A stretch of 64,000 nucleotides of DNA. Origin: Solobacterium sp. Lineage in GTDB: Bacteria > Bacillota_I > Bacilli_A > Erysipelotrichales > Erysipelotrichaceae. The stretch lies in NCBI GenBank assembly GCA_017512725.1, contig JAFWEW010000013.1:1-64000 (forward strand), in the 5' to 3' direction. The stretch's first letter is position 1, and each line of letters begins with the position of its first letter. The position numbers and the translations under genes were made by a program. Shown in pieces: positions 1-64,000 of this stretch. The notes under the pieces are model-generated. The model had not been told where the DNA came from, made no database searches, and saw only the letters and a program-made list of their open reading frames with translations.

Positions 1-140
1 AATTATACCGTTCCTAATCGAATTATAGATCATCTCAAATCAAAATGGGAGTACATCTCTTCTTTTCATCATACCCAAAATGATGATCCAAAAAAATCGA
101 AAAATTCACCAAAAACTATTGACTTAAGTTATCGAATTTT
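1..140. other. AT-rich junction segment at window edge
   Basis: The first 120 bases are about 29% G+C by count, against the low fifties for the rest of the window. One forward frame is open from base 1 to a stop at 232-234, but beyond about base 145 it only runs antisense to the acetyltransferase remnant. The first 45 or so codons (beginning N-Y-T-V-P-N-R) could be the tail of a gene lying outside the window. I do not recognise the product. The composition and the cut gene next to it suggest inserted or rearranged DNA. Confidence 0.4.
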
Positions 141-493
141 TTTGAAGACAGAATGCAGAGACCCTTCTTTCCCTTTTCCCTGCTGTCCTCAATGCAGGCC
201 TGCAGCAGATCACTGGAATATCCATGGCCTTTGAAGGAACCGGAAACCCAAAGGCAGTCGATATACATATATCCCTTTGCCTCGATCGGGTTCCATGCGT
301 ATTCGGCAGGCAGATATTCAATAAAGCATTTCCCCCGTTCAGTGCTTTTCAGAAAGACAAGCCCTTCTTTAAAACGGTCCCGCAGCCAGGCCTTTTTGGA
401 AGCGACCTGAACATCGTTATTGTTTGAGATTGCACAGCAGATATGCTCGCTTTCGATGTTTTCCTCTGTTACCCGAATATATTCCATAATCAT
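116..493 (-). pseudogene. Truncated YoaP-like GNAT acetyltransferase
   Basis: The 125 residues match, from memory, the N-terminal half of the GNAT/YoaP-domain acetyltransferases of Clostridia-type bacteria, which are about 250 residues long: an EHICCAIS block, a GKCFIEY-PAE block, YMYIDCLWVSG, and the acetyl-CoA loop region around G-H-G-Y. Similarity stops after ILSSKK and eight unrelated residues lead to a stop. The break coincides with the AT-rich segment, so the C-terminal half was probably lost by insertion or deletion. The start overlaps the stop of the GyrI-like gene (ATGA), so it was the last gene of the WYL-regulator operon. Probably non-functional. Confidence 0.7.
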
Positions 494-1125
494 CCCTTCT
501 TCCGGATCGGATGGCGGATCACGGTTTTCAGCTTCTCTCTGGCGGTTTTCCGCGCATCGGAAAGATAGATCTCGTGGTGCCGCCGTTTGTCTGAAAAATC
601 ATTCTCATATCCGTTTTCTTCAATGAACTGGTCCATCAGTGAAACCGTCGCCGGTTCATCGTCATAGGAACCGACATGCATGCACTGAACACAGCATCCT
701 TCTTCGATCGTCCGGAACTCCACTTTGGAAAAATCCTGATGTTTCTTCTGTTTCGCTTCTTCCTTCGCCCATTCCACCGCTTCTTTTCCGGCAAACTCGG
801 GAAGGCGGATCACGGAGGTCCACACAAAGTCTTCCTTTCGGCTGTAATCGATGCCCTGGATCCCCTCCTGGTGCCAGAAGCCTTCCAGCGGCGGAACGAC
901 ATAATCGAAATAACCATCCAGTTGATGACTTCCCTTTTTACTCATCTTGATGGTATAAGCGATGGCATATAACATTCCAATGGCCTCCTGGTAAGCCCCG
1001 CCTTCCTGGTTCGGGTCTCCCTTGCCGTTTACTGCGATGAAATTCATAGCCGGTACCGTAATGATCTCCGGTTTCTGTTTCGGAAGATAAAACTCCCGGT
1101 ATTCTTTCTTATAATCAAATGCCAT
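490..1125 (-). CDS. GyrI-like small-molecule-binding domain protein
   Basis: A 211-residue protein resembling the stand-alone GyrI-like (SOUL/GyrI, effector-binding) proteins: the stretch PAMNFIAVNGKGDPN near residues 25-40, a GYFDYVVPPLEGFW segment, and a C-terminal GCCVQCMHVGSYDDEP strand typical of the family. Members bind small ligands and are often paired with transcription factors. The start at 1125 is chosen because AAGGAG lies seven bases upstream; a longer frame to 1206 would run into the VOC gene. It is the third gene of the WYL-VOC-GyrI-GNAT operon. The ligand is unknown; a drug- or metabolite-sensing role is inferred from the company it keeps. Confidence 0.85.
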   Translation of the reverse strand: MAFDYKKEYREFYLPKQKPEIITVPAMNFIAVNGKGDPNQEGGAYQEAIGMLYAIAYTIKMSKKGSHQLDGYFDYVVPPLEGFWHQEGIQGIDYSRKEDFVWTSVIRLPEFAGKEAVEWAKEEAKQKKHQDFSKVEFRTIEEGCCVQCMHVGSYDDEPATVSLMDQFIEENGYENDFSDKRRHHEIYLSDARKTAREKLKTVIRHPIRKKG

Positions 1126-1130
1126 TTTGT

Positions 1131-1523
1131 CTACTCCTTGTTGAACGAACCGATCTCGATCAGATTCCCTTCCGGATCTGCGATATAGCAGGTCCGCTGT
1201 CCCCACGGTTCCGTTGTCGGTTCCATGATTCCGGCCGCACCGGCCTGGATCACTTCTGCGTAGGTCCGGTCGACCGCCGCATAGTTCTCAACCCCAAGCG
1301 CGATCTCAAAATGACCGTTGATCCCTTTGCAGTAGGAGTAGGTACGGTCCGTCATCCGCTCAAAATCGCTTTTCCGGTACAGCAGGAACAGGGTCCCGTC
1401 CTTTTCGAGATAGACATTGGAGGCATCTTCCGCCTCTTTGATCGCAAACCCAAGCACATCCCGGTAAAACCGGACCATGACCGCCATATCATCCACAAAT
1501 AATCCAAATCCCTCTAATTTCAT
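1131..1523 (-). CDS. VOC (glyoxalase/bleomycin-resistance) superfamily protein
   Basis: A 130-residue protein, one vicinal-oxygen-chelate unit pair: FGLFVDDMAVMVRFYRDVLG at the N-terminus and YIADPEGNLIEIGSF at the C-terminus, with the terminal Glu in the usual metal-ligand position. Family members are lyases, dioxygenases or drug-binding proteins. The start overlaps the stop of the WYL regulator by four bases (ATGA), indicating translational coupling. Five bases separate it from the downstream GyrI-like start. The substrate cannot be told from sequence; a detoxification or antibiotic-sequestering role under the linked regulator is an inference. Confidence 0.88.
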   Translation of the reverse strand: MKLEGFGLFVDDMAVMVRFYRDVLGFAIKEAEDASNVYLEKDGTLFLLYRKSDFERMTDRTYSYCKGINGHFEIALGVENYAAVDRTYAEVIQAGAAGIMEPTTEPWGQRTCYIADPEGNLIEIGSFNKE

Positions 1524-2437
1524 TGCTTATCCTTTCCATACATCGCTGCAATCTTTTCTGCCGCAAGCCGAAGCCGCTGCCTCGCCGCTTCCGGTTCCAG
1601 CACTTCTGCCTGATCTCCGAAGGTTCCAAGCCATACAACCAGATTATCCAGATCGGAATAGTCGGCCGTAAACAGCAGCCTTCCATCTTCCTGAACCGTA
1701 AAACAGTCCGGGCCGAACTCCTCGATCAGCCGCCATTTCACCGACGGATCAAACAATGCCTTCACATGAATCGCTCCGGGGAAGATGGTTTCATCTTCCA
1801 GCTCCGGAAGCGAGGAAGGCCGGATCGCAAACGGCTCGCTGGTTTCCGTGACAGAAACCATCCGATTCAGCTTGAACAGCCGGAATTCTTCCCGCTCGGT
1901 GCACCAGCCCCATACATACCAGCTTGACCAGCGGAAGATGAGGTAATACGGTTCGATGAGCCGGTCCGACTCTCTGTTTGGGGAATAGTACCGGAAGCGG
2001 ATCCGGTGCCGGTTCTCAATCCCGTTCTGGATCGTTTCGATCTTTGGGGCAAGCGTATTGCGGTGCCAGGAAGAAAGATCAATCAGAATGGAATCTCTGC
2101 CGTTCAGAAACTGAGAGGAGCCGGTCTGGATCTTTTCCATCAGCTGCTGGAAATAGCGGGTCCCGCTCACACTGTCGAGGCTCCGCAGCCCGGCCAGAAT
2201 CATCTGCATATCCCTTGACGTCAGGATCGTCCGGTCCATGCGGAAGCCTTCCATGATCCGGATCCCGCCGCCGCTGCCCTGCTCGGTCACGATGGGAATG
2301 CCTGCCATGGTCAGTGCTTCAATATCACGGTTAATTGTTCTTCTGGATACCTCGAACTGTTCTGCCAGTTCCGGTGCCGTTGTTTTCTCTTTCTGAAGCA
2401 GTACGGAAAGGATCCCAATCAGTCGGTCGATCTTCAT
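1520..2437 (-). CDS. WYL-domain transcriptional regulator (YafY/DeoR type)
   Basis: 305 residues. An N-terminal HTH_11 winged helix (RLIGILSVLLQ ... EQFEVSRRTINRDIEAL, residues 4-50) is followed by a WYL domain (HRIRFRYYSPNRES ... EPYYLIFRWSSWYVWGW, roughly residues 140-190) and a C-terminal WCX extension. Such proteins bind DNA upstream of their own operon and respond to a ligand held by the WYL fold. First gene of a four-gene operon with VOC, GyrI-like and truncated GNAT genes. A near-perfect inverted repeat upstream (2469-2492) covers its likely -35 region, which fits autorepression. Confidence 0.92.
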   Translation of the reverse strand: MKIDRLIGILSVLLQKEKTTAPELAEQFEVSRRTINRDIEALTMAGIPIVTEQGSGGGIRIMEGFRMDRTILTSRDMQMILAGLRSLDSVSGTRYFQQLMEKIQTGSSQFLNGRDSILIDLSSWHRNTLAPKIETIQNGIENRHRIRFRYYSPNRESDRLIEPYYLIFRWSSWYVWGWCTEREEFRLFKLNRMVSVTETSEPFAIRPSSLPELEDETIFPGAIHVKALFDPSVKWRLIEEFGPDCFTVQEDGRLLFTADYSDLDNLVVWLGTFGDQAEVLEPEAARQRLRLAAEKIAAMYGKDKQ

Positions 2438-2454
2438 AGCTTTATTCCGAAATC

Positions 2455-2492
2455 ATCATAACAGCAGGAACACGACAGCTGTATGTCATGTT
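2455..2492 (-). promoter_or_regulatory. WYL-operon promoter with inverted-repeat operator
   Basis: Reading the minus strand, a -10 TATGAT lies at 2460-2455. A repeat with nine-base arms AACATGACA and TGTCGTGTT (one mismatched pair, six-base spacer) spans 2492-2469, exactly where a -35 box would sit. No convincing -35 hexamer is visible otherwise. A repressor bound here would block RNA polymerase; the adjacent WYL protein is the obvious candidate. Sequence symmetry is observed, the binder is inferred. Confidence 0.5.
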
Positions 2493-2507
2493 TCAAAAAA
2501 TAATTGT

Positions 2508-2539
2508 AAAAAATTAAAATGAGAAGGATTGTCCTTCTC
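2508..2539 (-). terminator. Rho-independent terminator after glycosylasparaginase gene
   Basis: On the minus strand GAGAAGGA-CAA-TCCTTCTC is followed by ATTTTAATTTTTT. The hairpin begins inside the stop codon of the gene. Confidence 0.85.
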
Positions 2540-3458
2540 AGTCCTGCTTCACAGCAGTAATATCGTCTACTTCTTCATAGATGCAGTGGTTCCCGTCACG
2601 GCGCGCCAGATACAGTTTCGGTTCTTTCCCCTCACACGCATAGACAAACGGGAAGATGATGTTTGTTCCGACCCCGAAATTGCCGTGTCTGTCCATCGCG
2701 ATCAATGAGATGGCGTTGCAGCTGCCGTTGCGCCGGTTCAGCTGAAGATCCAGATCCAGCACCGCTTTTTCTGCCGCTTCCTGTGCCGACATGCCGGCAT
2801 TCATATACAGTACGGCTGTATGACTCAGAATGCCCTTCATGATCTCTTCCCCGACACCGGTCGCCGCTGCCGCACCGATCGCAGAATCCGCATAGTATCC
2901 GCTTCCGCATACCGGCGAGTCACCGACCCGGCCGGTTTCCTTCAGAAACAGTCCGGAGGTACTGACCCCCGCACAGATGGAAGCGTTCTGATCCTTCGCA
3001 AGGAAGCACACCGTATCGTGCCCGTCGTAGGATACCAGCTTCTGCGGCCGGTTCTTTTCCGCCTCCCAGCGTGCCCTGCTTTCTGCAGTCAGATTATCAC
3101 GCGTTTCAAATCCATTCTTCCGGGCATATTCCTCTGCCCCTGTTCCGACCAGGAAGTTGTTGAATTCCCGGTTTACCAGCGAGCGGGCAATCCGGATCGG
3201 AGAACGGAACCCTTCCACTGCACCGACTGCGCCAAAATGAAGCGTATCGCCATCCATAAAGCCGCCGTCGAGATACACATGGCCATCCAGTGCAGGAAGG
3301 CCTCCAAACCCTACGGATGAAAACGATGCGTTGTCTTCCACATCTTCAATTCCGACGGTCAGAGCTTCGGAAGCAGATTCCCCCTTTGCCAGCAGGTCCG
3401 CTGCCTTCCGGCATCCTTCAAGGGACATTTTCCATGTTGAAATTACAGCCCATTTCAT
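2538..3458 (-). CDS. N(4)-(beta-N-acetylglucosaminyl)-L-asparaginase (Ntn hydrolase, family T2)
   Basis: 306 residues with the glycosylasparaginase layout: an N-terminal part beginning KWAVISTW, and the autocleavage/nucleophile site HDTV with Thr near residue 149, followed by GVSTSGLFLKETGRVGDSPVCGSG. Members cleave themselves before the Thr to give alpha and beta subunits and hydrolyse the GlcNAc-Asn bond of glycoasparagines; some act on isoaspartyl peptides. The residue after HDTV is Cys where Gly is usual. No signal peptide, so presumably cytoplasmic. It follows the Mur ligase gene by six bases in the same operon. Confidence 0.88.
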   Translation of the reverse strand: MKWAVISTWKMSLEGCRKAADLLAKGESASEALTVGIEDVEDNASFSSVGFGGLPALDGHVYLDGGFMDGDTLHFGAVGAVEGFRSPIRIARSLVNREFNNFLVGTGAEEYARKNGFETRDNLTAESRARWEAEKNRPQKLVSYDGHDTVCFLAKDQNASICAGVSTSGLFLKETGRVGDSPVCGSGYYADSAIGAAAATGVGEEIMKGILSHTAVLYMNAGMSAQEAAEKAVLDLDLQLNRRNGSCNAISLIAMDRHGNFGVGTNIIFPFVYACEGKEPKLYLARRDGNHCIYEEVDDITAVKQD

Positions 3459-3464
3459 AGTTCT

Positions 3465-5036
3465 TTACCTGTTGAATGCGTCCGGCAGATCATTTTCCAG
3501 CAGGATCGTATCTTCTCCTGTCGTGATCTGATAAACGATATCAAACGCCTCTCTGACCCGGTCTACCGTTGTGACATGGTCCATATCAAATCCGGACAGA
3601 CGCAGGCCTTCGTAGATCGATTCCGTCTGATGCGAACCGACCAGGATCACTTCATCGGCCTTGCCTTTCATGGATGCGCCGAATTCCCGATTGATGGACT
3701 CCTGCTGATCACCCAGTTCAATCATTCCGGGGGTCACGATAACCCGTTTCCCCGGCATCATAGCCAGTACATCCAGTGCCATCGCCGCACCGCTGGGATT
3801 GGAGTTAAAGGCATCGTCAATGAACATACGGCCGTTGATCTTCCGCTGTTCAAGACGGTGTTCCACCTGCTTCATATCCTTGACGCCGCGCTGGATCGTT
3901 TCCCAGGAGATATTCAGGCGCCGTGCTGCAGCGATTGCACAGAGAATATTCAGCACATTGAGTTCTCCGAGCAGCCGGGTCTCAAATTCTACTCTGGTAT
4001 CGTTGTTGACTACCGTAAACTTCATGCCGTGAATGCTGTAGGTGATATTCTCGGCCGTATAATCCGCTTCATGGTGAAGCGCATAGGTAACCGTTTTGAC
4101 TTTGGACTGGATCGGATATTCCCGGATCAGATCATTGTCTGCATTGAGGATGCCAAAGCCGTCCTCCGGCAGACATTCGATCATCTGCATTTTTTCTTTT
4201 GTGATGTTTTCCTGGGAACCGAAGGTCGAAAGATGCTGGGGGCCGATGGAAGTGACTGCACCGATCGTCGGTTTAACGAAGTTCATCAGATAGGTAATAT
4301 CACCGACATGGTCCGCCCCCATCTCACAGACAAATACCCGGTGGATCGGCTTGAGCATTTCCCGGATGGTACGGGTAATGCCCATCGGCGTATTATAGCT
4401 GGCAGGTGTGATCAGAGTATTGTACTGCTCGCTGAGGATCGCCCCCATGATATTCTTGGTCGTCGTCTTTCCATAGGAACCGGTAATGCCGATTTTGATC
4501 AGATCATCATGTTCATTCAGGATCCGTTTGGCATCGTTGACAAAGCCTTCATTGACCCGCTTTTCCACCGGTGCTGTGATAACAGCCATCGGATAGATCA
4601 GCAGCCAGGGTCCGAAATAGGACAGTGCCAGCATTGCCCAGAGATTGAACCGGCGGAACCGGTACAGCAGATAAAACTGAATCAGCAGGTAAAGGATGGT
4701 CATGACAAGGATCTGCCGCTTGACCCGGTCACTGTATACCAATGGTTTGATATATACTGCCTTGCGCTCCCTCAGAATCAGGATCACGGACAGCAGCGCC
4801 GCAATGCACGTGCAGAAGATCAGCACGTTTTCGACGGAAAGACGCATGCAGGCAAATGCCACAGCCGTGATGATCAAGGCCGGAATGGCTGCCCGTTTTG
4901 CGCCGCCTTCAATGTTTTCCGAAACCCATGCGGTATAGCGTTCCAGTTCATAGCGGTTCTGCTGGAACATATGAAGCGCATGCTTGGCAGGAACCAGAGC
5001 CGCAATCAGTATGATGATGTAATAAACGATTTTCAT
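3465..5036 (-). CDS. Membrane-anchored Mur ligase (MurF-like)
   Basis: 523 residues. The first 155 form four or five hydrophobic segments (about 1-20, 48-64, 70-90, 108-125, 133-155) in place of the soluble MurF N-domain. Then comes a Mur ligase core: ATP loop ITGSYGKTTT at 184-193, CEMGADHVGDI, TSIGPQHL, NADND, and the C-terminal domain with RMFIDDAFNSNPSG. MurF joins D-Ala-D-Ala to the UDP-MurNAc-tripeptide in the cytoplasm. The motifs fit MurF best, but without the usual substrate-binding N-domain the exact substrate is uncertain. Starts by ATGA overlap with the hydrolase gene upstream. Confidence 0.85.
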   Translation of the reverse strand: MKIVYYIIILIAALVPAKHALHMFQQNRYELERYTAWVSENIEGGAKRAAIPALIITAVAFACMRLSVENVLIFCTCIAALLSVILILRERKAVYIKPLVYSDRVKRQILVMTILYLLIQFYLLYRFRRFNLWAMLALSYFGPWLLIYPMAVITAPVEKRVNEGFVNDAKRILNEHDDLIKIGITGSYGKTTTKNIMGAILSEQYNTLITPASYNTPMGITRTIREMLKPIHRVFVCEMGADHVGDITYLMNFVKPTIGAVTSIGPQHLSTFGSQENITKEKMQMIECLPEDGFGILNADNDLIREYPIQSKVKTVTYALHHEADYTAENITYSIHGMKFTVVNNDTRVEFETRLLGELNVLNILCAIAAARRLNISWETIQRGVKDMKQVEHRLEQRKINGRMFIDDAFNSNPSGAAMALDVLAMMPGKRVIVTPGMIELGDQQESINREFGASMKGKADEVILVGSHQTESIYEGLRLSGFDMDHVTTVDRVREAFDIVYQITTGEDTILLENDLPDAFNR

Positions 5037-5791
5037 GAACGATCTTCCTTCAGAAATACATCCAGCACCCGGTTGAAACGGTCTGCCTGGTGCCAGTAAG
5101 CGTAATGGTCATCTCCCTCAAAGACGGCAAGACCGGCATCCGGCATTTCCTGTTCCATGACCTGTCCCATCCAGAGCGGAGTCGCGTCATCCTGGTCCCC
5201 ATAGACCAGCAGTACCGGGCACTTCACTTCCGGCAGAAGCGGTCTCAGGTCATCGTTGACGATCTTTACAAACGCTTCCCGCAGGACGCCCTGTGCAGCC
5301 CGGTAGTCCGCTGAGCCGGCACGGTCCTGAAGCCGCTTCAGCGCTTCTTCCTGATGCGCCGTCTTCAGCATCCATTTGGCCGCTTTATATGCCTTTGTAC
5401 GCAGCTTCTGCGCATTCGTGGGAGTGCTGCGGAGTCCCGCCGCACCGGTCAGGCACATCTTATGAACCGGATATTTCACGGCATAGCGGATCGCGACCCG
5501 GCACCCGAACGAATGCCCGATCAGGATCGGATCCTGAATGCCGAACGTTTCTACAAAGTCTCTTAAAAAATCCCGGTAGTCTTCCACCGACCAGGCTTCG
5601 GGAAGTTCTCCGCTTTCTCCAAAGCCCGGAAAATCCAGGTTCCAGACGGAAAAAGCCGGGCTGAGATGGTTCTCGATCTGAGCCATCATCGCCATATTCT
5701 GTCCCCAGCCGTGAAGCAGGATCACATCGTTTCCGCTTCCGCTGTGCCGGTATGCGGTTTTGACACCGTGAATCGTTTTGAATTCTGTCAT
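5033..5791 (-). CDS. Alpha/beta-fold hydrolase
   Basis: 252 residues with the standard order: oxyanion HGWGQN near 27-32, nucleophile elbow GHSFG near residue 91, acid in VYGDQDDATPL, and catalytic His in GDDHYAYW near the C-terminus. No signal peptide. It begins the operon hydrolase-Mur ligase-asparaginase and is coupled to the Mur ligase by a four-base overlap, so a role on a cell-wall or amide/ester substrate is possible. A -10 TACAAT at 5803-5808 would put the mRNA start only a few bases before the ATG, and no Shine-Dalgarno is visible. The substrate is unknown. Confidence 0.85.
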   Translation of the reverse strand: MTEFKTIHGVKTAYRHSGSGNDVILLHGWGQNMAMMAQIENHLSPAFSVWNLDFPGFGESGELPEAWSVEDYRDFLRDFVETFGIQDPILIGHSFGCRVAIRYAVKYPVHKMCLTGAAGLRSTPTNAQKLRTKAYKAAKWMLKTAHQEEALKRLQDRAGSADYRAAQGVLREAFVKIVNDDLRPLLPEVKCPVLLVYGDQDDATPLWMGQVMEQEMPDAGLAVFEGDDHYAYWHQADRFNRVLDVFLKEDRS

Positions 5792-5811
5792 ATACGCGCT
5801 TTATTGTACAT

Positions 5812-5853
5812 GAAAAAAAGCCGGCCGTTAAGCACATCAGGCTTCGGTCCGGC
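5812..5853 (-). terminator. Probable terminator after the sensor kinase gene
   Basis: On the minus strand GCCGG within the last codons can pair with CCGGC at 5824-5820, followed by seven T. The loop is long, so the call is moderate. Confidence 0.45.
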
Positions 5854-7297
5854 CGCTCTTCCGCTCCTCCCGCTCCTGGCGGCGGATTTCTTTTGCTTTT
5901 TCGCGTTCTTCCTTTTTCTTTTCCCGCTGGAACGCCCGGATTTCCTTCTTGTCCAGTTCCTTCCAGATCCGGAAACAGACACCGTTGGCAAGGTTTTCTG
6001 CGGCGATCCGGTAGCCGTAGGTCGTTACGATCTTATAGACAATCGAAAGCCCCAGTCCAAACTGACCGTCGGTTCCCTTTTCGTAGGGTTTGAACAGCTT
6101 GGAAAGCCGGTCTTCCGAGATCGGCTGTCCGTCATTGATAACCTTCAGTTCTCCCGGATGCAGTTCCAGGCGGATCACCGTATCCGCATAGCGGAGCGCA
6201 TTGTCCACCAGATTCTCGACAACGATCCGCCAGGGATCCTCATCCCCGTGAAAGAGCACCCCACGGTCACATTCCCGCTCAAAGCTGATCTCGGGACGGA
6301 TGACCTTCAGGGACAGCAGCACCTTATCCACGACATCATTCATATTGAGGGTATCCCCTTCCGGACAGTCATCCAGAAGATAATCCATCTTGTTCAGCGC
6401 AATCAGCGAACGTACTTTCTTTTCCAGCCGGTCCGCATGTTCAATGATCACATCGATCGATTTTTCCAGGGAACCATACGGGTAGACACCATCCTTGATG
6501 GATTCCCCGTAGCTGCGGATCGTCGCAATCGGGGTCTTGAGGTCATGGGAAATATTCTGAATCATCTCCTGCTTTTCCCGTGACTGTTTCTGCAGTTCCA
6601 GATCCATCTCCCGCAATGCTTCGGCCACTTCACCGATCTCATCCCTGCGGCTGATGTTCAGCTCGGCAGGCTCATCATTTTTGATCTTGGTAATGTAAGC
6701 CTTGATCTGGTTCAGCGGAACAATGATCGTAGTGACCCAGACGGTCAGAATGATAAACAGTGCGATCGCTACCAGCATGTTGGCATTGACGATATTGTTG
6801 ACCAGAAGACTGCGGAACTGGGTGGACGTATCAGCCGACATGATGGTGATCAGGTACCGGCCGTCCTTCAGTTTTGAGATCGTATACAGCAGACTCTCAT
6901 CTGTATCTTTCGGTGCTTTATAAATACCGTCACTGGGCCCGTCCCCTGCCAGAAGCAGATCTGCCTGCATCTTTGTGACCGCAGAACGGGAGAACGTGAT
7001 GTCCTCTCCGGGAAGGGTCGTGAAATCCTCATCCGCCTCCACAATGATATGGACGATGCCGCTGTCATCGGACGGGAAATACGTGCGGCGCACATGATCA
7101 TTTTCATTCAGATAATAGGAAAAACTCGTATGCGACGCATGCAGCATACGGTACATTTCGGACGTTGTGAATTCATTGATTCCGGGGGTCAGAAACGCAA
7201 AGATAAAAATGGTCAGAATGGAAATCACAACAAATAATATGGTCAACAGCTGCTGGGCCAGCGTAAGCTCCCGCAGCCACAGGCGAACACGTTTCAT
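5837..7297 (-). CDS. Sensor histidine kinase, CssS-like
   Basis: 486 residues: membrane segments at about 17-37 and 170-193 flanking a roughly 130-residue extracytoplasmic sensor region, a HAMP linker, HisKA with phospho-acceptor His near 251 (NISHDLKTPIATIRSYGESI), and HATPase with ENLVDNALRYAD and GLGLSIVYKI. The last 35 residues are very rich in Lys, Arg and Glu. The SYGESIKDGVYP stretch resembles CssS, the secretion-stress kinase of Bacillus, recalled from memory. It is coupled to the response regulator by a four-base overlap. The signal is unknown; secretion or envelope stress is inferred. Confidence 0.9.
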   Translation of the reverse strand: MKRVRLWLRELTLAQQLLTILFVVISILTIFIFAFLTPGINEFTTSEMYRMLHASHTSFSYYLNENDHVRRTYFPSDDSGIVHIIVEADEDFTTLPGEDITFSRSAVTKMQADLLLAGDGPSDGIYKAPKDTDESLLYTISKLKDGRYLITIMSADTSTQFRSLLVNNIVNANMLVAIALFIILTVWVTTIIVPLNQIKAYITKIKNDEPAELNISRRDEIGEVAEALREMDLELQKQSREKQEMIQNISHDLKTPIATIRSYGESIKDGVYPYGSLEKSIDVIIEHADRLEKKVRSLIALNKMDYLLDDCPEGDTLNMNDVVDKVLLSLKVIRPEISFERECDRGVLFHGDEDPWRIVVENLVDNALRYADTVIRLELHPGELKVINDGQPISEDRLSKLFKPYEKGTDGQFGLGLSIVYKIVTTYGYRIAAENLANGVCFRIWKELDKKEIRAFQREKKKEEREKAKEIRRQEREERKSGRTEA

Positions 7298-7956
7298 CCA
7301 AGACGGTACCCAAATCCATAAATCGTATGTATGTTGAGATCCGGCATCTTCCGTCTCAGCCGCCGCATCGTATCATCGACAACACGGTCCGATCCGTAAT
7401 AATTCGTATCCCAGACCTGTTCCAGTATCTGTTCGCGGGAAAATGCCGTTCCGCGGTTTTTCACAAACATCATCAGGAGTTCATATTCCTTTGTCGAAAG
7501 ATCGATCTCCGCTCCGGTACTGTCATAAACCAGACGCTTGGAGTCATCAATGGAATAACCGTCCACAAGGATCTTTTCATCCACGTTGCGGTACGTTCTG
7601 CGAATGATGTTGTTCACGCGCAGGACAAGCTCCTTCGGGGAAAACGGCTTGGTGATATAGTCATCACTGCCCTTTTCCAGACCGATAATACGGTCAAACT
7701 CCTTGTCACGGGCCGACATGAAAATGACCGGAACATTCGGGTTCTTCTGCCGGATCTCCTCGATCAGGTCAAAGCCTGATTTGTCGCCCAGCATGATATC
7801 AAGGATCCACAGCGATACGTCATCATCTCCCGTATGCATGGAGGCTTCATCAAACGTCAGGTAGGAACGTGCTTCATAGCCTTCCTTTTCCAGGTACCGC
7901 TTGACGAGCTCATTCAGATCCCGTTCATCTTCAACAATACTGACCACGTGTTTCAT
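7294..7956 (-). CDS. OmpR-family response regulator, CssR-like
   Basis: 220 residues. Receiver domain with acidic pair E9/D10, phospho-acceptor D53 in WILDIMLGD, and K103 in ITKPF; then a winged-helix DNA-binding domain ending RRLRRKMPDLNIHTIYGFGYRLG. The LWILDIML and TIYGFGYR stretches match CssR of Bacillus as I remember it. The start is set at 7956 (M-K-H-V-V). No Shine-Dalgarno precedes it; instead an extended -10 box ends seven bases upstream, so the message is probably leaderless. Longer in-frame starts would reach into the glmM terminator. Confidence 0.92.
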   Translation of the reverse strand: MKHVVSIVEDERDLNELVKRYLEKEGYEARSYLTFDEASMHTGDDDVSLWILDIMLGDKSGFDLIEEIRQKNPNVPVIFMSARDKEFDRIIGLEKGSDDYITKPFSPKELVLRVNNIIRRTYRNVDEKILVDGYSIDDSKRLVYDSTGAEIDLSTKEYELLMMFVKNRGTAFSREQILEQVWDTNYYGSDRVVDDTMRRLRRKMPDLNIHTIYGFGYRLG

Positions 7957-7963
7957 ATCCGTA

Positions 7964-7972
7964 ATTCTATCA
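7964..7972 (-). promoter_or_regulatory. Extended -10 promoter giving a leaderless cssR-like mRNA
   Basis: Minus strand TGATAGAAT (TG-n plus TAGAAT). The hexamer ends eight positions before the A of the ATG at 7956, so transcription should begin at or one base before the start codon. The upstream terminator of glmM ends about 17 bases away. Confidence 0.6.
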
Positions 7973-7988
7973 CAACATTCGTTTGTCA

Positions 7989-8018
7989 TAAAAAACCGAA
8001 GCCGGATCCAGCTTCGGT
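7989..8018 (-). terminator. Terminator of the cdaA-cdaR-glmM operon
   Basis: Minus strand ACCGAAGC-TGGATCCG-GCTTCGGT followed by six T. Perfect eight-base stem. Confidence 0.9.
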
Positions 8019-8029
8019 ATTGCGTGTTA

Positions 8030-9373
8030 TCAGTTTTCTGCGCCGAACTTCCTGCGGACAATATCTGCGACACGGTTTACGACCCGCTCACAGATCTCAT
8101 CCGTTTCCGCTTCTGCCATGACGCGGATCAGCGGTTCTGTACCGGAAGGTCTTACGAGCAGGCGTCCGTTGCCGGAAAGCTCCTCATTGACCTCTTCGAT
8201 TGCCTGTTTGATTTCTTCGTCATCCAGTGCGGTCTGCTTGTTGGTAACGCGTACATTGACCAGCAGCTGCGGATAGATCTTCAGTCCTTCCATCAGTGCA
8301 CTGATCGGCTTTCTGGTTTCTTTCATGATCTCCAGGATTGCCAGAGCAGTGACCAGACCGTCTCCGGTCGTCTCATGATTCTTGAAGATGATATGACCGC
8401 TCTGTTCGCCGCCGATGATGTCATCGTCCCGGCACATCTCTTCATAGACATACTTGTCGCCGACCTGTGTGCTGGAAACCTTGATGCCTTCCCGTTCCAT
8501 CGCCTTGAAGAGACCAAGATTCGCCATAACCGTTGTAACGACGGTATTGTTGTTCAGAATGCCCTTGTCGCGATAATGCTTGCCGCAGATATAGAGCACG
8601 AAATCACCGTCAACAAGACGTCCGTCCGGTGCCACCATGATCTGGCGGTCCGCATCACCGTCAAACATGAGACCAAGGTCAAATTCACCGTTTTTAATGA
8701 ATTCCTGGAACTTCTCCGGATGAGTGGAACCGCACTGGGTATTGATGTTGGTTCCGTCCGGCACCGCATTGATCACCGTGGTTTCCGCACCAAGACGGAT
8801 CAGTGCTTTCTCTGCCGTGAAGCAGGAACTTCCGTTTGCACAGTCCAGTGCAATCTTCAGTCCGGAAAGATCCGTCGGATACTCTTCACAGATCCAGTTG
8901 AGATAATCTTCCAGACCTCTTTCATACGGAACGATCTTTCCGATTGCATCCCCGGTCTTGTATTCGATGTCAATCAGACCGTCAATATAATCTTCAATCA
9001 GCCCTTCCACATCCGCAGACATCTTGATGCCCTCTTTCGAAAAGATCTTGATGCCGTTGTCATAGTACGGGTTGTGGCTTGCCGAGATCATTGCACCGCA
9101 GACAAAGTCCTCTGTGCGGGTCAGATAGGCAATCATCGGAGTCGGGCAGTATCCCGCAAGATAGGCATCGCATCCCTCGGATGAAATGCCGGCTGCGAGT
9201 GCTGCCTCGAGCATATCGGAAGAAAGACGGGTGTCTTTCCCGATGATGATCTTCTGTTTGCCGTTCTGGCTGTAGTAGTAGCCGAGATATCTCCCGGTCT
9301 GAAATGCCTTGTATGCGGTCAGCGACTCATTGGCCTTTCCGCGAATTCCATCTGTTCCAAAATATCTACCCAT
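8030..9373 (-). CDS. glmM: Phosphoglucosamine mutase
   Basis: 447 residues, the usual length. Catalytic phosphoserine loop ISASHNPYYDNGIK near residues 96-109, Mg-binding DGDADR, sugar-binding GEQSGH, and C-terminal phosphate loop RPSGTEPLIRV. It converts glucosamine-6-phosphate to glucosamine-1-phosphate for UDP-GlcNAc and peptidoglycan synthesis in the cytoplasm. It has a strong AGGAGG ribosome site and follows cdaR by 11 bases. The cdaA-cdaR-glmM order is conserved in Bacillota, where GlmM is known to bind and restrain CdaA. Confidence 0.97.
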   Translation of the reverse strand: MGRYFGTDGIRGKANESLTAYKAFQTGRYLGYYYSQNGKQKIIIGKDTRLSSDMLEAALAAGISSEGCDAYLAGYCPTPMIAYLTRTEDFVCGAMISASHNPYYDNGIKIFSKEGIKMSADVEGLIEDYIDGLIDIEYKTGDAIGKIVPYERGLEDYLNWICEEYPTDLSGLKIALDCANGSSCFTAEKALIRLGAETTVINAVPDGTNINTQCGSTHPEKFQEFIKNGEFDLGLMFDGDADRQIMVAPDGRLVDGDFVLYICGKHYRDKGILNNNTVVTTVMANLGLFKAMEREGIKVSSTQVGDKYVYEEMCRDDDIIGGEQSGHIIFKNHETTGDGLVTALAILEIMKETRKPISALMEGLKIYPQLLVNVRVTNKQTALDDEEIKQAIEEVNEELSGNGRLLVRPSGTEPLIRVMAEAETDEICERVVNRVADIVRRKFGAEN

Positions 9374-9384
9374 AGATCCTCCTG

Positions 9385-10809
9385 TTATCCGTTATTGACA
9401 TCCGCACCTTCACCGCTGCCGCTGTCGTCGTTGGTTTCACCGAGTACGTTGAGCTCAAATACCGGCTCGTTCAGCGAGTAGCGCACCAGGCCGCCGGATG
9501 GCTGTTCCACTTCAAGCGGGAATTCCTGCAGACCCGGCTTGGCATCCTTCATGTCAACATACACGTTGATGTCATCCGCTGTGATATTGGCAATATTGGC
9601 TGCAGTTCCGAATACCGTAACACTGGTAGTTGTCTTGTTTTCCTTATGCGGAGATGCTTTGTAGTTATTGATGTTGTTGCGGTAATTGATCTTGACGCCG
9701 TCAATCGTACGGGAAGTTCCTTCCGCAAGCTTGATCGACATCGTGATCTGGTTGATGTTGCTGGAATTGACCCCGGTCGGCAGTGTGATCGGGCGCATGA
9801 TCGTGGAATCCTTGGTGATCGTGGAAGCGTTCAGTGTGACCACGACTTTGTCAATCTGACCAAGTACGGACTCCGGACCATAGATCGTTACGGACTGCTG
9901 GTCCATATCGATACTGTCAATTGCCATCTCATTCGGCACTTCACCGGAAATCTCAACCTCGATCGGCACGGACTTGTTCGGTGAGGTTACCGGAACGGTT
10001 ACCTGGATCGTCGACGGATAGATATCCGCTTCGACCGGCATGCCGTTTGCGTCATAGGCAACCAGCTTGGCATCCTGGGTGAAGTCGCTTGTCTGACCGC
10101 TGACATCGATCAGAGCCTTGATAAAGGCAATCGTATTCAGCGTGTCCTTGGATGCACGGACATTGACCCGTGTGTATTCAAAGGACGGCGTACCGGCGGA
10201 ATAGATGCTTTCCATCTTGTCCTGGTTGATGAAATCATACGTCAGATCATATGCCTGCGTCGTCTTCTTCTTGAGTGTGACGATGACGTTGCTCGGATCG
10301 ATCTTGATCGATACATTCTCACCGAATCCATCTGCCGAGAGCTTTACTTCATGGGTCCCTTCCGTCAGACCCTCAAGGTCCGCAATTACAACTCCGTTTG
10401 AGTTGGCAGCAGACGTTACGCTGGTCGCATCGCCGGTAATAACGATATCGGCGGTTGCCGGAAGTCCGGTCAGTTCAAAGGTATCCGCATTGTACTTTGC
10501 GGTAACCGGGATCCCGCTGAGATCACGGGCACTGCGGAGCGTATTGGTATAGATGGATGCACGGTTGTTGTAGTTGACCACCGCATACATCAGAACTGCG
10601 AGAATCAGAGAAACAAACTTTGAATACCTGCGGTTGAACAGGCTTTTGTCGATAAATGAGGAGAACCAGCGGATCGCCCGCAGGACGGAATCCTCAATAT
10701 GCTGATACGTACTTGCGACACGGCGCGACTGGCCGGCGATCCGGTTTGCCAGTTCCGTCTTGGCTTCCGAATTTTCGGTTTCCTTGCGCTTATCCATGTT
10801 TTCAGACAT
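9385..10809 (-). CDS. cdaR: CdaR, YbbR-domain regulator of c-di-AMP synthase
   Basis: 474 residues. A cytoplasmic N-terminus of about 65 residues, one membrane segment (FVSLILAVLMYAVVNY, about 66-81), then several YbbR-type repeats on the outer face, for example SVPIEVEISGEVP and SVTIYGPESVL, and a Gly/Asp/Ser-rich end. CdaR modulates the adenylate cyclase CdaA through the membrane. The start codon overlaps the cdaA stop by one base (TAATG) behind an AAGGAGGTGA site inside cdaA, so the two are made together. Confidence 0.93.
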   Translation of the reverse strand: MSENMDKRKETENSEAKTELANRIAGQSRRVASTYQHIEDSVLRAIRWFSSFIDKSLFNRRYSKFVSLILAVLMYAVVNYNNRASIYTNTLRSARDLSGIPVTAKYNADTFELTGLPATADIVITGDATSVTSAANSNGVVIADLEGLTEGTHEVKLSADGFGENVSIKIDPSNVIVTLKKKTTQAYDLTYDFINQDKMESIYSAGTPSFEYTRVNVRASKDTLNTIAFIKALIDVSGQTSDFTQDAKLVAYDANGMPVEADIYPSTIQVTVPVTSPNKSVPIEVEISGEVPNEMAIDSIDMDQQSVTIYGPESVLGQIDKVVVTLNASTITKDSTIMRPITLPTGVNSSNINQITMSIKLAEGTSRTIDGVKINYRNNINNYKASPHKENKTTTSVTVFGTAANIANITADDINVYVDMKDAKPGLQEFPLEVEQPSGGLVRYSLNEPVFELNVLGETNDDSGSGEGADVNNG

Positions 10810-12575
10810 TAACGGTCACCTCCTTTTTTCTTGGAGGAATCATTTTCAAGAGAATCCAGCATCTGGAATGTCTTGGTCAGATCATCATTCAGTCCCATGA
10901 TCTTGGAGATATCCAGTTTCGTGGTGTCAAACTGACGGGAATTCTTGTCAATGATCACATTGTTGTTATTCGGAGCCGCATTGCTTGGAGCCGAATTGTT
11001 CTGAGCCGTATTGTTCTGAGCCGGTTCGGAAGAACTGCTCATCTGCTTTCTGGCCGCCTCACGGGCTGCCCGAACCTCTTCAGCACTCATCCGGCGGGTA
11101 TTGGCCATCGCGGCACGGCGTTCTTCCGCAGCGCGTCTTTCTTCAGCAGCACGCCGCTCTTCAGCGATCCGTCTTTCCTCAGCTGCACGCCTTTGTTCAG
11201 CCGCACGGCGCTCTTCAGCGATGCGCTGCTGCTCCGCTGCGGCAGCGGCAGCCTGTGCACGTTCCATTTCAAGACGACGTTCTTCATCGGCCTGACGGAC
11301 GCGTGCTTCCGCTTCCTTGCGCAGCGCTTCCCGGGAAGCTTCATCCCGGCGGCGCTGTGCTTCTGCGGCTTCTTTTGCCTTGGCCCGCTCCAGCGCTTCC
11401 TGCTTTTTCATTTCCCGGCGCTTCTGTTCTTCGAATCGGCGCTTTGCATTATTGTCCGGATAGCTCGGTTTCGGACGTTCTTTCTTGCGCGGCAGCTTGA
11501 TCTCGCTTGCCCCTTCTTCCAGACGCGTCATTCCGGCATCCGGCTTTTCTTCCTTGGCAGGCGTGATCGTCTCCGGTTCCTTCCGGACCTGAACCACTTC
11601 TTCCACCGGGATCTTTCCGTCACTGGCGGCTTCCTGCTTGGCTTCTTGCTTCCGGATCGCCAGCTTGGAAAGCACACTGGTCTGACCCAGCTTGTGATCT
11701 GCGGACGCCTTTTTCTCGGAACCATCATCAATGATCACATCACGGGCAGCCATATCATTGAGACGCTGCCTGCGGCTGGAGACCATATCGGTTTCTTCCC
11801 CGCAGATGACACGCAGCAGGTAATCCCGCAGCTGCTTGCGGTTGACGGTTGTGATCTTTCCGCTTTCGGTAATGGAAATCGCACCGGTTTCTTCGGATAC
11901 AACGATCGTAACCGCATCGGTGATTTCAGAAATACCGATCGCCGCACGGTGACGGGCACCGTAACGGGACGGCAGATCCAGATTGGTCGGCGGGAAATAG
12001 GCGCTGGCACATGCGATCTTGTCACCCTGAATGATGACAGCACCGTCATGGAGCGGTGTGGATGTTACAAAGAGAGACGTAAGCAGCTCTGCCGTAACAT
12101 CGGAATTGAGCTTTGTTCCGGTCGCGATGAAATCTTCCAGCGTATGGCTCTGTTCGATCGAAATCAGCGCACCGGTCTGGTCCTGACTCAGCAGCATCGT
12201 CGCCGTGACGATCTGATCGACCAGGTTTTCCTTCTCGTTTCCGGTCAGCGTTGTCATACGGGAGAAGACATTCGTCTTTCCAAGCCGTTCCAGTACGGAA
12301 CGGATCTCCGGCTGGAAGATAATGATGATCGCAAGAAATCCCCAGTTGATGAAAATATTCGTCACATACGAAACGGTTTTCAGTCCAAGGAACGTCGCCA
12401 GGGTATCTATGATCAGAACCAGCAGGATTCCCTTAAAGATCTGTACCGTTTTCGAGTTGGAGCGAACAAGCTGAATTGCATAATATAGGACCATCCACAT
12501 GATAAAAATATCCAGAAACATGATCGTAATCGTCCGGATATTCTCCAGTGTCAGAGTTACGTTATAAGTTGACAA
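10809..12575 (-). CDS. cdaA: Diadenylate cyclase CdaA with long charged C-terminal tail
   Basis: 588 residues, about twice the usual 270. The first 270 are standard: three membrane helices (about 14-35, 46-64, 72-88), then the DAC domain with LHDGAV (D177-G178-A179) and RHRAAIG (208-210). It condenses two ATP into c-di-AMP. Residues 275 onward are extra: a Lys/Pro/Glu stretch, a long Arg/Ala/Glu helix-forming region with seven-residue repeats at about 448-492, and an Asn/Ser/Pro stretch before a conserved-looking end. The start codon is TTG at 12575 behind AAAGGAG; a -10 TATAAT lies at 12601-12606. Confidence 0.93.
   Translation of the reverse strand: MSTYNVTLTLENIRTITIMFLDIFIMWMVLYYAIQLVRSNSKTVQIFKGILLVLIIDTLATFLGLKTVSYVTNIFINWGFLAIIIIFQPEIRSVLERLGKTNVFSRMTTLTGNEKENLVDQIVTATMLLSQDQTGALISIEQSHTLEDFIATGTKLNSDVTAELLTSLFVTSTPLHDGAVIIQGDKIACASAYFPPTNLDLPSRYGARHRAAIGISEITDAVTIVVSEETGAISITESGKITTVNRKQLRDYLLRVICGEETDMVSSRRQRLNDMAARDVIIDDGSEKKASADHKLGQTSVLSKLAIRKQEAKQEAASDGKIPVEEVVQVRKEPETITPAKEEKPDAGMTRLEEGASEIKLPRKKERPKPSYPDNNAKRRFEEQKRREMKKQEALERAKAKEAAEAQRRRDEASREALRKEAEARVRQADEERRLEMERAQAAAAAAEQQRIAEERRAAEQRRAAEERRIAEERRAAEERRAAEERRAAMANTRRMSAEEVRAAREAARKQMSSSSEPAQNNTAQNNSAPSNAAPNNNNVIIDKNSRQFDTTKLDISKIMGLNDDLTKTFQMLDSLENDSSKKKGGDR
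11101..11235 (-). repeat. 21-base in-frame repeats inside the cdaA tail
   Basis: Six or so tandem 21-base units encode variants of A-E-E-R-R-A-A within the CdaA C-terminal extension. The units differ at several third positions, so the protein repeat is under constraint or old. Such arrays can change length between strains. Confidence 0.75.
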
Positions 12576-12706
12576 GGCAAATTTCTCCTTTCGGTCTCTT
12601 ATTATAACATTGTAAAAGCGCTCTGTGGCAGTTATGAAAAAGACACAAATAAACTTTGCTTTCTGCCATGGACCGGATCGCAGTCCATACCATGTCTGTC
12701 TGAGGA

Positions 12707-14173
12707 TTATGACAGGTCTTCGATGGTAAATCCGGCAGCATCCACCCGGTCATCCGCGGACTGATCCTGTGTCTTGGCAGACAGCTTCCCGTCGAGCTGC
12801 CTCCGGATGCTTTCCGCCCTCAGAAGGCAGAATTTCTGCAGGGTTTTGGAAGCTGACAGAAAGCGGTCAGCACTGTAAAACGCGGTCGGGTCGTTTTCCA
12901 CATAAGGGAGCAGCATCTCCCTCAGATCATCGGTTTCTTTTTGGAATTCTCCGGATTCAAAGTAAGATGTGAGGAATTCATCCATCGCCCGGTGGTAATC
13001 CTGTCTGTATCGATCGCTTTCTGCGATCCACTTCCACATCGGACGCTGTTCGGGTTTTGCGCCGAGCAGCGGTGTGTCGATCCCGTAGTTTGCAAGAATC
13101 GTTGTATCTGCCGCTTGCGGATTATTGTGAGCCCAGCCGGAAGCGAATGCCAGATTGTAATCCCACGGGAGCATCGCAAGCCTGCCGTCCTGCTCATAGA
13201 GGTAGTAATTATGAAGCATGGCTCCGGTATAGCCATCATAATTCAGCACGTAATTCTGGACCGCAAAGTAACGGACAAGCTCATCCGTATCAAGATAGTT
13301 TTCCAGATCCTTCCCTTCCGAAAGGCCCTTCAGCGCCCGGATGACGCGCATCTTGTCTTCCTCATCCGCAGAGGTCTCCGTATTGTTGAATATATCCGGG
13401 TAATCGCCAATTTCTTCGCCCCTGTAACTCAGTTCACTGCCTTTCCCATAGTCCTCGACCTGGACTCCATTTTGGATGACCCTGTCCAGCTCGCTGCCGT
13501 TGTCTTTCAGATTCTCGGAATCCGGTTTATACAGGACTCCGTTTTCCCGGCCCGTCCGTTCCAGAAAGTTTTTATCGACTTCTTCAACTGCCAGAAAGAG
13601 TCCATAGTCTTCGCCGTTGACGGTTACCCATGCATAGCTGCACAGAGGAGAATCTATTCCCGCCCGGCGGAACATCGTATAGCACAGATAATCCTTCATG
13701 TATGTCGAGTCGGCGAAGCTGTTATTTAAATTGAGCTTTCGGATCCCGTGAAATTTCTGACCCTTTTCGTATTTGCCGAAGTCGAGCTTGAGACTGTACC
13801 GGTCAATCCCGTATAAATCCCCGACCATGATCAGGCTGGAATTCCCTTTTGTGGAACAGGATACATTCCCGATCAGTTCCCCATCGATCGTGATATCCGT
13901 TTTGTATTTGATCTTCTCCAGCGGCCGCTCCTTCAGGTCCTGCCAGTCTTCCGGCGCGATGCGGATATCAATCGCATGAACCTTTGAGGTGTCAAACAGG
14001 TCTCCGCCATAATCCATCTCCGTCACAGCTGCCGTACCGGATCCAAGGGAAGGATCATGTGCAGCTGCGCACCTTGCCATGACAGCCATTATCAAAATCA
14101 ATGCGATCGCTGCAGCGAAAATTGTTTTCAAGTGGTTTTTTCTGGATCCGCTGCCATCTGAAAAGACACTCAT
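12707..14173 (-). CDS. CotH-family protein kinase, membrane-anchored
   Basis: 488 residues. An N-terminal membrane anchor or signal (residues 17-34, IFAAAIALILIMAVMARCA; the Cys could be a lipobox) is followed by the CotH fold: DITIDGELIGNVSCSTKGNSS, DRYSLKLDFGKY, LNLNNSFADSTYMKDYLCY, and the late motif MLPWDYNLAF with the metal-binding Asp. CotH proteins are atypical kinases that phosphorylate surface proteins; they occur outside spore formers too. Good AAAGGAG ribosome site; a -10 TATAAT sits at 14236-14241. A DUF4353 carbohydrate-binding-domain gene, a frequent CotH companion, lies at the far end of the window. Confidence 0.9.
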   Translation of the reverse strand: MSVFSDGSGSRKNHLKTIFAAAIALILIMAVMARCAAAHDPSLGSGTAAVTEMDYGGDLFDTSKVHAIDIRIAPEDWQDLKERPLEKIKYKTDITIDGELIGNVSCSTKGNSSLIMVGDLYGIDRYSLKLDFGKYEKGQKFHGIRKLNLNNSFADSTYMKDYLCYTMFRRAGIDSPLCSYAWVTVNGEDYGLFLAVEEVDKNFLERTGRENGVLYKPDSENLKDNGSELDRVIQNGVQVEDYGKGSELSYRGEEIGDYPDIFNNTETSADEEDKMRVIRALKGLSEGKDLENYLDTDELVRYFAVQNYVLNYDGYTGAMLHNYYLYEQDGRLAMLPWDYNLAFASGWAHNNPQAADTTILANYGIDTPLLGAKPEQRPMWKWIAESDRYRQDYHRAMDEFLTSYFESGEFQKETDDLREMLLPYVENDPTAFYSADRFLSASKTLQKFCLLRAESIRRQLDGKLSAKTQDQSADDRVDAAGFTIEDLS

Positions 14174-14326
14174 AAATCGCTAACTCTCCTTTGAATCTGC
14201 TCCACATCAGCGATGGACACAATGTCGTTTCTTCAATTATAAAAGTCCCCTGGTGCACGTTCCATCATCCGGCACATATAAAAGACGGTTGTTCCCTGTT
14301 TATGAGGGATTGAAAAATCCGTTTCT

Positions 14327-14914
14327 TTAATGCGTCCTCCGGTAGGCTTCGATCACCGCTTCAATCACCGTATAATCCCGCTCAAACAATGCCTCGGACA
14401 ATGCCTGTTTCAGCTGTGGGGCAGGTACTTTTTCAAGCAGTTTTTCCTGAACGAACTTCTTGGATTTCTGCGCATAGGCCGGCAGACGGAACTGTTTCTG
14501 CAGCAGTGCCAGTTCCGGCCGCCACAGCAGCGTGATCTGCTTTTCCAGTTTTGCCTTCGGATTCTCCTTCGGCTCCCGCAGTTCATAAAAATCCGCCCGA
14601 TCCCCTTCCGGTTCCACGGTAAGAATGCCCCAGTGATCCGGTACGTGCTCTGACGCATGGTGCGCATGTCGTGTGCCGACAACCAGGATATTGCGATCGA
14701 AATAACGGTTGTAATCCTTCACCTGGGCAGAGAGCCTTGCGTAGGTATCCGCATCGCTTTTGATTTCGATACCCCAGATTTCAGAAGAAAGCACCAGCAC
14801 CGCATCTGCCCTGCTCTTTCCGATCACAACTTCTTCGAGAATGCGCTGTTTTCCATACCGGCCTTCCAGCCAGTCAAACAGCGGTTCCCGGATCGTTCTG
14901 TCATACAGCACCAT
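14327..14914 (-). CDS. sce7726-family, PD-(D/E)XK nuclease-like protein
   Basis: 195 residues. The N-terminal half has the pattern of sce7726 proteins: IREPLFDWL, then RADAVLVLSSEIWGIEIKSDADT, giving the Asp and E-x-K residues of a PD-(D/E)XK nuclease core, followed by LSAQVKDYNRYFDR. The C-terminal half is Lys/Leu-rich and helical. Function in the family is not established; a DNA-processing or defence link is only inferred. It stands alone between CotH and the M3 peptidase. No Shine-Dalgarno; a TAGAAT box ends nine bases before the ATG. Confidence 0.78.
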   Translation of the reverse strand: MVLYDRTIREPLFDWLEGRYGKQRILEEVVIGKSRADAVLVLSSEIWGIEIKSDADTYARLSAQVKDYNRYFDRNILVVGTRHAHHASEHVPDHWGILTVEPEGDRADFYELREPKENPKAKLEKQITLLWRPELALLQKQFRLPAYAQKSKKFVQEKLLEKVPAPQLKQALSEALFERDYTVIEAVIEAYRRTH

Positions 14915-14922
14915 ATGTGCCT

Positions 14923-14928
14923 ATTCTA
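14923..14928 (-). promoter_or_regulatory. -10 box giving near-leaderless sce7726 mRNA
   Basis: Minus strand TAGAAT with eight bases to the ATG at 14914 and no Shine-Dalgarno between. The M3 gene terminator lies directly upstream. Confidence 0.5.
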
Positions 14929-14934
14929 CCGCAG

Positions 14935-14962
14935 AAAAAAGCGGATGCGATGCACACCCGCT
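14935..14962 (-). terminator. Terminator after the M3 peptidase gene
   Basis: Minus strand AGCGGGTG-TGCATCG-CATCCGCT then six T; one G-T pair in the stem. Confidence 0.85.
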
Positions 14963-14990
14963 TGTCATGATTTCATGATATGGATCCGGA

Positions 14991-17060
14991 TCACTCGTTT
15001 CCTTCGAGATAACCGGTCAGCAGCGTTCCGAACAGCTGTCCCAGCATCTCGAGCGAGAACCCGTCTCCTGAGAACATCTTGTCATTGAACTTCTGTGTAA
15101 TATCATCGCAGACTGCGCTGATATTTTCCTTCTGCGTCATGTCACGCAGACCGACCTGCTTCATTGCCTCCTTGTACGGAATGTTCGGGTCGATATAGGT
15201 CAGATCAACATAGTGTTTTACGCCCTCTTCCGGATTGTCCAGATAGCCGGCATAGATATCCAGCGCTGAAAGTGCAGAGATCGCATAGGCACTGTAGTAC
15301 AGCGGGGATTCAAAGATATGGTGGACCTCCGCCCAGACGCCGTTTTCAAACGCATCCTCTGTCTGTCCGCCGACCATGCAGACCATCATATATTTGCCGA
15401 ATTCCCGATTCATTTCTTCCAGCGTCATATCCGGCTTTTCATAGCAGGCGATCTCGAATGCCGCAACCATCAGCGCACTCGTGATATTCTGCGTCATGCT
15501 GAGAACCGTAGATGCCGAGAAGTCTCCGCCGGCATCCGGGAACACATTCGAAAGCGTCGAAGAACCAAGCAGCTCCAGTCCCTGGGAATGGACTTCCAGA
15601 ATATCCAGGTGCTGTGTCCGTGCAAGCGGGGATTCGGATACACGGTAGGCATTGTTGAAGTGTCCAAACTCATGCGTGATCGTCTCATAGTCTCTGCCGG
15701 TTTGCGTACGTGTCACATAAACGAGGCCGGAGCGCATCGGATGCAGCGGAGCCATGAAGGCACCGGGTGCTCTCACCTTTTCGCTTCCAAACGTATAGAG
15801 CTTGTTGTCGATCAGGTAGCTTAAGGATTCATCCAGTTCCGGTACAACCGTGGTGATCTCTTTTTTCAGCGTTTCCAGCATTTCCTCATCGGTTACGGTG
15901 TACGGAATCGAGGAAAGATTTGCCGTTCCCTGCAGGAACAGGGAAGATATCATCAGTCCGCTGATGGTTTCGAAAATATTATCGGCGAGCGCTTTGATCT
16001 CACCGGTCGTATAATCACGGTCGTAGATTTTCTTATAAGCATATTCCGCATAATTGTCATAGCCGTATTCCTTTGCCAGTTCATTGCGGTTGAGAATCAG
16101 CTGGTGATAGATCGGGTAAACTTTCGCCGCCAGTTCCTTCTGGAGCAGTTCATTGACCGCGGTACGGACCGACGATTCGATATCTTTATTCTCAAGATCT
16201 TCAAAGGAATAATCGATTCCTTCATAATTGACCGTCAGCGGTTCATTCAGAACGGCTTTGTATTCCACGACCAGTTTGTCGTTTTCCTCTTCCAGTTCCC
16301 GGGCACGGCCACTGAGTTCGCTCGCGGAAAGAAACGCTTCGACCTTGTGCGCATCAATGACTTCCTTCAGGGCATCGCCATAAGGGCCTTCCAGGACCCG
16401 CTTTACCGCCATCATTGCCTGATTGCTCAGCAGTGTGAGCTTTGTGGAATCTGCCGCTGATTTATCACCGTTTTCCGTAACGGTCGTATCGAGGTTGTAG
16501 ATCACACCGGACATGGTCTGCTGTGCATCCTCATACGCATACGTATCATCCAGAAGCTGATACAGCTCTACAACGGTCTTTTCCGGATTTGGATCCGTTT
16601 TGTTTTCCTGATCATACCGGTCCATTTCGGCGATGATCGCATCCAGTGCGTTTTCATTGACACCGCGGTAATGTGCAAGCAGCTCTTCCAGTGACACGGT
16701 CGCGTGTCCGGTTTCATCCAGCTTATAGAAGTCCGCTTCCTTTGCGGCAGCCTCTTTTTCCTTCTTCAGAGGATCCGCTTTTTCTTCTGTTTTGGTTTCC
16801 GGTTCTTTGCGTTCTTCGGTCTTCGCCTCCGATTCCGTTGTTCCTTCGGTATCGGTAAGCAGACCGCTTGGAACCTCTCCCTCACGGAGCTGACCGGCCA
16901 CATCCTCAAAGTATTCTGCCAGCCTCTGCTTCTCTTCGTCCGTCAGGCTCTCCGCCCCTTCGTTCATGTCATAGCCTGCAACCTGTGCCTGCTCACAGCC
17001 GGCACTGCTGACCAGCATCATCAGCGACAGCAGCAGTGCGCTTAGTTTTCGAAATTTCAT
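14991..17060 (-). CDS. M3-family (oligoendopeptidase F-like) lipoprotein metallopeptidase
   Basis: 689 residues. A lipoprotein signal with lipobox SSAGC (residues 18-22) is followed by a Glu/Lys/Thr-rich spacer to about 115, then an M3 peptidase with zinc motif THEFGHF (HExxH, His near residue 460) and the third ligand region HSQGLELL. Unlike cytoplasmic PepF it should be tethered outside the membrane, degrading short peptides there. It follows the ABC exporter gene by 25 bases, so export and processing of peptides could be linked, which is inference. Confidence 0.9.
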   Translation of the reverse strand: MKFRKLSALLLSLMMLVSSAGCEQAQVAGYDMNEGAESLTDEEKQRLAEYFEDVAGQLREGEVPSGLLTDTEGTTESEAKTEERKEPETKTEEKADPLKKEKEAAAKEADFYKLDETGHATVSLEELLAHYRGVNENALDAIIAEMDRYDQENKTDPNPEKTVVELYQLLDDTYAYEDAQQTMSGVIYNLDTTVTENGDKSAADSTKLTLLSNQAMMAVKRVLEGPYGDALKEVIDAHKVEAFLSASELSGRARELEEENDKLVVEYKAVLNEPLTVNYEGIDYSFEDLENKDIESSVRTAVNELLQKELAAKVYPIYHQLILNRNELAKEYGYDNYAEYAYKKIYDRDYTTGEIKALADNIFETISGLMISSLFLQGTANLSSIPYTVTDEEMLETLKKEITTVVPELDESLSYLIDNKLYTFGSEKVRAPGAFMAPLHPMRSGLVYVTRTQTGRDYETITHEFGHFNNAYRVSESPLARTQHLDILEVHSQGLELLGSSTLSNVFPDAGGDFSASTVLSMTQNITSALMVAAFEIACYEKPDMTLEEMNREFGKYMMVCMVGGQTEDAFENGVWAEVHHIFESPLYYSAYAISALSALDIYAGYLDNPEEGVKHYVDLTYIDPNIPYKEAMKQVGLRDMTQKENISAVCDDITQKFNDKMFSGDGFSLEMLGQLFGTLLTGYLEGNE

Positions 17061-17085
17061 CTGTCAAACCTCCCAGGAATTACTT

Positions 17086-19005
17086 CTATTTTACATCCGA
17101 ATAAAAGTAATCTTCTCCTTCCGTATAATTTGCGTTCCATCCGGCAACTCTTCCTTCTTCCGGTCCCTGCGGCTGCAGGGCTGCCGCCTTGCCGAACTGC
17201 GTGTTGTAAAGTTCGGTATAGACTCCGCCAAGCTGGATGAGATCCGCATGCTGGCCGCGCTCGCAGATCACACCATCTTTAATGACCAGGATCTCATCGG
17301 CCGCCAGGATCGTACTGAGACGATGGGCGATCAGGATCGAGGTCCGGCTTTCAATCAGCGGTTCAATCGCATCCTGAATCTTCTGTTCACTGATCGAATC
17401 GAGTGCCGAGGTGGCTTCATCAAAGATCAGCAGCGAGGGATCCTTCAGAAGGATGCGGGCAATGGAGATCCGCTGCTTCTCTCCTCCGGAAAGCTTCAGT
17501 CCGCGGTTGCCGACAACGGTTTCAAATCCCTCTTCCTGCTTTTCAATGAAGTCATAGATATTTGCCTTTCTGCAGGCATCAATCAGGTCTTCTTCCGTGG
17601 CATCCGGCTTTGCGTACAGCAGGTTTTCACGGATCGTTCCGTTGAAGAGATAGGTATCCTGTGTCACCACGCCGATCCGGGACCGCAGCCAGGTCAGATC
17701 CAGCTGTTTTACATCCGTGTTTTCAAAATAAACCGTTCCCCCGGTCGCATCGTACAGACGCGGGATCAGGTTGACGGTCGTGCTCTTGCCGGAACCGGAA
17801 GGCCCGACAAGGGCGATGCTGTTGCCGGCCGGAAGCTCAAAGCAGATATCCTTCAGGATCTCATGACCCGGATCATAGCTGAAGCGCACATGATCAAATT
17901 TCACGCATCCGGTCGACGTTTCCGGAATAACCGGGTGTTCCGGATTTTCGATTTCCGGCTTCATATCAAAGTATTCAAAGATACGGGTAAACAATGCCAT
18001 GGAACGGATCCAGTCCACCTGAATGTTCAGGAGGCTGTTCACCGGTCCGTACATGCGTCCAAGCAGCGTAACGAGCACGGTGATATCACCGACTGTCAGA
18101 GTGTCATCATATTTCATCATGATGATGCCGCCGACAAGATACAGCATCATCGGTCCGATGGAGGAGAACGTGGAAATCACGACCATGAACCATCTGCCGG
18201 CCATGGATTCCTTGATGTTCAGATTGATCATCCGCCGGTTGGCATCTTCGTATTTCTGGTATTCCTCTTCTTCCTTGCAGAAGAGTTTGACAAGCGTCTG
18301 GCCGCTGACGGACAGCGTCTCATTCAGAATGCCGTTGATTTCGTCATTGCATTCCTGCGCTTCATTCGTCAAAGACCATCTGGTTTTGCCTGCCGCACGG
18401 GTCGGAAGCACAAACAGCGGCACGATCACGATTCCGACGATTGCCAGTACCCAGTTCCTCTGGAACATGGCGATGAGTGCGACCACCAGCGTGATCGCAT
18501 TGGAGAGAATACTTGTGAACGTCGAACTGATCGTACGCTGCACCCCGTCGATATCCGATGTCATGCGGGTGATGATATCGCCCTGATTGTTTGAGGTGAA
18601 AAAGCGCTGCGACATGCTTTCGAGGTGACGGTACATCTTGTTTCGCATGTCAAAGGTAATATGCTGGGCGATCCAGGAGTTCAGATAGGATTCCGCAACC
18701 CCGATCAGGTTCGACCCAAACGTCACTGCCAGCGACAGCAGGATCAGGCGGATCAGCAGCGGCAGATTGCGTCCGAGCAGTCCCTTATCGATGATCTCGC
18801 CGGTCAGTACCGAAGGAAGGATCGAAAGGAATGAGGATATGACAATGCACAGCAGCGTCAGAAAAAGCTGCGGATAATAGGGTTTCAGCCAGGAAAAGAT
18901 CCGGGCAATCAGCTCTTTCGTCACCTTCGGAGCGTTTGCCTTTTCTTCTTCCGTCATGAAATTGCGCATGCCGCGGCCAAACCCGCCGCCTGGTCTCATG
19001 GTCAT
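17086..19005 (-). CDS. ABC exporter, fused permease-ATPase
   Basis: 639 residues: a Gly/Arg-rich N-terminus, six membrane helices (about 40-330), and an ATPase with Walker A GPSGSGKST, Q-loop VVTQDTYLF, signature LSGGEKQRIS, Walker B LLIFDEATSALD and switch His in IAHRLST. It is of the MdlB/MsbA multidrug and lipid exporter type. No C39 peptidase domain is present, so it is not itself a double-glycine leader-cleaving exporter. AGAGGAG ribosome site; a -10 TATAAT at 19032-19037 overlaps the stop of the GNAT gene upstream. Substrate unknown. Confidence 0.92.
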   Translation of the reverse strand: MTMRPGGGFGRGMRNFMTEEEKANAPKVTKELIARIFSWLKPYYPQLFLTLLCIVISSFLSILPSVLTGEIIDKGLLGRNLPLLIRLILLSLAVTFGSNLIGVAESYLNSWIAQHITFDMRNKMYRHLESMSQRFFTSNNQGDIITRMTSDIDGVQRTISSTFTSILSNAITLVVALIAMFQRNWVLAIVGIVIVPLFVLPTRAAGKTRWSLTNEAQECNDEINGILNETLSVSGQTLVKLFCKEEEEYQKYEDANRRMINLNIKESMAGRWFMVVISTFSSIGPMMLYLVGGIIMMKYDDTLTVGDITVLVTLLGRMYGPVNSLLNIQVDWIRSMALFTRIFEYFDMKPEIENPEHPVIPETSTGCVKFDHVRFSYDPGHEILKDICFELPAGNSIALVGPSGSGKSTTVNLIPRLYDATGGTVYFENTDVKQLDLTWLRSRIGVVTQDTYLFNGTIRENLLYAKPDATEEDLIDACRKANIYDFIEKQEEGFETVVGNRGLKLSGGEKQRISIARILLKDPSLLIFDEATSALDSISEQKIQDAIEPLIESRTSILIAHRLSTILAADEILVIKDGVICERGQHADLIQLGGVYTELYNTQFGKAAALQPQGPEEGRVAGWNANYTEGEDYFYSDVK

Positions 19006-19032
19006 GATCGTTCTCTCCTCTTTCTGCGATTA

Positions 19033-19542
19033 TTATACATTCTCAGCTTTTACAAAATAGACAAGGTCCGCCTCGCCTTCGATGCGGCGGATGCTGGCAG
19101 GAACAACCTTCGTCTTCTTCATCCCGCATTTTTCCAGGACACGCATGCTGGCAGGATTATCGTTCCGGCAGGCTCCGTAAAAAACAGAAATCCTCTCCTG
19201 ATGCAGGATTTCCAGGAGACGGCGCAGCGCTGCTTCGCCGCAGCCCCGGTTTCTATAAGCCGGTCCAATGACATAGCCTACATCCGCGATTCCCTTTGGG
19301 ATATAGGCCGCATTGATTTCGCCAATCACTTCCCCGCTGTCGGCCGAAACGACCGCAAAATCATAGAAGTGTTCTCTTCCCTGCAGGGCGGCCCGCTGTT
19401 CAATGTATTCCCGGATCTCACGAAGGCCGGTATTCTCTGAAAGACCGCTCATTTCCAGAAACGCAGGATCCTGTCCAACGTTCTGATAAAAAGATTCTGC
19501 ATCCTCCCTCTGAAACGGACGGATGATAATCTCAGCTGCCAT
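19033..19542 (-). CDS. GNAT acetyltransferase, RimJ/RimL type
   Basis: 169 residues from a start at 19542 with AGAGGGA upstream, overlapping the previous gene by 11 bases. IIIRPFQREDAESFYQNV at the start, acetyl-CoA loop VIGPAYRNRGCGEAAL (R/Q-x-x-G-x-G/A pattern), and N-x-x-S-x-R-V-L-E-K-C-G-M at the end are typical of RimJ/RimL-like enzymes. It transfers acetyl groups to an amine; the substrate is unknown. Coupled to the unknown protein upstream. Confidence 0.88.
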   Translation of the reverse strand: MAAEIIIRPFQREDAESFYQNVGQDPAFLEMSGLSENTGLREIREYIEQRAALQGREHFYDFAVVSADSGEVIGEINAAYIPKGIADVGYVIGPAYRNRGCGEAALRRLLEILHQERISVFYGACRNDNPASMRVLEKCGMKKTKVVPASIRRIEGEADLVYFVKAENV

Positions 19543-20386
19543 GGGTTCCCTCTGCATCCAGGATCTTCCGGACTTCTGCTTCCGAAAGCGGATCTGCAGT
19601 AATACAGCCGGCATCGAGATAATGGATCTTTTCCGGAGACAGTGCAGGAATCAGAGCAGCGGATGAAATGGATCCCGGGACCTCGCCTCCGGCAGGATCC
19701 AGGAACCGGATCTCCAGGTTTGTTTTTTTCATCTGATCTTCATTTGGCAGCACAAGCGTTTTCCCGATTTCAAAAAAACGTATGGGATCTGTATCCGTTC
19801 CGGAAGATCTTCCATAGCACCACGCGGGATCCTGGGTATTATGGAGCCAGCTGCGAAGGCTGCTGACATCCGTTCCGGCCCACATCTTCTCTGCTTCATC
19901 CATCCCGGCATATAGCCAGCGGAACACACCGCTGACAGGCAGGACTTCCGGTTCGCCGTTCAGGACCCCGTTCATGATCTGATGAAGGTATCTGAGGTTT
20001 TCGGTTTTCAGACTGGTCCGCCGATCGTAATAGGTTTTCGGAACAAACGGCTGTTCGTTGAAATACACTTCACAGATATCCTGTTTTGCCAGCCGGGCAG
20101 ACATCAGAAAAAAGTCGTCAATTTCTTCTTCCGGTGCCGGCAGTTCCAGCCTCAGTTCCGTGAAGCGGGCATCGTCGTTCTTCCAGGAAATGCGAATGCC
20201 CCTTCCGATATGTTCCGTATGAAACGCCGTGACTGCCTCTTCTCCGCATTCGCCGATCTGAAAATACCCGTCTTTGATCCAGCCGGTCTTCATTCCATCC
20301 AGAAGGATCTTTTCCGGCGGGATGCGGCGGGCAAAAAAGGATCTTCGGTAAACCGAAACCGTCACCGTTTTTTTATCTGCATCCAT
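19532..20386 (-). CDS. Protein of unknown function
   Basis: 284 residues, no signal peptide or membrane helix. I do not recognise it with certainty. Visible landmarks: a HIGRGIRISW segment near residue 60, an acidic LELPAPEEEIDDFFLMSARLAKQD stretch near 80-105, and a Trp-rich middle (FRWLYAGMDEAEKMW, SWLHNTQDPAWCYG). It may belong to a DUF4299-like group, at low confidence. It is the first gene of a pair with the GNAT enzyme. No Shine-Dalgarno precedes the ATG; a GACAAT box ends eight positions upstream. Confidence 0.7.
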   Translation of the reverse strand: MDADKKTVTVSVYRRSFFARRIPPEKILLDGMKTGWIKDGYFQIGECGEEAVTAFHTEHIGRGIRISWKNDDARFTELRLELPAPEEEIDDFFLMSARLAKQDICEVYFNEQPFVPKTYYDRRTSLKTENLRYLHQIMNGVLNGEPEVLPVSGVFRWLYAGMDEAEKMWAGTDVSSLRSWLHNTQDPAWCYGRSSGTDTDPIRFFEIGKTLVLPNEDQMKKTNLEIRFLDPAGGEVPGSISSAALIPALSPEKIHYLDAGCITADPLSEAEVRKILDAEGTHGS

Positions 20387-20393
20387 GTACCTA

Positions 20394-20399
20394 ATTGTC
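20394..20399 (-). promoter_or_regulatory. Candidate -10 box for a leaderless mRNA
   Basis: Minus strand GACAAT seven bases before the ATG at 20386, directly after the trmD terminator. The match to TATAAT is four of six, so the call rests mainly on position and the missing Shine-Dalgarno. Confidence 0.35.
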
Positions 20400-20412
20400 T
20401 AACAAAAACAAA

Positions 20413-20449
20413 TGAAAAAGCAACGGAATCACTCTCCGTGATCCGCTGC
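20413..20449 (-). terminator. Terminator of the rpsP-khpA-rimM-trmD operon
   Basis: Minus strand GCAGCGGATCAC-GGAGA-GTGATTCCGTTGC then TTTTTC; overlaps the trmD stop codon. Confidence 0.85.
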
Positions 20450-21148
20450 CTCTAACAGTTTCCGTTCTTCGTCTGTCAGTTCATGCGCCGCAAAGAGATC
20501 CGGTCTCACCCTGCGGGTCGTAAGCAGGGACTGCTGCAGGCGCCATTTCCGGATATTCGCGTGGTGCCCTGACAGCAGCACCTCCGGAACTTTTTCCCCC
20601 TGATAATCCGCAGGCTGCGTATACTGCGGATATTCCAGAAGACCGTTCTCATAGGATTCCTCACAGATGGAATCCGAACGGATCACACCCGGGATCAGCC
20701 GGATCACCGAATCCGTGATCACCATAGCCCCAAGCTCTCCGCCGGTCAGTACATAATCACCGATGGAGATCTCTTCATCACAGCGCTGAACGATCCGCTC
20801 ATCCACACCTTCATAATGTCCGCACAGAAAGATCAGATGGGATTTCTTTGAAAGTTCATGCGCCTTCTTCTGGTTATATGGCACGCCTTTGGCAGAAAGC
20901 AGGACAATATGACAGTCATCGGTCCGGACTGAATCAATGGCATCCAGTGCCGGCTGGCATTTCATTACCATTCCTGCTCCGCCGCCAAACGGCTTGTCAT
21001 CGACCGACCGGTGCACATCATGGGCAAAATCCCGGACCTGCACAAGATCATAACTTACCGTTCCCTCCCTGCAGGCACGTCCGACAATGCTGGTTGCGAA
21101 AAATTGTTCAAACAGTTCCGGGAACAGCGTCAGTATGGAGATTCTCAT
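20429..21148 (-). CDS. trmD: tRNA (guanine-37-N1)-methyltransferase
   Basis: 239 residues, normal length. It begins MRISILTLFPELFEQF and carries the trefoil-knot SAM site (LCGHYEGVDERI, SIGDYVLTGGELGAM) plus DDKPFGGGAGMVMK. It methylates G37 in tRNAs reading CNN codons, preventing frameshifts. Coupled to rimM by a four-base overlap in the conserved rpsP-khpA-rimM-trmD order. Confidence 0.97.
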   Translation of the reverse strand: MRISILTLFPELFEQFFATSIVGRACREGTVSYDLVQVRDFAHDVHRSVDDKPFGGGAGMVMKCQPALDAIDSVRTDDCHIVLLSAKGVPYNQKKAHELSKKSHLIFLCGHYEGVDERIVQRCDEEISIGDYVLTGGELGAMVITDSVIRLIPGVIRSDSICEESYENGLLEYPQYTQPADYQGEKVPEVLLSGHHANIRKWRLQQSLLTTRRVRPDLFAAHELTDEERKLLEAADHGE

Positions 21149-21654
21149 AACAGTCCGTCAATCACATGGATCGTGATGACTTTGACATCCTTATCTACTT
21201 TTTTGACAAACTCCGGAATATTCGGGATCAGTGCGTCGCTGTTGCCTTCCCGTGCGACCCGGAGATTATCCTGTGCGCCATGTGTTTCTTCCACCGCGAT
21301 CACCTGTCCGATATGACGGCCGTCTTCATCTTCCACCATCAGTCCGATCAGTTCATCATAGTAATACTGTCCTTCCGGCAGTTCGTGACGGTCCGCCTCA
21401 TCTACGCAGAGGATGCCTCCTTTATAAGGCTCTGCCGCATTGATGTCCGGCAGTTCTTCAAACGCAACGAGGGCATAACCTTTGTGCGGCCGGTAGCTTC
21501 GCACGGTAAACGCTTCCACTTCGCCGTTTCGGTCAATATAGACGGTGTGTCCGGGGGTATAGCGGATTTCGTCAAAATCCGACCAGCTTTCAATCTTCAG
21601 TTCCCCTTTCAGGCCGTGGGTATTGATCGCTCTTCCAATTTCAATCAGTGCCAT
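21145..21654 (-). CDS. rimM: Ribosome maturation factor RimM
   Basis: 169 residues: an N-terminal RimM barrel (IEIGRAINTHGLKGELKIESW) and a C-terminal PRC-barrel (YYYDELIGLMVEDEDGRHIG ... DALIPNIPEFVKKVD). It assists maturation of the 30S head, around ribosomal protein S19. Forty-five bases separate it from khpA. Confidence 0.96.
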   Translation of the reverse strand: MALIEIGRAINTHGLKGELKIESWSDFDEIRYTPGHTVYIDRNGEVEAFTVRSYRPHKGYALVAFEELPDINAAEPYKGGILCVDEADRHELPEGQYYYDELIGLMVEDEDGRHIGQVIAVEETHGAQDNLRVAREGNSDALIPNIPEFVKKVDKDVKVITIHVIDGLL

Positions 21655-21699
21655 AGTTGTTTTCTCCGCTGTTTAACCGAATTATAACAAAAAGAGGGA

Positions 21700-21969
21700 T
21701 TATTCAGCCCTCTCTCCGTTTTCGATCTCTTCGAATTTGATGGTCACACGCTTGTCATCCGTGTGAGACGCAACTGACATGACCTGACGCAGTGCTGATG
21801 CCATTGATCCTCTGCGGCCGATGAGACGTGCAATATCATCATTTTTTGCGATGACATGAAGTACGACTTCACGGTCACTATCGCTCGGCATTTCTTTGAC
21901 GGTAAGAGAATCCTTGTCCTCCACCATCGGGCTGACCAGGTCCAGCAGTACCTTATCAAGCTCTGCCAT
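21700..21969 (-). CDS. khpA: KH-domain RNA-binding protein KhpA (YlqC)
   Basis: 89 residues, a single KH fold with the RNA-binding loop LIGRRGSM. KhpA dimerises or pairs with KhpB and binds many RNAs, affecting cell size and division in Bacillota. The ATG at 21969 is preferred over the in-frame TTG at 21975 because GAAGAAG sits at a suitable distance. It begins six bases after rpsP. Confidence 0.94.
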   Translation of the reverse strand: MAELDKVLLDLVSPMVEDKDSLTVKEMPSDSDREVVLHVIAKNDDIARLIGRRGSMASALRQVMSVASHTDDKRVTIKFEEIENGERAE

Positions 21970-21975
21970 AATCAA

Positions 21976-22260
21976 TTACTTCTTCTCTTTTCCAACATTC
22001 TTCTCATCATTGTATTTCTTCATGATGCCCTGGCGGGAGAGAATGTTGCGGACTGTCTCAGAAGGCTGTGCGCCTTTCTTCATCCAGTCAATTGCCTTTT
22101 CAGCGTCAACCTTTACGGTTTCCGGCTCTGTGGTCGGATCGAAATATCCAAGTGTATCAATGACACGGCCGTCACGCGGACTTCTGGAGTCAGCCGCAAC
22201 GATACGATATCTCGGAGCCTTCTTGGCACCCATACGGGTCAGTCTCAGTTTTACTGCCAT
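21976..22260 (-). CDS. rpsP: 30S ribosomal protein S16
   Basis: 94 residues starting [11 protein letters not shown] at 22260 behind a perfect AAGGAGG site. Typical S16 motifs [18 protein letters not shown] and [10 protein letters not shown]. First gene of rpsP-khpA-rimM-trmD. In many Bacillota ffh and ylxM precede rpsP; here a PTS IIA gene does, and rpsP has its own strong promoter at 22289-22317. Confidence 0.97.
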
Positions 22261-22288
22261 ATTGTTTTCCTCCTTGCGAACGGTACTC

Positions 22289-22317
22289 ATTATGGCAGAA
22301 CCAAAAAAGACTGTCAA
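22289..22317 (-). promoter_or_regulatory. rpsP promoter built into the upstream terminator stem
   Basis: Minus strand TTGACA, 17-base spacer, extended -10 TGCCATAAT. The TTGACA is part of the right-hand arm of the terminator hairpin of the PTS IIA gene (22303-22337), so one DNA segment ends one transcript and starts the next. Confidence 0.85.
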
Positions 22318-22337
22318 GCATTTTTACTTGACAGTCT
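22303..22337 (-). terminator. Terminator after the PTS IIA gene
   Basis: Minus strand AGACTGTCAAG-TAAAAATG-CTTGACAGTCT, a perfect 11-base stem, then TTTTTT. Confidence 0.93.
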
Positions 22338-22345
22338 ATATTTTC

Positions 22346-22855
22346 TTACTCAATAATCGGATCGCCCTTCTGAACCGAGCCCGGTCCCTTGAAATGGATC
22401 ACCTGATCTTTCGGATCGGTGATGATCAGCATGGTGGAAATATCATATGTTTTGGCGAGTTTTCCAAAATCCGCCGTTACGATCGGATCGCCTGCCCTGA
22501 CCGCATCTCCCTGCTTTTTATGGTGCAGTGTAAAGCCGTCTCCTTTGGCATTTACGGTTTCAATGCCGATGTGAATCAGCACTTCAACCCCGTTCTTCAT
22601 CGTTACCCCAAATGCGTGACCGGTCGGGAACAGTACGGAAAGCGTACCGTTTACCGGAGCACAGATCGTCACCTTTTCTTCCGGGTAACGGAAGGCAACA
22701 CCGTCTCCCATCATCTTTTCCGCAAAGACCGGGTCACTGACTGTAGAAATATCAATCTGTTCCCCGTCTGCCGGAGCGATGATCACATCATCACTGACGC
22801 GAATGGTATTCTCTGGCTCATTTTCAGTTTTCTTAAAAAAATCAAATAGTCCCAT
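22346..22855 (-). CDS. PTS glucose-type EIIA (Crr-like)
   Basis: 169 residues: a short amphipathic N-terminus (MGLFDFFKK) and the EIIA-Glc fold with active His in GVEVLIHIGIETV, preceded by APVNGTLSVLFPTGHAFG. It passes phosphate from HPr to a sugar EIIB/EIIC and may regulate other proteins. No EIIB or EIIC gene is near, so it serves a permease encoded elsewhere. Transcribed alone from a good promoter. Confidence 0.93.
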   Translation of the reverse strand: MGLFDFFKKTENEPENTIRVSDDVIIAPADGEQIDISTVSDPVFAEKMMGDGVAFRYPEEKVTICAPVNGTLSVLFPTGHAFGVTMKNGVEVLIHIGIETVNAKGDGFTLHHKKQGDAVRAGDPIVTADFGKLAKTYDISTMLIITDPKDQVIHFKGPGSVQKGDPIIE

Positions 22856-22881
22856 AACTGTTATTTCTCCTGATTAAATAA

Positions 22882-22911
22882 ATTATGCATGAAACAAACG
22901 AATCTCTGCAA
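22882..22911 (-). promoter_or_regulatory. PTS IIA gene promoter
   Basis: Minus strand TTGCAG, 18-base spacer, CATAAT, followed by a CAGGAG ribosome site and the ATG at 22855. Confidence 0.65.
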
Positions 22912-23096
22912 TTTTGTTTTTCATTTTCATAAAGCTTTCACTTTTTTAATACTGTGCCTGCGACCGGAAGAACGGTCTGTTTTTCATAGTGGAATATCGC
23001 TGTTTCCGCCACAGAACAGGAGGGTATGAATGCATGCCACTTGTCTCCTGTCACGAATCGTTTGCGGTTTTTAGGCTGCAGCTTCAGGGATAACCT

Positions 23097-23125
23097 GTGG
23101 ATGGATGCACTGCTTTCCGTATAAT
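23097..23125 (+). promoter_or_regulatory. Promoter of leader-peptide gene 1
   Basis: TATAAT at 23120-23125 with GTGGAT 17 bases upstream in the -35 position. The same GTGGAT element occurs upstream of the second leader-peptide gene, with an 18-base spacing. GTGGAT is a poor sigma-A -35 box, so an activator or alternative sigma factor is possible. Confidence 0.5.
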
Positions 23126-23182
23126 GAAATGAAGAGAGAGTCTTGTGAATTCTTCAAATTAAGACAATGGAGGAAAACCGTC

Positions 23183-23482
23183 ATGGAAGAAACAAAGAAT
23201 GAAATTTCTGAAACACTCAGCCTGGAAAAGCTGGAGAGCGTTGCAGGCGGAAGACCGCTTGATGCCTATGAGCGCTATGACTACGATCAGTGGAGCAAAT
23301 GGAAGGATCAGAAACATAAGGAATTCCGGGATGCCGGAAGATATGATTTGGACCGTCAGTTCACGAATGACGTCATGAGAGGTGTCGAGGAGTGGCACAG
23401 CCGGATCTGTGATTCTTCACCGGATTCCGATTCGTTCCTGATTTCCGATTTCTTTCAGGAAAAATATCCGGAATACTACTGA
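23183..23482 (+). CDS. Double-glycine-leader peptide 1 (bacteriocin/RiPP-like)
   Basis: 99 residues. The first 23 are a classical double-glycine leader: MEETK at the start, then LSLEKLESVAGG, matching the L-S-x-x-x-L-x-x-V-x-G-G pattern cut by C39-type exporters. The predicted 76-residue core is acidic and aromatic-rich (DAYERYDYDQWSKWKDQKHK, FFQEKYPEYY) with a single Cys, unlike a small pore-forming bacteriocin. GGAGG precedes the start. No immunity, maturation or C39 transporter gene is adjacent. The first five residues are identical in the peptide at 45896. Leader type is read from sequence; function is unknown. Confidence 0.75.
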   Translation: MEETKNEISETLSLEKLESVAGGRPLDAYERYDYDQWSKWKDQKHKEFRDAGRYDLDRQFTNDVMRGVEEWHSRICDSSPDSDSFLISDFFQEKYPEYY

Positions 23483-23495
23483 GCGGAATTGATGA

Positions 23496-23529
23496 AGGCC
23501 GGCCGGAAACAATACGGTCTGCCTTTTTT
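23496..23529 (+). terminator. Terminator after leader-peptide gene 1
   Basis: GGCCGGCCG-GAAACAATA-CGGTCTGCC followed by six T, with one mismatch and one wobble pair. Confidence 0.75.
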
Positions 23530-23551
23530 GAGCTGATGATGATTGATTCAG

Positions 23552-23573
23552 AAAATGCCTGACGGCATTTTTT
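23552..23573 (+). terminator. Second hairpin terminator behind leader-peptide gene 1
   Basis: AAATGCC-TGAC-GGCATTT with a T run. It backs up the first terminator; three hairpins lie between this gene and ffh. Confidence 0.7.
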
Positions 23574-23599
23574 GGTTTTGTAACAACTGCAGCGCGTTC

Positions 23600-23630
23600 A
23601 AAAAAGCTCCCGGTATTTTCACGGAAGCTT
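23600..23630 (-). terminator. ffh terminator
   Basis: Minus strand AAGCTTCCG-TGAAAATAC-CGGGAGCTT then TTTTTT, just after the ffh stop. Confidence 0.75.
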
Positions 23631-23636
23631 TGGAAA

Positions 23637-25058
23637 TCAGAATTTATACGGGTTTTTCCCCGGGTACCGATAGCGCATCTGCGGATTCTTCTGCATGGCT
23701 TCTTCCATTCCGCCCATCATGCGTTCCAGATTCTCCTCATTGAGGGATCCGTTTTTCTGCATGGATCCGATCGCACCCATCATCTTCTTCATTTTCTCAA
23801 ACTGATTGATCAGCCGGTTGACTTCGGTTACCGTCGTTCCCGAACCTTTGGCAACGCGCTTCTTCATGGAGCCGCGCATCCGGGAAGGATCGATGCGTTC
23901 TTCTTTCGTCATGGACTGAATGATCGCCTTGGTCTTTTTCAGAGAATCGTTGGCCTTGGACTCATCGATCATCGGAGCAAACTGACTGTAGCCCGGCAGC
24001 ATCTTCAGAATGCCGCTGAGCGGTCCCAGTTTCTGGAACTGTTCCAGCTGTGACAGCATGTCATCCATGGTAAAGACGCCGTCCAGCATCCTGCGGGCGG
24101 AACGTTCCGCCTCTTCCATGTCCATCTTCTCCTGGGCCTTTTCAACCAGGGAGACCACATCTCCCATGCCAAGGATCCGATCCGCCATACGGTCCGGATA
24201 GAAGATATCCATATCTTCGATTTTTTCGCCTTCACCGACAAACTTGACCGGCAGACCGGTGATTGCCTTGACTGACAGAACACCGCCGCCGCGGCTGTCA
24301 CCGTCAAACTTCGTGACAACAAGTCCGGTCAGCGGAAGCTGTTCCGAGAACGCACGGGCAACATTGACGATATCCTGACCGGTCATGGCATCCACAGTGA
24401 GCAGGATCTCATCCGGATGGACCGCCTCATTGATGTCGGCAAGTTCCTTCATCAGTTCTTCATCGATATGAAGACGGCCGGCGGTATCGATGAATACCGT
24501 ATCGTAACCCTGTTCCTTCGCATATTCCACGCCCTTGACTGCAGTCGTCAGTGCGTCCACTTCCGTGCCGAGCGAGAAGACTTCCGTATCGATTTCCCTG
24601 CCCAGTGTCTTGAGCTGGTCGATTGCCGCAGGACGGATAATATCCGCTGCGATCAGCATCGGCTTCCGGTTGTACTTGGTCTTGCAGAGACGGGCGATCT
24701 TGGCGACGCTGGTTGTTTTACCGGTACCCTGAAGACCGACCATCATAATGACGGTTACGCCATGGTCCTTGAAGTTCAGTTCTGCCTGTTCCTCACCAAG
24801 CAGCGTAATGATCTCATCATGTACGATCTTGACGAGCATTTCGCCGGGTTCGACGGAATTCAGTACATCCTCACCGCGTGCCTTTTCCCGCACGCTGTTG
24901 AGGAAGTCCTTGACGACCCGGTAGTTTACATCCGCTTCCAGCAGTGCGAGCCGCACTTCCTTCAGCATGTCCTCCATGTTCGCATCGGTCAGACGGCCTT
25001 TGCCGGCGATGTTCCGCATGGTTTTATTCAGACGTTCACTCAGTGAATCAAATGCCAT
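23637..25058 (-). CDS. ffh: Signal recognition particle protein Ffh
   Basis: 473 residues from MAFDSLSERL at 25058, behind AAGGAG. N-domain, then GTPase with GLQGTGKTTSVAKIA, DTAGRLHID, TKFDGDSRGGG and the closing GxGEKIEDMDIF; the M-domain carries MTKEERIDPSRMRGSMKKRVAKGSGT for SRP RNA binding. It targets membrane and secreted proteins. It has its own promoter and lacks the usual ylxM partner upstream. It is separated from rpsP by the leader peptide and the PTS IIA gene. Confidence 0.97.
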   Translation of the reverse strand: MAFDSLSERLNKTMRNIAGKGRLTDANMEDMLKEVRLALLEADVNYRVVKDFLNSVREKARGEDVLNSVEPGEMLVKIVHDEIITLLGEEQAELNFKDHGVTVIMMVGLQGTGKTTSVAKIARLCKTKYNRKPMLIAADIIRPAAIDQLKTLGREIDTEVFSLGTEVDALTTAVKGVEYAKEQGYDTVFIDTAGRLHIDEELMKELADINEAVHPDEILLTVDAMTGQDIVNVARAFSEQLPLTGLVVTKFDGDSRGGGVLSVKAITGLPVKFVGEGEKIEDMDIFYPDRMADRILGMGDVVSLVEKAQEKMDMEEAERSARRMLDGVFTMDDMLSQLEQFQKLGPLSGILKMLPGYSQFAPMIDESKANDSLKKTKAIIQSMTKEERIDPSRMRGSMKKRVAKGSGTTVTEVNRLINQFEKMKKMMGAIGSMQKNGSLNEENLERMMGGMEEAMQKNPQMRYRYPGKNPYKF

Positions 25059-25090
25059 ATTGGTAATACTCCTTATTGATTTCACCCGTT

Positions 25091-25099
25091 ATTCTATCA
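25091..25099 (-). promoter_or_regulatory. ffh promoter, extended -10
   Basis: Minus strand TGATAGAAT immediately behind the T run of the SSB-gene terminator; expected mRNA start about 25 bases before the ffh ATG. Confidence 0.6.
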
Positions 25100-25127
25100 A
25101 AAACGGAGCGGTTAAGACACCGTTCCG
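25099..25127 (-). terminator. Terminator after the SSB-like gene
   Basis: Minus strand CGGAACGGT-GTCTTA-ACCGCTCCG (one mismatch) then TTTTTG. Confidence 0.8.
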
Positions 25128-25137
25128 CATGGTTTGA

Positions 25138-25461
25138 TCAGACCGCCGTCAGTCCGCGCAGATAGTCGATGGACTCGGCGATGATTTCCGTAAAATAGTA
25201 CTCCCGGTCTTCCTTCTGGATCAGCTTGCCGTTAAGCCGTCCTTTGATGGCGATCATACTGCCGGGCTTGCACAATGACGCAGCCGTTTCCGCCGCCCCG
25301 CGCCATACCGTGACGCTGAAGATATCCGTCGAAAATTTTCCGTCTTCATCCCGGAAGTTCCGGTCACTTTCCACGATCAGATTGGTCAGCGTCGTGCCTT
25401 TTGCGGTCTTGCGCACTTCCGGCAGCTCTTTGACCCTTCCTACAACAACACATTCATTCAT
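25138..25461 (-). CDS. Short single-stranded-DNA-binding protein (OB fold)
   Basis: 107 residues from MNECVVVGRVKELPE at 25461 with AAAGGAGG upstream. OB-fold motifs: TNLIVESDRNFRDEDGKFSTDIFSV-type strands, GSMIAIKGRLNGK and EIIAESIDYL. It ends right after the fold and lacks the acidic DDDIPF-like tail by which the main SSB recruits repair proteins, so it is probably a secondary SSB. Single gene between two terminators. Confidence 0.87.
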   Translation of the reverse strand: MNECVVVGRVKELPEVRKTAKGTTLTNLIVESDRNFRDEDGKFSTDIFSVTVWRGAAETAASLCKPGSMIAIKGRLNGKLIQKEDREYYFTEIIAESIDYLRGLTAV

Positions 25462-25549
25462 AATCCGTTCCTCCTTTTGCGATAATGTAAGCTCATTATT
25501 CCAAAGCAGGATTTGTCTTTCAAAAGACCGTTTCTGCAGAAACAGCACT

Positions 25550-25580
25550 AAAAAACCAGTTCCTGTGCTTCAGAAACTGG
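25550..25580 (-). terminator. Terminator of the yfmF-yfmH operon
   Basis: Minus strand CCAGTTTCTG-AAGCA-CAGGAACTGG then TTTTTT; starts before the yfmH stop codon. Confidence 0.92.
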
Positions 25581-26862
25581 CTGTTTCACTGTCCGGAACC
25601 AATTTCAGACAGCTTCGGTTCTGTAACGATAATTCCTGCATCATCTTCCGGCAGAACTGCGGGTCAAGGGATTCCACGATCCCGCATTCCTCAAAGATCG
25701 TAAGATCCCGCAGTACGCCGCGTGCCCAGCTTCCGATCATATCAAGCGGATTGTCCATGACGCGGATGATGGTACCGATCATGCGCCGTTTCATCTGTGA
25801 AAGCGCGTCTTCATCGACTGTTTCCTCCTTCATCCGATCCAGCCGTTCTTTCACGAACTGATATACGGCATCGACGTCTGCCGTCTCATCCTGGAAATAC
25901 AGGAAGAAGCTGTCTTTGGAACAGTCAAGATCGTAGGAGAAATACGGTGTGATGGTACCGCTGTCGATCCATCCCTGAAATTCCGGGTTGATTGGTGAAA
26001 AGACTGCTTCGAGGGAAAGCCGGAGTCCCCATTCCCGCTTCAGCAGCTGGGCACTGCTGCCGCTGAACGGCTTCATCTTGAAGCAGACGGCACAGCGGGG
26101 ATGCTCGATCGCCATGCGGATCGTCACCTGTTCCTGCAGCGTCTCTTCCGGCTCTTCTTCCGGAAGACGGGAAAGCAGTACGCCTTTTCCAAAATCCTTT
26201 TTGTCCTGATTGGCTTCGATAGCTTCGATGATCTGCTGATGATCTGCCGGTGTCACCCCGATCAGCGTCATGCGGGAAGGATGGTAATTGCGAAGATACG
26301 CCGCTTCGAGATCCCGCTTTGTCATTGCCGCAATGGATTCTTCCGTTCCGACAATATCATCTCTCAGCAGGTTTTTCTGATAGACCGCGCGCATCGCTTC
26401 ATTGAACAGTCTGGAATCCGGGTCCTGTCTGTACATTGCCAGTTCTTCCAGAATGATCTTCACTTCCTTTGCGACCGAAGCTTTCGTGATGGTAAGACTC
26501 TGAACAAAATCCAGAAGACAGGAAAGCGGAGTCGTGACTTCTTCGGAAGGCGTCGTAAAGAAATAGGATGTCAGGTCATAGGAAGTCGAGGCGTTGACAT
26601 TTGCGCCAAGCCGGCTGAACCGCATCATCACATCTTCACTGCCTGACTCAAACAGTTTATGTTCGAGAAAATGGGCCGTGCCGGACGGTGCACGGTAAAT
26701 GGTTCCGCTCTCATCTTTCTGCGTGCAGTCAAGATTGCCGAACGGCGTCATCAGCAGAAACGCACTGGTATAAAACTGCGGTTTCTGAAAGAGAATCACC
26801 TTCAGTCCGTTCCTGCAGGTATGTTCAAACCAGCTCTCATGGAACCGTTCATTCTTCTGCAT
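25570..26862 (-). CDS. yfmH: M16-family zinc peptidase YfmH
   Basis: 430 residues with the inverted zinc motif HFLEH (HxxEH) in GTAHFLEHKLFE near residue 63 and the downstream Glu region EVKIILEELAMY. YfmH and YfmF are paired M16 proteins; in Bacillus they are linked to completing the modification of elongation factor EF-P. This is the catalytic member, coupled to yfmF by a 14-base overlap. Confidence 0.92.
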   Translation of the reverse strand: MQKNERFHESWFEHTCRNGLKVILFQKPQFYTSAFLLMTPFGNLDCTQKDESGTIYRAPSGTAHFLEHKLFESGSEDVMMRFSRLGANVNASTSYDLTSYFFTTPSEEVTTPLSCLLDFVQSLTITKASVAKEVKIILEELAMYRQDPDSRLFNEAMRAVYQKNLLRDDIVGTEESIAAMTKRDLEAAYLRNYHPSRMTLIGVTPADHQQIIEAIEANQDKKDFGKGVLLSRLPEEEPEETLQEQVTIRMAIEHPRCAVCFKMKPFSGSSAQLLKREWGLRLSLEAVFSPINPEFQGWIDSGTITPYFSYDLDCSKDSFFLYFQDETADVDAVYQFVKERLDRMKEETVDEDALSQMKRRMIGTIIRVMDNPLDMIGSWARGVLRDLTIFEECGIVESLDPQFCRKMMQELSLQNRSCLKLVPDSETASF

Positions 26863-28105
26863 AGGTATCTCCCTGCCGTACGATGGCTATCGTGCGCAGC
26901 TTCAGCCGCTGAAAGCACGTCTGTATATCTCTTGCCGTTACCCTGCGGTACATGTCGCTCAGCACGCCGAGATCCGGTGTCTTGGGTACCAGGGCCCGCC
27001 GGTAATACGCCATCAGCAATGCATCCGGGATATCCTGTGCACTGCGGACGGAATGAATCGTCATCATCCGCGCGGCTTCCAGCAGATCTTCCTCAAAATC
27101 GCCCGCCTGCATGCGTTCCAGCTGCAGACAGACTTCCCTGCGGATCTCCTCGATTGCCTCTTTCCTTCCGGCTGCCGATACCCGGATGATCCCGTCAAAC
27201 GGCATAACTCTCGAATCGATCGAATAACAGAGACCCAGTTCTTCCCGGACCTTCTGGAACAGAAGGCTGACCGGAAGCGAACCGAAGATCCCGTTGCCCA
27301 TGAGCAGTGCCGGCATCATCGGGTCACCGCTGTGACAGCCGGTCTCAAACATCATCGCAATATGGCTCTGGGGAATATCCTTTTCAATAACCGCTTCCAC
27401 GTCATTCCCCGGGATCACATCCGTTACGGTAACGCCGATATTCCGCGGCGCAAACGGGAACTTGTCCCGGACCATCTGTGCTGTGGTTTCTTCATTGCAG
27501 TCGGCCAGCACCTGAATATCGATCCGGGCATGACTTATGACATAATTCCAGAACTGCAGGCAGTTGGCCGGTGTCAGCTGCATCAGATCATCAATCTCCG
27601 GCAGGATGCGTCTGGATACCGCACCGCCGTAATTCTTTGCGGCAAGCTCTGCACACAGAAAAAACGGATCGTCCCTGCATTCCCGGATTCCGATCACTGC
27701 CTGATCCAGGCATTCCCGGAACACCGACTGCGCAAACGCACCGTTTTCCAGACGCGGATGAAATATGAATTCCGCCAGAAGATCCATCAGATCCTCCAGC
27801 TGTGAACTTGTTCCGTCCGGACAGTCGATCCCGCTGATGGAAAACCGCAGCCGGTCCGCACATCCAAACGGCTCATTGGTAATACTGAGAGAAGCTCCGT
27901 AAAGCCGGTCCAGCTGCCGGATCACCGCTTTCTTAGCCGGATATTTTTCACAGGAATCGGCCAGCAGATACGACAGCAGATAGCTTGCGGCAGTATCCTG
28001 GCGGCGAAGCGGCCACAGGAAAGATACCGATATGGTATCGGTACGGAATTTCGCTGTGGAATGAATATCGATATGGACGCCGCCGGCCGCATTTGTCAGG
28101 GACAT
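26849..28105 (-). CDS. yfmF: M16-family protein YfmF (non-catalytic partner)
   Basis: 418 residues of M16 fold (FRTDTISVSFLWPL, LDRLYGASLSI, RVSAAGRKEAIEEIRREV) but no HxxEH zinc motif, as expected for the YfmF partner of YfmH. Good GGAGG site; a -10 TATAAT at 28126-28131 overlaps the end of the Cys-rich gene upstream. Confidence 0.9.
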   Translation of the reverse strand: MSLTNAAGGVHIDIHSTAKFRTDTISVSFLWPLRRQDTAASYLLSYLLADSCEKYPAKKAVIRQLDRLYGASLSITNEPFGCADRLRFSISGIDCPDGTSSQLEDLMDLLAEFIFHPRLENGAFAQSVFRECLDQAVIGIRECRDDPFFLCAELAAKNYGGAVSRRILPEIDDLMQLTPANCLQFWNYVISHARIDIQVLADCNEETTAQMVRDKFPFAPRNIGVTVTDVIPGNDVEAVIEKDIPQSHIAMMFETGCHSGDPMMPALLMGNGIFGSLPVSLLFQKVREELGLCYSIDSRVMPFDGIIRVSAAGRKEAIEEIRREVCLQLERMQAGDFEEDLLEAARMMTIHSVRSAQDIPDALLMAYYRRALVPKTPDLGVLSDMYRRVTARDIQTCFQRLKLRTIAIVRQGDTYAEE

Positions 28106-28126
28106 GAAGGAACCTCCGCCTTGCTA

Positions 28127-28330
28127 TTATACCGTTTTACGGAGGTTCTTCTGCTTTTCTTCGGAAATTTCAGTCCGCGCACGCTTCAGGTCTTCACTCC
28201 ACCGGCACGTACTGCCGCATTTTGCGCAGTCACCGCCGCACTGGTTCACGCCTTTCCGCATGAGATAACGGATATCCAGAACGACTATAACGATCAGGAT
28301 CAGCGTGACAATAATTGTTCCGGCATTCAT
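28127..28330 (-). CDS. FeoB-associated Cys-rich membrane protein
   Basis: 67 residues: one membrane helix (residues 4-20, GTIIVTLILIVIVVLDI), a short basic turn, then the Cys cluster CGGDCAKCGSTC near 31-42 and a charged tail. This is the layout of small proteins usually placed next to the ferrous iron permease FeoB, where they may help iron transfer. Here no feoB is nearby. The promoter carries a palindrome of DtxR/MntR type, supporting metal control. GGAGGA ribosome site. Confidence 0.85.
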   Translation of the reverse strand: MNAGTIIVTLILIVIVVLDIRYLMRKGVNQCGGDCAKCGSTCRWSEDLKRARTEISEEKQKNLRKTV

Positions 28331-28353
28331 CTGACGTCCTCCTCTGCATGACT

Positions 28354-28395
28354 ATCATAGGGAATCCATCCTAAAAGTCAATTAGTATGCACTAA
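28354..28395 (-). promoter_or_regulatory. Promoter with metal-regulator-like palindrome
   Basis: Minus strand TTGACT (28381-28376), 16-base spacer, TATGAT (28359-28354). Abutting the -35 on its upstream side is TTAGTGCATACTAA (28395-28382), a perfect TTAGT-n4-ACTAA palindrome like the core of DtxR/MntR-family sites. It would place iron or manganese control on the Cys-rich membrane protein. The binder is inferred. Confidence 0.6.
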
Positions 28396-28402
28396 CTCAG
28401 GT

Positions 28403-28435
28403 GTAAAAGAACAGGAAGGTTTCCCCTTCCCGTTC
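28403..28435 (-). terminator. ftsK terminator
   Basis: Minus strand GAACGGGAAGG-GGAAA-CCTTCCTGTTC then TTTTAC; starts in the ftsK stop codon. Confidence 0.85.
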
Positions 28436-31070
28436 AGTCGTCCTTTTTGAGATAGACATCTCTGGGCTTACTGCCCTGTGCAGGTCCGATTACCCCTTTT
28501 TCTTCCAGCAGATCGATCATTCTTGCGGCACGGTTATAGCCGATGCCGAACCGTCTCTGCAGCAGTGAAGTGGAGGCTTTCTGCACTTCGACAACATATT
28601 CTTTGACTTCCTCAAATAACGGATCATCTGCAGCACCGGCGACTCCGCCGATTCCGCCTTCTCCGTCATTGACGCCTTCCAGCCGGATAAAGGAATCATC
28701 ATACATCGGAATCGCTTCCGCCGAGACATAGTCCGTGATCCGCTTGACTTCATCATCGGTGATGAAGACACCCTGTACACGGGTCGGATTGGAAACACCG
28801 ATCGGCATATACAGCATGTCGCCGTTGCCAAGCAGCCGTTCCGCACCGACATGATCCAGGATCGTACGGGAATCAATTCCCGAGGATACCGCAAAGGCGA
28901 TCCGGCTTGGAATATTGGCTTTGATGACACCGGTAATGACATCCGTAGAAGGTCTCTGTGTGGCAATGATCAGATGGATGCCGGCCGCACGCGCCAGCTG
29001 GGTAATGCGCTGGATCGAACTTTCAACTTCCTTGCCTGCGACATTCATAAGGTCAGCCATCTCATCGACGATGACAACGATATACGGCATCTTCTGCGGG
29101 GACGGACTGCCGTCTTCCTGCGTCGGTCCCATGGAGGCAACCAGATTGTTGAAGCCCTGAATATTGCGTACGCCTGCCTTGGCAAAGGCGTCATAGCGCT
29201 CATCCATGATCTTGACGATCACCTTCAGGGCATTGCTTGCCTGGTTGGGATCGTTGATGACCGGGCCGATCAGATGTGGAACTTTCTGGTACGGCGTGAA
29301 CTCTACTTTCTTCGGATCGACCAGCAGCAGCTTCACATCATCCGGTTTGGTCCGCATCAGGATCGAGGTGATGATCGAGTTCATACAGACGGATTTACCG
29401 GAACCGGTAGCACCGGCAATCAGAAGATGCGGCATCTTGTCGAGACGGCAGGTCACGACATTTCCAAGCAGATCCTTGCCGAGCAGGATCACCAGCGGCT
29501 GGTCCTGATCCACCTCCGGCAGTGATGCGAAGAGTTCCTTCATCTTGACCGGAGTTGCCTTCTGGTTCGGAATCTCAACGCCGACGGCGTTGCGTCCCGG
29601 AATCGGTGCTTCGATACGGACATCCCGTACCGCCAGCTGCATCTTGATATCATCCGCAAGACCCAGGATCCGCGATACCTTGACATTGGCATCCGGACGG
29701 ATCTCGAACTTCGTGACGGAAGGACCGATATGCGTATCGATCAGACGTGCTTCGATATCGAAGTTGCGCAGGGCCTGGATCAGCAGTTCGCCCTTTTCAG
29801 CCGCAGCCTGTTCATTCACATCATCACGGGCACGCGGCGGGACGGGATCGAGCAGTGTCGTCTTCGGGAGCCGGTACGGCCGGTTGGAGCGGCGGGTGCG
29901 GGAAGGCGCCGGTTTTACCGGTTCTGCCGGAATTTCTTCCACATCTTCCTCTTCCTCGTACCACTCTTCTTCCTGCGGCTCGGTTTCGTATTCCTCTTCG
30001 TATTCTTCTTCGTAATCTTCATCCGGTTCGTTCAATGCAGGATCGGAAGAAGGTCGGACGGTGCTGTCATAGAGATCATCCACGGTCATGAAACGGGCCC
30101 GGGGCGCCTCCGGTTCCTTCACCGGTTCCGGTTCGGTTTCCGGTGCCCAGTCCTTGAAATACTCGGTTCCGCCGGCTCCGTCATCCGCCAGAATTCCCAT
30201 CCGGCCGGAACTTGCGGCCTGCTCGTCATAGAATCCCGAAATCGGTACCGGCGTATCGTCTTCCTCTTCGTATGCGATCGGCCGTACCGGGATAGGTGCA
30301 GTTCCCTCATCCGCTTCAATCATCCGGATCTTCGGCTGCCGTGCGGAAACCGGGAGTTCTTTGACCGGTTCAATCATCTCCGGCTCAAACGGCTTTGCGT
30401 CATAGATGTCTTCCGGTTCATAGACGTCTTCTTCGTCGTCTTCCTCACCTTCATCATCGTCCTCGTCATCCTCATCCCGGGTAGAGAGATAGGTCCATAC
30501 CGTATGGAATGCCTGCTTGTATACATCCAGATTTACCAGAAGAAGCGCTGCGACGATAAACAGTACAATAATGACAAGTATCGTACCGGTCCGGTCGATC
30601 AGAGCCGAGCTGATGGAAAACAGCAGTGCGCCGATGATGCCGCCGGCTGCTTCTGCGGCAGGTTCATCCGAGAAGAATGATGCAGTATTGGATACGAAGT
30701 CTTTAATGATATCAAACCCTTTCAGGTCCTTCGGCGTATCTGCGTAAGCACAGGCCAGCAGTACCGCTGCGATGATGCAGATGATGGCGATCGGGTTCTT
30801 GGAAGAGGTATTGCCGTCCTTCCGGTTGATCATTGTGATCAGGATCTGGATCACGACGGCAGCCATGATCACATAGTAAAACTTCCCGAACAGAAAACGG
30901 CAGAAGCGGCTCATATAGACTCCTACGACCCCCATCTGCATGTATGCGACTGCGGTGATGGCTACGATTATGACGATCCCGATCCAATCCCGCAGTTCAC
31001 TGTCTTCCGGCTCTTCGGTTCTGGAAGAACGTCTGGTTTGTTTTTTGACTGTTTTTTTCTTCTTTGTCAT
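28434..31070 (-). CDS. ftsK: DNA translocase FtsK/SpoIIIE
   Basis: 878 residues. Four membrane helices in the first 190, a strongly acidic linker (runs of Glu/Asp/Tyr, about 195-400), then the alpha-beta-gamma motor: Walker A GATGSGKS near 552, Walker B YIVVIVDEMADLM near 668, and a C-terminal winged-helix gamma domain (LLQRRFGIGYNRAARMIDLLEEKGVIGP) that reads polarity sequences. It moves chromosomes through the closing septum. No Shine-Dalgarno is visible; an extended -10 ends seven positions before the ATG. Confidence 0.95.
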   Translation of the reverse strand: MTKKKKTVKKQTRRSSRTEEPEDSELRDWIGIVIIVAITAVAYMQMGVVGVYMSRFCRFLFGKFYYVIMAAVVIQILITMINRKDGNTSSKNPIAIICIIAAVLLACAYADTPKDLKGFDIIKDFVSNTASFFSDEPAAEAAGGIIGALLFSISSALIDRTGTILVIIVLFIVAALLLVNLDVYKQAFHTVWTYLSTRDEDDEDDDEGEEDDEEDVYEPEDIYDAKPFEPEMIEPVKELPVSARQPKIRMIEADEGTAPIPVRPIAYEEEDDTPVPISGFYDEQAASSGRMGILADDGAGGTEYFKDWAPETEPEPVKEPEAPRARFMTVDDLYDSTVRPSSDPALNEPDEDYEEEYEEEYETEPQEEEWYEEEEDVEEIPAEPVKPAPSRTRRSNRPYRLPKTTLLDPVPPRARDDVNEQAAAEKGELLIQALRNFDIEARLIDTHIGPSVTKFEIRPDANVKVSRILGLADDIKMQLAVRDVRIEAPIPGRNAVGVEIPNQKATPVKMKELFASLPEVDQDQPLVILLGKDLLGNVVTCRLDKMPHLLIAGATGSGKSVCMNSIITSILMRTKPDDVKLLLVDPKKVEFTPYQKVPHLIGPVINDPNQASNALKVIVKIMDERYDAFAKAGVRNIQGFNNLVASMGPTQEDGSPSPQKMPYIVVIVDEMADLMNVAGKEVESSIQRITQLARAAGIHLIIATQRPSTDVITGVIKANIPSRIAFAVSSGIDSRTILDHVGAERLLGNGDMLYMPIGVSNPTRVQGVFITDDEVKRITDYVSAEAIPMYDDSFIRLEGVNDGEGGIGGVAGAADDPLFEEVKEYVVEVQKASTSLLQRRFGIGYNRAARMIDLLEEKGVIGPAQGSKPRDVYLKKDD

Positions 31071-31076
31071 TCTTTT

Positions 31077-31085
31077 ATAATATCA
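31077..31085 (-). promoter_or_regulatory. Extended -10 promoter giving a leaderless ftsK mRNA
   Basis: Minus strand TGATATTAT; six bases separate the hexamer from the ATG at 31070 and no ribosome site lies between. Confidence 0.5.
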
Positions 31086-31109
31086 TCTAAAATTTTCTAA
31101 TTTAAAAGG

Positions 31110-31772
31110 TCATTCCTTCTCATCAATCCCGTCAAGCTGTGCGGAATAGATCAGCAGCAGTGCAAACCCCAGCAGGATGCCGCCGAGAATATCGGTGAAC
31201 CAGTGCACGCCGGACAGGAACCTTCCGAGGACCAGCACGAGCATATTGATCACACAGAATGCCCGAAGGATCAGATCAAGCGCATCCCGTTCCACATACC
31301 GCTTTACCAGCATGAAGGCACTGCCCATGACGACGCAGCCCATCAGTGAATGGGAAGACGGGAATGACGGTTCCGGGTGAAGGTCCCCCGGCATGATGAC
31401 CGGCCGGTAATTGATGACGATCACTTTATTAAACAGAACATAGAACACGAAAATGGCGAAATATAGACCTGCAAGATACAGCAGTTCCCGGTCGATTTTA
31501 AACAGATTTTTACGTTGGATCCACTGGACAAGCCCCATAACCGCAAAGATGCCGACGATGCCGATCGTAACGATACCGGCAATTTTGGTCAGCATATAGA
31601 CATCCTGATTGGTGCCGATCATGTCCCGGAACATGACGTTGAGATGCGACAGACCGATGGAAGTTCCCTCCGGTCCGATCGGCGCCACATCCACCGTTTT
31701 TAACAGAACTGCCAGAAGGATGAACAGTGCGAACAGCACTGCCGACAGAATATATTTCGCTTTTTTGCTCAT
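31110..31772 (-). CDS. PAP2-type membrane phosphatase
   Basis: 220 residues with five or six membrane helices and the three PAP2 motifs: KVIVINYRP (KxxxxxxRP), PSSHS with the active His, and GRFLSGVHWFTD (SR-x5-H-x3-D type, first position G). Likely dephosphorylates undecaprenyl pyrophosphate or phosphatidylglycerophosphate at the outer face. Single gene; GGGAG ribosome site, -10 TATAAT at 31822-31827. Confidence 0.9.
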   Translation of the reverse strand: MSKKAKYILSAVLFALFILLAVLLKTVDVAPIGPEGTSIGLSHLNVMFRDMIGTNQDVYMLTKIAGIVTIGIVGIFAVMGLVQWIQRKNLFKIDRELLYLAGLYFAIFVFYVLFNKVIVINYRPVIMPGDLHPEPSFPSSHSLMGCVVMGSAFMLVKRYVERDALDLILRAFCVINMLVLVLGRFLSGVHWFTDILGGILLGFALLLIYSAQLDGIDEKE

Positions 31773-31896
31773 GTTTGATTACTCCCTATGAAAGATCGTT
31801 CTTTGAACAACGACATACAGGATTATAACGCTAAAGGGCCGGAATGTGTTCCTGTGCCGGAAAGAAAATCGGATTCTTCCCCGATAACAGAAATGA

Positions 31897-31912
31897 GGCT
31901 GCCTCAGCAGCC
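31897..31912 (-). terminator. Possible terminator after the RNase J-like gene
   Basis: GGCTGC-CTCA-GCAGCC stem; on the minus strand it is followed by the weak T tract TCATTTCTGTT. Confidence 0.4.
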
Positions 31913-31921
31913 CCGTAATTT

Positions 31922-33589
31922 CTAGTCTTTTGTGTTGATCTCTACGATCGCCGGCAGGATCATCGGCCGTTTTCCGGTTTCCTTCATAACGTAGCGGGCA
32001 ATCTTATCTCTTGCCTCCGCCCGGCATTCCAGATTGTCATAACGGTTTTCCTTTACCGCATCATTGATGACATTTTCCATGATCAGTCCGACTTCACGGA
32101 TGATATAGTCCGCATCCTTGAGATAGATCACGCCCCGGCTCTGCACATCCGGTCCGCCGATAATCTCCTTGGTCGCATGGTTGACAACCACACCGACAAC
32201 GATCGCCCCGTCGGTGCTGAGGATTTCCCGATCCTTGAGCACCATGCCCTGGGCATCGAGACTGTCGCCTCCGGATACCATGACATCTCCGACCGGTACG
32301 CGCTTCATATCCCGCTGCAGCTGTCCGTCTTCAATGGAAGCGATCTGTCCGTTCTCCAGAACAATGATATTGTTGGCCGGGTAGCCCATTCCAAGCGCGA
32401 TATTGGCATTGGAGATCAGCTGCCGGTATTCTCCCTTGACCGGAACATAATACTGCGGGTTCAGCAGGAAGATCATCATCTTGATGTCTTCGATCGATGC
32501 ATGCATGGAGAAGGTCCGTTTCCGGTCAATGCCGAATACATGCGAGGTTTCCTTGTACAGATCATCTTCCATGCCGGAAGCGTTGCGCTCGGTTCCCGGC
32601 ACGGCCGGTGAGGCAATGATCACGGTATCGCTCGGACGCAGCTGGATCAGATCATCTTCCCGGATCGCGATCTTGTGAACCTTGCGGAAGATCGTGCTTC
32701 CGGTGCCGCCGATAATGACAACGACATTTTCCAGACTGTTGTCGAAGTTCTGCGGTGCGATTTCAAGACCGGCCGGAATACGATAGTAGCCAAGCTCTGC
32801 CATGTCGGCCATCAGATTGCGCAGTTCTTCATCATAGATCATGATCTTGCGGTTGAACTTGTTGGCAAGCTCGATCAGTTCAATGATGCGGTAGAGATTC
32901 TGGCTGTATGCCGTGCAGACGATTCTGCCCTGGGCACTGTCAAAGATCGGTTCAATCTGGGACGTGATGCGGTGATTCGGAGAAGAATGCCCTTCTCTTG
33001 TCGAACCGACCGATTCGGTCAGCAGTGCCAGCACGCCGCGCCGTCCGATTTCCGTTACATCATTGAGATCAAAGCGGAACGCATCCTTCTTGATGTCATA
33101 GTCGATGATGAATTCACTCGAATACACCACATAGCCGTCTTCGGTGCGGATCGCAAGCCCGTAGCCGTCTGCGATCGACTGTGTGGTTCCAAAGGTCCGG
33201 ATCTCCGTCTTGTCGATTTTGAAACTGGCATTGCGGCGCAGCCGGTGGATCTCAACATCCTTGATGCCCTCCCGGCGGGCAATGCGGTCAAACATCTTTG
33301 CGGTCAAAGGAGCGGTATAGATCGGAAACTTTGCCTGTTTGAGCAGCTGTGCAAGCGCACCCATGACATCATCATGGCCATGCGTCACAAAAATGCCTTT
33401 GACACGGCTCTGATTGTCAATCAGGTACTGAAAATCCGGCACGATCATCTCGATGCCGAGCTGTTCATCTGCGGTCGGATACCTTAGTCCGCATTCGATG
33501 ACAAAAATATCTTTATTATTCTCGATAACATACATGTTCTTGCCGTCTTCGTCCAAACCGCCGAGGGCAAAAATACGTACCTTAGCCAT
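31922..33589 (-). CDS. RNase J homologue with eroded metal site
   Basis: 555 residues with the whole RNase J layout: metallo-beta-lactamase fold, beta-CASP insert and C-terminal domain (RCEAxARDKIARYVMKETGKRP-like end). The catalytic HxHxDH is HGHDDV (70-75), the TTHS histidine is Gln137 (TTQSIADG), the TGDFKFD aspartate is Glu159 (SSEFIID), the SGHG motif reads ASIED, and PVHGEYR reads PVKGEYR. Nuclease activity by the two-zinc mechanism is therefore unlikely. It may be an RNase J2-like partner of an active RNase J1 coded elsewhere. Start at 33589 behind GGAGGA; -10 TATAAT at 33627-33632. Confidence 0.88.
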   Translation of the reverse strand: MAKVRIFALGGLDEDGKNMYVIENNKDIFVIECGLRYPTADEQLGIEMIVPDFQYLIDNQSRVKGIFVTHGHDDVMGALAQLLKQAKFPIYTAPLTAKMFDRIARREGIKDVEIHRLRRNASFKIDKTEIRTFGTTQSIADGYGLAIRTEDGYVVYSSEFIIDYDIKKDAFRFDLNDVTEIGRRGVLALLTESVGSTREGHSSPNHRITSQIEPIFDSAQGRIVCTAYSQNLYRIIELIELANKFNRKIMIYDEELRNLMADMAELGYYRIPAGLEIAPQNFDNSLENVVVIIGGTGSTIFRKVHKIAIREDDLIQLRPSDTVIIASPAVPGTERNASGMEDDLYKETSHVFGIDRKRTFSMHASIEDIKMMIFLLNPQYYVPVKGEYRQLISNANIALGMGYPANNIIVLENGQIASIEDGQLQRDMKRVPVGDVMVSGGDSLDAQGMVLKDREILSTDGAIVVGVVVNHATKEIIGGPDVQSRGVIYLKDADYIIREVGLIMENVINDAVKENRYDNLECRAEARDKIARYVMKETGKRPMILPAIVEINTKD

Positions 33590-33696
33590 TGTATTATCCT
33601 CCGTAACGTGATGAATTCTTATTGTTATTATAACCGCAATTGATACCGTGCAGAACAAAATCGACCCGACACGGATTATTTATCGGATTATTTATA

Positions 33697-35130
33697 TTAT
33701 TTACCGGAAGGAACTGCTTCTCCGTCCAGGCTGAAGCTCTTGGCACCGGTGATCTTCACATCCGCGATATCCCCTTCCCGGATACCTTCTCCGGTAAAAT
33801 TCACCAGCCGGTTTTCTTCGCTGTAGCCCGAGAGAACGGACGGGTTTTTCCGGCTCGGCCCGTCGCACAGAACCTTAAGGGTCTTTCCAAGCGTTTCTTC
33901 ATTATTCATCCGTGCGTATTTTCCGATCCGCTCGTTCAGTACCGCCAGTCGTTCTTTCTTTTCTTCCGGGCTGACATCATCTTCCATGGCTGCCGCCGGT
34001 GTTCCTTCCCGTGGGCTGTAAACAAAAGTAAATGCACTGTCAAACCGGCAGGTATCCGCCAGCTTCAGTGTTTCTTCAAACTGTTCATTTGTTTCACCCG
34101 GGAACCCGACGATGAGATCAGTCGTAAAGGTAATGCCGGGAATCTTTTCCTTCATCCGTTCATAGAGTTCATAAAAGCGTCCGATCGTATAACCGCGGTT
34201 CATCTTCTTCAGGATCTCATCACTGCCCGACTGTACCGGAAGATGGAGGGCCGGCATGATGTTCGAATATTCCCGCATCGCATCGATCGTCGTTTCACTG
34301 TAATCCCGCGGATGGCTGGAGTAAAAGCGGATGCGTTCGATCCCGGTTTCCGCAGCCGCCCTCAGCAGCTTTGTGAAGCCATCCTTCTCACCGAGGTCCT
34401 TGCCATAGGCATTGACATTCTGCCCAAGCAGCGTCACTTCCTTTGCGCCGAGCGCTTTGACTTCATGGATCTCGCGGATGATGTATTCCGCCTCCCGGCT
34501 GCGCTCCTTCCCGCGGGTATAGGGCACGATGCAGTACGTACAGAACTTGTCGCATCCATACATGATATTGATAAAAGCCTTGTGGCTCCGGCTCCGCTTG
34601 ACCGGCATGCCTTCCACGACCGAACCGGTGCCCTGCGATTCCACTTCGATCGTACGTTTTCCGTGCATCGCTTCTTCCAGCAGTTCCGGGAACCGCCAGA
34701 GATTATGGGTCCCAAACAGCAGATCAATCTGCCGGTACCGGTCTGCGATCAGCGAAACCATCTCCTCTTCCTGGGCCATACAGCCGCAAAGCGCAAAGAT
34801 CTTCTCCGGGTGTTTCTGTTTCAGCGGTTTTAAACTGCCGATTTCTCCCAGTACATGATCTTCTGCCGCCCGGCGCACGGCACAGGTATTAAACAGAACG
34901 ACATCCGCTTCTTCGATTGAATTGGCCTCAAGAAAACCCATCCGTTCAAACATGCCGGACAGGGTTTCCGAATCCCGGACATTGGCCTGACAGCCATAGG
35001 TACGGATATAGTATTTTCTGCCAAGCCCCAGATAGCGGAGATCTTCATTCATGGCATAGTCTTTTCGCAAAACACTGCCAAGACGGTTCCGCTCGGCAGA
35101 ATGATCGGGAAGTTGATATGGTCTGTTCAT
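33697..35130 (-). CDS. miaB: tRNA-2-methylthio-N6-dimethylallyladenosine synthase
   Basis: 477 residues: UPF0004 domain with three Cys (YGCQANVRDSE, NTCAVR, CGCMAQ), radical-SAM cluster CDKFCTYCIVPYTRG, and a C-terminal TRAM domain. It adds the methylthio group at position 37 of tRNAs reading UNN codons. A roughly 25-residue N-terminal extension precedes the usual start of homology. GAGGA ribosome site and an extended -10 promoter behind the ferredoxin terminator. Confidence 0.95.
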   Translation of the reverse strand: MNRPYQLPDHSAERNRLGSVLRKDYAMNEDLRYLGLGRKYYIRTYGCQANVRDSETLSGMFERMGFLEANSIEEADVVLFNTCAVRRAAEDHVLGEIGSLKPLKQKHPEKIFALCGCMAQEEEMVSLIADRYRQIDLLFGTHNLWRFPELLEEAMHGKRTIEVESQGTGSVVEGMPVKRSRSHKAFINIMYGCDKFCTYCIVPYTRGKERSREAEYIIREIHEVKALGAKEVTLLGQNVNAYGKDLGEKDGFTKLLRAAAETGIERIRFYSSHPRDYSETTIDAMREYSNIMPALHLPVQSGSDEILKKMNRGYTIGRFYELYERMKEKIPGITFTTDLIVGFPGETNEQFEETLKLADTCRFDSAFTFVYSPREGTPAAAMEDDVSPEEKKERLAVLNERIGKYARMNNEETLGKTLKVLCDGPSRKNPSVLSGYSEENRLVNFTGEGIREGDIADVKITGAKSFSLDGEAVPSGK

Positions 35131-35149
35131 AAGTATCCTCAGCCTGTCA

Positions 35150-35158
35150 ATTATAGCA
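35150..35158 (-). promoter_or_regulatory. miaB promoter, extended -10
   Basis: Minus strand TGCTATAAT, just after the T run of the ferredoxin-gene terminator; no good -35 hexamer. Confidence 0.7.
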
Positions 35159-35165
35159 GAAAAGG

Positions 35166-35188
35166 AAAAACCGGCATCGCCGGTTTTT
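35166..35188. terminator. Terminator after the ferredoxin gene
   Basis: AAAAACCGGC-ATC-GCCGGTTTTT: six-base G/C stem flanked by A and T runs, able to work in both directions. Confidence 0.9.
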
Positions 35189-35209
35189 CGTTACCTTTTT
35201 TATCTGATC

Positions 35210-35389
35210 TTACTCAGCTTCCTTAATAGCGCTGACAGGGCATGTGCCAACGCAGGAAAGGCAGGAAATGCATGTATCAGCATTGCATTCGGACTTACCC
35301 TCGTCATCCAGTGAGAGAGCAGTAACCGGGCATACTCCTACGCATGCACCGCAGCCGATGCAGGCTTCCTTATCAACAATAACTGCCAT
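35210..35389 (-). CDS. 2[4Fe-4S] ferredoxin
   Basis: 59 residues beginning MAVIVDKEACIGCGACVG. Two cluster motifs C-I-G-C-G-A-C-V-G-V-C-P and C-I-S-C-L-S-C-V-G-T-C-P give the eight ligands of a clostridial-type ferredoxin. A small electron carrier of fermentative metabolism. AGGAGGA ribosome site; strong promoter TTGAAC-17-TATAAT. Monocistronic, ended by a bidirectional terminator. Confidence 0.95.
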   Translation of the reverse strand: MAVIVDKEACIGCGACVGVCPVTALSLDDEGKSECNADTCISCLSCVGTCPVSAIKEAE

Positions 35390-35415
35390 AATGTTCTCTT
35401 CCTCCTACGGAATGC

Positions 35416-35444
35416 ATTATAGCATCTGAATATAGGGTGTTCAA
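35416..35444 (-). promoter_or_regulatory. Ferredoxin gene promoter
   Basis: Minus strand TTGAAC, 17 bases, TGCTATAAT: near-consensus with extended -10, as expected for an abundant ferredoxin. Confidence 0.85.
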
Positions 35445-35492
35445 TGGATTGAAAATACAGAATTATGTGATTTTTCACATGATGTACCGGTC

Positions 35493-35523
35493 AAAAAAGG
35501 GAGGGCTCTTTCTGCCTTCCCTT
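35493..35523 (-). terminator. Terminator of the rny-ymdB operon
   Basis: Minus strand AGGGAAGGC-AGAAAGA-GCCCTCCCT then TTTTTT. Confidence 0.8.
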
Positions 35524-35536
35524 CACTCGTTCGCTG

Positions 35537-36307
35537 TTACGGCCGCTCCTGGATCCGCCGGATGGAAACCGCTCTGCACGTATTGTCATCCACTTCGATC
35601 AGGACTCCGCAGATCATCGCTTCCGCCTCTGACGGCGTATACTTCGTAAGCCGCTTATGGACCAGGCGGTCGGCCACTTCCACGCAGTCCCTGCCAAGAA
35701 TGGAATCAAACGGACCGCACATGCCGGCATCGCTGATATAGGCACATCCGTGATAGATCTGCTCATCCGCTGTCTGTACATGCGTGTGTGTACCGATGAG
35801 TGCCGCAAGACGGTCCTGATAGACCCTGAGAAACAGTTCCTTTTCCGCAGTCGCTTCCGCATGGAGATCACAGAGGATTACGTCCGCCTCAATCTCGTTC
35901 AGCAGATTGTCCATGGTCACAAACGGATCTTCCGTTGCCGCATCCATGAAGACCGACCCAAGCACATTGACGACCGCGATCCGCTTTCCAAGACACTCCC
36001 GTACGATCCATGCCCTGCCGTCTTCCTTTGGCTCCAGATTTGCCGGACGGATCAGATACGGGCATTCTGCCATGGCAGAGCGGATCTCGGATTTGGAAAA
36101 CGCATGGTTCCCGAGCGTCACCACATCCGCTCCGGCCTCCATCAGCTGCCGGTAGATCGATGAAGTGATTCCCTTGCCATGCGCTGCGTTTTCCCCATTG
36201 ATGATGGTAAAGTCCGCACCCGTTTCGTTTTTCAGTTCCGGCAGACGGCGCTTCACGGCATCCCTGCCGCTGCGCGCTGTCACATCACCGAGGAACAGAA
36301 TCTTCAT
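35537..36307 (-). CDS. ymdB: YmdB-family metallophosphoesterase
   Basis: 256 residues with metal-site motifs MKILFLGDV, INGENAAHGKG, TLGNHAF, VLGSVFMD, DLHAEATAEKE and GTHTHVQTAD. YmdB hydrolyses 2',3'-cyclic nucleotides and affects biofilm and motility choices in Bacillus. It lies two bases after rny, the conserved pairing, suggesting a joint role in RNA turnover. Confidence 0.94.
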   Translation of the reverse strand: MKILFLGDVTARSGRDAVKRRLPELKNETGADFTIINGENAAHGKGITSSIYRQLMEAGADVVTLGNHAFSKSEIRSAMAECPYLIRPANLEPKEDGRAWIVRECLGKRIAVVNVLGSVFMDAATEDPFVTMDNLLNEIEADVILCDLHAEATAEKELFLRVYQDRLAALIGTHTHVQTADEQIYHGCAYISDAGMCGPFDSILGRDCVEVADRLVHKRLTKYTPSEAEAMICGVLIEVDDNTCRAVSIRRIQERP

Positions 36308-36309
36308 CG

Positions 36310-37863
36310 TTACTGTGCCAGTTCCTGTACGCGGACTTCACGGATCAGCGTGACTTTGATCTGACCCGGATACGTCATTTCGTTTTCGATCCGGTCTTTA
36401 ATGTCATGTGCGACCTTGACCATCGTTTCGTCGTTGATCTTTTCCGGCTGAACCATGACACGGATCTCACGGCCGGCCTGGATCGCAAATGCCTTATCCA
36501 CGCCGTCATAGCTCGTGGCGATCTTTTCCAGCTGTTCGAGACGCTCGATATAGTTCTCCATGGACTCATAACGGGCACCCGGACGGGCAGCACTCAGCGT
36601 ATCCGCCGCCGCGACCAGCACTGCGATGATATCATCTGCCGGCTTGTCGCCGTGGTGGCTTTCGATCGCATTGATCACGATATTGTTTTCACCGTATTTC
36701 TTGGCAACCTTGGCACCAAGTTCCACATGGGAGCCTTCCTGCTCAAAGTCAATTGCCTTGCCGATGTCATGAAGCAGGCCTGCCCGCTTGGCAAGCTGCT
36801 GATTCAGTCCGAGCTCCGCCGCCATGATTCCGGCAAAGGTCGCAACCTCAATCGAATGTTCCAGAACATTCTGGCCATAGCTGTAGCGGTAACGCAGGCG
36901 TCCCACCAGCTTGGTCAGCTCCCGGTTGAGCCGGTTGATGCCGAGCTTGAATACCGCCTCATCACCAATCTTGGCAATCGTATCGTCCAGTTCCCGTGTG
37001 ACCTTGTTCACCACTTCTTCGATGCGGCCCGGCTGGATCCGGCCGTCCTTCATCAGCTGTTCGAGTGCCTGACGGGCAATCTCACGGCGGATCGGATCAA
37101 AACAGGATACCGTAATGACATCCGGGGTGTCGTCAATAATCAGGTCAACACCGGTGATCTGTTCAATTGCCTTGATGTTCCGTCCTTCACGGCCGATGAT
37201 GCGGCCCTTCATGTCTTCATTCGGCAGTGTAACGACCGAAACCGTACGGTCGATCGTTTCTTCCTGACTGTAGCGCTGAATTGCGGTCGCAATAATATTG
37301 CGGGCATTGTCCGCTGCCTTTTCCTGGGCAATCTCATCCTGCTCATGCAGGTAAGCCGCAATATCCTTTTCCGACTTCTTGGCAACTGCTTCCATCAGCT
37401 CAGCCTTTGCCTCTTCTCTGGAAAGACCGGCGGCCTTTTCCAGTACTTCGATCTGGCTGTCGATCCGCTTCTGCAGATCCTCTTCCATCCTGCTGACATT
37501 TGCAAGCTTTTCATCGGCGAGTTTTGTCTTCTCGTCGAGTTTTTTCTCTTTGGCGCTCAGATTTTCCTCACGGAACCCGATATTGTCTTCCCGGCGCAGA
37601 AGTTTGTTTTCCTGCGACTGGAGACGGTCCCGCTGACTCTTGATCTCTTTTTCGGCTTTCTGCTTCAGCTCATAGGCTTTCTGCTCACCGTCAAGCTCTG
37701 CTTTGGCGACAATATTTTCCGCTTTCGCTTTCGCTTCATCGAGAATAGACTCAGTCTCGATCTTTGCTTTATCAAGACCTGCCCTGCCCAAAACCATCAT
37801 AATGACGATTCCGATTACTATGCCGGCAACTACAGCCAGAACGGAGAACAATGCGTTGTTCAT
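36310..37863 (-). CDS. rny: Ribonuclease Y
   Basis: 517 residues from MNNALFS at 37863 with GGAGGAG upstream. N-terminal membrane helix (5-25), a Lys/Glu/Ala coiled coil to about 190, a KH domain (GRIIGREGRNIKAIEQITGVD), and an HD domain (RAGLLHDIGKAIDFEQEGSHV) with the metal-binding His-Asp. The main membrane-bound endoribonuclease that starts mRNA decay in Bacillota. Confidence 0.97.
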   Translation of the reverse strand: MNNALFSVLAVVAGIVIGIVIMMVLGRAGLDKAKIETESILDEAKAKAENIVAKAELDGEQKAYELKQKAEKEIKSQRDRLQSQENKLLRREDNIGFREENLSAKEKKLDEKTKLADEKLANVSRMEEDLQKRIDSQIEVLEKAAGLSREEAKAELMEAVAKKSEKDIAAYLHEQDEIAQEKAADNARNIIATAIQRYSQEETIDRTVSVVTLPNEDMKGRIIGREGRNIKAIEQITGVDLIIDDTPDVITVSCFDPIRREIARQALEQLMKDGRIQPGRIEEVVNKVTRELDDTIAKIGDEAVFKLGINRLNRELTKLVGRLRYRYSYGQNVLEHSIEVATFAGIMAAELGLNQQLAKRAGLLHDIGKAIDFEQEGSHVELGAKVAKKYGENNIVINAIESHHGDKPADDIIAVLVAAADTLSAARPGARYESMENYIERLEQLEKIATSYDGVDKAFAIQAGREIRVMVQPEKINDETMVKVAHDIKDRIENEMTYPGQIKVTLIREVRVQELAQ

Positions 37864-37913
37864 ATGATTTTCTCCTCCATTCACATACTGTAACGGGTAT
37901 AATCCCATCGGCT

Positions 37914-37943
37914 ATTATATACTGAATGCTTCGTATTTCTCAA
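37914..37943 (-). promoter_or_regulatory. rny promoter
   Basis: Minus strand TTGAGA, 18-base spacer, TATAAT; leader of about 45 bases to the ATG. Confidence 0.75.
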
Positions 37944-37972
37944 CAGAAAGTAGTCACTGCGCCGGAAATCAG

Positions 37973-38013
37973 AAAAGACGGAACCACAGGCTTCGCTGAG
38001 CTCTGGTTTCCGC
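37973..38013 (-). terminator. recA terminator
   Basis: Minus strand GGCGGAAACCAG ... CTGTGGTTCCGTC long imperfect stem followed by TTTT. Confidence 0.75.
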
Positions 38014-38026
38014 CCTTTTTCTGCTG

Positions 38027-39076
38027 TTATTCTGCGTTTTCTTCCTTCGCTTCCGGCTGCGGGAACAGTTTCTCCTTGACCGCAGCAGACACCGCTGCAT
38101 CGATCTCGGGGTTGTTCTTCAGGAATTCCCGTACAGACTGAAATCCCTGACCGATCTTGTCCCCTTTATAAGAGAACCAGGCACCGGATTTTTCAATGAT
38201 GTCATTCTCAACCGCAAGATTGATCACTTCATCGAGATGGGAAATGCCTTCGCCGTAGATCATGTTTACGGTCGCGGTCTTAAACGGAGGAGCGACCTTG
38301 TTTTTGACGACTTTGATCTTGACGACATTTCCGTAGGCATCCTGACCGTTTTTCAATACTTCGCCCTTGCGGACATCGAGACGGACACTGGAATAGAACT
38401 TCAGTGCTCTTCCGCCCGGGGTCGTCTCCGGATTGCCGAACATGATGCCGACCTTTTCACGAAGCTGGTTAATAAAGATCGCAGTACAGTTGGAACGGTT
38501 CATGACGCCGGCGAGCTTGCGCATTGCCTTGGACATCAGACGTGCCTGCAGGCCAACGCTGGCATCTCCCATTTCACCATCCAGTTCCGCCTGCGGGACC
38601 AGTGCCGCAACCGAGTCGATGACGACCAGATCGATCGCACCGGACTTGATCAGCACTTCTGTGATCTCGAGTGCCTGTTCTCCGGAATCCGGCTGGGAAA
38701 GAATCAGTTCATCGATATCGACGCCAAGATTTTTCGCATAGAGCGGATCGATCGCATTTTCTGCATCAATGAATGCGCACCGGCCGCCTTCCTTCTGGCA
38801 TTCCGCAATCGCGTGAAGCGCCAGGGTGGTCTTACCGGAGGATTCCGGTCCATAGATCTCGATGATCCTGCCTTTGGGGTATCCGCCGATTCCCAGTGCA
38901 GCATCCAGTGTCATACTGCCGCTGGAAATGGCATCGACCGAGACATCCGCCCGGTCCCCAAGACGCATGATGGATCCCTTTCCGTACTCTTTTTCAATCG
39001 CTTTGAGCGCATCCTGCAGCAGCTGATCCTTCTTTGCGTCAGTATCCACTGCAGGTTTTGTTGTTTTCGCTGCCAT
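38027..39076 (-). CDS. recA: Recombinase RecA
   Basis: 349 residues, normal length. Walker [10 protein letters not shown], Walker [13 protein letters not shown], loops [20 protein letters not shown] and [20 protein letters not shown]. It drives strand exchange and the SOS response. AGAAGGAG ribosome site. No LexA-type GAAC-n4-GTTC box is visible upstream; an inverted repeat with eight-base arms TCTGAAAA lies at 39107-39137 but has no known role. Confidence 0.98.
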
Positions 39077-39142
39077 AAATCATTCTCCTTCTATGTATCA
39101 GTTAGCTCTGAAAATCCGTTTTCCCCGTTTTTTCAGATTTTT

Positions 39143-39736
39143 TTATTTTGATTCGAGGATGTCTTCCTTCATTTCGTTGAAATAGGAAATTCCGCTTACG
39201 ATCGATACAAATGCGCAGAACCACACCAGCACATCCGTAACGGGCAGTCCCCAGAGTTCAAACGGAAGATTGTTGAGCAGGATCAGCGCAATCGTGATCA
39301 TCTGGCTGACGGTCTTGACCTTGCCAAGTGTCCCGGCGGGAACCACTTTGCCGTTTCCGGCAGCGATCATCCGGCACCCGTCCACGATGATATCGCGGCA
39401 GACCATGAAAATGACCGGAACGGGCGTGATCAGCCCTTTCGAGGTGAACAGGATGAACATGGTCGATGTCAGCATCTTATCTGCGATCGGATCCGCGAAT
39501 TTGCCGAAGGTCGTCTGCAGATTCCGGGTCCGGGCAATCTGCCCGTCCAGATAATCCGTAATGGCAGCCGCGCCATACAGCAGCAGGCAGACCAGATTCA
39601 CAATGGACAGACGCACCGTGCCGATGGTAAACACCTGCGGTTCCATTCCAAACTGGGCATATGGGAAAAGATACACCAGCAGGATGAGTGGAATCAGTGA
39701 AATTCGGAACATCGTCAGTCGGTTAGGCAGATTCAT
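39143..39736 (-). CDS. pgsA: CDP-diacylglycerol-glycerol-3-phosphate 3-phosphatidyltransferase
   Basis: 197 residues from MNLPNRLTMFRISLIP at 39736 behind GAGGTGCC; earlier in-frame starts would lie inside the RNase P RNA gene. Membrane protein with the CDP-alcohol signature DYLDGQIARTRNLQTTFGKFADPIADK (D-G-x2-A-R-x8-G-x3-D-x3-D). It makes phosphatidylglycerophosphate. Promoter TGCTATACT at 39760-39768 just behind the rnpB terminator. Confidence 0.93.
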   Translation of the reverse strand: MNLPNRLTMFRISLIPLILLVYLFPYAQFGMEPQVFTIGTVRLSIVNLVCLLLYGAAAITDYLDGQIARTRNLQTTFGKFADPIADKMLTSTMFILFTSKGLITPVPVIFMVCRDIIVDGCRMIAAGNGKVVPAGTLGKVKTVSQMITIALILLNNLPFELWGLPVTDVLVWFCAFVSIVSGISYFNEMKEDILESK

Positions 39737-39775
39737 ATAGGCACCTCGCTCAGCTAATAAGTATAGCATGCCCGA

Positions 39776-39801
39776 ATAAAAAGAGAGGCCATAAACCTCT
39801 C
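39776..39801 (-). terminator. rnpB terminator
   Basis: Minus strand GAGAGG-TTTATGG-CCTCTC then TTTTTATT, immediately behind the 3' end of the RNA. Confidence 0.85.
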
Positions 39802-39802
39802 T

Positions 39803-40169
39803 GTTCTGTGCACACTCTGTAAGCCATGTTCTGTCTCCGGTTGCCCGGATGGCAGCCATTTATCTCTGCCTTTCGGCACCTCCCGTTCACTTCGGTTCGC
39901 GTCGGGGAATTCTCCTACCAAATTTGGATTTCTCGCTTGCGGGGTTTACCTCGTTCCACCCGGAATGTTTCCACTCCGGCTCCGTCACTGTGGCACTTTA
40001 CAGGCTTTCCTCATGGGATTTCTCCTTTAGATTCAAGCTCCGCCGTCAGCTTTCGCTGCCCGGTCTTATTGATTCGGCCGGCACAAACACTACAGGCATC
40101 ACAGCCTGTGCGAGCATGGACTTTCCTCTGACTTACGGTGAAGCCAGCGACTGCCCGAATGTACACAAC
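39803..40169 (-). ncRNA. rnpB: RNase P RNA, Bacillus type (class B)
   Basis: About 367 bases on the minus strand. Diagnostic segments in order: ATTCGGGCAGTCGCTGG near the 5' end, GAGGAAAGTCCATGCTCGCA, AAAGTGCCACAGTGACGG, GTGGAACG-GGTAAACCCC, GCGAGAAATCCAAATTTGG, and the 3' ACAGAACATGGCTTACAG. The ends can pair as helix P1 (GTTGTGTACATTC with GAGTGTGCACAGAAC). It is the catalytic part of the tRNA 5'-processing enzyme. Its 5' end is only four bases beyond the gpsB stop, with no clear promoter between. Ends are approximate. Confidence 0.93.
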
Positions 40170-40173
40170 TGCG

Positions 40174-40521
40174 TTACTTATTGTTCTGGTTCTGTTCGTA
40201 GATCATCTCTTCCAGACGCGACAGCCGCTTCAGGATATCCACGTTAGCGGCACCCTGCGCTGCCGGCGTGGCAGCCGCAGCCTGTTCCATCGCTCTGGAT
40301 TTGCCTTCTTCCTCAATCAGTTTTGCGCGGAGCGAAGCGTTGGTCCGCTCCAGTTCTGCGATCTTCTGATTCAGTTCGGCAGTGATCTCCTGGTATGTCT
40401 GGTAGTCTTCCATGACAAGGTCGAGGAAACTGTCGACATCATCGGAGCTGTATCCCTTGAAGTCAATTTCAAACTCCTTGTCCAGTATTGTCTGTATATC
40501 AAGATTTACCTTTCCAGCCAT
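40174..40521 (-). CDS. gpsB: Cell-division regulator GpsB (DivIVA fold)
   Basis: 115 residues: the DivIVA-type membrane-binding head (LDIQTILDKEFEIDFKGYSSDDVDSFLDLVMEDY), a coiled coil to about 75, an Ala/Pro linker and a C-terminal coil DILKRLSRLEEMIYEQ. GpsB shuttles penicillin-binding proteins between septum and side wall. It lies head-to-head with recU-pbp1A, its known functional partners, and immediately before rnpB. Confidence 0.94.
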   Translation of the reverse strand: MAGKVNLDIQTILDKEFEIDFKGYSSDDVDSFLDLVMEDYQTYQEITAELNQKIAELERTNASLRAKLIEEEGKSRAMEQAAAATPAAQGAANVDILKRLSRLEEMIYEQNQNNK

Positions 40522-40638
40522 ACCGTTTTCTCCCCCAGAAATAATACTTCACAAAAAACACACCGAAAACGCTGTTTCTGTGAACATTAATAAGATACCA
40601 CAAAGTTCCGCAATCTTTCTAATTTTTCTTTAAAACGT

Positions 40639-40644
40639 TATAAT
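40639..40644 (+). promoter_or_regulatory. recU-pbp1A -10 box
   Basis: TATAAT with no good -35; expected mRNA start about 40651, leaving a short leader that contains TTGGAG before the recU ATG. Confidence 0.55.
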
Positions 40645-40662
40645 ACGTTCTTGGAGAATGCG

Positions 40663-41241
40663 ATGGTAAACTACCCGGACGGAAGAAAAAAAACCTTCCA
40701 TAACACCGCTGCTTCCTTTGGCGGACGCGGCATGGCACTGGAAGAGGACATCAATATCACCAATACGTATTATCTCAGTACGGACCGGGCGGTCATCCAC
40801 AAAAAGCCGACTCCGGTCACGATCGTGAAGGTGGATTATCCAAGCCGCAGTGCCGCAAAAATCACGGAAGCCTACTTCAAGCTTCCCAGCACGACCGACT
40901 ACAACGGAATCTACCGGAACCGCTATATTGATTTTGAGGCGAAGGAGTGCGCATCGGCGACCTCGTTCCCGCTCAAGTCCATTCACGAACATCAGATCAC
41001 CCATCTCGAAACCGTACTGAAGCACGGAGCGATCGCATTTGTGCTCGTCCGCTTCACGAAGTTCGGGAAAACCTTTTATATTCCGGCGGAAACCATGATT
41101 CCCTATATCCGCTCGCTTACCCGCCGTTCCATTCCCTACGCATGGTTTGAGGAAAACGGCCATGTAATTCCCTACAACTATGTCAAGCCGGTCGATTACC
41201 TGAAGGTCATCGATACGCTTTATTTCAAGGAGAACCAATGA
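40663..41241 (+). CDS. recU: Holliday junction resolvase RecU
   Basis: 192 residues from the ATG at 40663 with TTGGAG just upstream. It begins MVNYPDGRKK, then the nuclease core with YRNRYIDFEAKE (the E-x-K metal site) and SIHEHQITHLETVLKHGAIAF. It cleaves four-way DNA junctions and, in Bacillota, is coupled to a class A penicillin-binding protein, as here by an ATGA overlap. Confidence 0.96.
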   Translation: MVNYPDGRKKTFHNTAASFGGRGMALEEDINITNTYYLSTDRAVIHKKPTPVTIVKVDYPSRSAAKITEAYFKLPSTTDYNGIYRNRYIDFEAKECASATSFPLKSIHEHQITHLETVLKHGAIAFVLVRFTKFGKTFYIPAETMIPYIRSLTRRSIPYAWFEENGHVIPYNYVKPVDYLKVIDTLYFKENQ

Positions 41242-43964
41242 GCAGACAGTTGCCCGCACGCAGAAGCTCTTCGGTGCCTGCACGCAGAAAAGAATCCGCC
41301 CCGGTCCGCCGCTCCTCTTCAAAAACGCCGGCAAGAACTTCCGTACCGGCAGGAAAAAAGAAGCGGAACGTCCGGCGGCGTGTCAATAAACGCAATCTCT
41401 GGATCGTAATCCTGATCACGCTGATCTGTTTTGAAATGATCCTCACAGCGGCCGGAGTTGCGGTTTTAGGCAGTATGCTGAAAGGAAAACCCGCGCTGAT
41501 CGTGGATGATTTCTTTTCGCCGGAAAGCTCCCGCATCTATGACCGCAACGGCACCCTGATCGCAGATGTCGGCACACAGATCCGTGAGAACATCTCCTAC
41601 AATGAAATCTCCGAGTCCGTCATTGATGCCTTTCTGGCGGTGGAAGACAGCCGGTTCTTTGAGCACGACGGCTTCGATCTGCCCCGGTTCACCAAATCCG
41701 CCATTGACAACGTTCTCAACAAGCTGCGGCACCGGTCCGGCCTGTCCGGCGGTTCGACCTTTACGATGCAGCTGGTAAAGCTCACCTACTTCCAGAACGA
41801 TGAGACCGGTCAGACGACCAACCGCAATATCGAATATAAAGTCCAGCAGATTTCCCTGGCCAGGGAACTGGAGAAGGCATCTAATAAAAAGGCCATCTTT
41901 GAGATGTACCTGAACAAGATGAATTTCGGCGGCACCGGCAATATCCGCGGGATCCAGAAAGCGGCGCAGTACTATTACGGCAAGAGCGCGGGCGAGCTGA
42001 ATCTTGCAGAAGCGGCCATGCTGGCGGGCGTCATCAATGCCCCTTATTCCTATGACCCGCATAACTTTCTCGACAATGCCACGGCACGAAGAAATACCGT
42101 ACTGCGGCTGATGCTGCGGCACGGCTATATCAGCCAGAAGGAATATGATCTGGCAAAGATGATCAAAGTGGAGGATACCCTGATCGACCCTGCCTCAAGA
42201 GGCGGCGGAGAGGCCTATGCCTATCAGTCCTATATCGATACCGTCATTCAGGAAGCTTCTGACATTACCGGCCTTGATCCTCTGTCGGTCGCAATGGATA
42301 TCTATACCTTTATGGATCCGGAAGTACAGGCAGCGATGGATGACATCCAGTCCGGAAAATACGATGAAGTCGTCTTCCCCGATGATCTGATGGAGATCGG
42401 CATCATTGCCGAAAACAACCAGACCGGTGAAGTCGTCGCGATCGGCGGCGGACGCAACTACGGCCGGGGCGGATCGATGCTGCTGAACCACGCGACGGAT
42501 CAGTACAAGCAGCCGGGTTCCAGCGTCAAGCCGTTCCTTGACTATGCACTGGCATTTGAGTATCTCGGATGGTCCACGTCGCATGTTGTGACCGACAGAC
42601 CGATTGCCTACGAAGGCACGAATATGATCATCAAGAATGCCAACGGAGTCTACAACGGCCAGGTTACCCTTTCCTATGCCATTTCCGCATCTTTGAATAC
42701 GCCGGCGATCCAGGCACTTCAGGATGTGCTGAATACCGCAGGCTGGGATGCGGTCGTATCCTTCGTCAACAGCCTTGGTTTCTCCCAGGTCACCTATGAC
42801 AACTTTGATATCGGCTTTGCGATCGGCGGTTCGAATTTTACCTGTTCCTGTGAAGAACTCATGGCAGCCCATGCGATCCTGATGAACGGCGGCAATTACA
42901 TCAAGCCGCATACGATCTCCAAGATCAGCTTCCGCAGCGGAACTTCAGAACCGCTGACACCGTATTACGAAGCGACAAATGTGCTTTCCCCGCAGGCCGC
43001 CTGGCTGGCCGCACAGCTCATGTATACTGCTGTCCACGGCGGAGTGTACAACTATCTCGATATCCTTTCCCGCAGTTATCCTACCTATGGCAAGACCGGA
43101 ACCTCCGACTGGGGCGATGAAGGCCTGCAGTACAACATTCCGCAGGGTGCCTCCAAGGATAAGTGGATGGTCTGCGATACGAGTGAATATACGATCGTCA
43201 CCTGGGTCGGATATGAAAAAGGCGTCAAGGACAAGGACACCTACTTCTCCCGGGAAAAATCAAATCTCAATATTCCGGGCCATATCTGTTCGATTGTGCT
43301 GGATGCCCTGAACCGGGACCATGCGCCGGCAGAACTGGCAAGACCGGACGGCATCTCGTCGATCTCGCATATCCTCGGCACCTGGCCGTATGCTTCCCCG
43401 ATTGCGGACATGGATCCTTCTCTCATCACGACCGGTTACGTCAAGAGCGACTTCGCAACCCTCGCCGATCCTTCTTCTGCCGAAGCGGTTGAAAGTCTTT
43501 CCGGCTTCAGTGCAGAACTTGGAACAGACAGTTATGTGAACCTCAAGTGGAACGAATATCCGGATCCGGAGAAACTGAACGTTGCGGACGGGCAGATGGA
43601 TATCTCCCTGCGCAACAGCAACGGTGATGTGCTTGTCGAGGCTTATGGTGCCAGACTGTTTGACTGGAGCTGGGTCTATGGACCGATCCGCTACCGGGCA
43701 AGGATTTCCCAGAACGGGGAACTGATCGGTGAGGTCACCAGTGACAGCGATACCGCATCGGAACAGTTTGATCTGAAGCCGGATACGGATACCGAAGCCT
43801 GCGGGTTCTATGCCTATGAGTCTTCCGGAGAATCCTCCAATGAAGTCTGCGTCACCTTCCATACGCCAAAAGCACCGGAAGCTTCTCCGGAGCCTTCCCC
43901 GGAGAGTCCGGAGAGTACCGGAGGAACTTCTGAGAATACTGAAACAGAACAGGAGCACGAATGA
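41238..43964 (+). CDS. pbpA: Class A penicillin-binding protein 1A
   Basis: 908 residues. A basic cytoplasmic N-terminus (about 50), one membrane helix (53-80), the glycosyltransferase domain with EDSRFFEHDGFD at 136-147 and GGSTFTMQLVK, then a transpeptidase with SSVKP active Ser near 428, a SLN motif in SASLNTP and GKTGTSD near 617. The last 200 residues are a FN3-like domain and a Pro/Ser/Glu tail. It polymerises and cross-links peptidoglycan. Translation is coupled to recU. Confidence 0.95.
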   Translation: MSRQLPARRSSSVPARRKESAPVRRSSSKTPARTSVPAGKKKRNVRRRVNKRNLWIVILITLICFEMILTAAGVAVLGSMLKGKPALIVDDFFSPESSRIYDRNGTLIADVGTQIRENISYNEISESVIDAFLAVEDSRFFEHDGFDLPRFTKSAIDNVLNKLRHRSGLSGGSTFTMQLVKLTYFQNDETGQTTNRNIEYKVQQISLARELEKASNKKAIFEMYLNKMNFGGTGNIRGIQKAAQYYYGKSAGELNLAEAAMLAGVINAPYSYDPHNFLDNATARRNTVLRLMLRHGYISQKEYDLAKMIKVEDTLIDPASRGGGEAYAYQSYIDTVIQEASDITGLDPLSVAMDIYTFMDPEVQAAMDDIQSGKYDEVVFPDDLMEIGIIAENNQTGEVVAIGGGRNYGRGGSMLLNHATDQYKQPGSSVKPFLDYALAFEYLGWSTSHVVTDRPIAYEGTNMIIKNANGVYNGQVTLSYAISASLNTPAIQALQDVLNTAGWDAVVSFVNSLGFSQVTYDNFDIGFAIGGSNFTCSCEELMAAHAILMNGGNYIKPHTISKISFRSGTSEPLTPYYEATNVLSPQAAWLAAQLMYTAVHGGVYNYLDILSRSYPTYGKTGTSDWGDEGLQYNIPQGASKDKWMVCDTSEYTIVTWVGYEKGVKDKDTYFSREKSNLNIPGHICSIVLDALNRDHAPAELARPDGISSISHILGTWPYASPIADMDPSLITTGYVKSDFATLADPSSAEAVESLSGFSAELGTDSYVNLKWNEYPDPEKLNVADGQMDISLRNSNGDVLVEAYGARLFDWSWVYGPIRYRARISQNGELIGEVTSDSDTASEQFDLKPDTDTEACGFYAYESSGESSNEVCVTFHTPKAPEASPEPSPESPESTGGTSENTETEQEHE

Positions 43965-43978
43965 TGTGCCCCTGTTTT
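43949..43978 (+). terminator. Terminator of the recU-pbp1A operon
   Basis: ACAGGAGCAC-GAATGAT-GTGCCCCTGT then TTTTC; overlaps the stop codon. Confidence 0.75.
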
Positions 43979-43984
43979 CTTATG

Positions 43985-44608
43985 CTATTTCACTTTTCCG
44001 ATCCGGCACTTTCCCTCAAACGGGCAGCGCTGGCATTCCGGGTTCCTTGCGTGGCAGAGATATCTGCCGAAGAAGATCATCTGATGATGCGTTTTGATCC
44101 AGCGGTCCCGCGGGATCTTGCGTTTGAGCTTCTGCTCCACCTGCAGCAGCGAATCCTCCGGCTTTGCCAGGCCAAGTCTTCTCGATACTCTGCTGACATG
44201 GGTATCCACCGCAAGGGACGGAATCCCGTAACATTCGCTCAGTATGACATTGGCACACTTTCTGCCAACGCCCGGAAGCGAGACCAGATCGTTCATGTTG
44301 TCGGGAACCCGGCCGTCAAACCGTTCGGCAATGCCCTTTGCCATTCCCTGAATCGACTTCGCTTTATTACGGTACAGTCCCAGGGAAGCGATGCAGCGTT
44401 CAATATCCGAAAGCGCTCCTTCCGAAAGCGCATAAACATCCGGATAGCGGCGAAACAGTTCCGGCGTCACCCGGTTGACGGAGGCATCGGTTGTCTGTGC
44501 AGAAAGCACGACCGCCACCGCCATTTCATAGCTGTTCCGGTGTTCAAGCTCACAGTGCGCATCGGGAAACAGGTCATCAAGCGCTTTCAGTACTTCTTCC
44601 GGTTTCAT
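43985..44608 (-). CDS. nth: Endonuclease III
   Basis: 207 residues from MKPEEVLKALDDLFP at 44608, overlapping dnaD by 32 bases. Helix-hairpin-helix LPGVGRKCANVIL with the catalytic Lys, catalytic Asp in AVDTHVSRVSRRLG, and the [4Fe-4S] ligands C-x6-C-x2-C-x5-C near the end. It removes oxidised pyrimidines and nicks abasic sites. It converges on pbp1A with 20 bases between. Confidence 0.96.
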   Translation of the reverse strand: MKPEEVLKALDDLFPDAHCELEHRNSYEMAVAVVLSAQTTDASVNRVTPELFRRYPDVYALSEGALSDIERCIASLGLYRNKAKSIQGMAKGIAERFDGRVPDNMNDLVSLPGVGRKCANVILSECYGIPSLAVDTHVSRVSRRLGLAKPEDSLLQVEQKLKRKIPRDRWIKTHHQMIFFGRYLCHARNPECQRCPFEGKCRIGKVK

Positions 44609-45146
44609 TCGCTCCCGCTCCTTTTTCCACCATTTCTGCAGAAAGACCTTTTCTCGCCCATTCATTAAGGATCTTGTCGATATACGGAATGGAAACACTC
44701 TGATAGATACTGGCCTCACGCAGCGCAAGAATCACCAGCCGCTTGTCATAGGTGCGGTTCCAGTCCGTGATCTTTTCCATATCCTTCTGGGTCAGAGGAC
44801 GCTTCAGTTCACTCTCAAACAGATCAAAGACCGAGCGGTCAATGACGCTTTCCTCTCTGGCGACATCGGTCTCGAACAGTCCGTCAAGACGAAAGGATAC
44901 CCGCTTTCCAGAGGCGCGGATATCCAGATATTTTTTTGCATAAAGGACTGCGATCGTCTCATCCACATCGGTCTCAGACATCCCGGTCCGCTGGGCAAGC
45001 GCGTCAATCGTAATCGGGATCCGATTCTCATTCATAAAGTCCATCAGAAGAACCAGAACGGTTTCTTTTTCTGAAAGACCGAGATATTCCAGATGATCCA
45101 GGATCCAGTCGCGGCGGTTCACAAACCGCTGTTCATACCACTTCAT
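44577..45146 (-). CDS. dnaD: Replication-initiation protein DnaD
   Basis: 189 residues from MKWYEQRFVNRRDW at 45146. An N-terminal winged helix (NRIPITIDALAQRTGMSETDVDETIAVL) and the DnaD C-terminal domain (FDLFESELKRPLTQKDMEKITDW, VILALREASIYQSVSIPYIDKILNEW with the YxxxIxxxW signature). It remodels DnaA-bound DNA and loads helicase. Near-consensus promoter just upstream; dnaD-nth is a conserved pair. Confidence 0.94.
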   Translation of the reverse strand: MKWYEQRFVNRRDWILDHLEYLGLSEKETVLVLLMDFMNENRIPITIDALAQRTGMSETDVDETIAVLYAKKYLDIRASGKRVSFRLDGLFETDVAREESVIDRSVFDLFESELKRPLTQKDMEKITDWNRTYDKRLVILALREASIYQSVSIPYIDKILNEWARKGLSAEMVEKGAGANETGRSTESA

Positions 45147-45165
45147 TTTCAAACCCTGTGCAGTC

Positions 45166-45194
45166 ATTATGGCAAAAGATATCGGAAACCTCAA
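45166..45194 (-). promoter_or_regulatory. dnaD promoter
   Basis: Minus strand TTGAGG, 17-base spacer, TGCCATAAT: the same extended -10 as rpsP. It diverges from the promoter at 45223. Confidence 0.75.
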
Positions 45195-45222
45195 GCAGGT
45201 AGTTTTATACATTCCCTCTTGG

Positions 45223-45228
45223 TATAAT
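45223..45228 (+). promoter_or_regulatory. Extended -10 giving a leaderless mRNA
   Basis: TGGTATAAT with seven bases to the ATG at 45236; no Shine-Dalgarno in between. Confidence 0.65.
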
Positions 45229-45235
45229 TACACAT

Positions 45236-45772
45236 ATGATTAAACGAATACTGCTTACCGTGTTTACGGTTATGGTGATCTATTCCGTATTTGTGATCGG
45301 CATCAAACTGTTTGAGCCGGATACTGCAGATACTTTGACGGAGTCCCAGCATGCCTATGCGCTGGACTATGACACGCTGAAGGATTATACCCTGAACAGC
45401 GGTGCCGCCGCCGTTCATTTTTACCTGTTTTCTTCCTCAGACAACAGTGACTGCATGTATGTCGAAAACACCGTACTGCGCAATGCGGAAGCAGACACCG
45501 GGCTGAACCTTACCGATCTGATCGAGATCGTCGACATCACCGAACTGGAGCGTACGCTTACTACGAACCGGCTGAAGACCGACTGGGATATTCTCTCCTA
45601 TCCGGCCTTTGTCGCCTGTCATGTCAAAGACGGTGAGATCGAGATCGACAACAAGCTGGAATGGGATCCCGCCTCTCCGATCAGCACGGATGACGTGGAA
45701 CGCTGGCTTTCCCTGAACGGCGTCTATGACGGATATTCCATCGAGGAAGCAATCGAAACACCGGCCGGATAA
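45236..45772 (+). CDS. Membrane-anchored thioredoxin-fold-like protein
   Basis: 178 residues: one N-terminal membrane helix (5-25), then an extracytoplasmic domain with VHFYLFSSSDNSDCMYV (where thioredoxins carry CxxC, here S-x-x-S-D-C with one Cys), a LSYPAFVAC segment resembling the cis-Pro loop, and WDPASPISTDDVERWLSLNGV at the end. A thioredoxin-like fold without the redox pair is the best guess; not proven. The start is supported by the -10 box directly upstream, implying a leaderless message. Confidence 0.7.
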   Translation: MIKRILLTVFTVMVIYSVFVIGIKLFEPDTADTLTESQHAYALDYDTLKDYTLNSGAAAVHFYLFSSSDNSDCMYVENTVLRNAEADTGLNLTDLIEIVDITELERTLTTNRLKTDWDILSYPAFVACHVKDGEIEIDNKLEWDPASPISTDDVERWLSLNGVYDGYSIEEAIETPAG

Positions 45773-45786
45773 GGATCCGGCTTTTT
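45764..45786 (+). terminator. Terminator after the thioredoxin-like gene
   Basis: GCCGGAT-AAGG-ATCCGGC then TTTTT; includes the stop codon. Confidence 0.9.
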
Positions 45787-45843
45787 CTTCGGCCAGAAAG
45801 AGATTAAATATCTTCTGTTACCACGAACATAAGAAGCCTTTCA

Positions 45844-45875
45844 GTGGATTCAGACTGTCCCTGTTCGTATACAAT
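45844..45875 (+). promoter_or_regulatory. Promoter of leader-peptide gene 2
   Basis: GTGGAT at 45844-45849, 18 bases, then TATACAAT at 45868-45875. The GTGGAT element and the TTCG-TATA context parallel the promoter of leader-peptide gene 1. Confidence 0.5.
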
Positions 45876-45895
45876 TATGGAGCAGGAAACGGATC

Positions 45896-46201
45896 ATGGA
45901 AGAGACAAAGACTGAAAAAAATGTATCGGATGAAGAACTGGAGAATGTTGCAGGAGGCTCGTATTTTGAAGACGCCTACAAGGCTTATTACAATATCCTG
46001 AATAAAATCAAATTTGCCGAACATAATAACACTGGCCGCCCAGCCTGCTGTCCAAACTGCGGAGCACCCGTAAAGCTCATTTCACGTGCTATCATTGATA
46101 ATGACACAATTGATGCGGCATACAAACGCGGAAATCTGATCTGCTACAATTGCCATGTTGAATCCCGTCCATATGACTGGAATATCAATAAGTTCAATTG
46201 A
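45896..46201 (+). CDS. Double-glycine-leader peptide 2 with zinc-ribbon-like core
   Basis: 101 residues. The leader is 21 residues, MEETK then VSDEELENVAGG, ending in the Gly-Gly cut site of C39-type exporters. The 80-residue core has two paired-Cys knuckles, CCPNCGAP and LICYNCHVE, spaced about 40 residues apart, which could hold a zinc ion or form disulfides. About 42% G+C by count, lower than the surrounding genes, hinting at transfer. No modification or transporter gene adjoins. Shares only its leader, not its core, with the peptide at 23183. Function unknown. Confidence 0.75.
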   Translation: MEETKTEKNVSDEELENVAGGSYFEDAYKAYYNILNKIKFAEHNNTGRPACCPNCGAPVKLISRAIIDNDTIDAAYKRGNLICYNCHVESRPYDWNINKFN

Positions 46202-46338
46202 AAAATGAACAGTTGCTGGAAGAAGTATCCGGCAGATGGGTACCTGAGTTGAAAGCAGAAAAGCAAATGAGCCTGCAGATCAAATTGCAGTCTTCTTTCG
46301 TTCCATCAATATTCCGGACAACAGCAAAGAAACTGTGA
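46198..46338 (+). pseudogene. Possible degenerate third leader peptide
   Basis: A frame opening with TTG that overlaps the stop of leader peptide 2 encodes 46 residues beginning K-N-E-Q-L-L-E-E-V-S-G-R-W. The E-x-L-L-E-E-V-S-G stretch looks like a double-glycine leader in which the second Gly has become Arg. There is no ribosome site. It may be a decayed paralogue or chance similarity. Confidence 0.25.
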
Positions 46339-46398
46339 AGCGTTATGCAGATATGTTCTGGGTAACCCCAATCTCCCAGCCTGATTGTGAAAAAGGCA

Positions 46399-46434
46399 GG
46401 CGTAAACCAAGAAACGATTGGTTTGCGCCTTTTT
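46399..46434 (+). terminator. Terminator downstream of leader peptide 2
   Basis: GGCGTAAACCAA-GAAACGA-TTGGTTTGCGCC then TTTTT, flanked by A runs on the other side; probably bidirectional. Confidence 0.88.
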
Positions 46435-46571
46435 CTTTGATATTCGTTTTAAGAAAGCTTTCTCAACCGTAAATAATCTGCCGGACCATATGACATTTCC
46501 GTCCCGGCAATTCACTGTACCGTTATGGTACCGTGAGACGGCAATCAAATAATCTGTCAGTATACCAAAAA

Positions 46572-46592
46572 GAAAAAGCAGCCGAAGCTGCT
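46572..46592 (-). terminator. Terminator of the 46608 gene
   Basis: Minus strand AGCAGC-TTCG-GCTGCT with a stable TTCG loop then TTTTTC. Confidence 0.88.
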
Positions 46593-46607
46593 TCGCATGT
46601 GATGGAT

Positions 46608-47018
46608 TCAGTCTGCCGGATGTTCGTCGATCGCATCCGGAATGACATTCTTTTCGACATCGTCGATCGTGTCATGAAATTCCTTCGGAAGGATGATCGA
46701 CAGGGTTCCGCTTTCCGGACGGTAGGTCATCATCATCGGCTGATTATGATACTGCATGACTGCAGTCACGCCGGATAATGCCGCATCTTTATAGGTTTCC
46801 ACAAATACATCCCGTTCCGGAGCCGCGGGAAGTTCCGTGACCTGGCCAGACCAGGACGCATCGTTGTTCAGCGGTGCAATCAGAACAAGACCGTTTGAAA
46901 CAATATCATCATCATTCAGAATATCGATGATATATCCCAGCATTTCTTCCTTTGACAGCTTTGTATCCACATAGGTATACGTAATACTGTTCAGTTCTTC
47001 TCTAACCTGTCTTTCCAT
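46608..47018 (-). CDS. Small acidic protein of unknown function
   Basis: 136 residues, no membrane segment. I do not recognise it. It has an N-terminal Glu/Lys-rich helix (KLSKEEMLGYIIDILNDDDIVSNG), a middle strand GVTAVMQYHNQPMMMTYRPE, and an acidic C-terminus. GCAGGAG ribosome site; its own terminator shows it is a single-gene unit. Confidence 0.72.
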   Translation of the reverse strand: MERQVREELNSITYTYVDTKLSKEEMLGYIIDILNDDDIVSNGLVLIAPLNNDASWSGQVTELPAAPERDVFVETYKDAALSGVTAVMQYHNQPMMMTYRPESGTLSIILPKEFHDTIDDVEKNVIPDAIDEHPAD

Positions 47019-47077
47019 ATTATGATCTCCTGCACTTTTCTTTCTTTCAGAATATTACTTTATGCATGTTTTCGCAA

Positions 47078-47419
47078 TCAGTCTTCCGAAATATTGCGCA
47101 TCGGCAGATCACCCCAGAGATTCTCCAGTTTATACATCAGCCGTGCGTCTTCCGTAAAAATATGCACGATAATTTCATTCAGATCCACGAGGATCCAGGT
47201 ACTTCCATCCGCACCTTCGCGGGTCCGCACCGGATATCCGTTTTTTTCCGCTTCCTGGATCACATCTTCGGCTAGTGAAGCTGCGTGCCTCGGGTTCCTG
47301 GCCGTAACAATCACGAAGTGATCCGTAAAGGGATTTACCTCCTGCATGTCGATCACCGTAATGTCCTGTGCCAGTTTTTCCTTCAGTTTGTTCAGTGTGA
47401 TATCCAGAAGTTCAGCCAT
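47078..47419 (-). CDS. rsfS: Ribosomal silencing factor RsfS
   Basis: 113 residues with the family block GSTWILVDLNEIIVHIFTEDAR and an early DMQEVNPFTDHFVIVTA. It binds protein L14 of the 50S subunit and blocks joining when nutrients are scarce. Last gene of parE-parC-yqeH-yhbY-yqeK-rsfS, overlapping yqeK by eight bases. Confidence 0.96.
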   Translation of the reverse strand: MAELLDITLNKLKEKLAQDITVIDMQEVNPFTDHFVIVTARNPRHAASLAEDVIQEAEKNGYPVRTREGADGSTWILVDLNEIIVHIFTEDARLMYKLENLWGDLPMRNISED

Positions 47420-48221
47420 TGTTTCTCCTTTCGCGGTATTCTTCCGCTTCTTTAAAAACCAGATCGAACGCAGCCTTCAGGTCTTCCTTTGCCAGCTGTG
47501 TTTCATACGCGGCATCATAGCCTCTTGTCGGTTCGATCTTATCTGCAATATACAGCAGATAGTCCAGGTCCGTACACCCGTCTCCCAGCGTATGGGTCCG
47601 GATCGCCTGCAGTATTTTCCGATCCTGAATGCCCATGACCGTCTTCAGAAATATTGGAGCGGTAAAGCTGTGCCAGGTTTTTTCATCGAGCTCAAGACGG
47701 GAGGGATCATATACTTCCAGCATCCGCTTTCCCGTTTCATCGCTCCATGCCTTGGTGATATCATGCAGGATCCCGGCTTTCCATGCCTGTTCCGGATCCA
47801 TGCCGTGAACCTGTGCAATTTCCCTGCACACTCCGGCAACGGAACGGCTGTGGGCAGCCCGGCGCGGTTTACAGAGGGCATCAAGACTGGTTTCAAAATA
47901 GGTACCGCGTTCCGCCAGTTCTTTCCGTATGCCTCTGGCACTTTTATCATACCTGCCTTCCCGGACAATGCGCTCACCTTCCTGCAGTTCTTCCGGTACC
48001 GTGATCCCGTTTTCCAGAGGGCGGTCCGATACCGAAAGGTGCCGGTACGGAGCAGCCGCCATCTTCAGCATCTTCCGGCGGTCCGCAAGGGATGCAGTGC
48101 CGGTTTCCAGCGGAACCAGAACCACCTCCCGGATGCCGTTTGCGTTCCGGTAATCCAGGATCCACGCAAGTTCTTCCTGCGTGATTGGGTCAAACGGAGC
48201 CGAAATGGAACAGCGCTTCAT
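47412..48221 (-). CDS. yqeK: YqeK-type HD hydrolase fused to a degenerate NadD-like domain
   Basis: 269 residues. The C-terminal 150 form a YqeK HD domain (HSRSVAGVCREIA with H124, LHDITKAW with H153-D154, YLLYIADKIEP), known as a symmetrical Ap4A hydrolase. The N-terminal 110 resemble a nicotinate-nucleotide adenylyltransferase reduced to about half length: FDP is kept but the H-x-G-H nucleotide site reads T-Q-E-E. Adenylyl transfer is therefore unlikely. Starts by ATGA overlap with yhbY without its own ribosome site. Confidence 0.85.
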   Translation of the reverse strand: MKRCSISAPFDPITQEELAWILDYRNANGIREVVLVPLETGTASLADRRKMLKMAAAPYRHLSVSDRPLENGITVPEELQEGERIVREGRYDKSARGIRKELAERGTYFETSLDALCKPRRAAHSRSVAGVCREIAQVHGMDPEQAWKAGILHDITKAWSDETGKRMLEVYDPSRLELDEKTWHSFTAPIFLKTVMGIQDRKILQAIRTHTLGDGCTDLDYLLYIADKIEPTRGYDAAYETQLAKEDLKAAFDLVFKEAEEYRERRNNG

Positions 48222-48505
48222 GGGAGGATGATGCGGGGTTCATCCGCCTGACGGTAAAGAACGATCGTATGTCCGATGATCTGTGCGATTTCACTTCCGG
48301 TATTCATCGAAAGATCAAACGCAAGTTCCTTCACATCCACCGGGCAGGTCTTCAGTACCCGGAGCTTGATCAGTTCATGAGTATTGAACGCCTGGTCTAC
48401 CATATGGATCAGATTGTCGCTCAGTGCTTCCTTCCCGATCTGAAACAATGCGGTTTCGGATGACGCAAGACTTCTCAAATAACGTTTCTGTTTTCCTGTA
48501 AGCAT
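48218..48505 (-). CDS. yhbY: YhbY-family CRM-domain RNA-binding protein
   Basis: 95 residues, a single CRM fold: MLTGKQKRYLRSLASSETALFQIGKEALSDNLI and QIIGHTIVLYRQ. Binds pre-50S ribosomal particles. Its start overlaps the yqeH stop by one base (TAATG). Confidence 0.94.
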   Translation of the reverse strand: MLTGKQKRYLRSLASSETALFQIGKEALSDNLIHMVDQAFNTHELIKLRVLKTCPVDVKELAFDLSMNTGSEIAQIIGHTIVLYRQADEPRIILP

Positions 48506-49557
48506 TAAAGCATCGCCTTTCTGAATGTCACATTCACGTGTTTCGGTACTCTGACCTTTACCGACGGGGCGTCTCCGCTGATACAGCAGAAGCCCAGCCC
48601 GTCAATCACAACATCTGTCTTCTCCGCGTCCCGGTGAAAATCCAGTGTCCGGAACTCCGGCTGGTTTGCACAGGGCACCAGAAGCTTTCCATACTGCCGT
48701 TCCCACAGATCATCTGCACTGCTCATCTTCGAACGGTGCAGCTTCATTGCATCACTGAGGTACCACGTTACAGTTGCTTTGGACCGGCAGACCACATCTA
48801 CTCTTGCAAGACCTCCTGCCGCAAAGGACTGATCCTCATGGATCTGGAATACGGTCGGTTTAATGGTGCGGACCGGGATCAGGGTCTTGAGATCCTTCTC
48901 CTCCACTGCCATCAGCATCGAATTCTGTATTTCGATGCCCGGGGTATCCATGAACCGGATTCCTTCAATCGTGGTCTCATTGAAATCCAGCGTTGTGCCG
49001 GGATAGCGGGAACTGGTCAGTTCTGCCGTCTGGCTCAGGGCATTGAGCAGTGTGCTCTTTCCGGAATTTGCCTTCCCCATCACGATGACCGGTTTCCCCT
49101 TATCGATCCGGCGCACCGCTTCCAGCAGTTCTTCCCGGCCAAGGGAGGTCTTTCCGGAAACCAGTACGACTTCCTTCACCGGAATTGCATATTCCTTCAA
49201 CCGGGAGAAAACAAAGCGCGCGATCTTGTCATGCGATACCGTATCGGGCAGAATGTCCCGTTTGGTACATGCAAGCACGATGTCCCGCTCTCCGATCTTC
49301 CGGATCAGACCCGGTATCATGCCCGCCTCAAAATCAAAGAGATCCGTTACATACAGCACCGGCCCTTCTGTTTCCGCAATTGCGTCGAGAACCCGATCCG
49401 GATCAATGCCTGTTTTCATGGAGATCATCAGATCATCGTAATGGATCAGCCGGAAACATCTCTGGCAGTAGGTACTGTCTTCCTTTGGGGTATAGCCGAT
49501 GCGGGTTTTGTCTTCGGTCTGAAGCACGGCACCGCATCCGATGCACCGGCGGCTCAT
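48505..49557 (-). CDS. yqeH: Ribosome-biogenesis GTPase YqeH
   Basis: 350 residues: N-terminal zinc finger (CIGCG ... CQRCF), then a circularly permuted GTPase in which TKRD (G4) precedes the P-loop GKANSGKSTLLN and the G3 motif DTPGIE. It is required for 30S maturation. Coupled to parC by an ATGA overlap. Confidence 0.95.
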   Translation of the reverse strand: MSRRCIGCGAVLQTEDKTRIGYTPKEDSTYCQRCFRLIHYDDLMISMKTGIDPDRVLDAIAETEGPVLYVTDLFDFEAGMIPGLIRKIGERDIVLACTKRDILPDTVSHDKIARFVFSRLKEYAIPVKEVVLVSGKTSLGREELLEAVRRIDKGKPVIVMGKANSGKSTLLNALSQTAELTSSRYPGTTLDFNETTIEGIRFMDTPGIEIQNSMLMAVEEKDLKTLIPVRTIKPTVFQIHEDQSFAAGGLARVDVVCRSKATVTWYLSDAMKLHRSKMSSADDLWERQYGKLLVPCANQPEFRTLDFHRDAEKTDVVIDGLGFCCISGDAPSVKVRVPKHVNVTFRKAML

Positions 49558-52064
49558 GATTCCTCCTCGTCGTCAAAGAGTGACAGTGTTTCCACATCCT
49601 GATGGGCTTCTTCTTCCATTCCTTCGGGAATATCGATGATCCTGCACTCCTGAATATTCTTTTTCAGGTACCAGCCCGGTTTCAACACCAGCGGCTGGGA
49701 GAAGGTGTTGCTGACAGACTTGAGCGGTACTTCCGCAGCCCGCAGTACCTGCAGTTCGGGATCATAGAATTCCAGGGTATCTGCAGTTGAAATGCGCTGA
49801 ACACCGTTCAGTACACTCGGGTTCGACTTGATGCGTTTGCAGATCAGGTTGCCTTTGGCCGGACGGTTGTTCTCCGGAATCTCCTCCAGTTTCACCCGCT
49901 TCATCATTCCGTTTGTTGTTGTAAACAGTACGGTCTGATCTTCTTCACTCAGTGCGCATGCCGCACCTGCGCCGTCTCCTTTGCCGTAGTTCTGCATTTT
50001 GACGCCGCGGGTCTTGACCCCCATCGTCGGAATCTGATCGATGGAATAGCGGTTGGCAAAACCGTCCTTACTGACGACCAGTACGGAATCTCCCTCATAA
50101 ACAAGGAATGCCGTGATCAGCTCATCATCCTTTTTCATTGTCATGGCCGGCAGGACCTTGTTGTTCCGCTGGGCCATGAAATCCTTCACTCTGGACTTCT
50201 TGATCTGTCCGGAAGAAGAAACCGTAACGATCCATGCCCAGGTCTCAAAATTCTTGACGAGAATGGCTGTACGGATCTTGTCATCGCCGCCGATCCGGAT
50301 GTTCTTATTCAGATGGGAACCGGTTTCCTTCCACTTCCCGTCTTCCGCCTGCCATACCGGCAGGAAGGCATAATTTCCCTTCGAGGTAAACAGCAGCAGC
50401 GTATCGAGCGTATCGCATTCAATGGAACCGATCAGCTCATCTCCTCCCTTCAGGCCGGTGGGAGAACCCTCGCTTGCCTGATAGGAGCGCATGCTGACTT
50501 TCTTGACATATCCGTCCCGGCTTACGGTTGCGACAACCCGTTCATTGGCTACCATGCTGGTACGGTCAATGACGATTTCCGCGACTTCTTCTTCGATCCG
50601 TGTCCGCCGCTCATCGCCATATTCCTTTTTCACCGCCTTGAGTTCTTTCGCAATCACATGTTTCATGACATTCGGGTTGTCCAGAATTGCCTGTGTCTCT
50701 TCGATCCGGTTGGCCAGTTCTGCAAACTCCGCCCGCAGCTGTGTGATATCGGTATTGGTCAGACGGTACAGCCGCAGTGTAACGATCGCCTCTGCCTGTA
50801 CTTCGTCAAATCCGAACCGTTCCATGAGATTGTGTTTCGCATCCGCCTTGTCTTTGGAAGCACGGATCACCGCAATCACTTCATCAAGAATGGATACCGC
50901 CTTCATGAGACCTTCGATCACATGGCAGCGCGCCTCCATCCGGGCAAGTTCATAGCGGGAGCGTCTTGCCACAACTTCCTTGCGGAACTCAATGAACGCA
51001 TCCAAAAGACCCAGAAGACCAACCTGTACCGGTCTGCGGTTAATGATCGTAACGTTGTTGTAGTTGTAATAGATCTGCAGATCGGTATTCTTGAAGAAAT
51101 AGTTCAGGATCATCTGGGCATCGCTGTCCTTGCGGATATCCGCAACGATGCGAAGACCCTTGCGGTCCGATTCATCCCGGACATCCAGGATGCCGTCGAT
51201 CGCTTTTCCAAGCCGGATCTCATCCATCTGCTTGACCAGATTGGACTTGATCACTTCATAGGGAACCTCGGTAATAACGATCTGATTGCAGGTTCTTCCT
51301 TCGACAATTTCTGTTTTGCCGCGCACGACGATCCGGCCGTGTCCGGTTTCAAATGCCTGCCGGATCCCCTCAGCACCCTGAACGATGCCGCCGGTCGGAA
51401 AATCCGGTCCGGGCAGATATTCCATAACCTCTTCCAGCGTGCAGTCCGGGTTGTGCAGACGGTAAACAGCCGCATCAACGGATTCCGCCAGATTATGGGG
51501 AGGCATGTTTGTCGCATAGCCGGCAGCGATGCCGGTGGCACCATTTACCAGCATGACCGGAAACGGAACCGGCAGTACCGTCGGTTCGTTTTCCGTATCG
51601 TCAAAGTTCGGTGTCATCTCGACGGTATCCTTGTCGAGATCATCCTCCATGACCTGCGTGACTTTCGCCAGACGCACTTCCGTATAACGCATGGCCGCTG
51701 CCGGGTCATCATCGATGGAACCGTTGTTGCCGTGCATGTCGATCAGCGGAAGACGGACCTTCCAGTCCTGTGACATGCGGACCATTGCGTCATAGACCGA
51801 GGAGTCTCCGTGGGGATGGTAATTACCGATGACAAGACCGACCGTCTTGGCCGATTTCCGGTAGGCATGGTCCCAGGTATTTCCGTCGTGATACATCGCA
51901 TAGAGAATCCGTCGCTGAACCGGCTTGAGACCGTCTCTTGCGTCGGGAAGTGCACGTTCCTGAATGACATATTTGGCATACCGGCTGAACCGGTCGCCCA
52001 TGATATCTTCCAGCAGAGAAGGAATGTAGGTCGTATTATCCTGAATGTCTTTTTTCTTTGCCAT
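49554..52064 (-). CDS. parC: DNA topoisomerase IV subunit A
   Basis: 836 residues. Catalytic region YHPHGDSSVYDAMVRMSQDW and HGNNGSIDDDPAAAMRYTEVRL with the active Tyr; HGNNGSID is the ParC rather than GyrA form. A coiled-coil tower and a C-terminal beta-propeller follow. It unlinks daughter chromosomes with ParE. It starts directly at the parE stop (TAAATG). Confidence 0.94.
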   Translation of the reverse strand: MAKKKDIQDNTTYIPSLLEDIMGDRFSRYAKYVIQERALPDARDGLKPVQRRILYAMYHDGNTWDHAYRKSAKTVGLVIGNYHPHGDSSVYDAMVRMSQDWKVRLPLIDMHGNNGSIDDDPAAAMRYTEVRLAKVTQVMEDDLDKDTVEMTPNFDDTENEPTVLPVPFPVMLVNGATGIAAGYATNMPPHNLAESVDAAVYRLHNPDCTLEEVMEYLPGPDFPTGGIVQGAEGIRQAFETGHGRIVVRGKTEIVEGRTCNQIVITEVPYEVIKSNLVKQMDEIRLGKAIDGILDVRDESDRKGLRIVADIRKDSDAQMILNYFFKNTDLQIYYNYNNVTIINRRPVQVGLLGLLDAFIEFRKEVVARRSRYELARMEARCHVIEGLMKAVSILDEVIAVIRASKDKADAKHNLMERFGFDEVQAEAIVTLRLYRLTNTDITQLRAEFAELANRIEETQAILDNPNVMKHVIAKELKAVKKEYGDERRTRIEEEVAEIVIDRTSMVANERVVATVSRDGYVKKVSMRSYQASEGSPTGLKGGDELIGSIECDTLDTLLLFTSKGNYAFLPVWQAEDGKWKETGSHLNKNIRIGGDDKIRTAILVKNFETWAWIVTVSSSGQIKKSRVKDFMAQRNNKVLPAMTMKKDDELITAFLVYEGDSVLVVSKDGFANRYSIDQIPTMGVKTRGVKMQNYGKGDGAGAACALSEEDQTVLFTTTNGMMKRVKLEEIPENNRPAKGNLICKRIKSNPSVLNGVQRISTADTLEFYDPELQVLRAAEVPLKSVSNTFSQPLVLKPGWYLKKNIQECRIIDIPEGMEEEAHQDVETLSLFDDEEES

Positions 52065-53993
52065 TTACGCCTCCTCTACCTTAAAGCTGTCTTCCAGCGT
52101 AAAGGAAATGTTGTCTTCGATCCACCGTTTGCGCGGCTCTGCCTTTTCACCCATCAGAACGGATACCCGCTTCTCCGCGAGCACGCCGTCATTGATGCCG
52201 ACCCGGATCAGCGATCTCGATTCCGGATCCATGGTTGTCTCCCAGAGCTGGGTCGCATTCATCTCACCAAGTCCCTTGTAGCGCTGGATCTCCACTTTTC
52301 CAAGCTTCTTGCGCAGTGCTTCCAGTTCCTCATCGGTATAGCAGTACTGACTGTTCTTGCCCTTGGTCACTTTATAAAGCGGCGGCAGGGCAATATAGAT
52401 CATGCCGTGTTCGATCAGCTGGCGCATGTAGCGGTAGAAGAAAGTCAGCAGGAGAATCTGAATATGCGAACCGTCATCATCGGCATCGGTCATGATGATG
52501 ATCTTGCTGTAATTGGATTCTTCCCAGTCAAAATCCGGACCGACACCGGCATCGATTGCGTGGATCAGCGTATTAAGCTCGAGATTCTTCTCAATATCGC
52601 TCATGGTGCATTTTTCGGTATTCAGCACCTTTCCGCGCAGCGGAAGGATCGCCTGAAAACGGGAATCTCTTCCCTGCTTGGCACTGCCGCCGGCAGAGTC
52701 ACCCTCGACCAGGAACAGTTCCTTGATTTTTGCGTCTCTGGAGTTGGCCGGCGCAAGCTTTCCGGAAAGAAGTTTCTCCCCTTTGGAGGCCTTCTTTCCC
52801 TTACGGGCTTCCTCACGGGCTTTGCGGGCTGCTTCGCGGGCAATGCTGGCTTTCATCATCTTGCGGACAAGGGAATCGGACAGCTCCCGGTTCTCCTCCA
52901 GCCAGTATGTGAGGTTCTCCGTTACAACCGAATCTACGGCCGGTTTTGCCTGCGGGGTTCCAAGCTTGCCTTTGGTCTGCCCTTCAAACTGCAGCAGTTC
53001 TTCCGGCACTTCAACGGTAATAATGCTGGTCAGGCCTTCCCGTACATCCGAACCCTCAAGGTTCTTGTCTTTCTCCTTCAGAAGTCCGTATTTCCGGGCA
53101 TAATCATTTACCGCTTTGGTAAAGGCGGTTTTGTATCCGATCTCATGGGAACCGCCGTCTCCGGTACGGACCAGGTTCGCAAAACTGTAGGTATTCTCGG
53201 AATAATCATCCGTATACTGGAAGGCACACTGCACCTTGATGCCGTTGCTTTCCCCTTCAAACTTCACCGGGGGCATCAGGGTGTTCCGGTCTTCATGGAG
53301 GTAGTCCAGGAATGCCGTCAGACCGTCTTCATAGCAGAATGTCTGAGTCTGCGGTTTCTTTCCCCGGGCGTCTCTTACGATGATTGAAATGCCGGACAGC
53401 AGGAACGCTTCTTCCCTTGCCCGTTCCGCAACCACATCAAATTTGAATTCTGTTGTGGAAAAAATCTTCGGATCCGGCTTAAACGTGATTTTGGAGCCGG
53501 TGCGGTTCGTATTGCCGAGCTGTTCAAGTTTGCCGACTTTCTTGTCACCGTGATCGAACCGGAGACGGACCAGTTTTCCGTCATGTGCAACTTCTGCGAT
53601 CAGCCATTCGGAAAGTGCGTTGACAACCGAAGCACCGACACCATGCAGACCGCCGGCCGTCTTATATCCGCCTTCGCTCGTAAATTTACCGCCTGCGTGA
53701 AGCACGGTAAAAATAACTTCCAGCGTATTTTTGCCGCTGGGATGTGTTCCGATCGGCATGCCGCGGCCTTCATCCTCAACCGTACAGGAGCCGTCTTCAT
53801 TCAGGGTGATCGTGATCTTTTTTCCATAGCCGTTCAACGCTTCATCGACCGCATTGTCGACGATTTCCCAGATCAGATGGTGCAGGCCATGGCTGTCGGT
53901 CGAGCCGATATACATACCCGGGCGCTTGCGCACCGGGTCAAGTCCTTTTAATATCTGAATACTTTCATCTTCGTATGCCCGTTTTTCACTCAT
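52065..53993 (-). CDS. parE: DNA topoisomerase IV subunit B
   Basis: 642 residues: GHKL ATPase (EIVDNAVDEALNGYG, DEGRGMPIG, GLHGVGASVVNALS), transducer, and TOPRIM with EGDSAGGSAKQGRD and TDADDDGSHIQ. ATP hydrolysis drives strand passage by ParC. First gene of a six-gene operon that continues into ribosome-assembly genes. GAGGTAGG ribosome site. Confidence 0.95.
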   Translation of the reverse strand: MSEKRAYEDESIQILKGLDPVRKRPGMYIGSTDSHGLHHLIWEIVDNAVDEALNGYGKKITITLNEDGSCTVEDEGRGMPIGTHPSGKNTLEVIFTVLHAGGKFTSEGGYKTAGGLHGVGASVVNALSEWLIAEVAHDGKLVRLRFDHGDKKVGKLEQLGNTNRTGSKITFKPDPKIFSTTEFKFDVVAERAREEAFLLSGISIIVRDARGKKPQTQTFCYEDGLTAFLDYLHEDRNTLMPPVKFEGESNGIKVQCAFQYTDDYSENTYSFANLVRTGDGGSHEIGYKTAFTKAVNDYARKYGLLKEKDKNLEGSDVREGLTSIITVEVPEELLQFEGQTKGKLGTPQAKPAVDSVVTENLTYWLEENRELSDSLVRKMMKASIAREAARKAREEARKGKKASKGEKLLSGKLAPANSRDAKIKELFLVEGDSAGGSAKQGRDSRFQAILPLRGKVLNTEKCTMSDIEKNLELNTLIHAIDAGVGPDFDWEESNYSKIIIMTDADDDGSHIQILLLTFFYRYMRQLIEHGMIYIALPPLYKVTKGKNSQYCYTDEELEALRKKLGKVEIQRYKGLGEMNATQLWETTMDPESRSLIRVGINDGVLAEKRVSVLMGEKAEPRKRWIEDNISFTLEDSFKVEEA

Positions 53994-54018
53994 TTCCTAC
54001 CTCATTTACAACTGCCCT

Positions 54019-54027
54019 ATTATAGCA
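54019..54027 (-). promoter_or_regulatory. parE operon promoter, extended -10
   Basis: Minus strand TGCTATAAT between the ABC exporter gene and parE; no good -35 hexamer. Confidence 0.65.
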
Positions 54028-54047
54028 GACTCCACGGATCCATCCCA

Positions 54048-55775
54048 TCAGGCCGTTTCAAACTGATAGTTATAAAGCTGACTGTAAATACCCTTTTTCT
54101 CCAGCAGTTCTTCCTTCGTACCTTCTTCTGCGATCCCTTCTCCGGTAATCACCGCAATCCGGTCCGCATTCCGCAGGGTGCTCAGCCGGTGGGCGACCAC
54201 GATGACCGTACGGCCTTCCGACAGCTCATCCAGGCTCTCCTGAATCAGCATTTCAGTCGCATTGTCCAGTGCAGACGTCGCTTCATCCAGGATCAGGATA
54301 CGCGGGTTTTTCAGAAAGATCCGGGCAATCGAGATCCGCTGCCGCTGCCCGCCGGATAGATGGACGCCGCGTTCTCCGACATTGGTGTCATAGCCGTTTT
54401 TCATCGCCATGATATCGTCGTGGATCCCTGCTTTTTTCGCCGCATCGATGATCATCGCATCATCCGCATCCGGGTTTCCGTAGGAAATATTTTCCCGGAT
54501 CGTTCCATGGAACAGGAAAACATCCTGTGCAACGATGCCGATATTGCGGCGAAGAGACGATCTGGTCATATGACGGATATCAATGCCGTCAATGCGGATC
54601 GCCCCGCTGTCGATCTCATAAAAACGGGGAATGAGATTGCAGAGGGTTGTTTTTCCGCCTCCCGAAGGGCCTACCAGCCCCAGTGTCTCATGTTCCGCTA
54701 TATGAAGGTTCATGTCACGGATCACCATCGGACCGTCCGTATCGTTGTTCCGGTAATGGAAGGAAACATGGTCGAATTCGATATCCCCTTTCAGGGTACC
54801 GGCATCGATCGCTCCTTCTTCATCCGCTTCCAGGGGAAGGTTCATAATCTCTTCGAACCGCTTTACGCCGCTCATTCCTTCAACGATCTGCTCATAGGTA
54901 TCGACCAGCCGCTTCAGCGGTGTCAGGAACATGGAAATATACAGCAGATAGGCCACAAAATCACCGCTGCTGATCTCGCCATGGAAAAACATCCGGCCGC
55001 CGACCACAACAACAACGACATACATAATGTCCGTGAAGAACGTCATTCCGCTGTGGAACAGTGCAAGATACATATATGCGACTTTTCGGGCACTTACGTA
55101 ACGGGCATTGGCACGGTCAAATTTGCGGTATTCCTGTTCTGCCCCATCAAATGCTCTGGTAACACGCACACCGGCAATGCTGGCTTCTGTTTCCCCGTTG
55201 ATTCCGGCAATTTCCTTCCGGTTGCGGGTAAAGGCTTCCATCTGGCCCTTGCGGATCAGAATCACAAACAGCAGTGCGATCGGAAGACAGGAATATACAA
55301 TCAGCGTCAGCCTGCCGTTGATGCGCCCGAGCATATAGGCACTTACTCCCAGCATCACAATCGAAATAAACAGGTTTTCCGGGCCGTGGTGCGCCATCTC
55401 GGATACTTCCTGCAGATCATTGGTGATCCGGCTCATCAGAGCTCCGGTCTTATTGTCATCAAAGAAGGATATCGGAAGTTTTTCAATATGACGGAAGATA
55501 TCCCTGCGCATATCTGCCTGCACACGGATACCGAAAATATGCCCCCAGTAGGTGATGACCATGTTCAGACAGAACTTGATGACATAGATCACCGCAAGTG
55601 CAGCAGACCATCGCGCCATCATTCCCCAGCTTTGTTTCGGGACATATTCGTTGATGATATTTCGTACGATCAGCGGCATGAATTCGTCCGTCAGTCCGAC
55701 CAGAAAGGCGCAGACCAGGTCCAGAACAAACAGCCGCAGATGGGGCCGGAAATAAGACAACAGTCGTTTGAACAT
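54048..55775 (-). CDS. ABC exporter, fused permease-ATPase
   Basis: 575 residues: six membrane helices in the first 300, then ATPase with GPSGGGKTT, IVAQDVFLF, LSGGQRQRIS, LILDEATSALD and VVAHRLST. MsbA/LmrA type, substrate unknown, no C39 peptidase domain. AAGGAG ribosome site. It diverges from plsY and is not related closely enough to the exporter at 17086 to suggest a recent duplication. Confidence 0.92.
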   Translation of the reverse strand: MFKRLLSYFRPHLRLFVLDLVCAFLVGLTDEFMPLIVRNIINEYVPKQSWGMMARWSAALAVIYVIKFCLNMVITYWGHIFGIRVQADMRRDIFRHIEKLPISFFDDNKTGALMSRITNDLQEVSEMAHHGPENLFISIVMLGVSAYMLGRINGRLTLIVYSCLPIALLFVILIRKGQMEAFTRNRKEIAGINGETEASIAGVRVTRAFDGAEQEYRKFDRANARYVSARKVAYMYLALFHSGMTFFTDIMYVVVVVVGGRMFFHGEISSGDFVAYLLYISMFLTPLKRLVDTYEQIVEGMSGVKRFEEIMNLPLEADEEGAIDAGTLKGDIEFDHVSFHYRNNDTDGPMVIRDMNLHIAEHETLGLVGPSGGGKTTLCNLIPRFYEIDSGAIRIDGIDIRHMTRSSLRRNIGIVAQDVFLFHGTIRENISYGNPDADDAMIIDAAKKAGIHDDIMAMKNGYDTNVGERGVHLSGGQRQRISIARIFLKNPRILILDEATSALDNATEMLIQESLDELSEGRTVIVVAHRLSTLRNADRIAVITGEGIAEEGTKEELLEKKGIYSQLYNYQFETA

Positions 55776-55865
55776 CGCAATCTCCTTCAGCTTCCTTTGA
55801 TTATAACGGAGTTGCCTGCAGGAATTCAGTAATTTGCCCCATTCATTCTTTGTATATAAACAGCG

Positions 55866-55871
55866 TATAAT
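55866..55871 (+). promoter_or_regulatory. plsY -10 box
   Basis: TATAAT 30 bases before the plsY ATG; the -35 is not clear. Confidence 0.5.
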
Positions 55872-55900
55872 ACAGATTGTACTTTTCAGGAGGTATTAGT

Positions 55901-56530
55901 ATGTTGAAAAATCTGATTATCATTGTTGTCAGCTATCTCTTCGGTTCCATTCCGTGGGCGCTGGTCATCGGAAAGCTCTTTTATAAAAAAGATATCCGTC
56001 AGTACGGTTCCGGCAATCTCGGCGCATCCAACGCCGGCAGAGTCCTTGGCAAGCCGGCTGCGGTTGCGGTTACGGTTCTTGACGGACTGAAAGCACTGAT
56101 CGCCATGACCATCGCCTGGAAGATCAGCCCGGAAATGGTTCCGTATGCAGGTCTTGTCTGCTGTCTGGGTCACTGTTTCCCGATCTTTGCGCAGTTTAAG
56201 GGCGGAAAGGCCGTCGCTACCACATACGGTTATTTCCTCGGCCTTGCGATCTTTGTCAATCAGGAATGGTTCTGGCAGTTCCTCTTTCCGGTCATTGCCT
56301 TCTTTGTGATCCTTTATATCTGCCGGATGGTTTCCCTTTCCAGCATGAGTGCGGTCGGCCTGGAAGTGCTTGCCAGTGCATTTATTATCCAGAACCCGAT
56401 TCACATCACGATCTGTGAACTGCTGCTCTGGATGTTCATCGTTTACCGTCACCGCAGCAATATCGAGCGGATCCGCTCCGGCACGGAGTCCAAGATTTCC
56501 TGGATGGGCAAGCCGCATGGGAAGAATTGA
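55901..56530 (+). CDS. plsY: Acyl-phosphate:glycerol-3-phosphate acyltransferase PlsY
   Basis: 209 residues from MLKNLIIIVV at 55901 behind CAGGAGG. Multi-pass membrane protein with the family signatures YGSGNLGASNAGRVLGK, CLGHCFPIFAQFKGGKAVAT and the closing VYRHRSNIERIRSGTE. It makes lysophosphatidic acid, the first step of phospholipid synthesis. Overlaps the esterase gene by 14 bases. Confidence 0.96.
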   Translation: MLKNLIIIVVSYLFGSIPWALVIGKLFYKKDIRQYGSGNLGASNAGRVLGKPAAVAVTVLDGLKALIAMTIAWKISPEMVPYAGLVCCLGHCFPIFAQFKGGKAVATTYGYFLGLAIFVNQEWFWQFLFPVIAFFVILYICRMVSLSSMSAVGLEVLASAFIIQNPIHITICELLLWMFIVYRHRSNIERIRSGTESKISWMGKPHGKN

Positions 56531-57305
56531 AACCTTCCGCCTCGGTATTGCCCCGCTGAAGCAGAGCCCCCGCAAGGTCTTTGTCTATCTGCCGGATGAC
56601 TATGATGTCAGTGAGAGAATCTATCCGGTACTGTATATGTTTGACGGTCACAATCTGTTCGACGATTCCACTGCGACGTACGGAAAGTGCTGGGGCATCC
56701 GGGATTATCTCGATGCCTGTCATCTTCCGCTGGTCGTCATCGGCCAGGACTGCAATCATACCGGTGACCGGAGGTTACTGGAATACTGTCCGCTGCCGGT
56801 CGAAACTCTGGAATGGTTCCCCGACGAAAAAATCTCAGGTGATGTTACAGCGGAATGGTTTGTCACTAGGCTCAAGCCGTACTGCGAAGCACATTATCGG
56901 ATCGCAGGTGACCGTGCCCATGTCGGCATCGGCGGTTCTTCGATGGGCGGATTAATGTCTCTTTACTGCATCGCAAAATACAACGATGTGTATTCGAAAG
57001 CCGCATGCCTGTCTTCGACGCTTGACATCACCCATCAGGGACTGATCGAAACGATCCGTTCAAGCCGCATCTCGAAGAATACCCGCATCTATATGGATTT
57101 CGGTTCCAATGAAGTCCGCACCAAGCGGCAGTATGCGTGCAGTCTGGACCGGATGCTGAAAATCAACCGGGAGTTCCAGAAGAAAGGCTGCAATACCTTC
57201 CCCAGTACAATTGTCGGCGGATACCACAGCGAAGCGACCTGGGAAAAAGCCGTTCCGGTATTCCTGGAATACCTTTATCCGGAGCTTTACCGGAACCGGA
57301 AGTAA
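56517..57305 (+). CDS. Esterase-family (Fes/IroE-like) alpha/beta hydrolase
   Basis: 262 residues from MGRIETFRLG at 56517. KVFVYLPDDYDVSERIYPVLYMFDGHNLFDD near the N-terminus, nucleophile Ser in IGGSSMGGLMSLY, and a catalytic His in GGYHSEATWEKAVP. Such enzymes cleave esters including siderophore or acyl esters; the substrate is not known. Coupled to plsY. Confidence 0.88.
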   Translation: MGRIETFRLGIAPLKQSPRKVFVYLPDDYDVSERIYPVLYMFDGHNLFDDSTATYGKCWGIRDYLDACHLPLVVIGQDCNHTGDRRLLEYCPLPVETLEWFPDEKISGDVTAEWFVTRLKPYCEAHYRIAGDRAHVGIGGSSMGGLMSLYCIAKYNDVYSKAACLSSTLDITHQGLIETIRSSRISKNTRIYMDFGSNEVRTKRQYACSLDRMLKINREFQKKGCNTFPSTIVGGYHSEATWEKAVPVFLEYLYPELYRNRK

Positions 57306-57309
57306 GCCT

Positions 57310-57726
57310 ATGAAAAATCCATGGAAAAAGGCTGCTTCTCTGAAGGAAGCCGAAAAACTGTCCGGCGTCATTTTTGCAGGAATCGACACCGCTTATATTC
57401 CTGCCGGGATGCAGGAAAGCGGCATCTTCTGCATGAACGGTCTGATCGAAATCCGCTACCGTCGGGAAGACGATGTGCTGATCCTCAGGAAATCGATTCT
57501 GGAGATTGATAACATCAGCGGGGATTACAATCAATATCCGTCTGCTTATCTTCTGCCTTCCGGCAGCTTCTCCATCAAGTGCCGCGGCACAACAGATCTG
57601 ATCAATACCGCCGAATTTCATCCGTTCGGTGCGTACTGTTCGATCAGCTGCAACCCCGGAAAGCCCGGCAGAGGGCTTCCCCCTTTCCATATCCTCAGCA
57701 TCGCTGAAGGCATGTCAAAGTTCTGA
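57310..57726 (+). CDS. DUF4367-like small protein
   Basis: 138 residues from MKNPWKKAASLKEAEKLSGV at 57310. The stretch DNISGDYNQYP followed by GSFSIKCRG and AYCSISCNPG resembles DUF4367 domains, which are often extracytoplasmic; here there is no signal peptide or membrane helix. Function unknown. Last gene after plsY and the esterase, four bases behind the latter. Confidence 0.75.
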   Translation: MKNPWKKAASLKEAEKLSGVIFAGIDTAYIPAGMQESGIFCMNGLIEIRYRREDDVLILRKSILEIDNISGDYNQYPSAYLLPSGSFSIKCRGTTDLINTAEFHPFGAYCSISCNPGKPGRGLPPFHILSIAEGMSKF

Positions 57727-57731
57727 ACGAT

Positions 57732-57792
57732 AAAAAAGCAGGTTCGAAATCCGTGATCCTATGTGGATCACAGGCTTCCAGACCTGTTTTTT
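57732..57792. terminator. Large bidirectional terminator between convergent genes
   Basis: A long imperfect stem from AAAAAAGCAGGT to ACCTGTTTTTT with inner arms GTGATCC and GGATCAC. It serves the plus-strand plsY operon and the minus-strand M18 gene. Confidence 0.85.
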
Positions 57793-57829
57793 GTTGTTTC
57801 TGCTTCTTCTGTTAATGGATGGCTGTGCA

Positions 57830-59203
57830 TCAGATCATCCGCAGGAGGAATGTCTTGTAGGCACGATACGCCTCGTAAAGATCTGCCTTGGATGCGATCT
57901 CACTTGGGGAATGCATGTTCAGTACCGGAATGCCGGCATCGATCACATCGATGTTCAGTTCCGCCAGGAACCGGGCAATGGTTCCTCCGCCGCCTTCATC
58001 CACCGCGCCGAGTTCTCCGGTCTGAAACACGATGCCGTCTTCATCCATGATCCGGCGTATCTCTGCGATATACTCCGGACCGGCATCACTGCACTGGCCC
58101 TTTCCGCGGACGCCGACATACTTGTTAAAGCAGATTCCCCTTCCAAGGAATGCCGCATTTTTCTTTTCGAAGACACTGTCATAGTTCGGATCGACACCTG
58201 CCGATACATCGGATGACAGCATTTTGGAATTGCCGAGCGTGTCATTGAGGCACTTCAGACTTCCCTGGGAGGAACGGTCCAGAAGACTTACGATCACGGA
58301 CTCGAACCAGCGGGACTTCATGCCGGTCGAACCTTCTGAACCAATCTCTTCCTTGTCGGTCAGAATACAGCAGCTGGTCCGCTTGGGGGTCTTCATTTCA
58401 AGGATCGCCCGCAGGGAGGTATAGGCGCAGATCCGGTCATCATGCCCATAGCCGATGATCATTGACCGGTCGATTCCGTAATCCCGGGCAGGATCTGCCG
58501 GCACTGCCTCAATCTCAGCGGAGATGAAATCCTCTTCTTCAATACCGTACTTTTCCTTCAGCAGCTGCAGCAGGTACCGTTTGACCGGTTCCTTCTCTTC
58601 TTCCTCATCCGATACCGGAATCGAACCGACGATCAGATCCAGTTTTTCCCCTTCGATCGCTTCCGAAGCCTTTTTGGCCATCTGCTTGGCAGAAAGATGT
58701 ACCAGAATATCACTGATGCCTACCACCGGGTCATCCGCATCTTCGCCAATACAGATCGGAACGGTTGTTCCGTCTGTTTTGCAGACAACACCATGGAGGG
58801 CCATGGGTCTTGCGACCCACTGGTAGTTCTTGATGCCGCCGTAATAGTGCGTATCCAGCATCGCAAACCCGTCTTTTTCGAAGAGAGGATGCTGCTTGAG
58901 ATCCAGACGGGGGCTGTCAATATGCGCACCCAGAATATTCATGCCTGCGGTCAGCGGTTTTTCTCCGATTACAAACAGACAGATGTTCTTGCCGCGGTTC
59001 ACCGCATAGATCCGGTCACCCGGATTCAGTTCTCCGATCGAATCATTGATATTCGTAAAGCCCTCTGCTTCCGCAATCTTTACCGCTTCCGCAACAAACT
59101 CCCGTTCGGTCTTGGAACGGTTCAGAAAGGAGCGGTATTCATCCGAGAATACCGACATCTCTTTTTTCATCTTCTCATCATACGTTTCCCAAACTGTTTT
59201 CAT
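57830..59203 (-). CDS. M18-family aspartyl aminopeptidase
   Basis: 457 residues from MKTVWETYDE at 59203, where GAGG lies seven bases upstream; an ATG at 59215 is also possible. Zinc-site motifs GAHIDSPRLDLKQHPL, DKEEIGSEGSTGMKSRWF and late NMHSPSEIASK. It removes N-terminal acidic residues in the cytoplasm. Overlaps the end of hflX. Confidence 0.92.
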   Translation of the reverse strand: MKTVWETYDEKMKKEMSVFSDEYRSFLNRSKTEREFVAEAVKIAEAEGFTNINDSIGELNPGDRIYAVNRGKNICLFVIGEKPLTAGMNILGAHIDSPRLDLKQHPLFEKDGFAMLDTHYYGGIKNYQWVARPMALHGVVCKTDGTTVPICIGEDADDPVVGISDILVHLSAKQMAKKASEAIEGEKLDLIVGSIPVSDEEEEKEPVKRYLLQLLKEKYGIEEEDFISAEIEAVPADPARDYGIDRSMIIGYGHDDRICAYTSLRAILEMKTPKRTSCCILTDKEEIGSEGSTGMKSRWFESVIVSLLDRSSQGSLKCLNDTLGNSKMLSSDVSAGVDPNYDSVFEKKNAAFLGRGICFNKYVGVRGKGQCSDAGPEYIAEIRRIMDEDGIVFQTGELGAVDEGGGGTIARFLAELNIDVIDAGIPVLNMHSPSEIASKADLYEAYRAYKTFLLRMI

Positions 59204-60437
59204 ACTTAACCTCATACTGCTTCAGCGGACGCATCCGTACCTCTGGTCCTTCCGCCCGGATCAGGATCCCGTCTTCTCCTTCTTCCAGCCGGTCGATATG
59301 CATCACCCGGCACAGATCATGGATCAGACCGGTCTTTTCATACGGCAGTAAACACTGCATCACGTTTTCACGCGGATACAGCCGTTCACAGATCTCATCC
59401 AGAAGGGCTTCAATTCCTTCTCCGGTAACAGATGATACCGCAAATGCACAGGTTCTGTCATTTTCTGCAGCTTGATCCGCCTTGGTAAATACGGTGAGCC
59501 GCGGGATCATATCCGCATGAATCGTCTTGAGTGTATCCAGAGTGACCTGAATCTTTTCCTCCCGCATCGGATCAGAAAGATCCACCACATGAATCAGAAG
59601 GTCAGCGTTTCTTGCCGAATCCAGCGTGCTGTGAAACGCATCGATCAGGGTGTGCGGCAGATCCGATACAAAGCCAACCGTATCGTAAAGAAGAAACTGC
59701 AGTCCGTTATGGGAGATATTGCGGACGGAGGAATCCAGCGTCGCAAACAGCATATCTTCCGCATACACCTGCCGCTGTTCTTTCTGGTTCGCCTGCAGGA
59801 TCGCATTCAGCAGGGAGCTTTTCCCGGCGTTGGTATATCCGATCAGTGCCGCTCTGCCCAGTTCCGATTTGGAACGCCTGCGCTCTGCCGCCTGATAATC
59901 CTTGTCAATTTCCGAAAGTTCTTTTTTCAGAACGGAGATCCGTTTCCGGTAGGTCCTGGCAATCTCTGCAGTGCGCCGTTCTCCGGCACCTCTTGAACGA
60001 TAGCCGCCGCCTCTGGCATGTTCCTCCGTTTCCGTATCGACTGCGGTTGACGGCAGTGCATAGGAGAGTCTTGCCAGCTCAACCTGCAGTTCGGCCTGCC
60101 GGGACTTTGCACGGTGGGAAAAGATATCCAGGATCAGTGCAGTGCGGTCGATTACTTCCACACCGCATGCCTCCTGGATCCGGTTCATGACCGCAATCGG
60201 AAGCTCCTGGGCAAAGATGATGGCATCGGCTCCGGTTTGCGAAACCGCAGATGCCAGTTCCTGCAGTTTTCCCTGACGGAACGCCGTCCTTGGGTCGGCA
60301 GAAACCGACTGCTGGGTGACGATCGTTTTCACTTCGATGCCGCACGCCTCACAGAGACTGACGCACTCCTCCATTTTGGCTGCGAACCGGTCCTTCTCCT
60401 TTTTCAGGCAGATGCCTGCCAGAACTGCCGGCCTCAC
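59178..60437 (-). CDS. hflX: Ribosome-associated GTPase HflX
   Basis: 419 residues. N-terminal HflX domain with the Gly-rich linker ARGGGYRSRGAGERR, then GTPase: GYTNAGKSSLLNA, DTVGFVSDLPHTLIDAFHSTLD and FTKAD. It splits stalled or hibernating 70S ribosomes. GTG start with AAGGGG upstream; overlaps the preceding GNAT gene by four bases (GTGA). Confidence 0.95.
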   Translation of the reverse strand: MRPAVLAGICLKKEKDRFAAKMEECVSLCEACGIEVKTIVTQQSVSADPRTAFRQGKLQELASAVSQTGADAIIFAQELPIAVMNRIQEACGVEVIDRTALILDIFSHRAKSRQAELQVELARLSYALPSTAVDTETEEHARGGGYRSRGAGERRTAEIARTYRKRISVLKKELSEIDKDYQAAERRRSKSELGRAALIGYTNAGKSSLLNAILQANQKEQRQVYAEDMLFATLDSSVRNISHNGLQFLLYDTVGFVSDLPHTLIDAFHSTLDSARNADLLIHVVDLSDPMREEKIQVTLDTLKTIHADMIPRLTVFTKADQAAENDRTCAFAVSSVTGEGIEALLDEICERLYPRENVMQCLLPYEKTGLIHDLCRVMHIDRLEEGEDGILIRAEGPEVRMRPLKQYEVKYENSLGNV

Positions 60438-60970
60438 TGCCGATCCCCTTCCGTTTCAAAAACCTTCCCCGGATTTTCTTCAAACGGCAGAAGATCTTTT
60501 TCATACCAGCTGACACCGAGCCATCTGCCGAATTTGTATCCGACATGTTCCAGACAGACTGCCTTCCGGTAGCCGAGGAATTCATGGAGTTTTTCACTTG
60601 GCAGATTGCCTTCCGTCACAAGGGAAACCAGCTTGTGGATATTCCGCCGCTTCGCTTCTTCTTCCAGCGCCTCCATCAGGATTCTGCCATAGCCCTTTCC
60701 GGTCTGGTTCGGGTCCAGATAGACCGTGACATCTGCCGTATACCGGTACGCATTGCGCACATTAAAACGGTCCAGATAGGCATAGCCGACCGGCTTTCCG
60801 TCTACTTCAAGCACCAGCCACGGATACTGTTTAATAATCCGCTCCGCGCGTGAAAGGAACGCATGATCGGAAAGCATAGCCTCCTCAAATGTCACAGTCG
60901 TATTTTGAATATAGTAGTTATACCAGTCCAGAAAGACCGGTATATCGGTATCTCTCACTGCCCGGATCAT
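60434..60970 (-). CDS. GNAT acetyltransferase, phosphinothricin/L-amino-acid type
   Basis: 178 residues starting MIRAVRDTDIPVFLDWYNYYI with the acetyl-CoA loop NQTGKGYGRILME and the closing LEHVGYKFGRWLGVSWYEKDL, typical of the Pat/MnaT group that acetylates amino-acid analogues. ATGA overlap with the amidohydrolase gene. Confidence 0.9.
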   Translation of the reverse strand: MIRAVRDTDIPVFLDWYNYYIQNTTVTFEEAMLSDHAFLSRAERIIKQYPWLVLEVDGKPVGYAYLDRFNVRNAYRYTADVTVYLDPNQTGKGYGRILMEALEEEAKRRNIHKLVSLVTEGNLPSEKLHEFLGYRKAVCLEHVGYKFGRWLGVSWYEKDLLPFEENPGKVFETEGDRQ

Positions 60971-62532
60971 TTTTCGAAAACCGTTTCTCCGTTCATGACG
61001 GTCATCATGACCTTTGCCGTATGGATTTCTTCTGCACTCAGTTTTGTAATATCACGGTCAAGCACCGCGAAATCTGCGTATTTGCCTTCTTCCAGAGAAC
61101 CGATACGGTCCGAGGCAAAGAACGCTTCCGCTCCGGAGAGCGTATAGCTTCTCATCGCCTGGGAGAGGTCCATGCATTCTGATGGATTCATGGCCGCAGT
61201 ACCGTCCAGAGAACGTCTCGTTACCGCCATCTGCAGGCCCTTCATGACATCCGGTGTTTCAACCGGCGCATCGGAACCGTTGCAGGCAATCACATGTTCC
61301 GACAGGGTGCGGAACGGATAGCAGCTCTCTGCCCGTTTGTTTCCGACACGGGCCTCAAGAATCTTTGCGTCCGGATCGATAAACAGCGACTGGAAGTAAC
61401 AGCACAGGTTCAAATCGATGGTCCGCTTGATTTCAGCCGGGGTCATGATCTGACAGTGTACCAGACCGTAATGCAGCAGATTGCCGGCGATGACATATTT
61501 GTCATAGACATTCAGTACTTCCCGTACCGTCCGGTCTCCGATCGCATGTGTGATAACCGGCATATTGTAGTCCGAGGCAAGCTTTACCCAGGTCTCCAGT
61601 TCGGAACGGCTGTAAACCATATATCCGCTGTTGCCCTGCTCATCACTGTAATCCTTGCTCAGGGCAGCGGTGCGGGCTCCAAGCGAACCGTCGGCAATGA
61701 TCTTCAGCGGGCCGATCCGGAACAGATCGTCTCCGATATCTGTTGTATAACCTTCATCCAGGAAAGCCGCGAATTCTTCCGGAGATGGAAATTCGCACTG
61801 CTCATTGACCCGGACCGTCAGTTCGCCCCGGTATGCCATTTTCATCATGACATCCAGTACCAGCCGCCAGTCATGGGTGATCGACATGAAGTCATCACTT
61901 CCGACCGCAGTGATCCCATACCGGTTCAGTTCCTGCTGTCCACGCAGAATGGATTTGCGAATCGATTCTTCCGTTTCCGCAGGCCAGCTGTCATGAAGCA
62001 CGGTAATTGCCGTTTCTTCCAGGAAGCCGTTTTCAAAGTCGATTGAACCGCCTTCCACCATGGAATCCTCATCCATATTGGCAAGTTCCAGTGCTTTGGA
62101 ATTAACGACCATCTTATGTCCGCAGCATCTTGTGACCGCAATAGGACGTTCTTTGGAAATCTGATCGAGGTCTTCTTTGGTCGGCATCTGAGGATCCTCA
62201 AACAGTCCCTCATTAAAACCGCGTCCGAGAAGCCATTCCCCTTCCTGCAGTTTCTTCTCCTGTTTTTTCAGAAGATCCAGTACTTCCTGTTTGCTGGTGC
62301 AGTTATGAAGCTGTACGTTTTCAAGATAACGGCCATATTCCAGAAGATGCAGATGCGAATCAATAAACCCGGGGCATACAAACAATCCGTTCAGATTGAT
62401 CACTTCATCAACCGATTCCGCTTCCTTCTGAAGTTCCTCTGTCATACCGATCCGATAGATCTTTTCCCCTTCCGTAAGAATTGCAGTATCGGTTCTGCCC
62501 CAGATGATCGCATTTATAAATAACCGCTTCAT
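60967..62532 (-). CDS. Amidohydrolase, YtcJ-like
   Basis: 521 residues from MKRLFINAIIWGRTD at 62532. Metal-binding PGFIDSHLHLLEYG near the N-terminus, GSLGARTAALSKDYSD, THAIGDRTV and a late CNGSDAPVETPDVMKG, the layout of the YtcJ-like amidohydrolases. Substrate unknown. First gene of the amidohydrolase-GNAT-hflX-M18 operon; all junctions overlap. Confidence 0.92.
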   Translation of the reverse strand: MKRLFINAIIWGRTDTAILTEGEKIYRIGMTEELQKEAESVDEVINLNGLFVCPGFIDSHLHLLEYGRYLENVQLHNCTSKQEVLDLLKKQEKKLQEGEWLLGRGFNEGLFEDPQMPTKEDLDQISKERPIAVTRCCGHKMVVNSKALELANMDEDSMVEGGSIDFENGFLEETAITVLHDSWPAETEESIRKSILRGQQELNRYGITAVGSDDFMSITHDWRLVLDVMMKMAYRGELTVRVNEQCEFPSPEEFAAFLDEGYTTDIGDDLFRIGPLKIIADGSLGARTAALSKDYSDEQGNSGYMVYSRSELETWVKLASDYNMPVITHAIGDRTVREVLNVYDKYVIAGNLLHYGLVHCQIMTPAEIKRTIDLNLCCYFQSLFIDPDAKILEARVGNKRAESCYPFRTLSEHVIACNGSDAPVETPDVMKGLQMAVTRRSLDGTAAMNPSECMDLSQAMRSYTLSGAEAFFASDRIGSLEEGKYADFAVLDRDITKLSAEEIHTAKVMMTVMNGETVFEK

Positions 62533-62562
62533 ATCTGTTTTCCTCTCTGTTTCCAATGTCCT

Positions 62563-62571
62563 ATCATAGCA
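62563..62571 (-). promoter_or_regulatory. Amidohydrolase operon promoter, extended -10
   Basis: Minus strand TGCTATGAT, about 30 bases before the start codon. Confidence 0.6.
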
Positions 62572-62582
62572 CCAGTCGGCAC

Positions 62583-63038
62583 TCAGTCTCCTGTCGCTGT
62601 ATCTCTTTGCATTTTTACATGCGGGATTCCGTCTTCCAGAAATTCCTCTGAAATTACCCGAAATCCCTCTTTTTCATAGAACCCGATGGCATACGTCTGG
62701 GCTTCCAGAACGATGGGCCGGCCCGGATATATATGATCAATATACTCCACCGCCGCATGCAGGATCTCCTGTCCAAGATGTGCATTCCTCTTTCGGGTCA
62801 GAACTCTTCCGATCTGTAATTCTCCGTTACGGTTCTCAAAAATCCGCAGACAGGAGATGACCGTTCCGGATTCGTCTTTCATGAACATATGGATCGCATC
62901 ATAATCGATACCGTCTAATTCCGGATACAGACAGTTCTGTTCCACAACGAAAACATCAACTCTTGCCCTCAGAATCTCATACAGGTCTCTCAGATCCAGT
63001 TCATTAAACCGCCGGATTTCGATTTTTCGGTGTTCCAT
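62583..63038 (-). CDS. ElaA-like GNAT acetyltransferase
   Basis: 151 residues from MEHRKIEIRRFNELDLRDLYEILRARVDVFVVEQ, whose R-x-x-V-F-V-V-E-Q is the ElaA hallmark; acetyl-CoA loop region RVLTRKRNAHLGQEIL and IGFYEKEGFRV at the end. The start is set at 63038: a TACAAT box ends seven bases before it and no Shine-Dalgarno exists, so the mRNA is probably leaderless. Substrate unknown. Confidence 0.88.
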   Translation of the reverse strand: MEHRKIEIRRFNELDLRDLYEILRARVDVFVVEQNCLYPELDGIDYDAIHMFMKDESGTVISCLRIFENRNGELQIGRVLTRKRNAHLGQEILHAAVEYIDHIYPGRPIVLEAQTYAIGFYEKEGFRVISEEFLEDGIPHVKMQRDTATGD

Positions 63039-63044
63039 GTGTCT

Positions 63045-63050
63045 ATTGTA
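63045..63050 (-). promoter_or_regulatory. -10 box giving a leaderless elaA-like mRNA
   Basis: Minus strand TACAAT, six bases before the ATG at 63038, just behind the T run of the DUF4353-gene terminator. Confidence 0.55.
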
Positions 63051-63062
63051 ACCAAGACCACT

Positions 63063-63091
63063 AAAAAATCCCGCATATTGACCTGCGGGAT
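63063..63091 (-). terminator. Terminator of the DUF4353 gene
   Basis: Minus strand ATCCCGCA-GGTCAATA-TGCGGGAT then TTTTTT. Confidence 0.9.
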
Positions 63092-63102
63092 TCGGTTCTA
63101 TA

Positions 63103-64000
63103 TTACAGCGGTTTCGTTTCGGAAAATCCTTCGGAAGTACCGCTGTCTTCACTTCCGTCGCCTGCATCACTGCCGGAATCCGGCTTCTGCTGCATATCTG
63201 GTTTGTTATTTCCGTTCCATTGTTCACGGTTTCCATCCTGGAATCCTCCAGGTCTCTGTCCGCCGCTCATGCCGCTTCCGGCAGTACGGTTCACATAAGA
63301 TACGGTGTCAGAAATCGTAACTTCACCGATCGTCTCAGAACCCTGTGTAACTGTATAGATGCTTCCGGTTTTGAACGCTTCCGTTGCAATCACAAGATCA
63401 CCGAACGCACGATCCGATTCAAATTCCGCAACCGTTTTACCGGAGTTGTCTTTTACTTCAATCTTTCCGGAAGAATTCGTAATGCCGATCTCGATGATGT
63501 TGACCTTTGAACTTGCAGAAGGTGCTGTTGCCATTCCGGAACTGCCCGCGGCGATCAGTGTACCGCTGTTTATTACAAATGTTCCGTTATAGTCCAGGGC
63601 ACTGTTGGCACCTGATACTGGACCATACACGATCATAGAACCGCCATTCATGACACCGCTCCCGTTGCAGTCGATTCCATCTCCATCTGCAGTAACCGTT
63701 ACCGAACCGCCGTTTATTGTCAGCATCGATCCATCATCATGGAACTCACCAGCATTGGAATCTCCGTCGCGGGTGTTAATACCGTCATCCGATGCATTGA
63801 TCACAATCGTTCCGTCATCAATGGTCAGATTCTTCGCTTCAAGACCCTCATAGCAGGAATCCATCGTGATCTCACCGGAATGGATCGTCATCTGTTCATC
63901 CGCATGCATGCCGTCATCTCCGGCAAGAATGGTATAGGTTCCGCTATTGATCGTCAGATCACCATTGGTATTGATGGCATCATCTGCGCTGTTGATTGAA
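63103..64000 (-). CDS. Carbohydrate-binding DUF4353 protein (5' end outside window)
   Basis: The frame is open to the window edge, so the N-terminus is missing; about 298 codons are seen. Repeats of the type D-D-G-I-N-T-x-G and D-G-T-I-V-I-N-A-S-D-D-G alternate short beta strands as in DUF4353 beta-helix proteins, followed by a Gly/Gln/Asn/Ser-rich C-terminal tail. Family members are surface or secreted and often occur with CotH kinases; a CotH gene is at 12707-14173. Confidence 0.85.
   Translation of the reverse strand, partial: SINSADDAINTNGDLTINSGTYTILAGDDGMHADEQMTIHSGEITMDSCYEGLEAKNLTIDDGTIVINASDDGINTRDGDSNAGEFHDDGSMLTINGGSVTVTADGDGIDCNGSGVMNGGSMIVYGPVSGANSALDYNGTFVINSGTLIAAGSSGMATAPSASSKVNIIEIGITNSSGKIEVKDNSGKTVAEFESDRAFGDLVIATEAFKTGSIYTVTQGSETIGEVTISDTVSYVNRTAGSGMSGGQRPGGFQDGNREQWNGNNKPDMQQKPDSGSDAGDGSEDSGTSEGFSETKPL

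Follow-up and report, generated by a model that had tools for sequence, protein, structure and literature searches.

The window analysed here, a stretch of 64,000 nucleotides from Solobacterium sp., carries the genes for RNase Y, YmdB, MiaB, RNase J2, a PAP2 protein and FtsK in this order. The RNase J2 gene, rnjB, occupies the minus strand at 31922..33589, exactly where the preliminary description had located it, and encodes a protein of 555 amino acids starting with the ATG at 33589; its assignment is based on TIGR00649, four Pfam domains, its position in the J2 clade and dN/dS. The protein scored 418.6 bits against TIGR00649 (cut-off 400) and is thus a member of the RNase J family. It contains MBL (metallo-beta-lactamase), beta-CASP, RMMBL and RNase_J_C domains, the last representing the C-terminal oligomerisation domain (31937..32242, minus strand; PF17770, 85.6 bits). 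A ribosome-binding site, GGAGG, was read from the sequence 8 nt ahead of the ATG (33598..33602, minus strand), which agrees with the good ribosome site described earlier. The good promoter reported along with it was not recovered: a consensus scan found none directly upstream of rnjB, and the total of 6 for the region is near the mean of shuffled sequences (3.4, sd 1.9) and not above chance. Just past the stop codon a terminator-like hairpin of 8 pairs, 6 of them GC, with a T-rich tail was detected (31895..31914, minus strand), as a consensus match only. The gene between rnjB and FtsK (31110-31772, minus strand) encodes a membrane phosphatase of the PAP2 superfamily; no corresponding gene occupies this position in those neighbourhoods of relatives that were read. 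The nearest named relatives of the Solobacterium J2, with up to 93-98% identity, come from MAGs of rumen and gut that bear the label Solobacterium sp. or Erysipelotrichaceae.

To describe the metal centre, B. subtilis RNase J1 (3zq4) was used as reference for the seven ligand positions H74, H76, D78, H79, H142, D164 and H390. In RNase J, metal 1 is held by H74, H76, H142 and D164 and metal 2 by D78, H79, D164 and H390 (J1 numbering; PMC7864078, PMC5383250). Alignment to 3zq4 revealed H, H, D, V, Q, E and K at these positions in the Solobacterium J2; four of the seven ligands are altered (H79V, H142Q, the conservative D164E and H390K), consistent with the at least four changes counted previously, and the full set of a two-metal RNase J is not present. 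Four of the motif changes noted at the outset were found in the protein, each encoded on the minus strand and aligned to B. subtilis J1: HGHDDV (residues 70-75, 33365..33382), in which H74, H76 and D78 are kept and H79 has become V; TTQS (residues 135-138, 33176..33187) with Q for H142; SSEF (residues 157-160, 33110..33121) with E for D164; and VKGEYR (residues 384-389, 32423..32440) with K for H390. The SGHG region, however, had been read as ASIED owing to a misalignment. The motif is SMHA (32498..32509, minus strand), and its histidine, H363, corresponds to H368 of the 5′-phosphate pocket of J1, is kept together with S366 and occurs in 98/98 J2s of the family; nearby, H364 of J1 is replaced by T.

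Exactly two proteins of the Solobacterium genome exceeded the TIGR00649 cut-off, the J2 and an RNase J1 of 599 amino acids (C13:249-1880) in which all motifs are intact (HGHEDH, TVHS, TGDF, TGHA and NHGEY). The second RNase J with every ligand, on which the preliminary description had made its interpretation depend, is therefore present in the same genome. The comparison of J1-type proteins covered 42 sequences, taken from this genus, from the sister family and from other families. In each of them the ligands were intact at all covered positions; one is a partial protein that lacks the second half and covers the first six ligand positions only. Nearly all of the 296 genomes of the class yielded two RNase J matches, with J2 alongside J1. 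Three RNase J genes occur in some genomes of one family (G051 with L163, L203 and L204, also G061, G070 and G079); these hold J2, J1 and a third protein (L203), whose place in the tree is beside the single RNase J of clostridia.

The maximum-likelihood tree was rooted on the single RNase J of Actinomycetota and of one alphaproteobacterium. The genomes surveyed for relatives all belong to the same class or nearer groups and include no Bacillus or Staphylococcus. PDB alignments provided references for J2 and the outgroup, as did chromosomes or large replicons that had been filed as plasmids. The Solobacterium J2 clustered with the J2 proteins of S. epidermidis, Listeria and Cytobacillus (support 100/100), whereas Solobacterium's own J1 fell into the other clade with the J1 proteins of B. 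subtilis, S. epidermidis and Listeria (100/100). Its closest PDB sequence is S. epidermidis RNase J2 (E 1e-94), ahead of every RNase J1. The same protein was the best fold match of the AlphaFold model (mean pLDDT 87.6), with Z 50.1 and an rmsd of 1.9-2.0 over 429-436 residues; 9a5v, a crosslinking model of the RNJ2-RNJ1 complex, was also among the fold matches.

The gene neighbourhood is that of an RnjB as well. FtsK is the second gene downstream of rnjB, past the PAP2 gene, and of 110 neighbourhoods read, some of them truncated by contig ends, 83 show FtsK/SpoIIIE beside J2; these 83 include two very eroded J2s. As in Solobacterium, the J2 gene of Cytobacillus lies near FtsK/SpoIIIE (dapA-J2-ClpP-FtsK). 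The Solobacterium protein is an orthologue of RNase J2 (RnjB) and represents the usual second RNase J. A 5′-phosphate pocket (H368/S366) that outlasted the catalytic ligands might instead be taken to mean that J2 has acquired a purpose separate from J1, such as that of a regulatory protein or one that binds RNA 5′ ends independently; we regard this as highly improbable, as orthology, gene location and its constant occurrence alongside J1 speak for the common partnership. J2 is linked to dapA in Listeria and to both dapA and FtsK in Cytobacillus, and the single RNase J is similarly flanked in Streptomyces (dapA) and Collinsella (FtsK) (L218, L219, L249, L250 set). Because dapA and FtsK also flank the single RNase J, this suggests that the eroded J2 sits at the ancestral RNase J locus and that relocation affected the intact J1 copy.

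The combination of an intact J1 and an RNase J2 whose metal centre is degenerate in one genome is already known. S. epidermidis RNase J2 (6k6w, 8yyk) likewise has four of seven ligands changed, including H79, D164 to E and H390. It differs in keeping H142 and in having H in place of D78 and Q in place of H390, whereas the Solobacterium J2 keeps D78 and shows H142Q and H390K. The J2 proteins (RnjB) of S. aureus and B. subtilis, for which a structural role has been published (PMC3937233), also stand beside an intact J1; the Solobacterium J2 belongs to another lineage, the Erysipelotrichaceae, and carries the ligand pattern HHDVQE+K. RNase J1 (RnjA) shares fold and domain order and differs by its complete set of seven ligands and by its clade. 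A comparable arrangement is found in CPSF100 and INTS9, MBL/beta-CASP proteins with a ruined metal site that are paired with the active paralogues CPSF73 and INTS11 (INTS9: PMC7980224). These are eukaryotic and arose by separate duplications, so they provide an analogy and not a class to which J2 belongs.

The loss of ligands is conserved among homologues. HHDVQE+K occurs exactly in 78 of 98 J2s of the family and is therefore not a product of chance or sequencing error; four ligands are changed in 82/98. Three changes with H142 kept characterize the J2s of the sister family. (Stops flagged as '1 TAG/TAA inside' in J2 matches of the sister family proved to be natural stops, the alignment overrunning a full-length open frame.) In J2s of other families (n = 46) the range extends from one change, H390 only, in 18/46 to six in 3/46, and the reference J2s of S. 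epidermidis, Cytobacillus and Listeria have four, three and one. Four changes thus exceed the count in most J2s sampled outside the family (1-3) and stay below that in the three with six. The earlier statement that the protein is more eroded than a typical RNase J2 holds against Listeria (1/7) but not against S. epidermidis, which it equals (4/7), or against some J2s with 6/7. Judged by the ligand counts in the family, the sister family, other families and the reference J2s, the Solobacterium J2 lies toward the eroded end, yet it is typical of its family, and the solved S. epidermidis J2 is at least as eroded. H142Q is its distinctive step and affects the metal site that is still filled in S. 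epidermidis J2.

Ligand loss alone would also fit a decaying pseudogene or an assembly error. This explanation is refuted, its probability being negligible: the frame is intact in near relatives, with dN/dS values of 0.05-0.18, which are approximate as dS is near saturation and which exclude a pseudogene, the pattern recurs in independent assemblies and isolates, and J2 accompanies J1 in nearly all of the 296 class genomes. The shared HHDVQE+K pattern combined with strong purifying selection demonstrates that rnjB is functional. By domain, conservation in the J2 is highest at the C-terminus (0.81 compared to 0.67-0.73 for the others); J1 domains are more evenly conserved (0.82-0.88).

The main rival explanation concerns catalysis. 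J2 could act beside J1 as a weak one-metal nuclease, with low endo- or exonuclease activity, using a site of H70, H72, D74, Q137 and E159 similar to that of H76, H78, H80, H144 and E166 in S. epidermidis J2. The latter protein holds one Mn and shows low activity despite its changed ligands, and it is affected by the E166A and H80A exchanges (PMC7864078); E. faecalis J2 needs H69 and H71 (PMC5383250), to which the conserved H70 and H72 correspond. Among the J2s of the family, H74, H76, D78 and E164 (J1 numbering) are conserved to 97-100%; for the residues of the Solobacterium J2, the values are 99-100% for D74, H363 and E159 and 97-98% for H70/H72, and this strong conservation leaves room for a single-metal enzyme. 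Nevertheless, the position of S. epidermidis H144, one of the five ligands of that site, is occupied by Q in the Solobacterium J2 and most of the family; a few members have E or M. Of the metal-2 ligands, H79 and H390 have been lost, and the J2 pocket is dispensable in S. aureus (PMC3937233). We therefore consider a one-metal nuclease unlikely.

Most probably, the Solobacterium J2 serves RNase J1 as a partner that is itself non-catalytic or almost inactive, in line with the structural or regulatory partnership proposed originally, which is supported by the intact J1 in the genome, the conserved loss and the placement in the J2 clade. With the metal-2 site (D78, H79, D164, H390) broken and the metal-1 ligand H142 replaced, two-metal catalysis of the J1 type would not be expected. 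J2 would form hetero-oligomers with J1 via its retained fold and C-terminal domain and would stabilise or modulate J1, which would supply the active site for 5′-3′ RNA decay. Complex formation and a dispensable catalysis of its own are inferred from other Bacillota, by orthology with the published J2 of S. aureus and B. subtilis. J1-J2 hetero-oligomers are known in B. subtilis, S. aureus and E. faecalis (PMC5383250, PMC5289998); in B. subtilis both proteins build heterotetramers, and J2 enters the degradosome through J1 alone (PMC5289998). In S. aureus, an active-site mutant of J2 has no phenotype, whereas the J2 deletion does (PMC3937233). Two points argue against a partner role. The J2 proteins of S. 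epidermidis and E. faecalis show measurable nuclease activity (PMC7864078, PMC5383250), and the former was mostly monomeric by itself. Moreover, the remaining cleft residues are not drifting: the conservation of D74, H363, E159 and H70/H72 together with active-site motifs that are 86% identical within the genus exceeds the constraint required of a pure scaffold.

A further, tentative possibility, in our view still doubtful, is that the metals were replaced under selection by a putative conserved charged network (D74, E159 and K385 for metal 2), J1 being controlled through the cleft as a metal-free site, either allosteric or for RNA 5′ ends, and that the J2s of the phylum lost their metals stepwise and independently, down to complete loss. 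By counts, K at position 390 is found in 35 of 42 J2s without H79 compared to 1 of 14 with H79. This candidate co-variation was rejected, as it reflects two independent changes only and lacks significance once the tree is taken into account.

Taken alone, the Solobacterium J2 is a routine gene assignment. Together with its relatives it forms a graded series of J2 metal sites, with one to six ligands lost beside an unchanging J1. It would thereby become possible to address directly at what point, and for what reason, the partner J2 ceased to need metals, a question that studies of J2 in Staphylococcus, Bacillus and Enterococcus have not answered. Six of the seven ligands are gone in the J2s of three other genomes (L173, L193 and L194; genes at ~5001-6680 of the locus), with the patterns KKNISD+E, NSYNAD+K and KSECTD+K, indicating that some lineages retain the gene but have lost the metal site altogether; the FtsK neighbour is still found beside the J2s of L173 and L194. 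Within the family, a few J2s (L130, L131, L141 and L142) carry a histidine at the H390 position where their relatives carry lysine, and two of these also lack H74 (QHDVHE+H), which gives the impression of a renewed change at the site.
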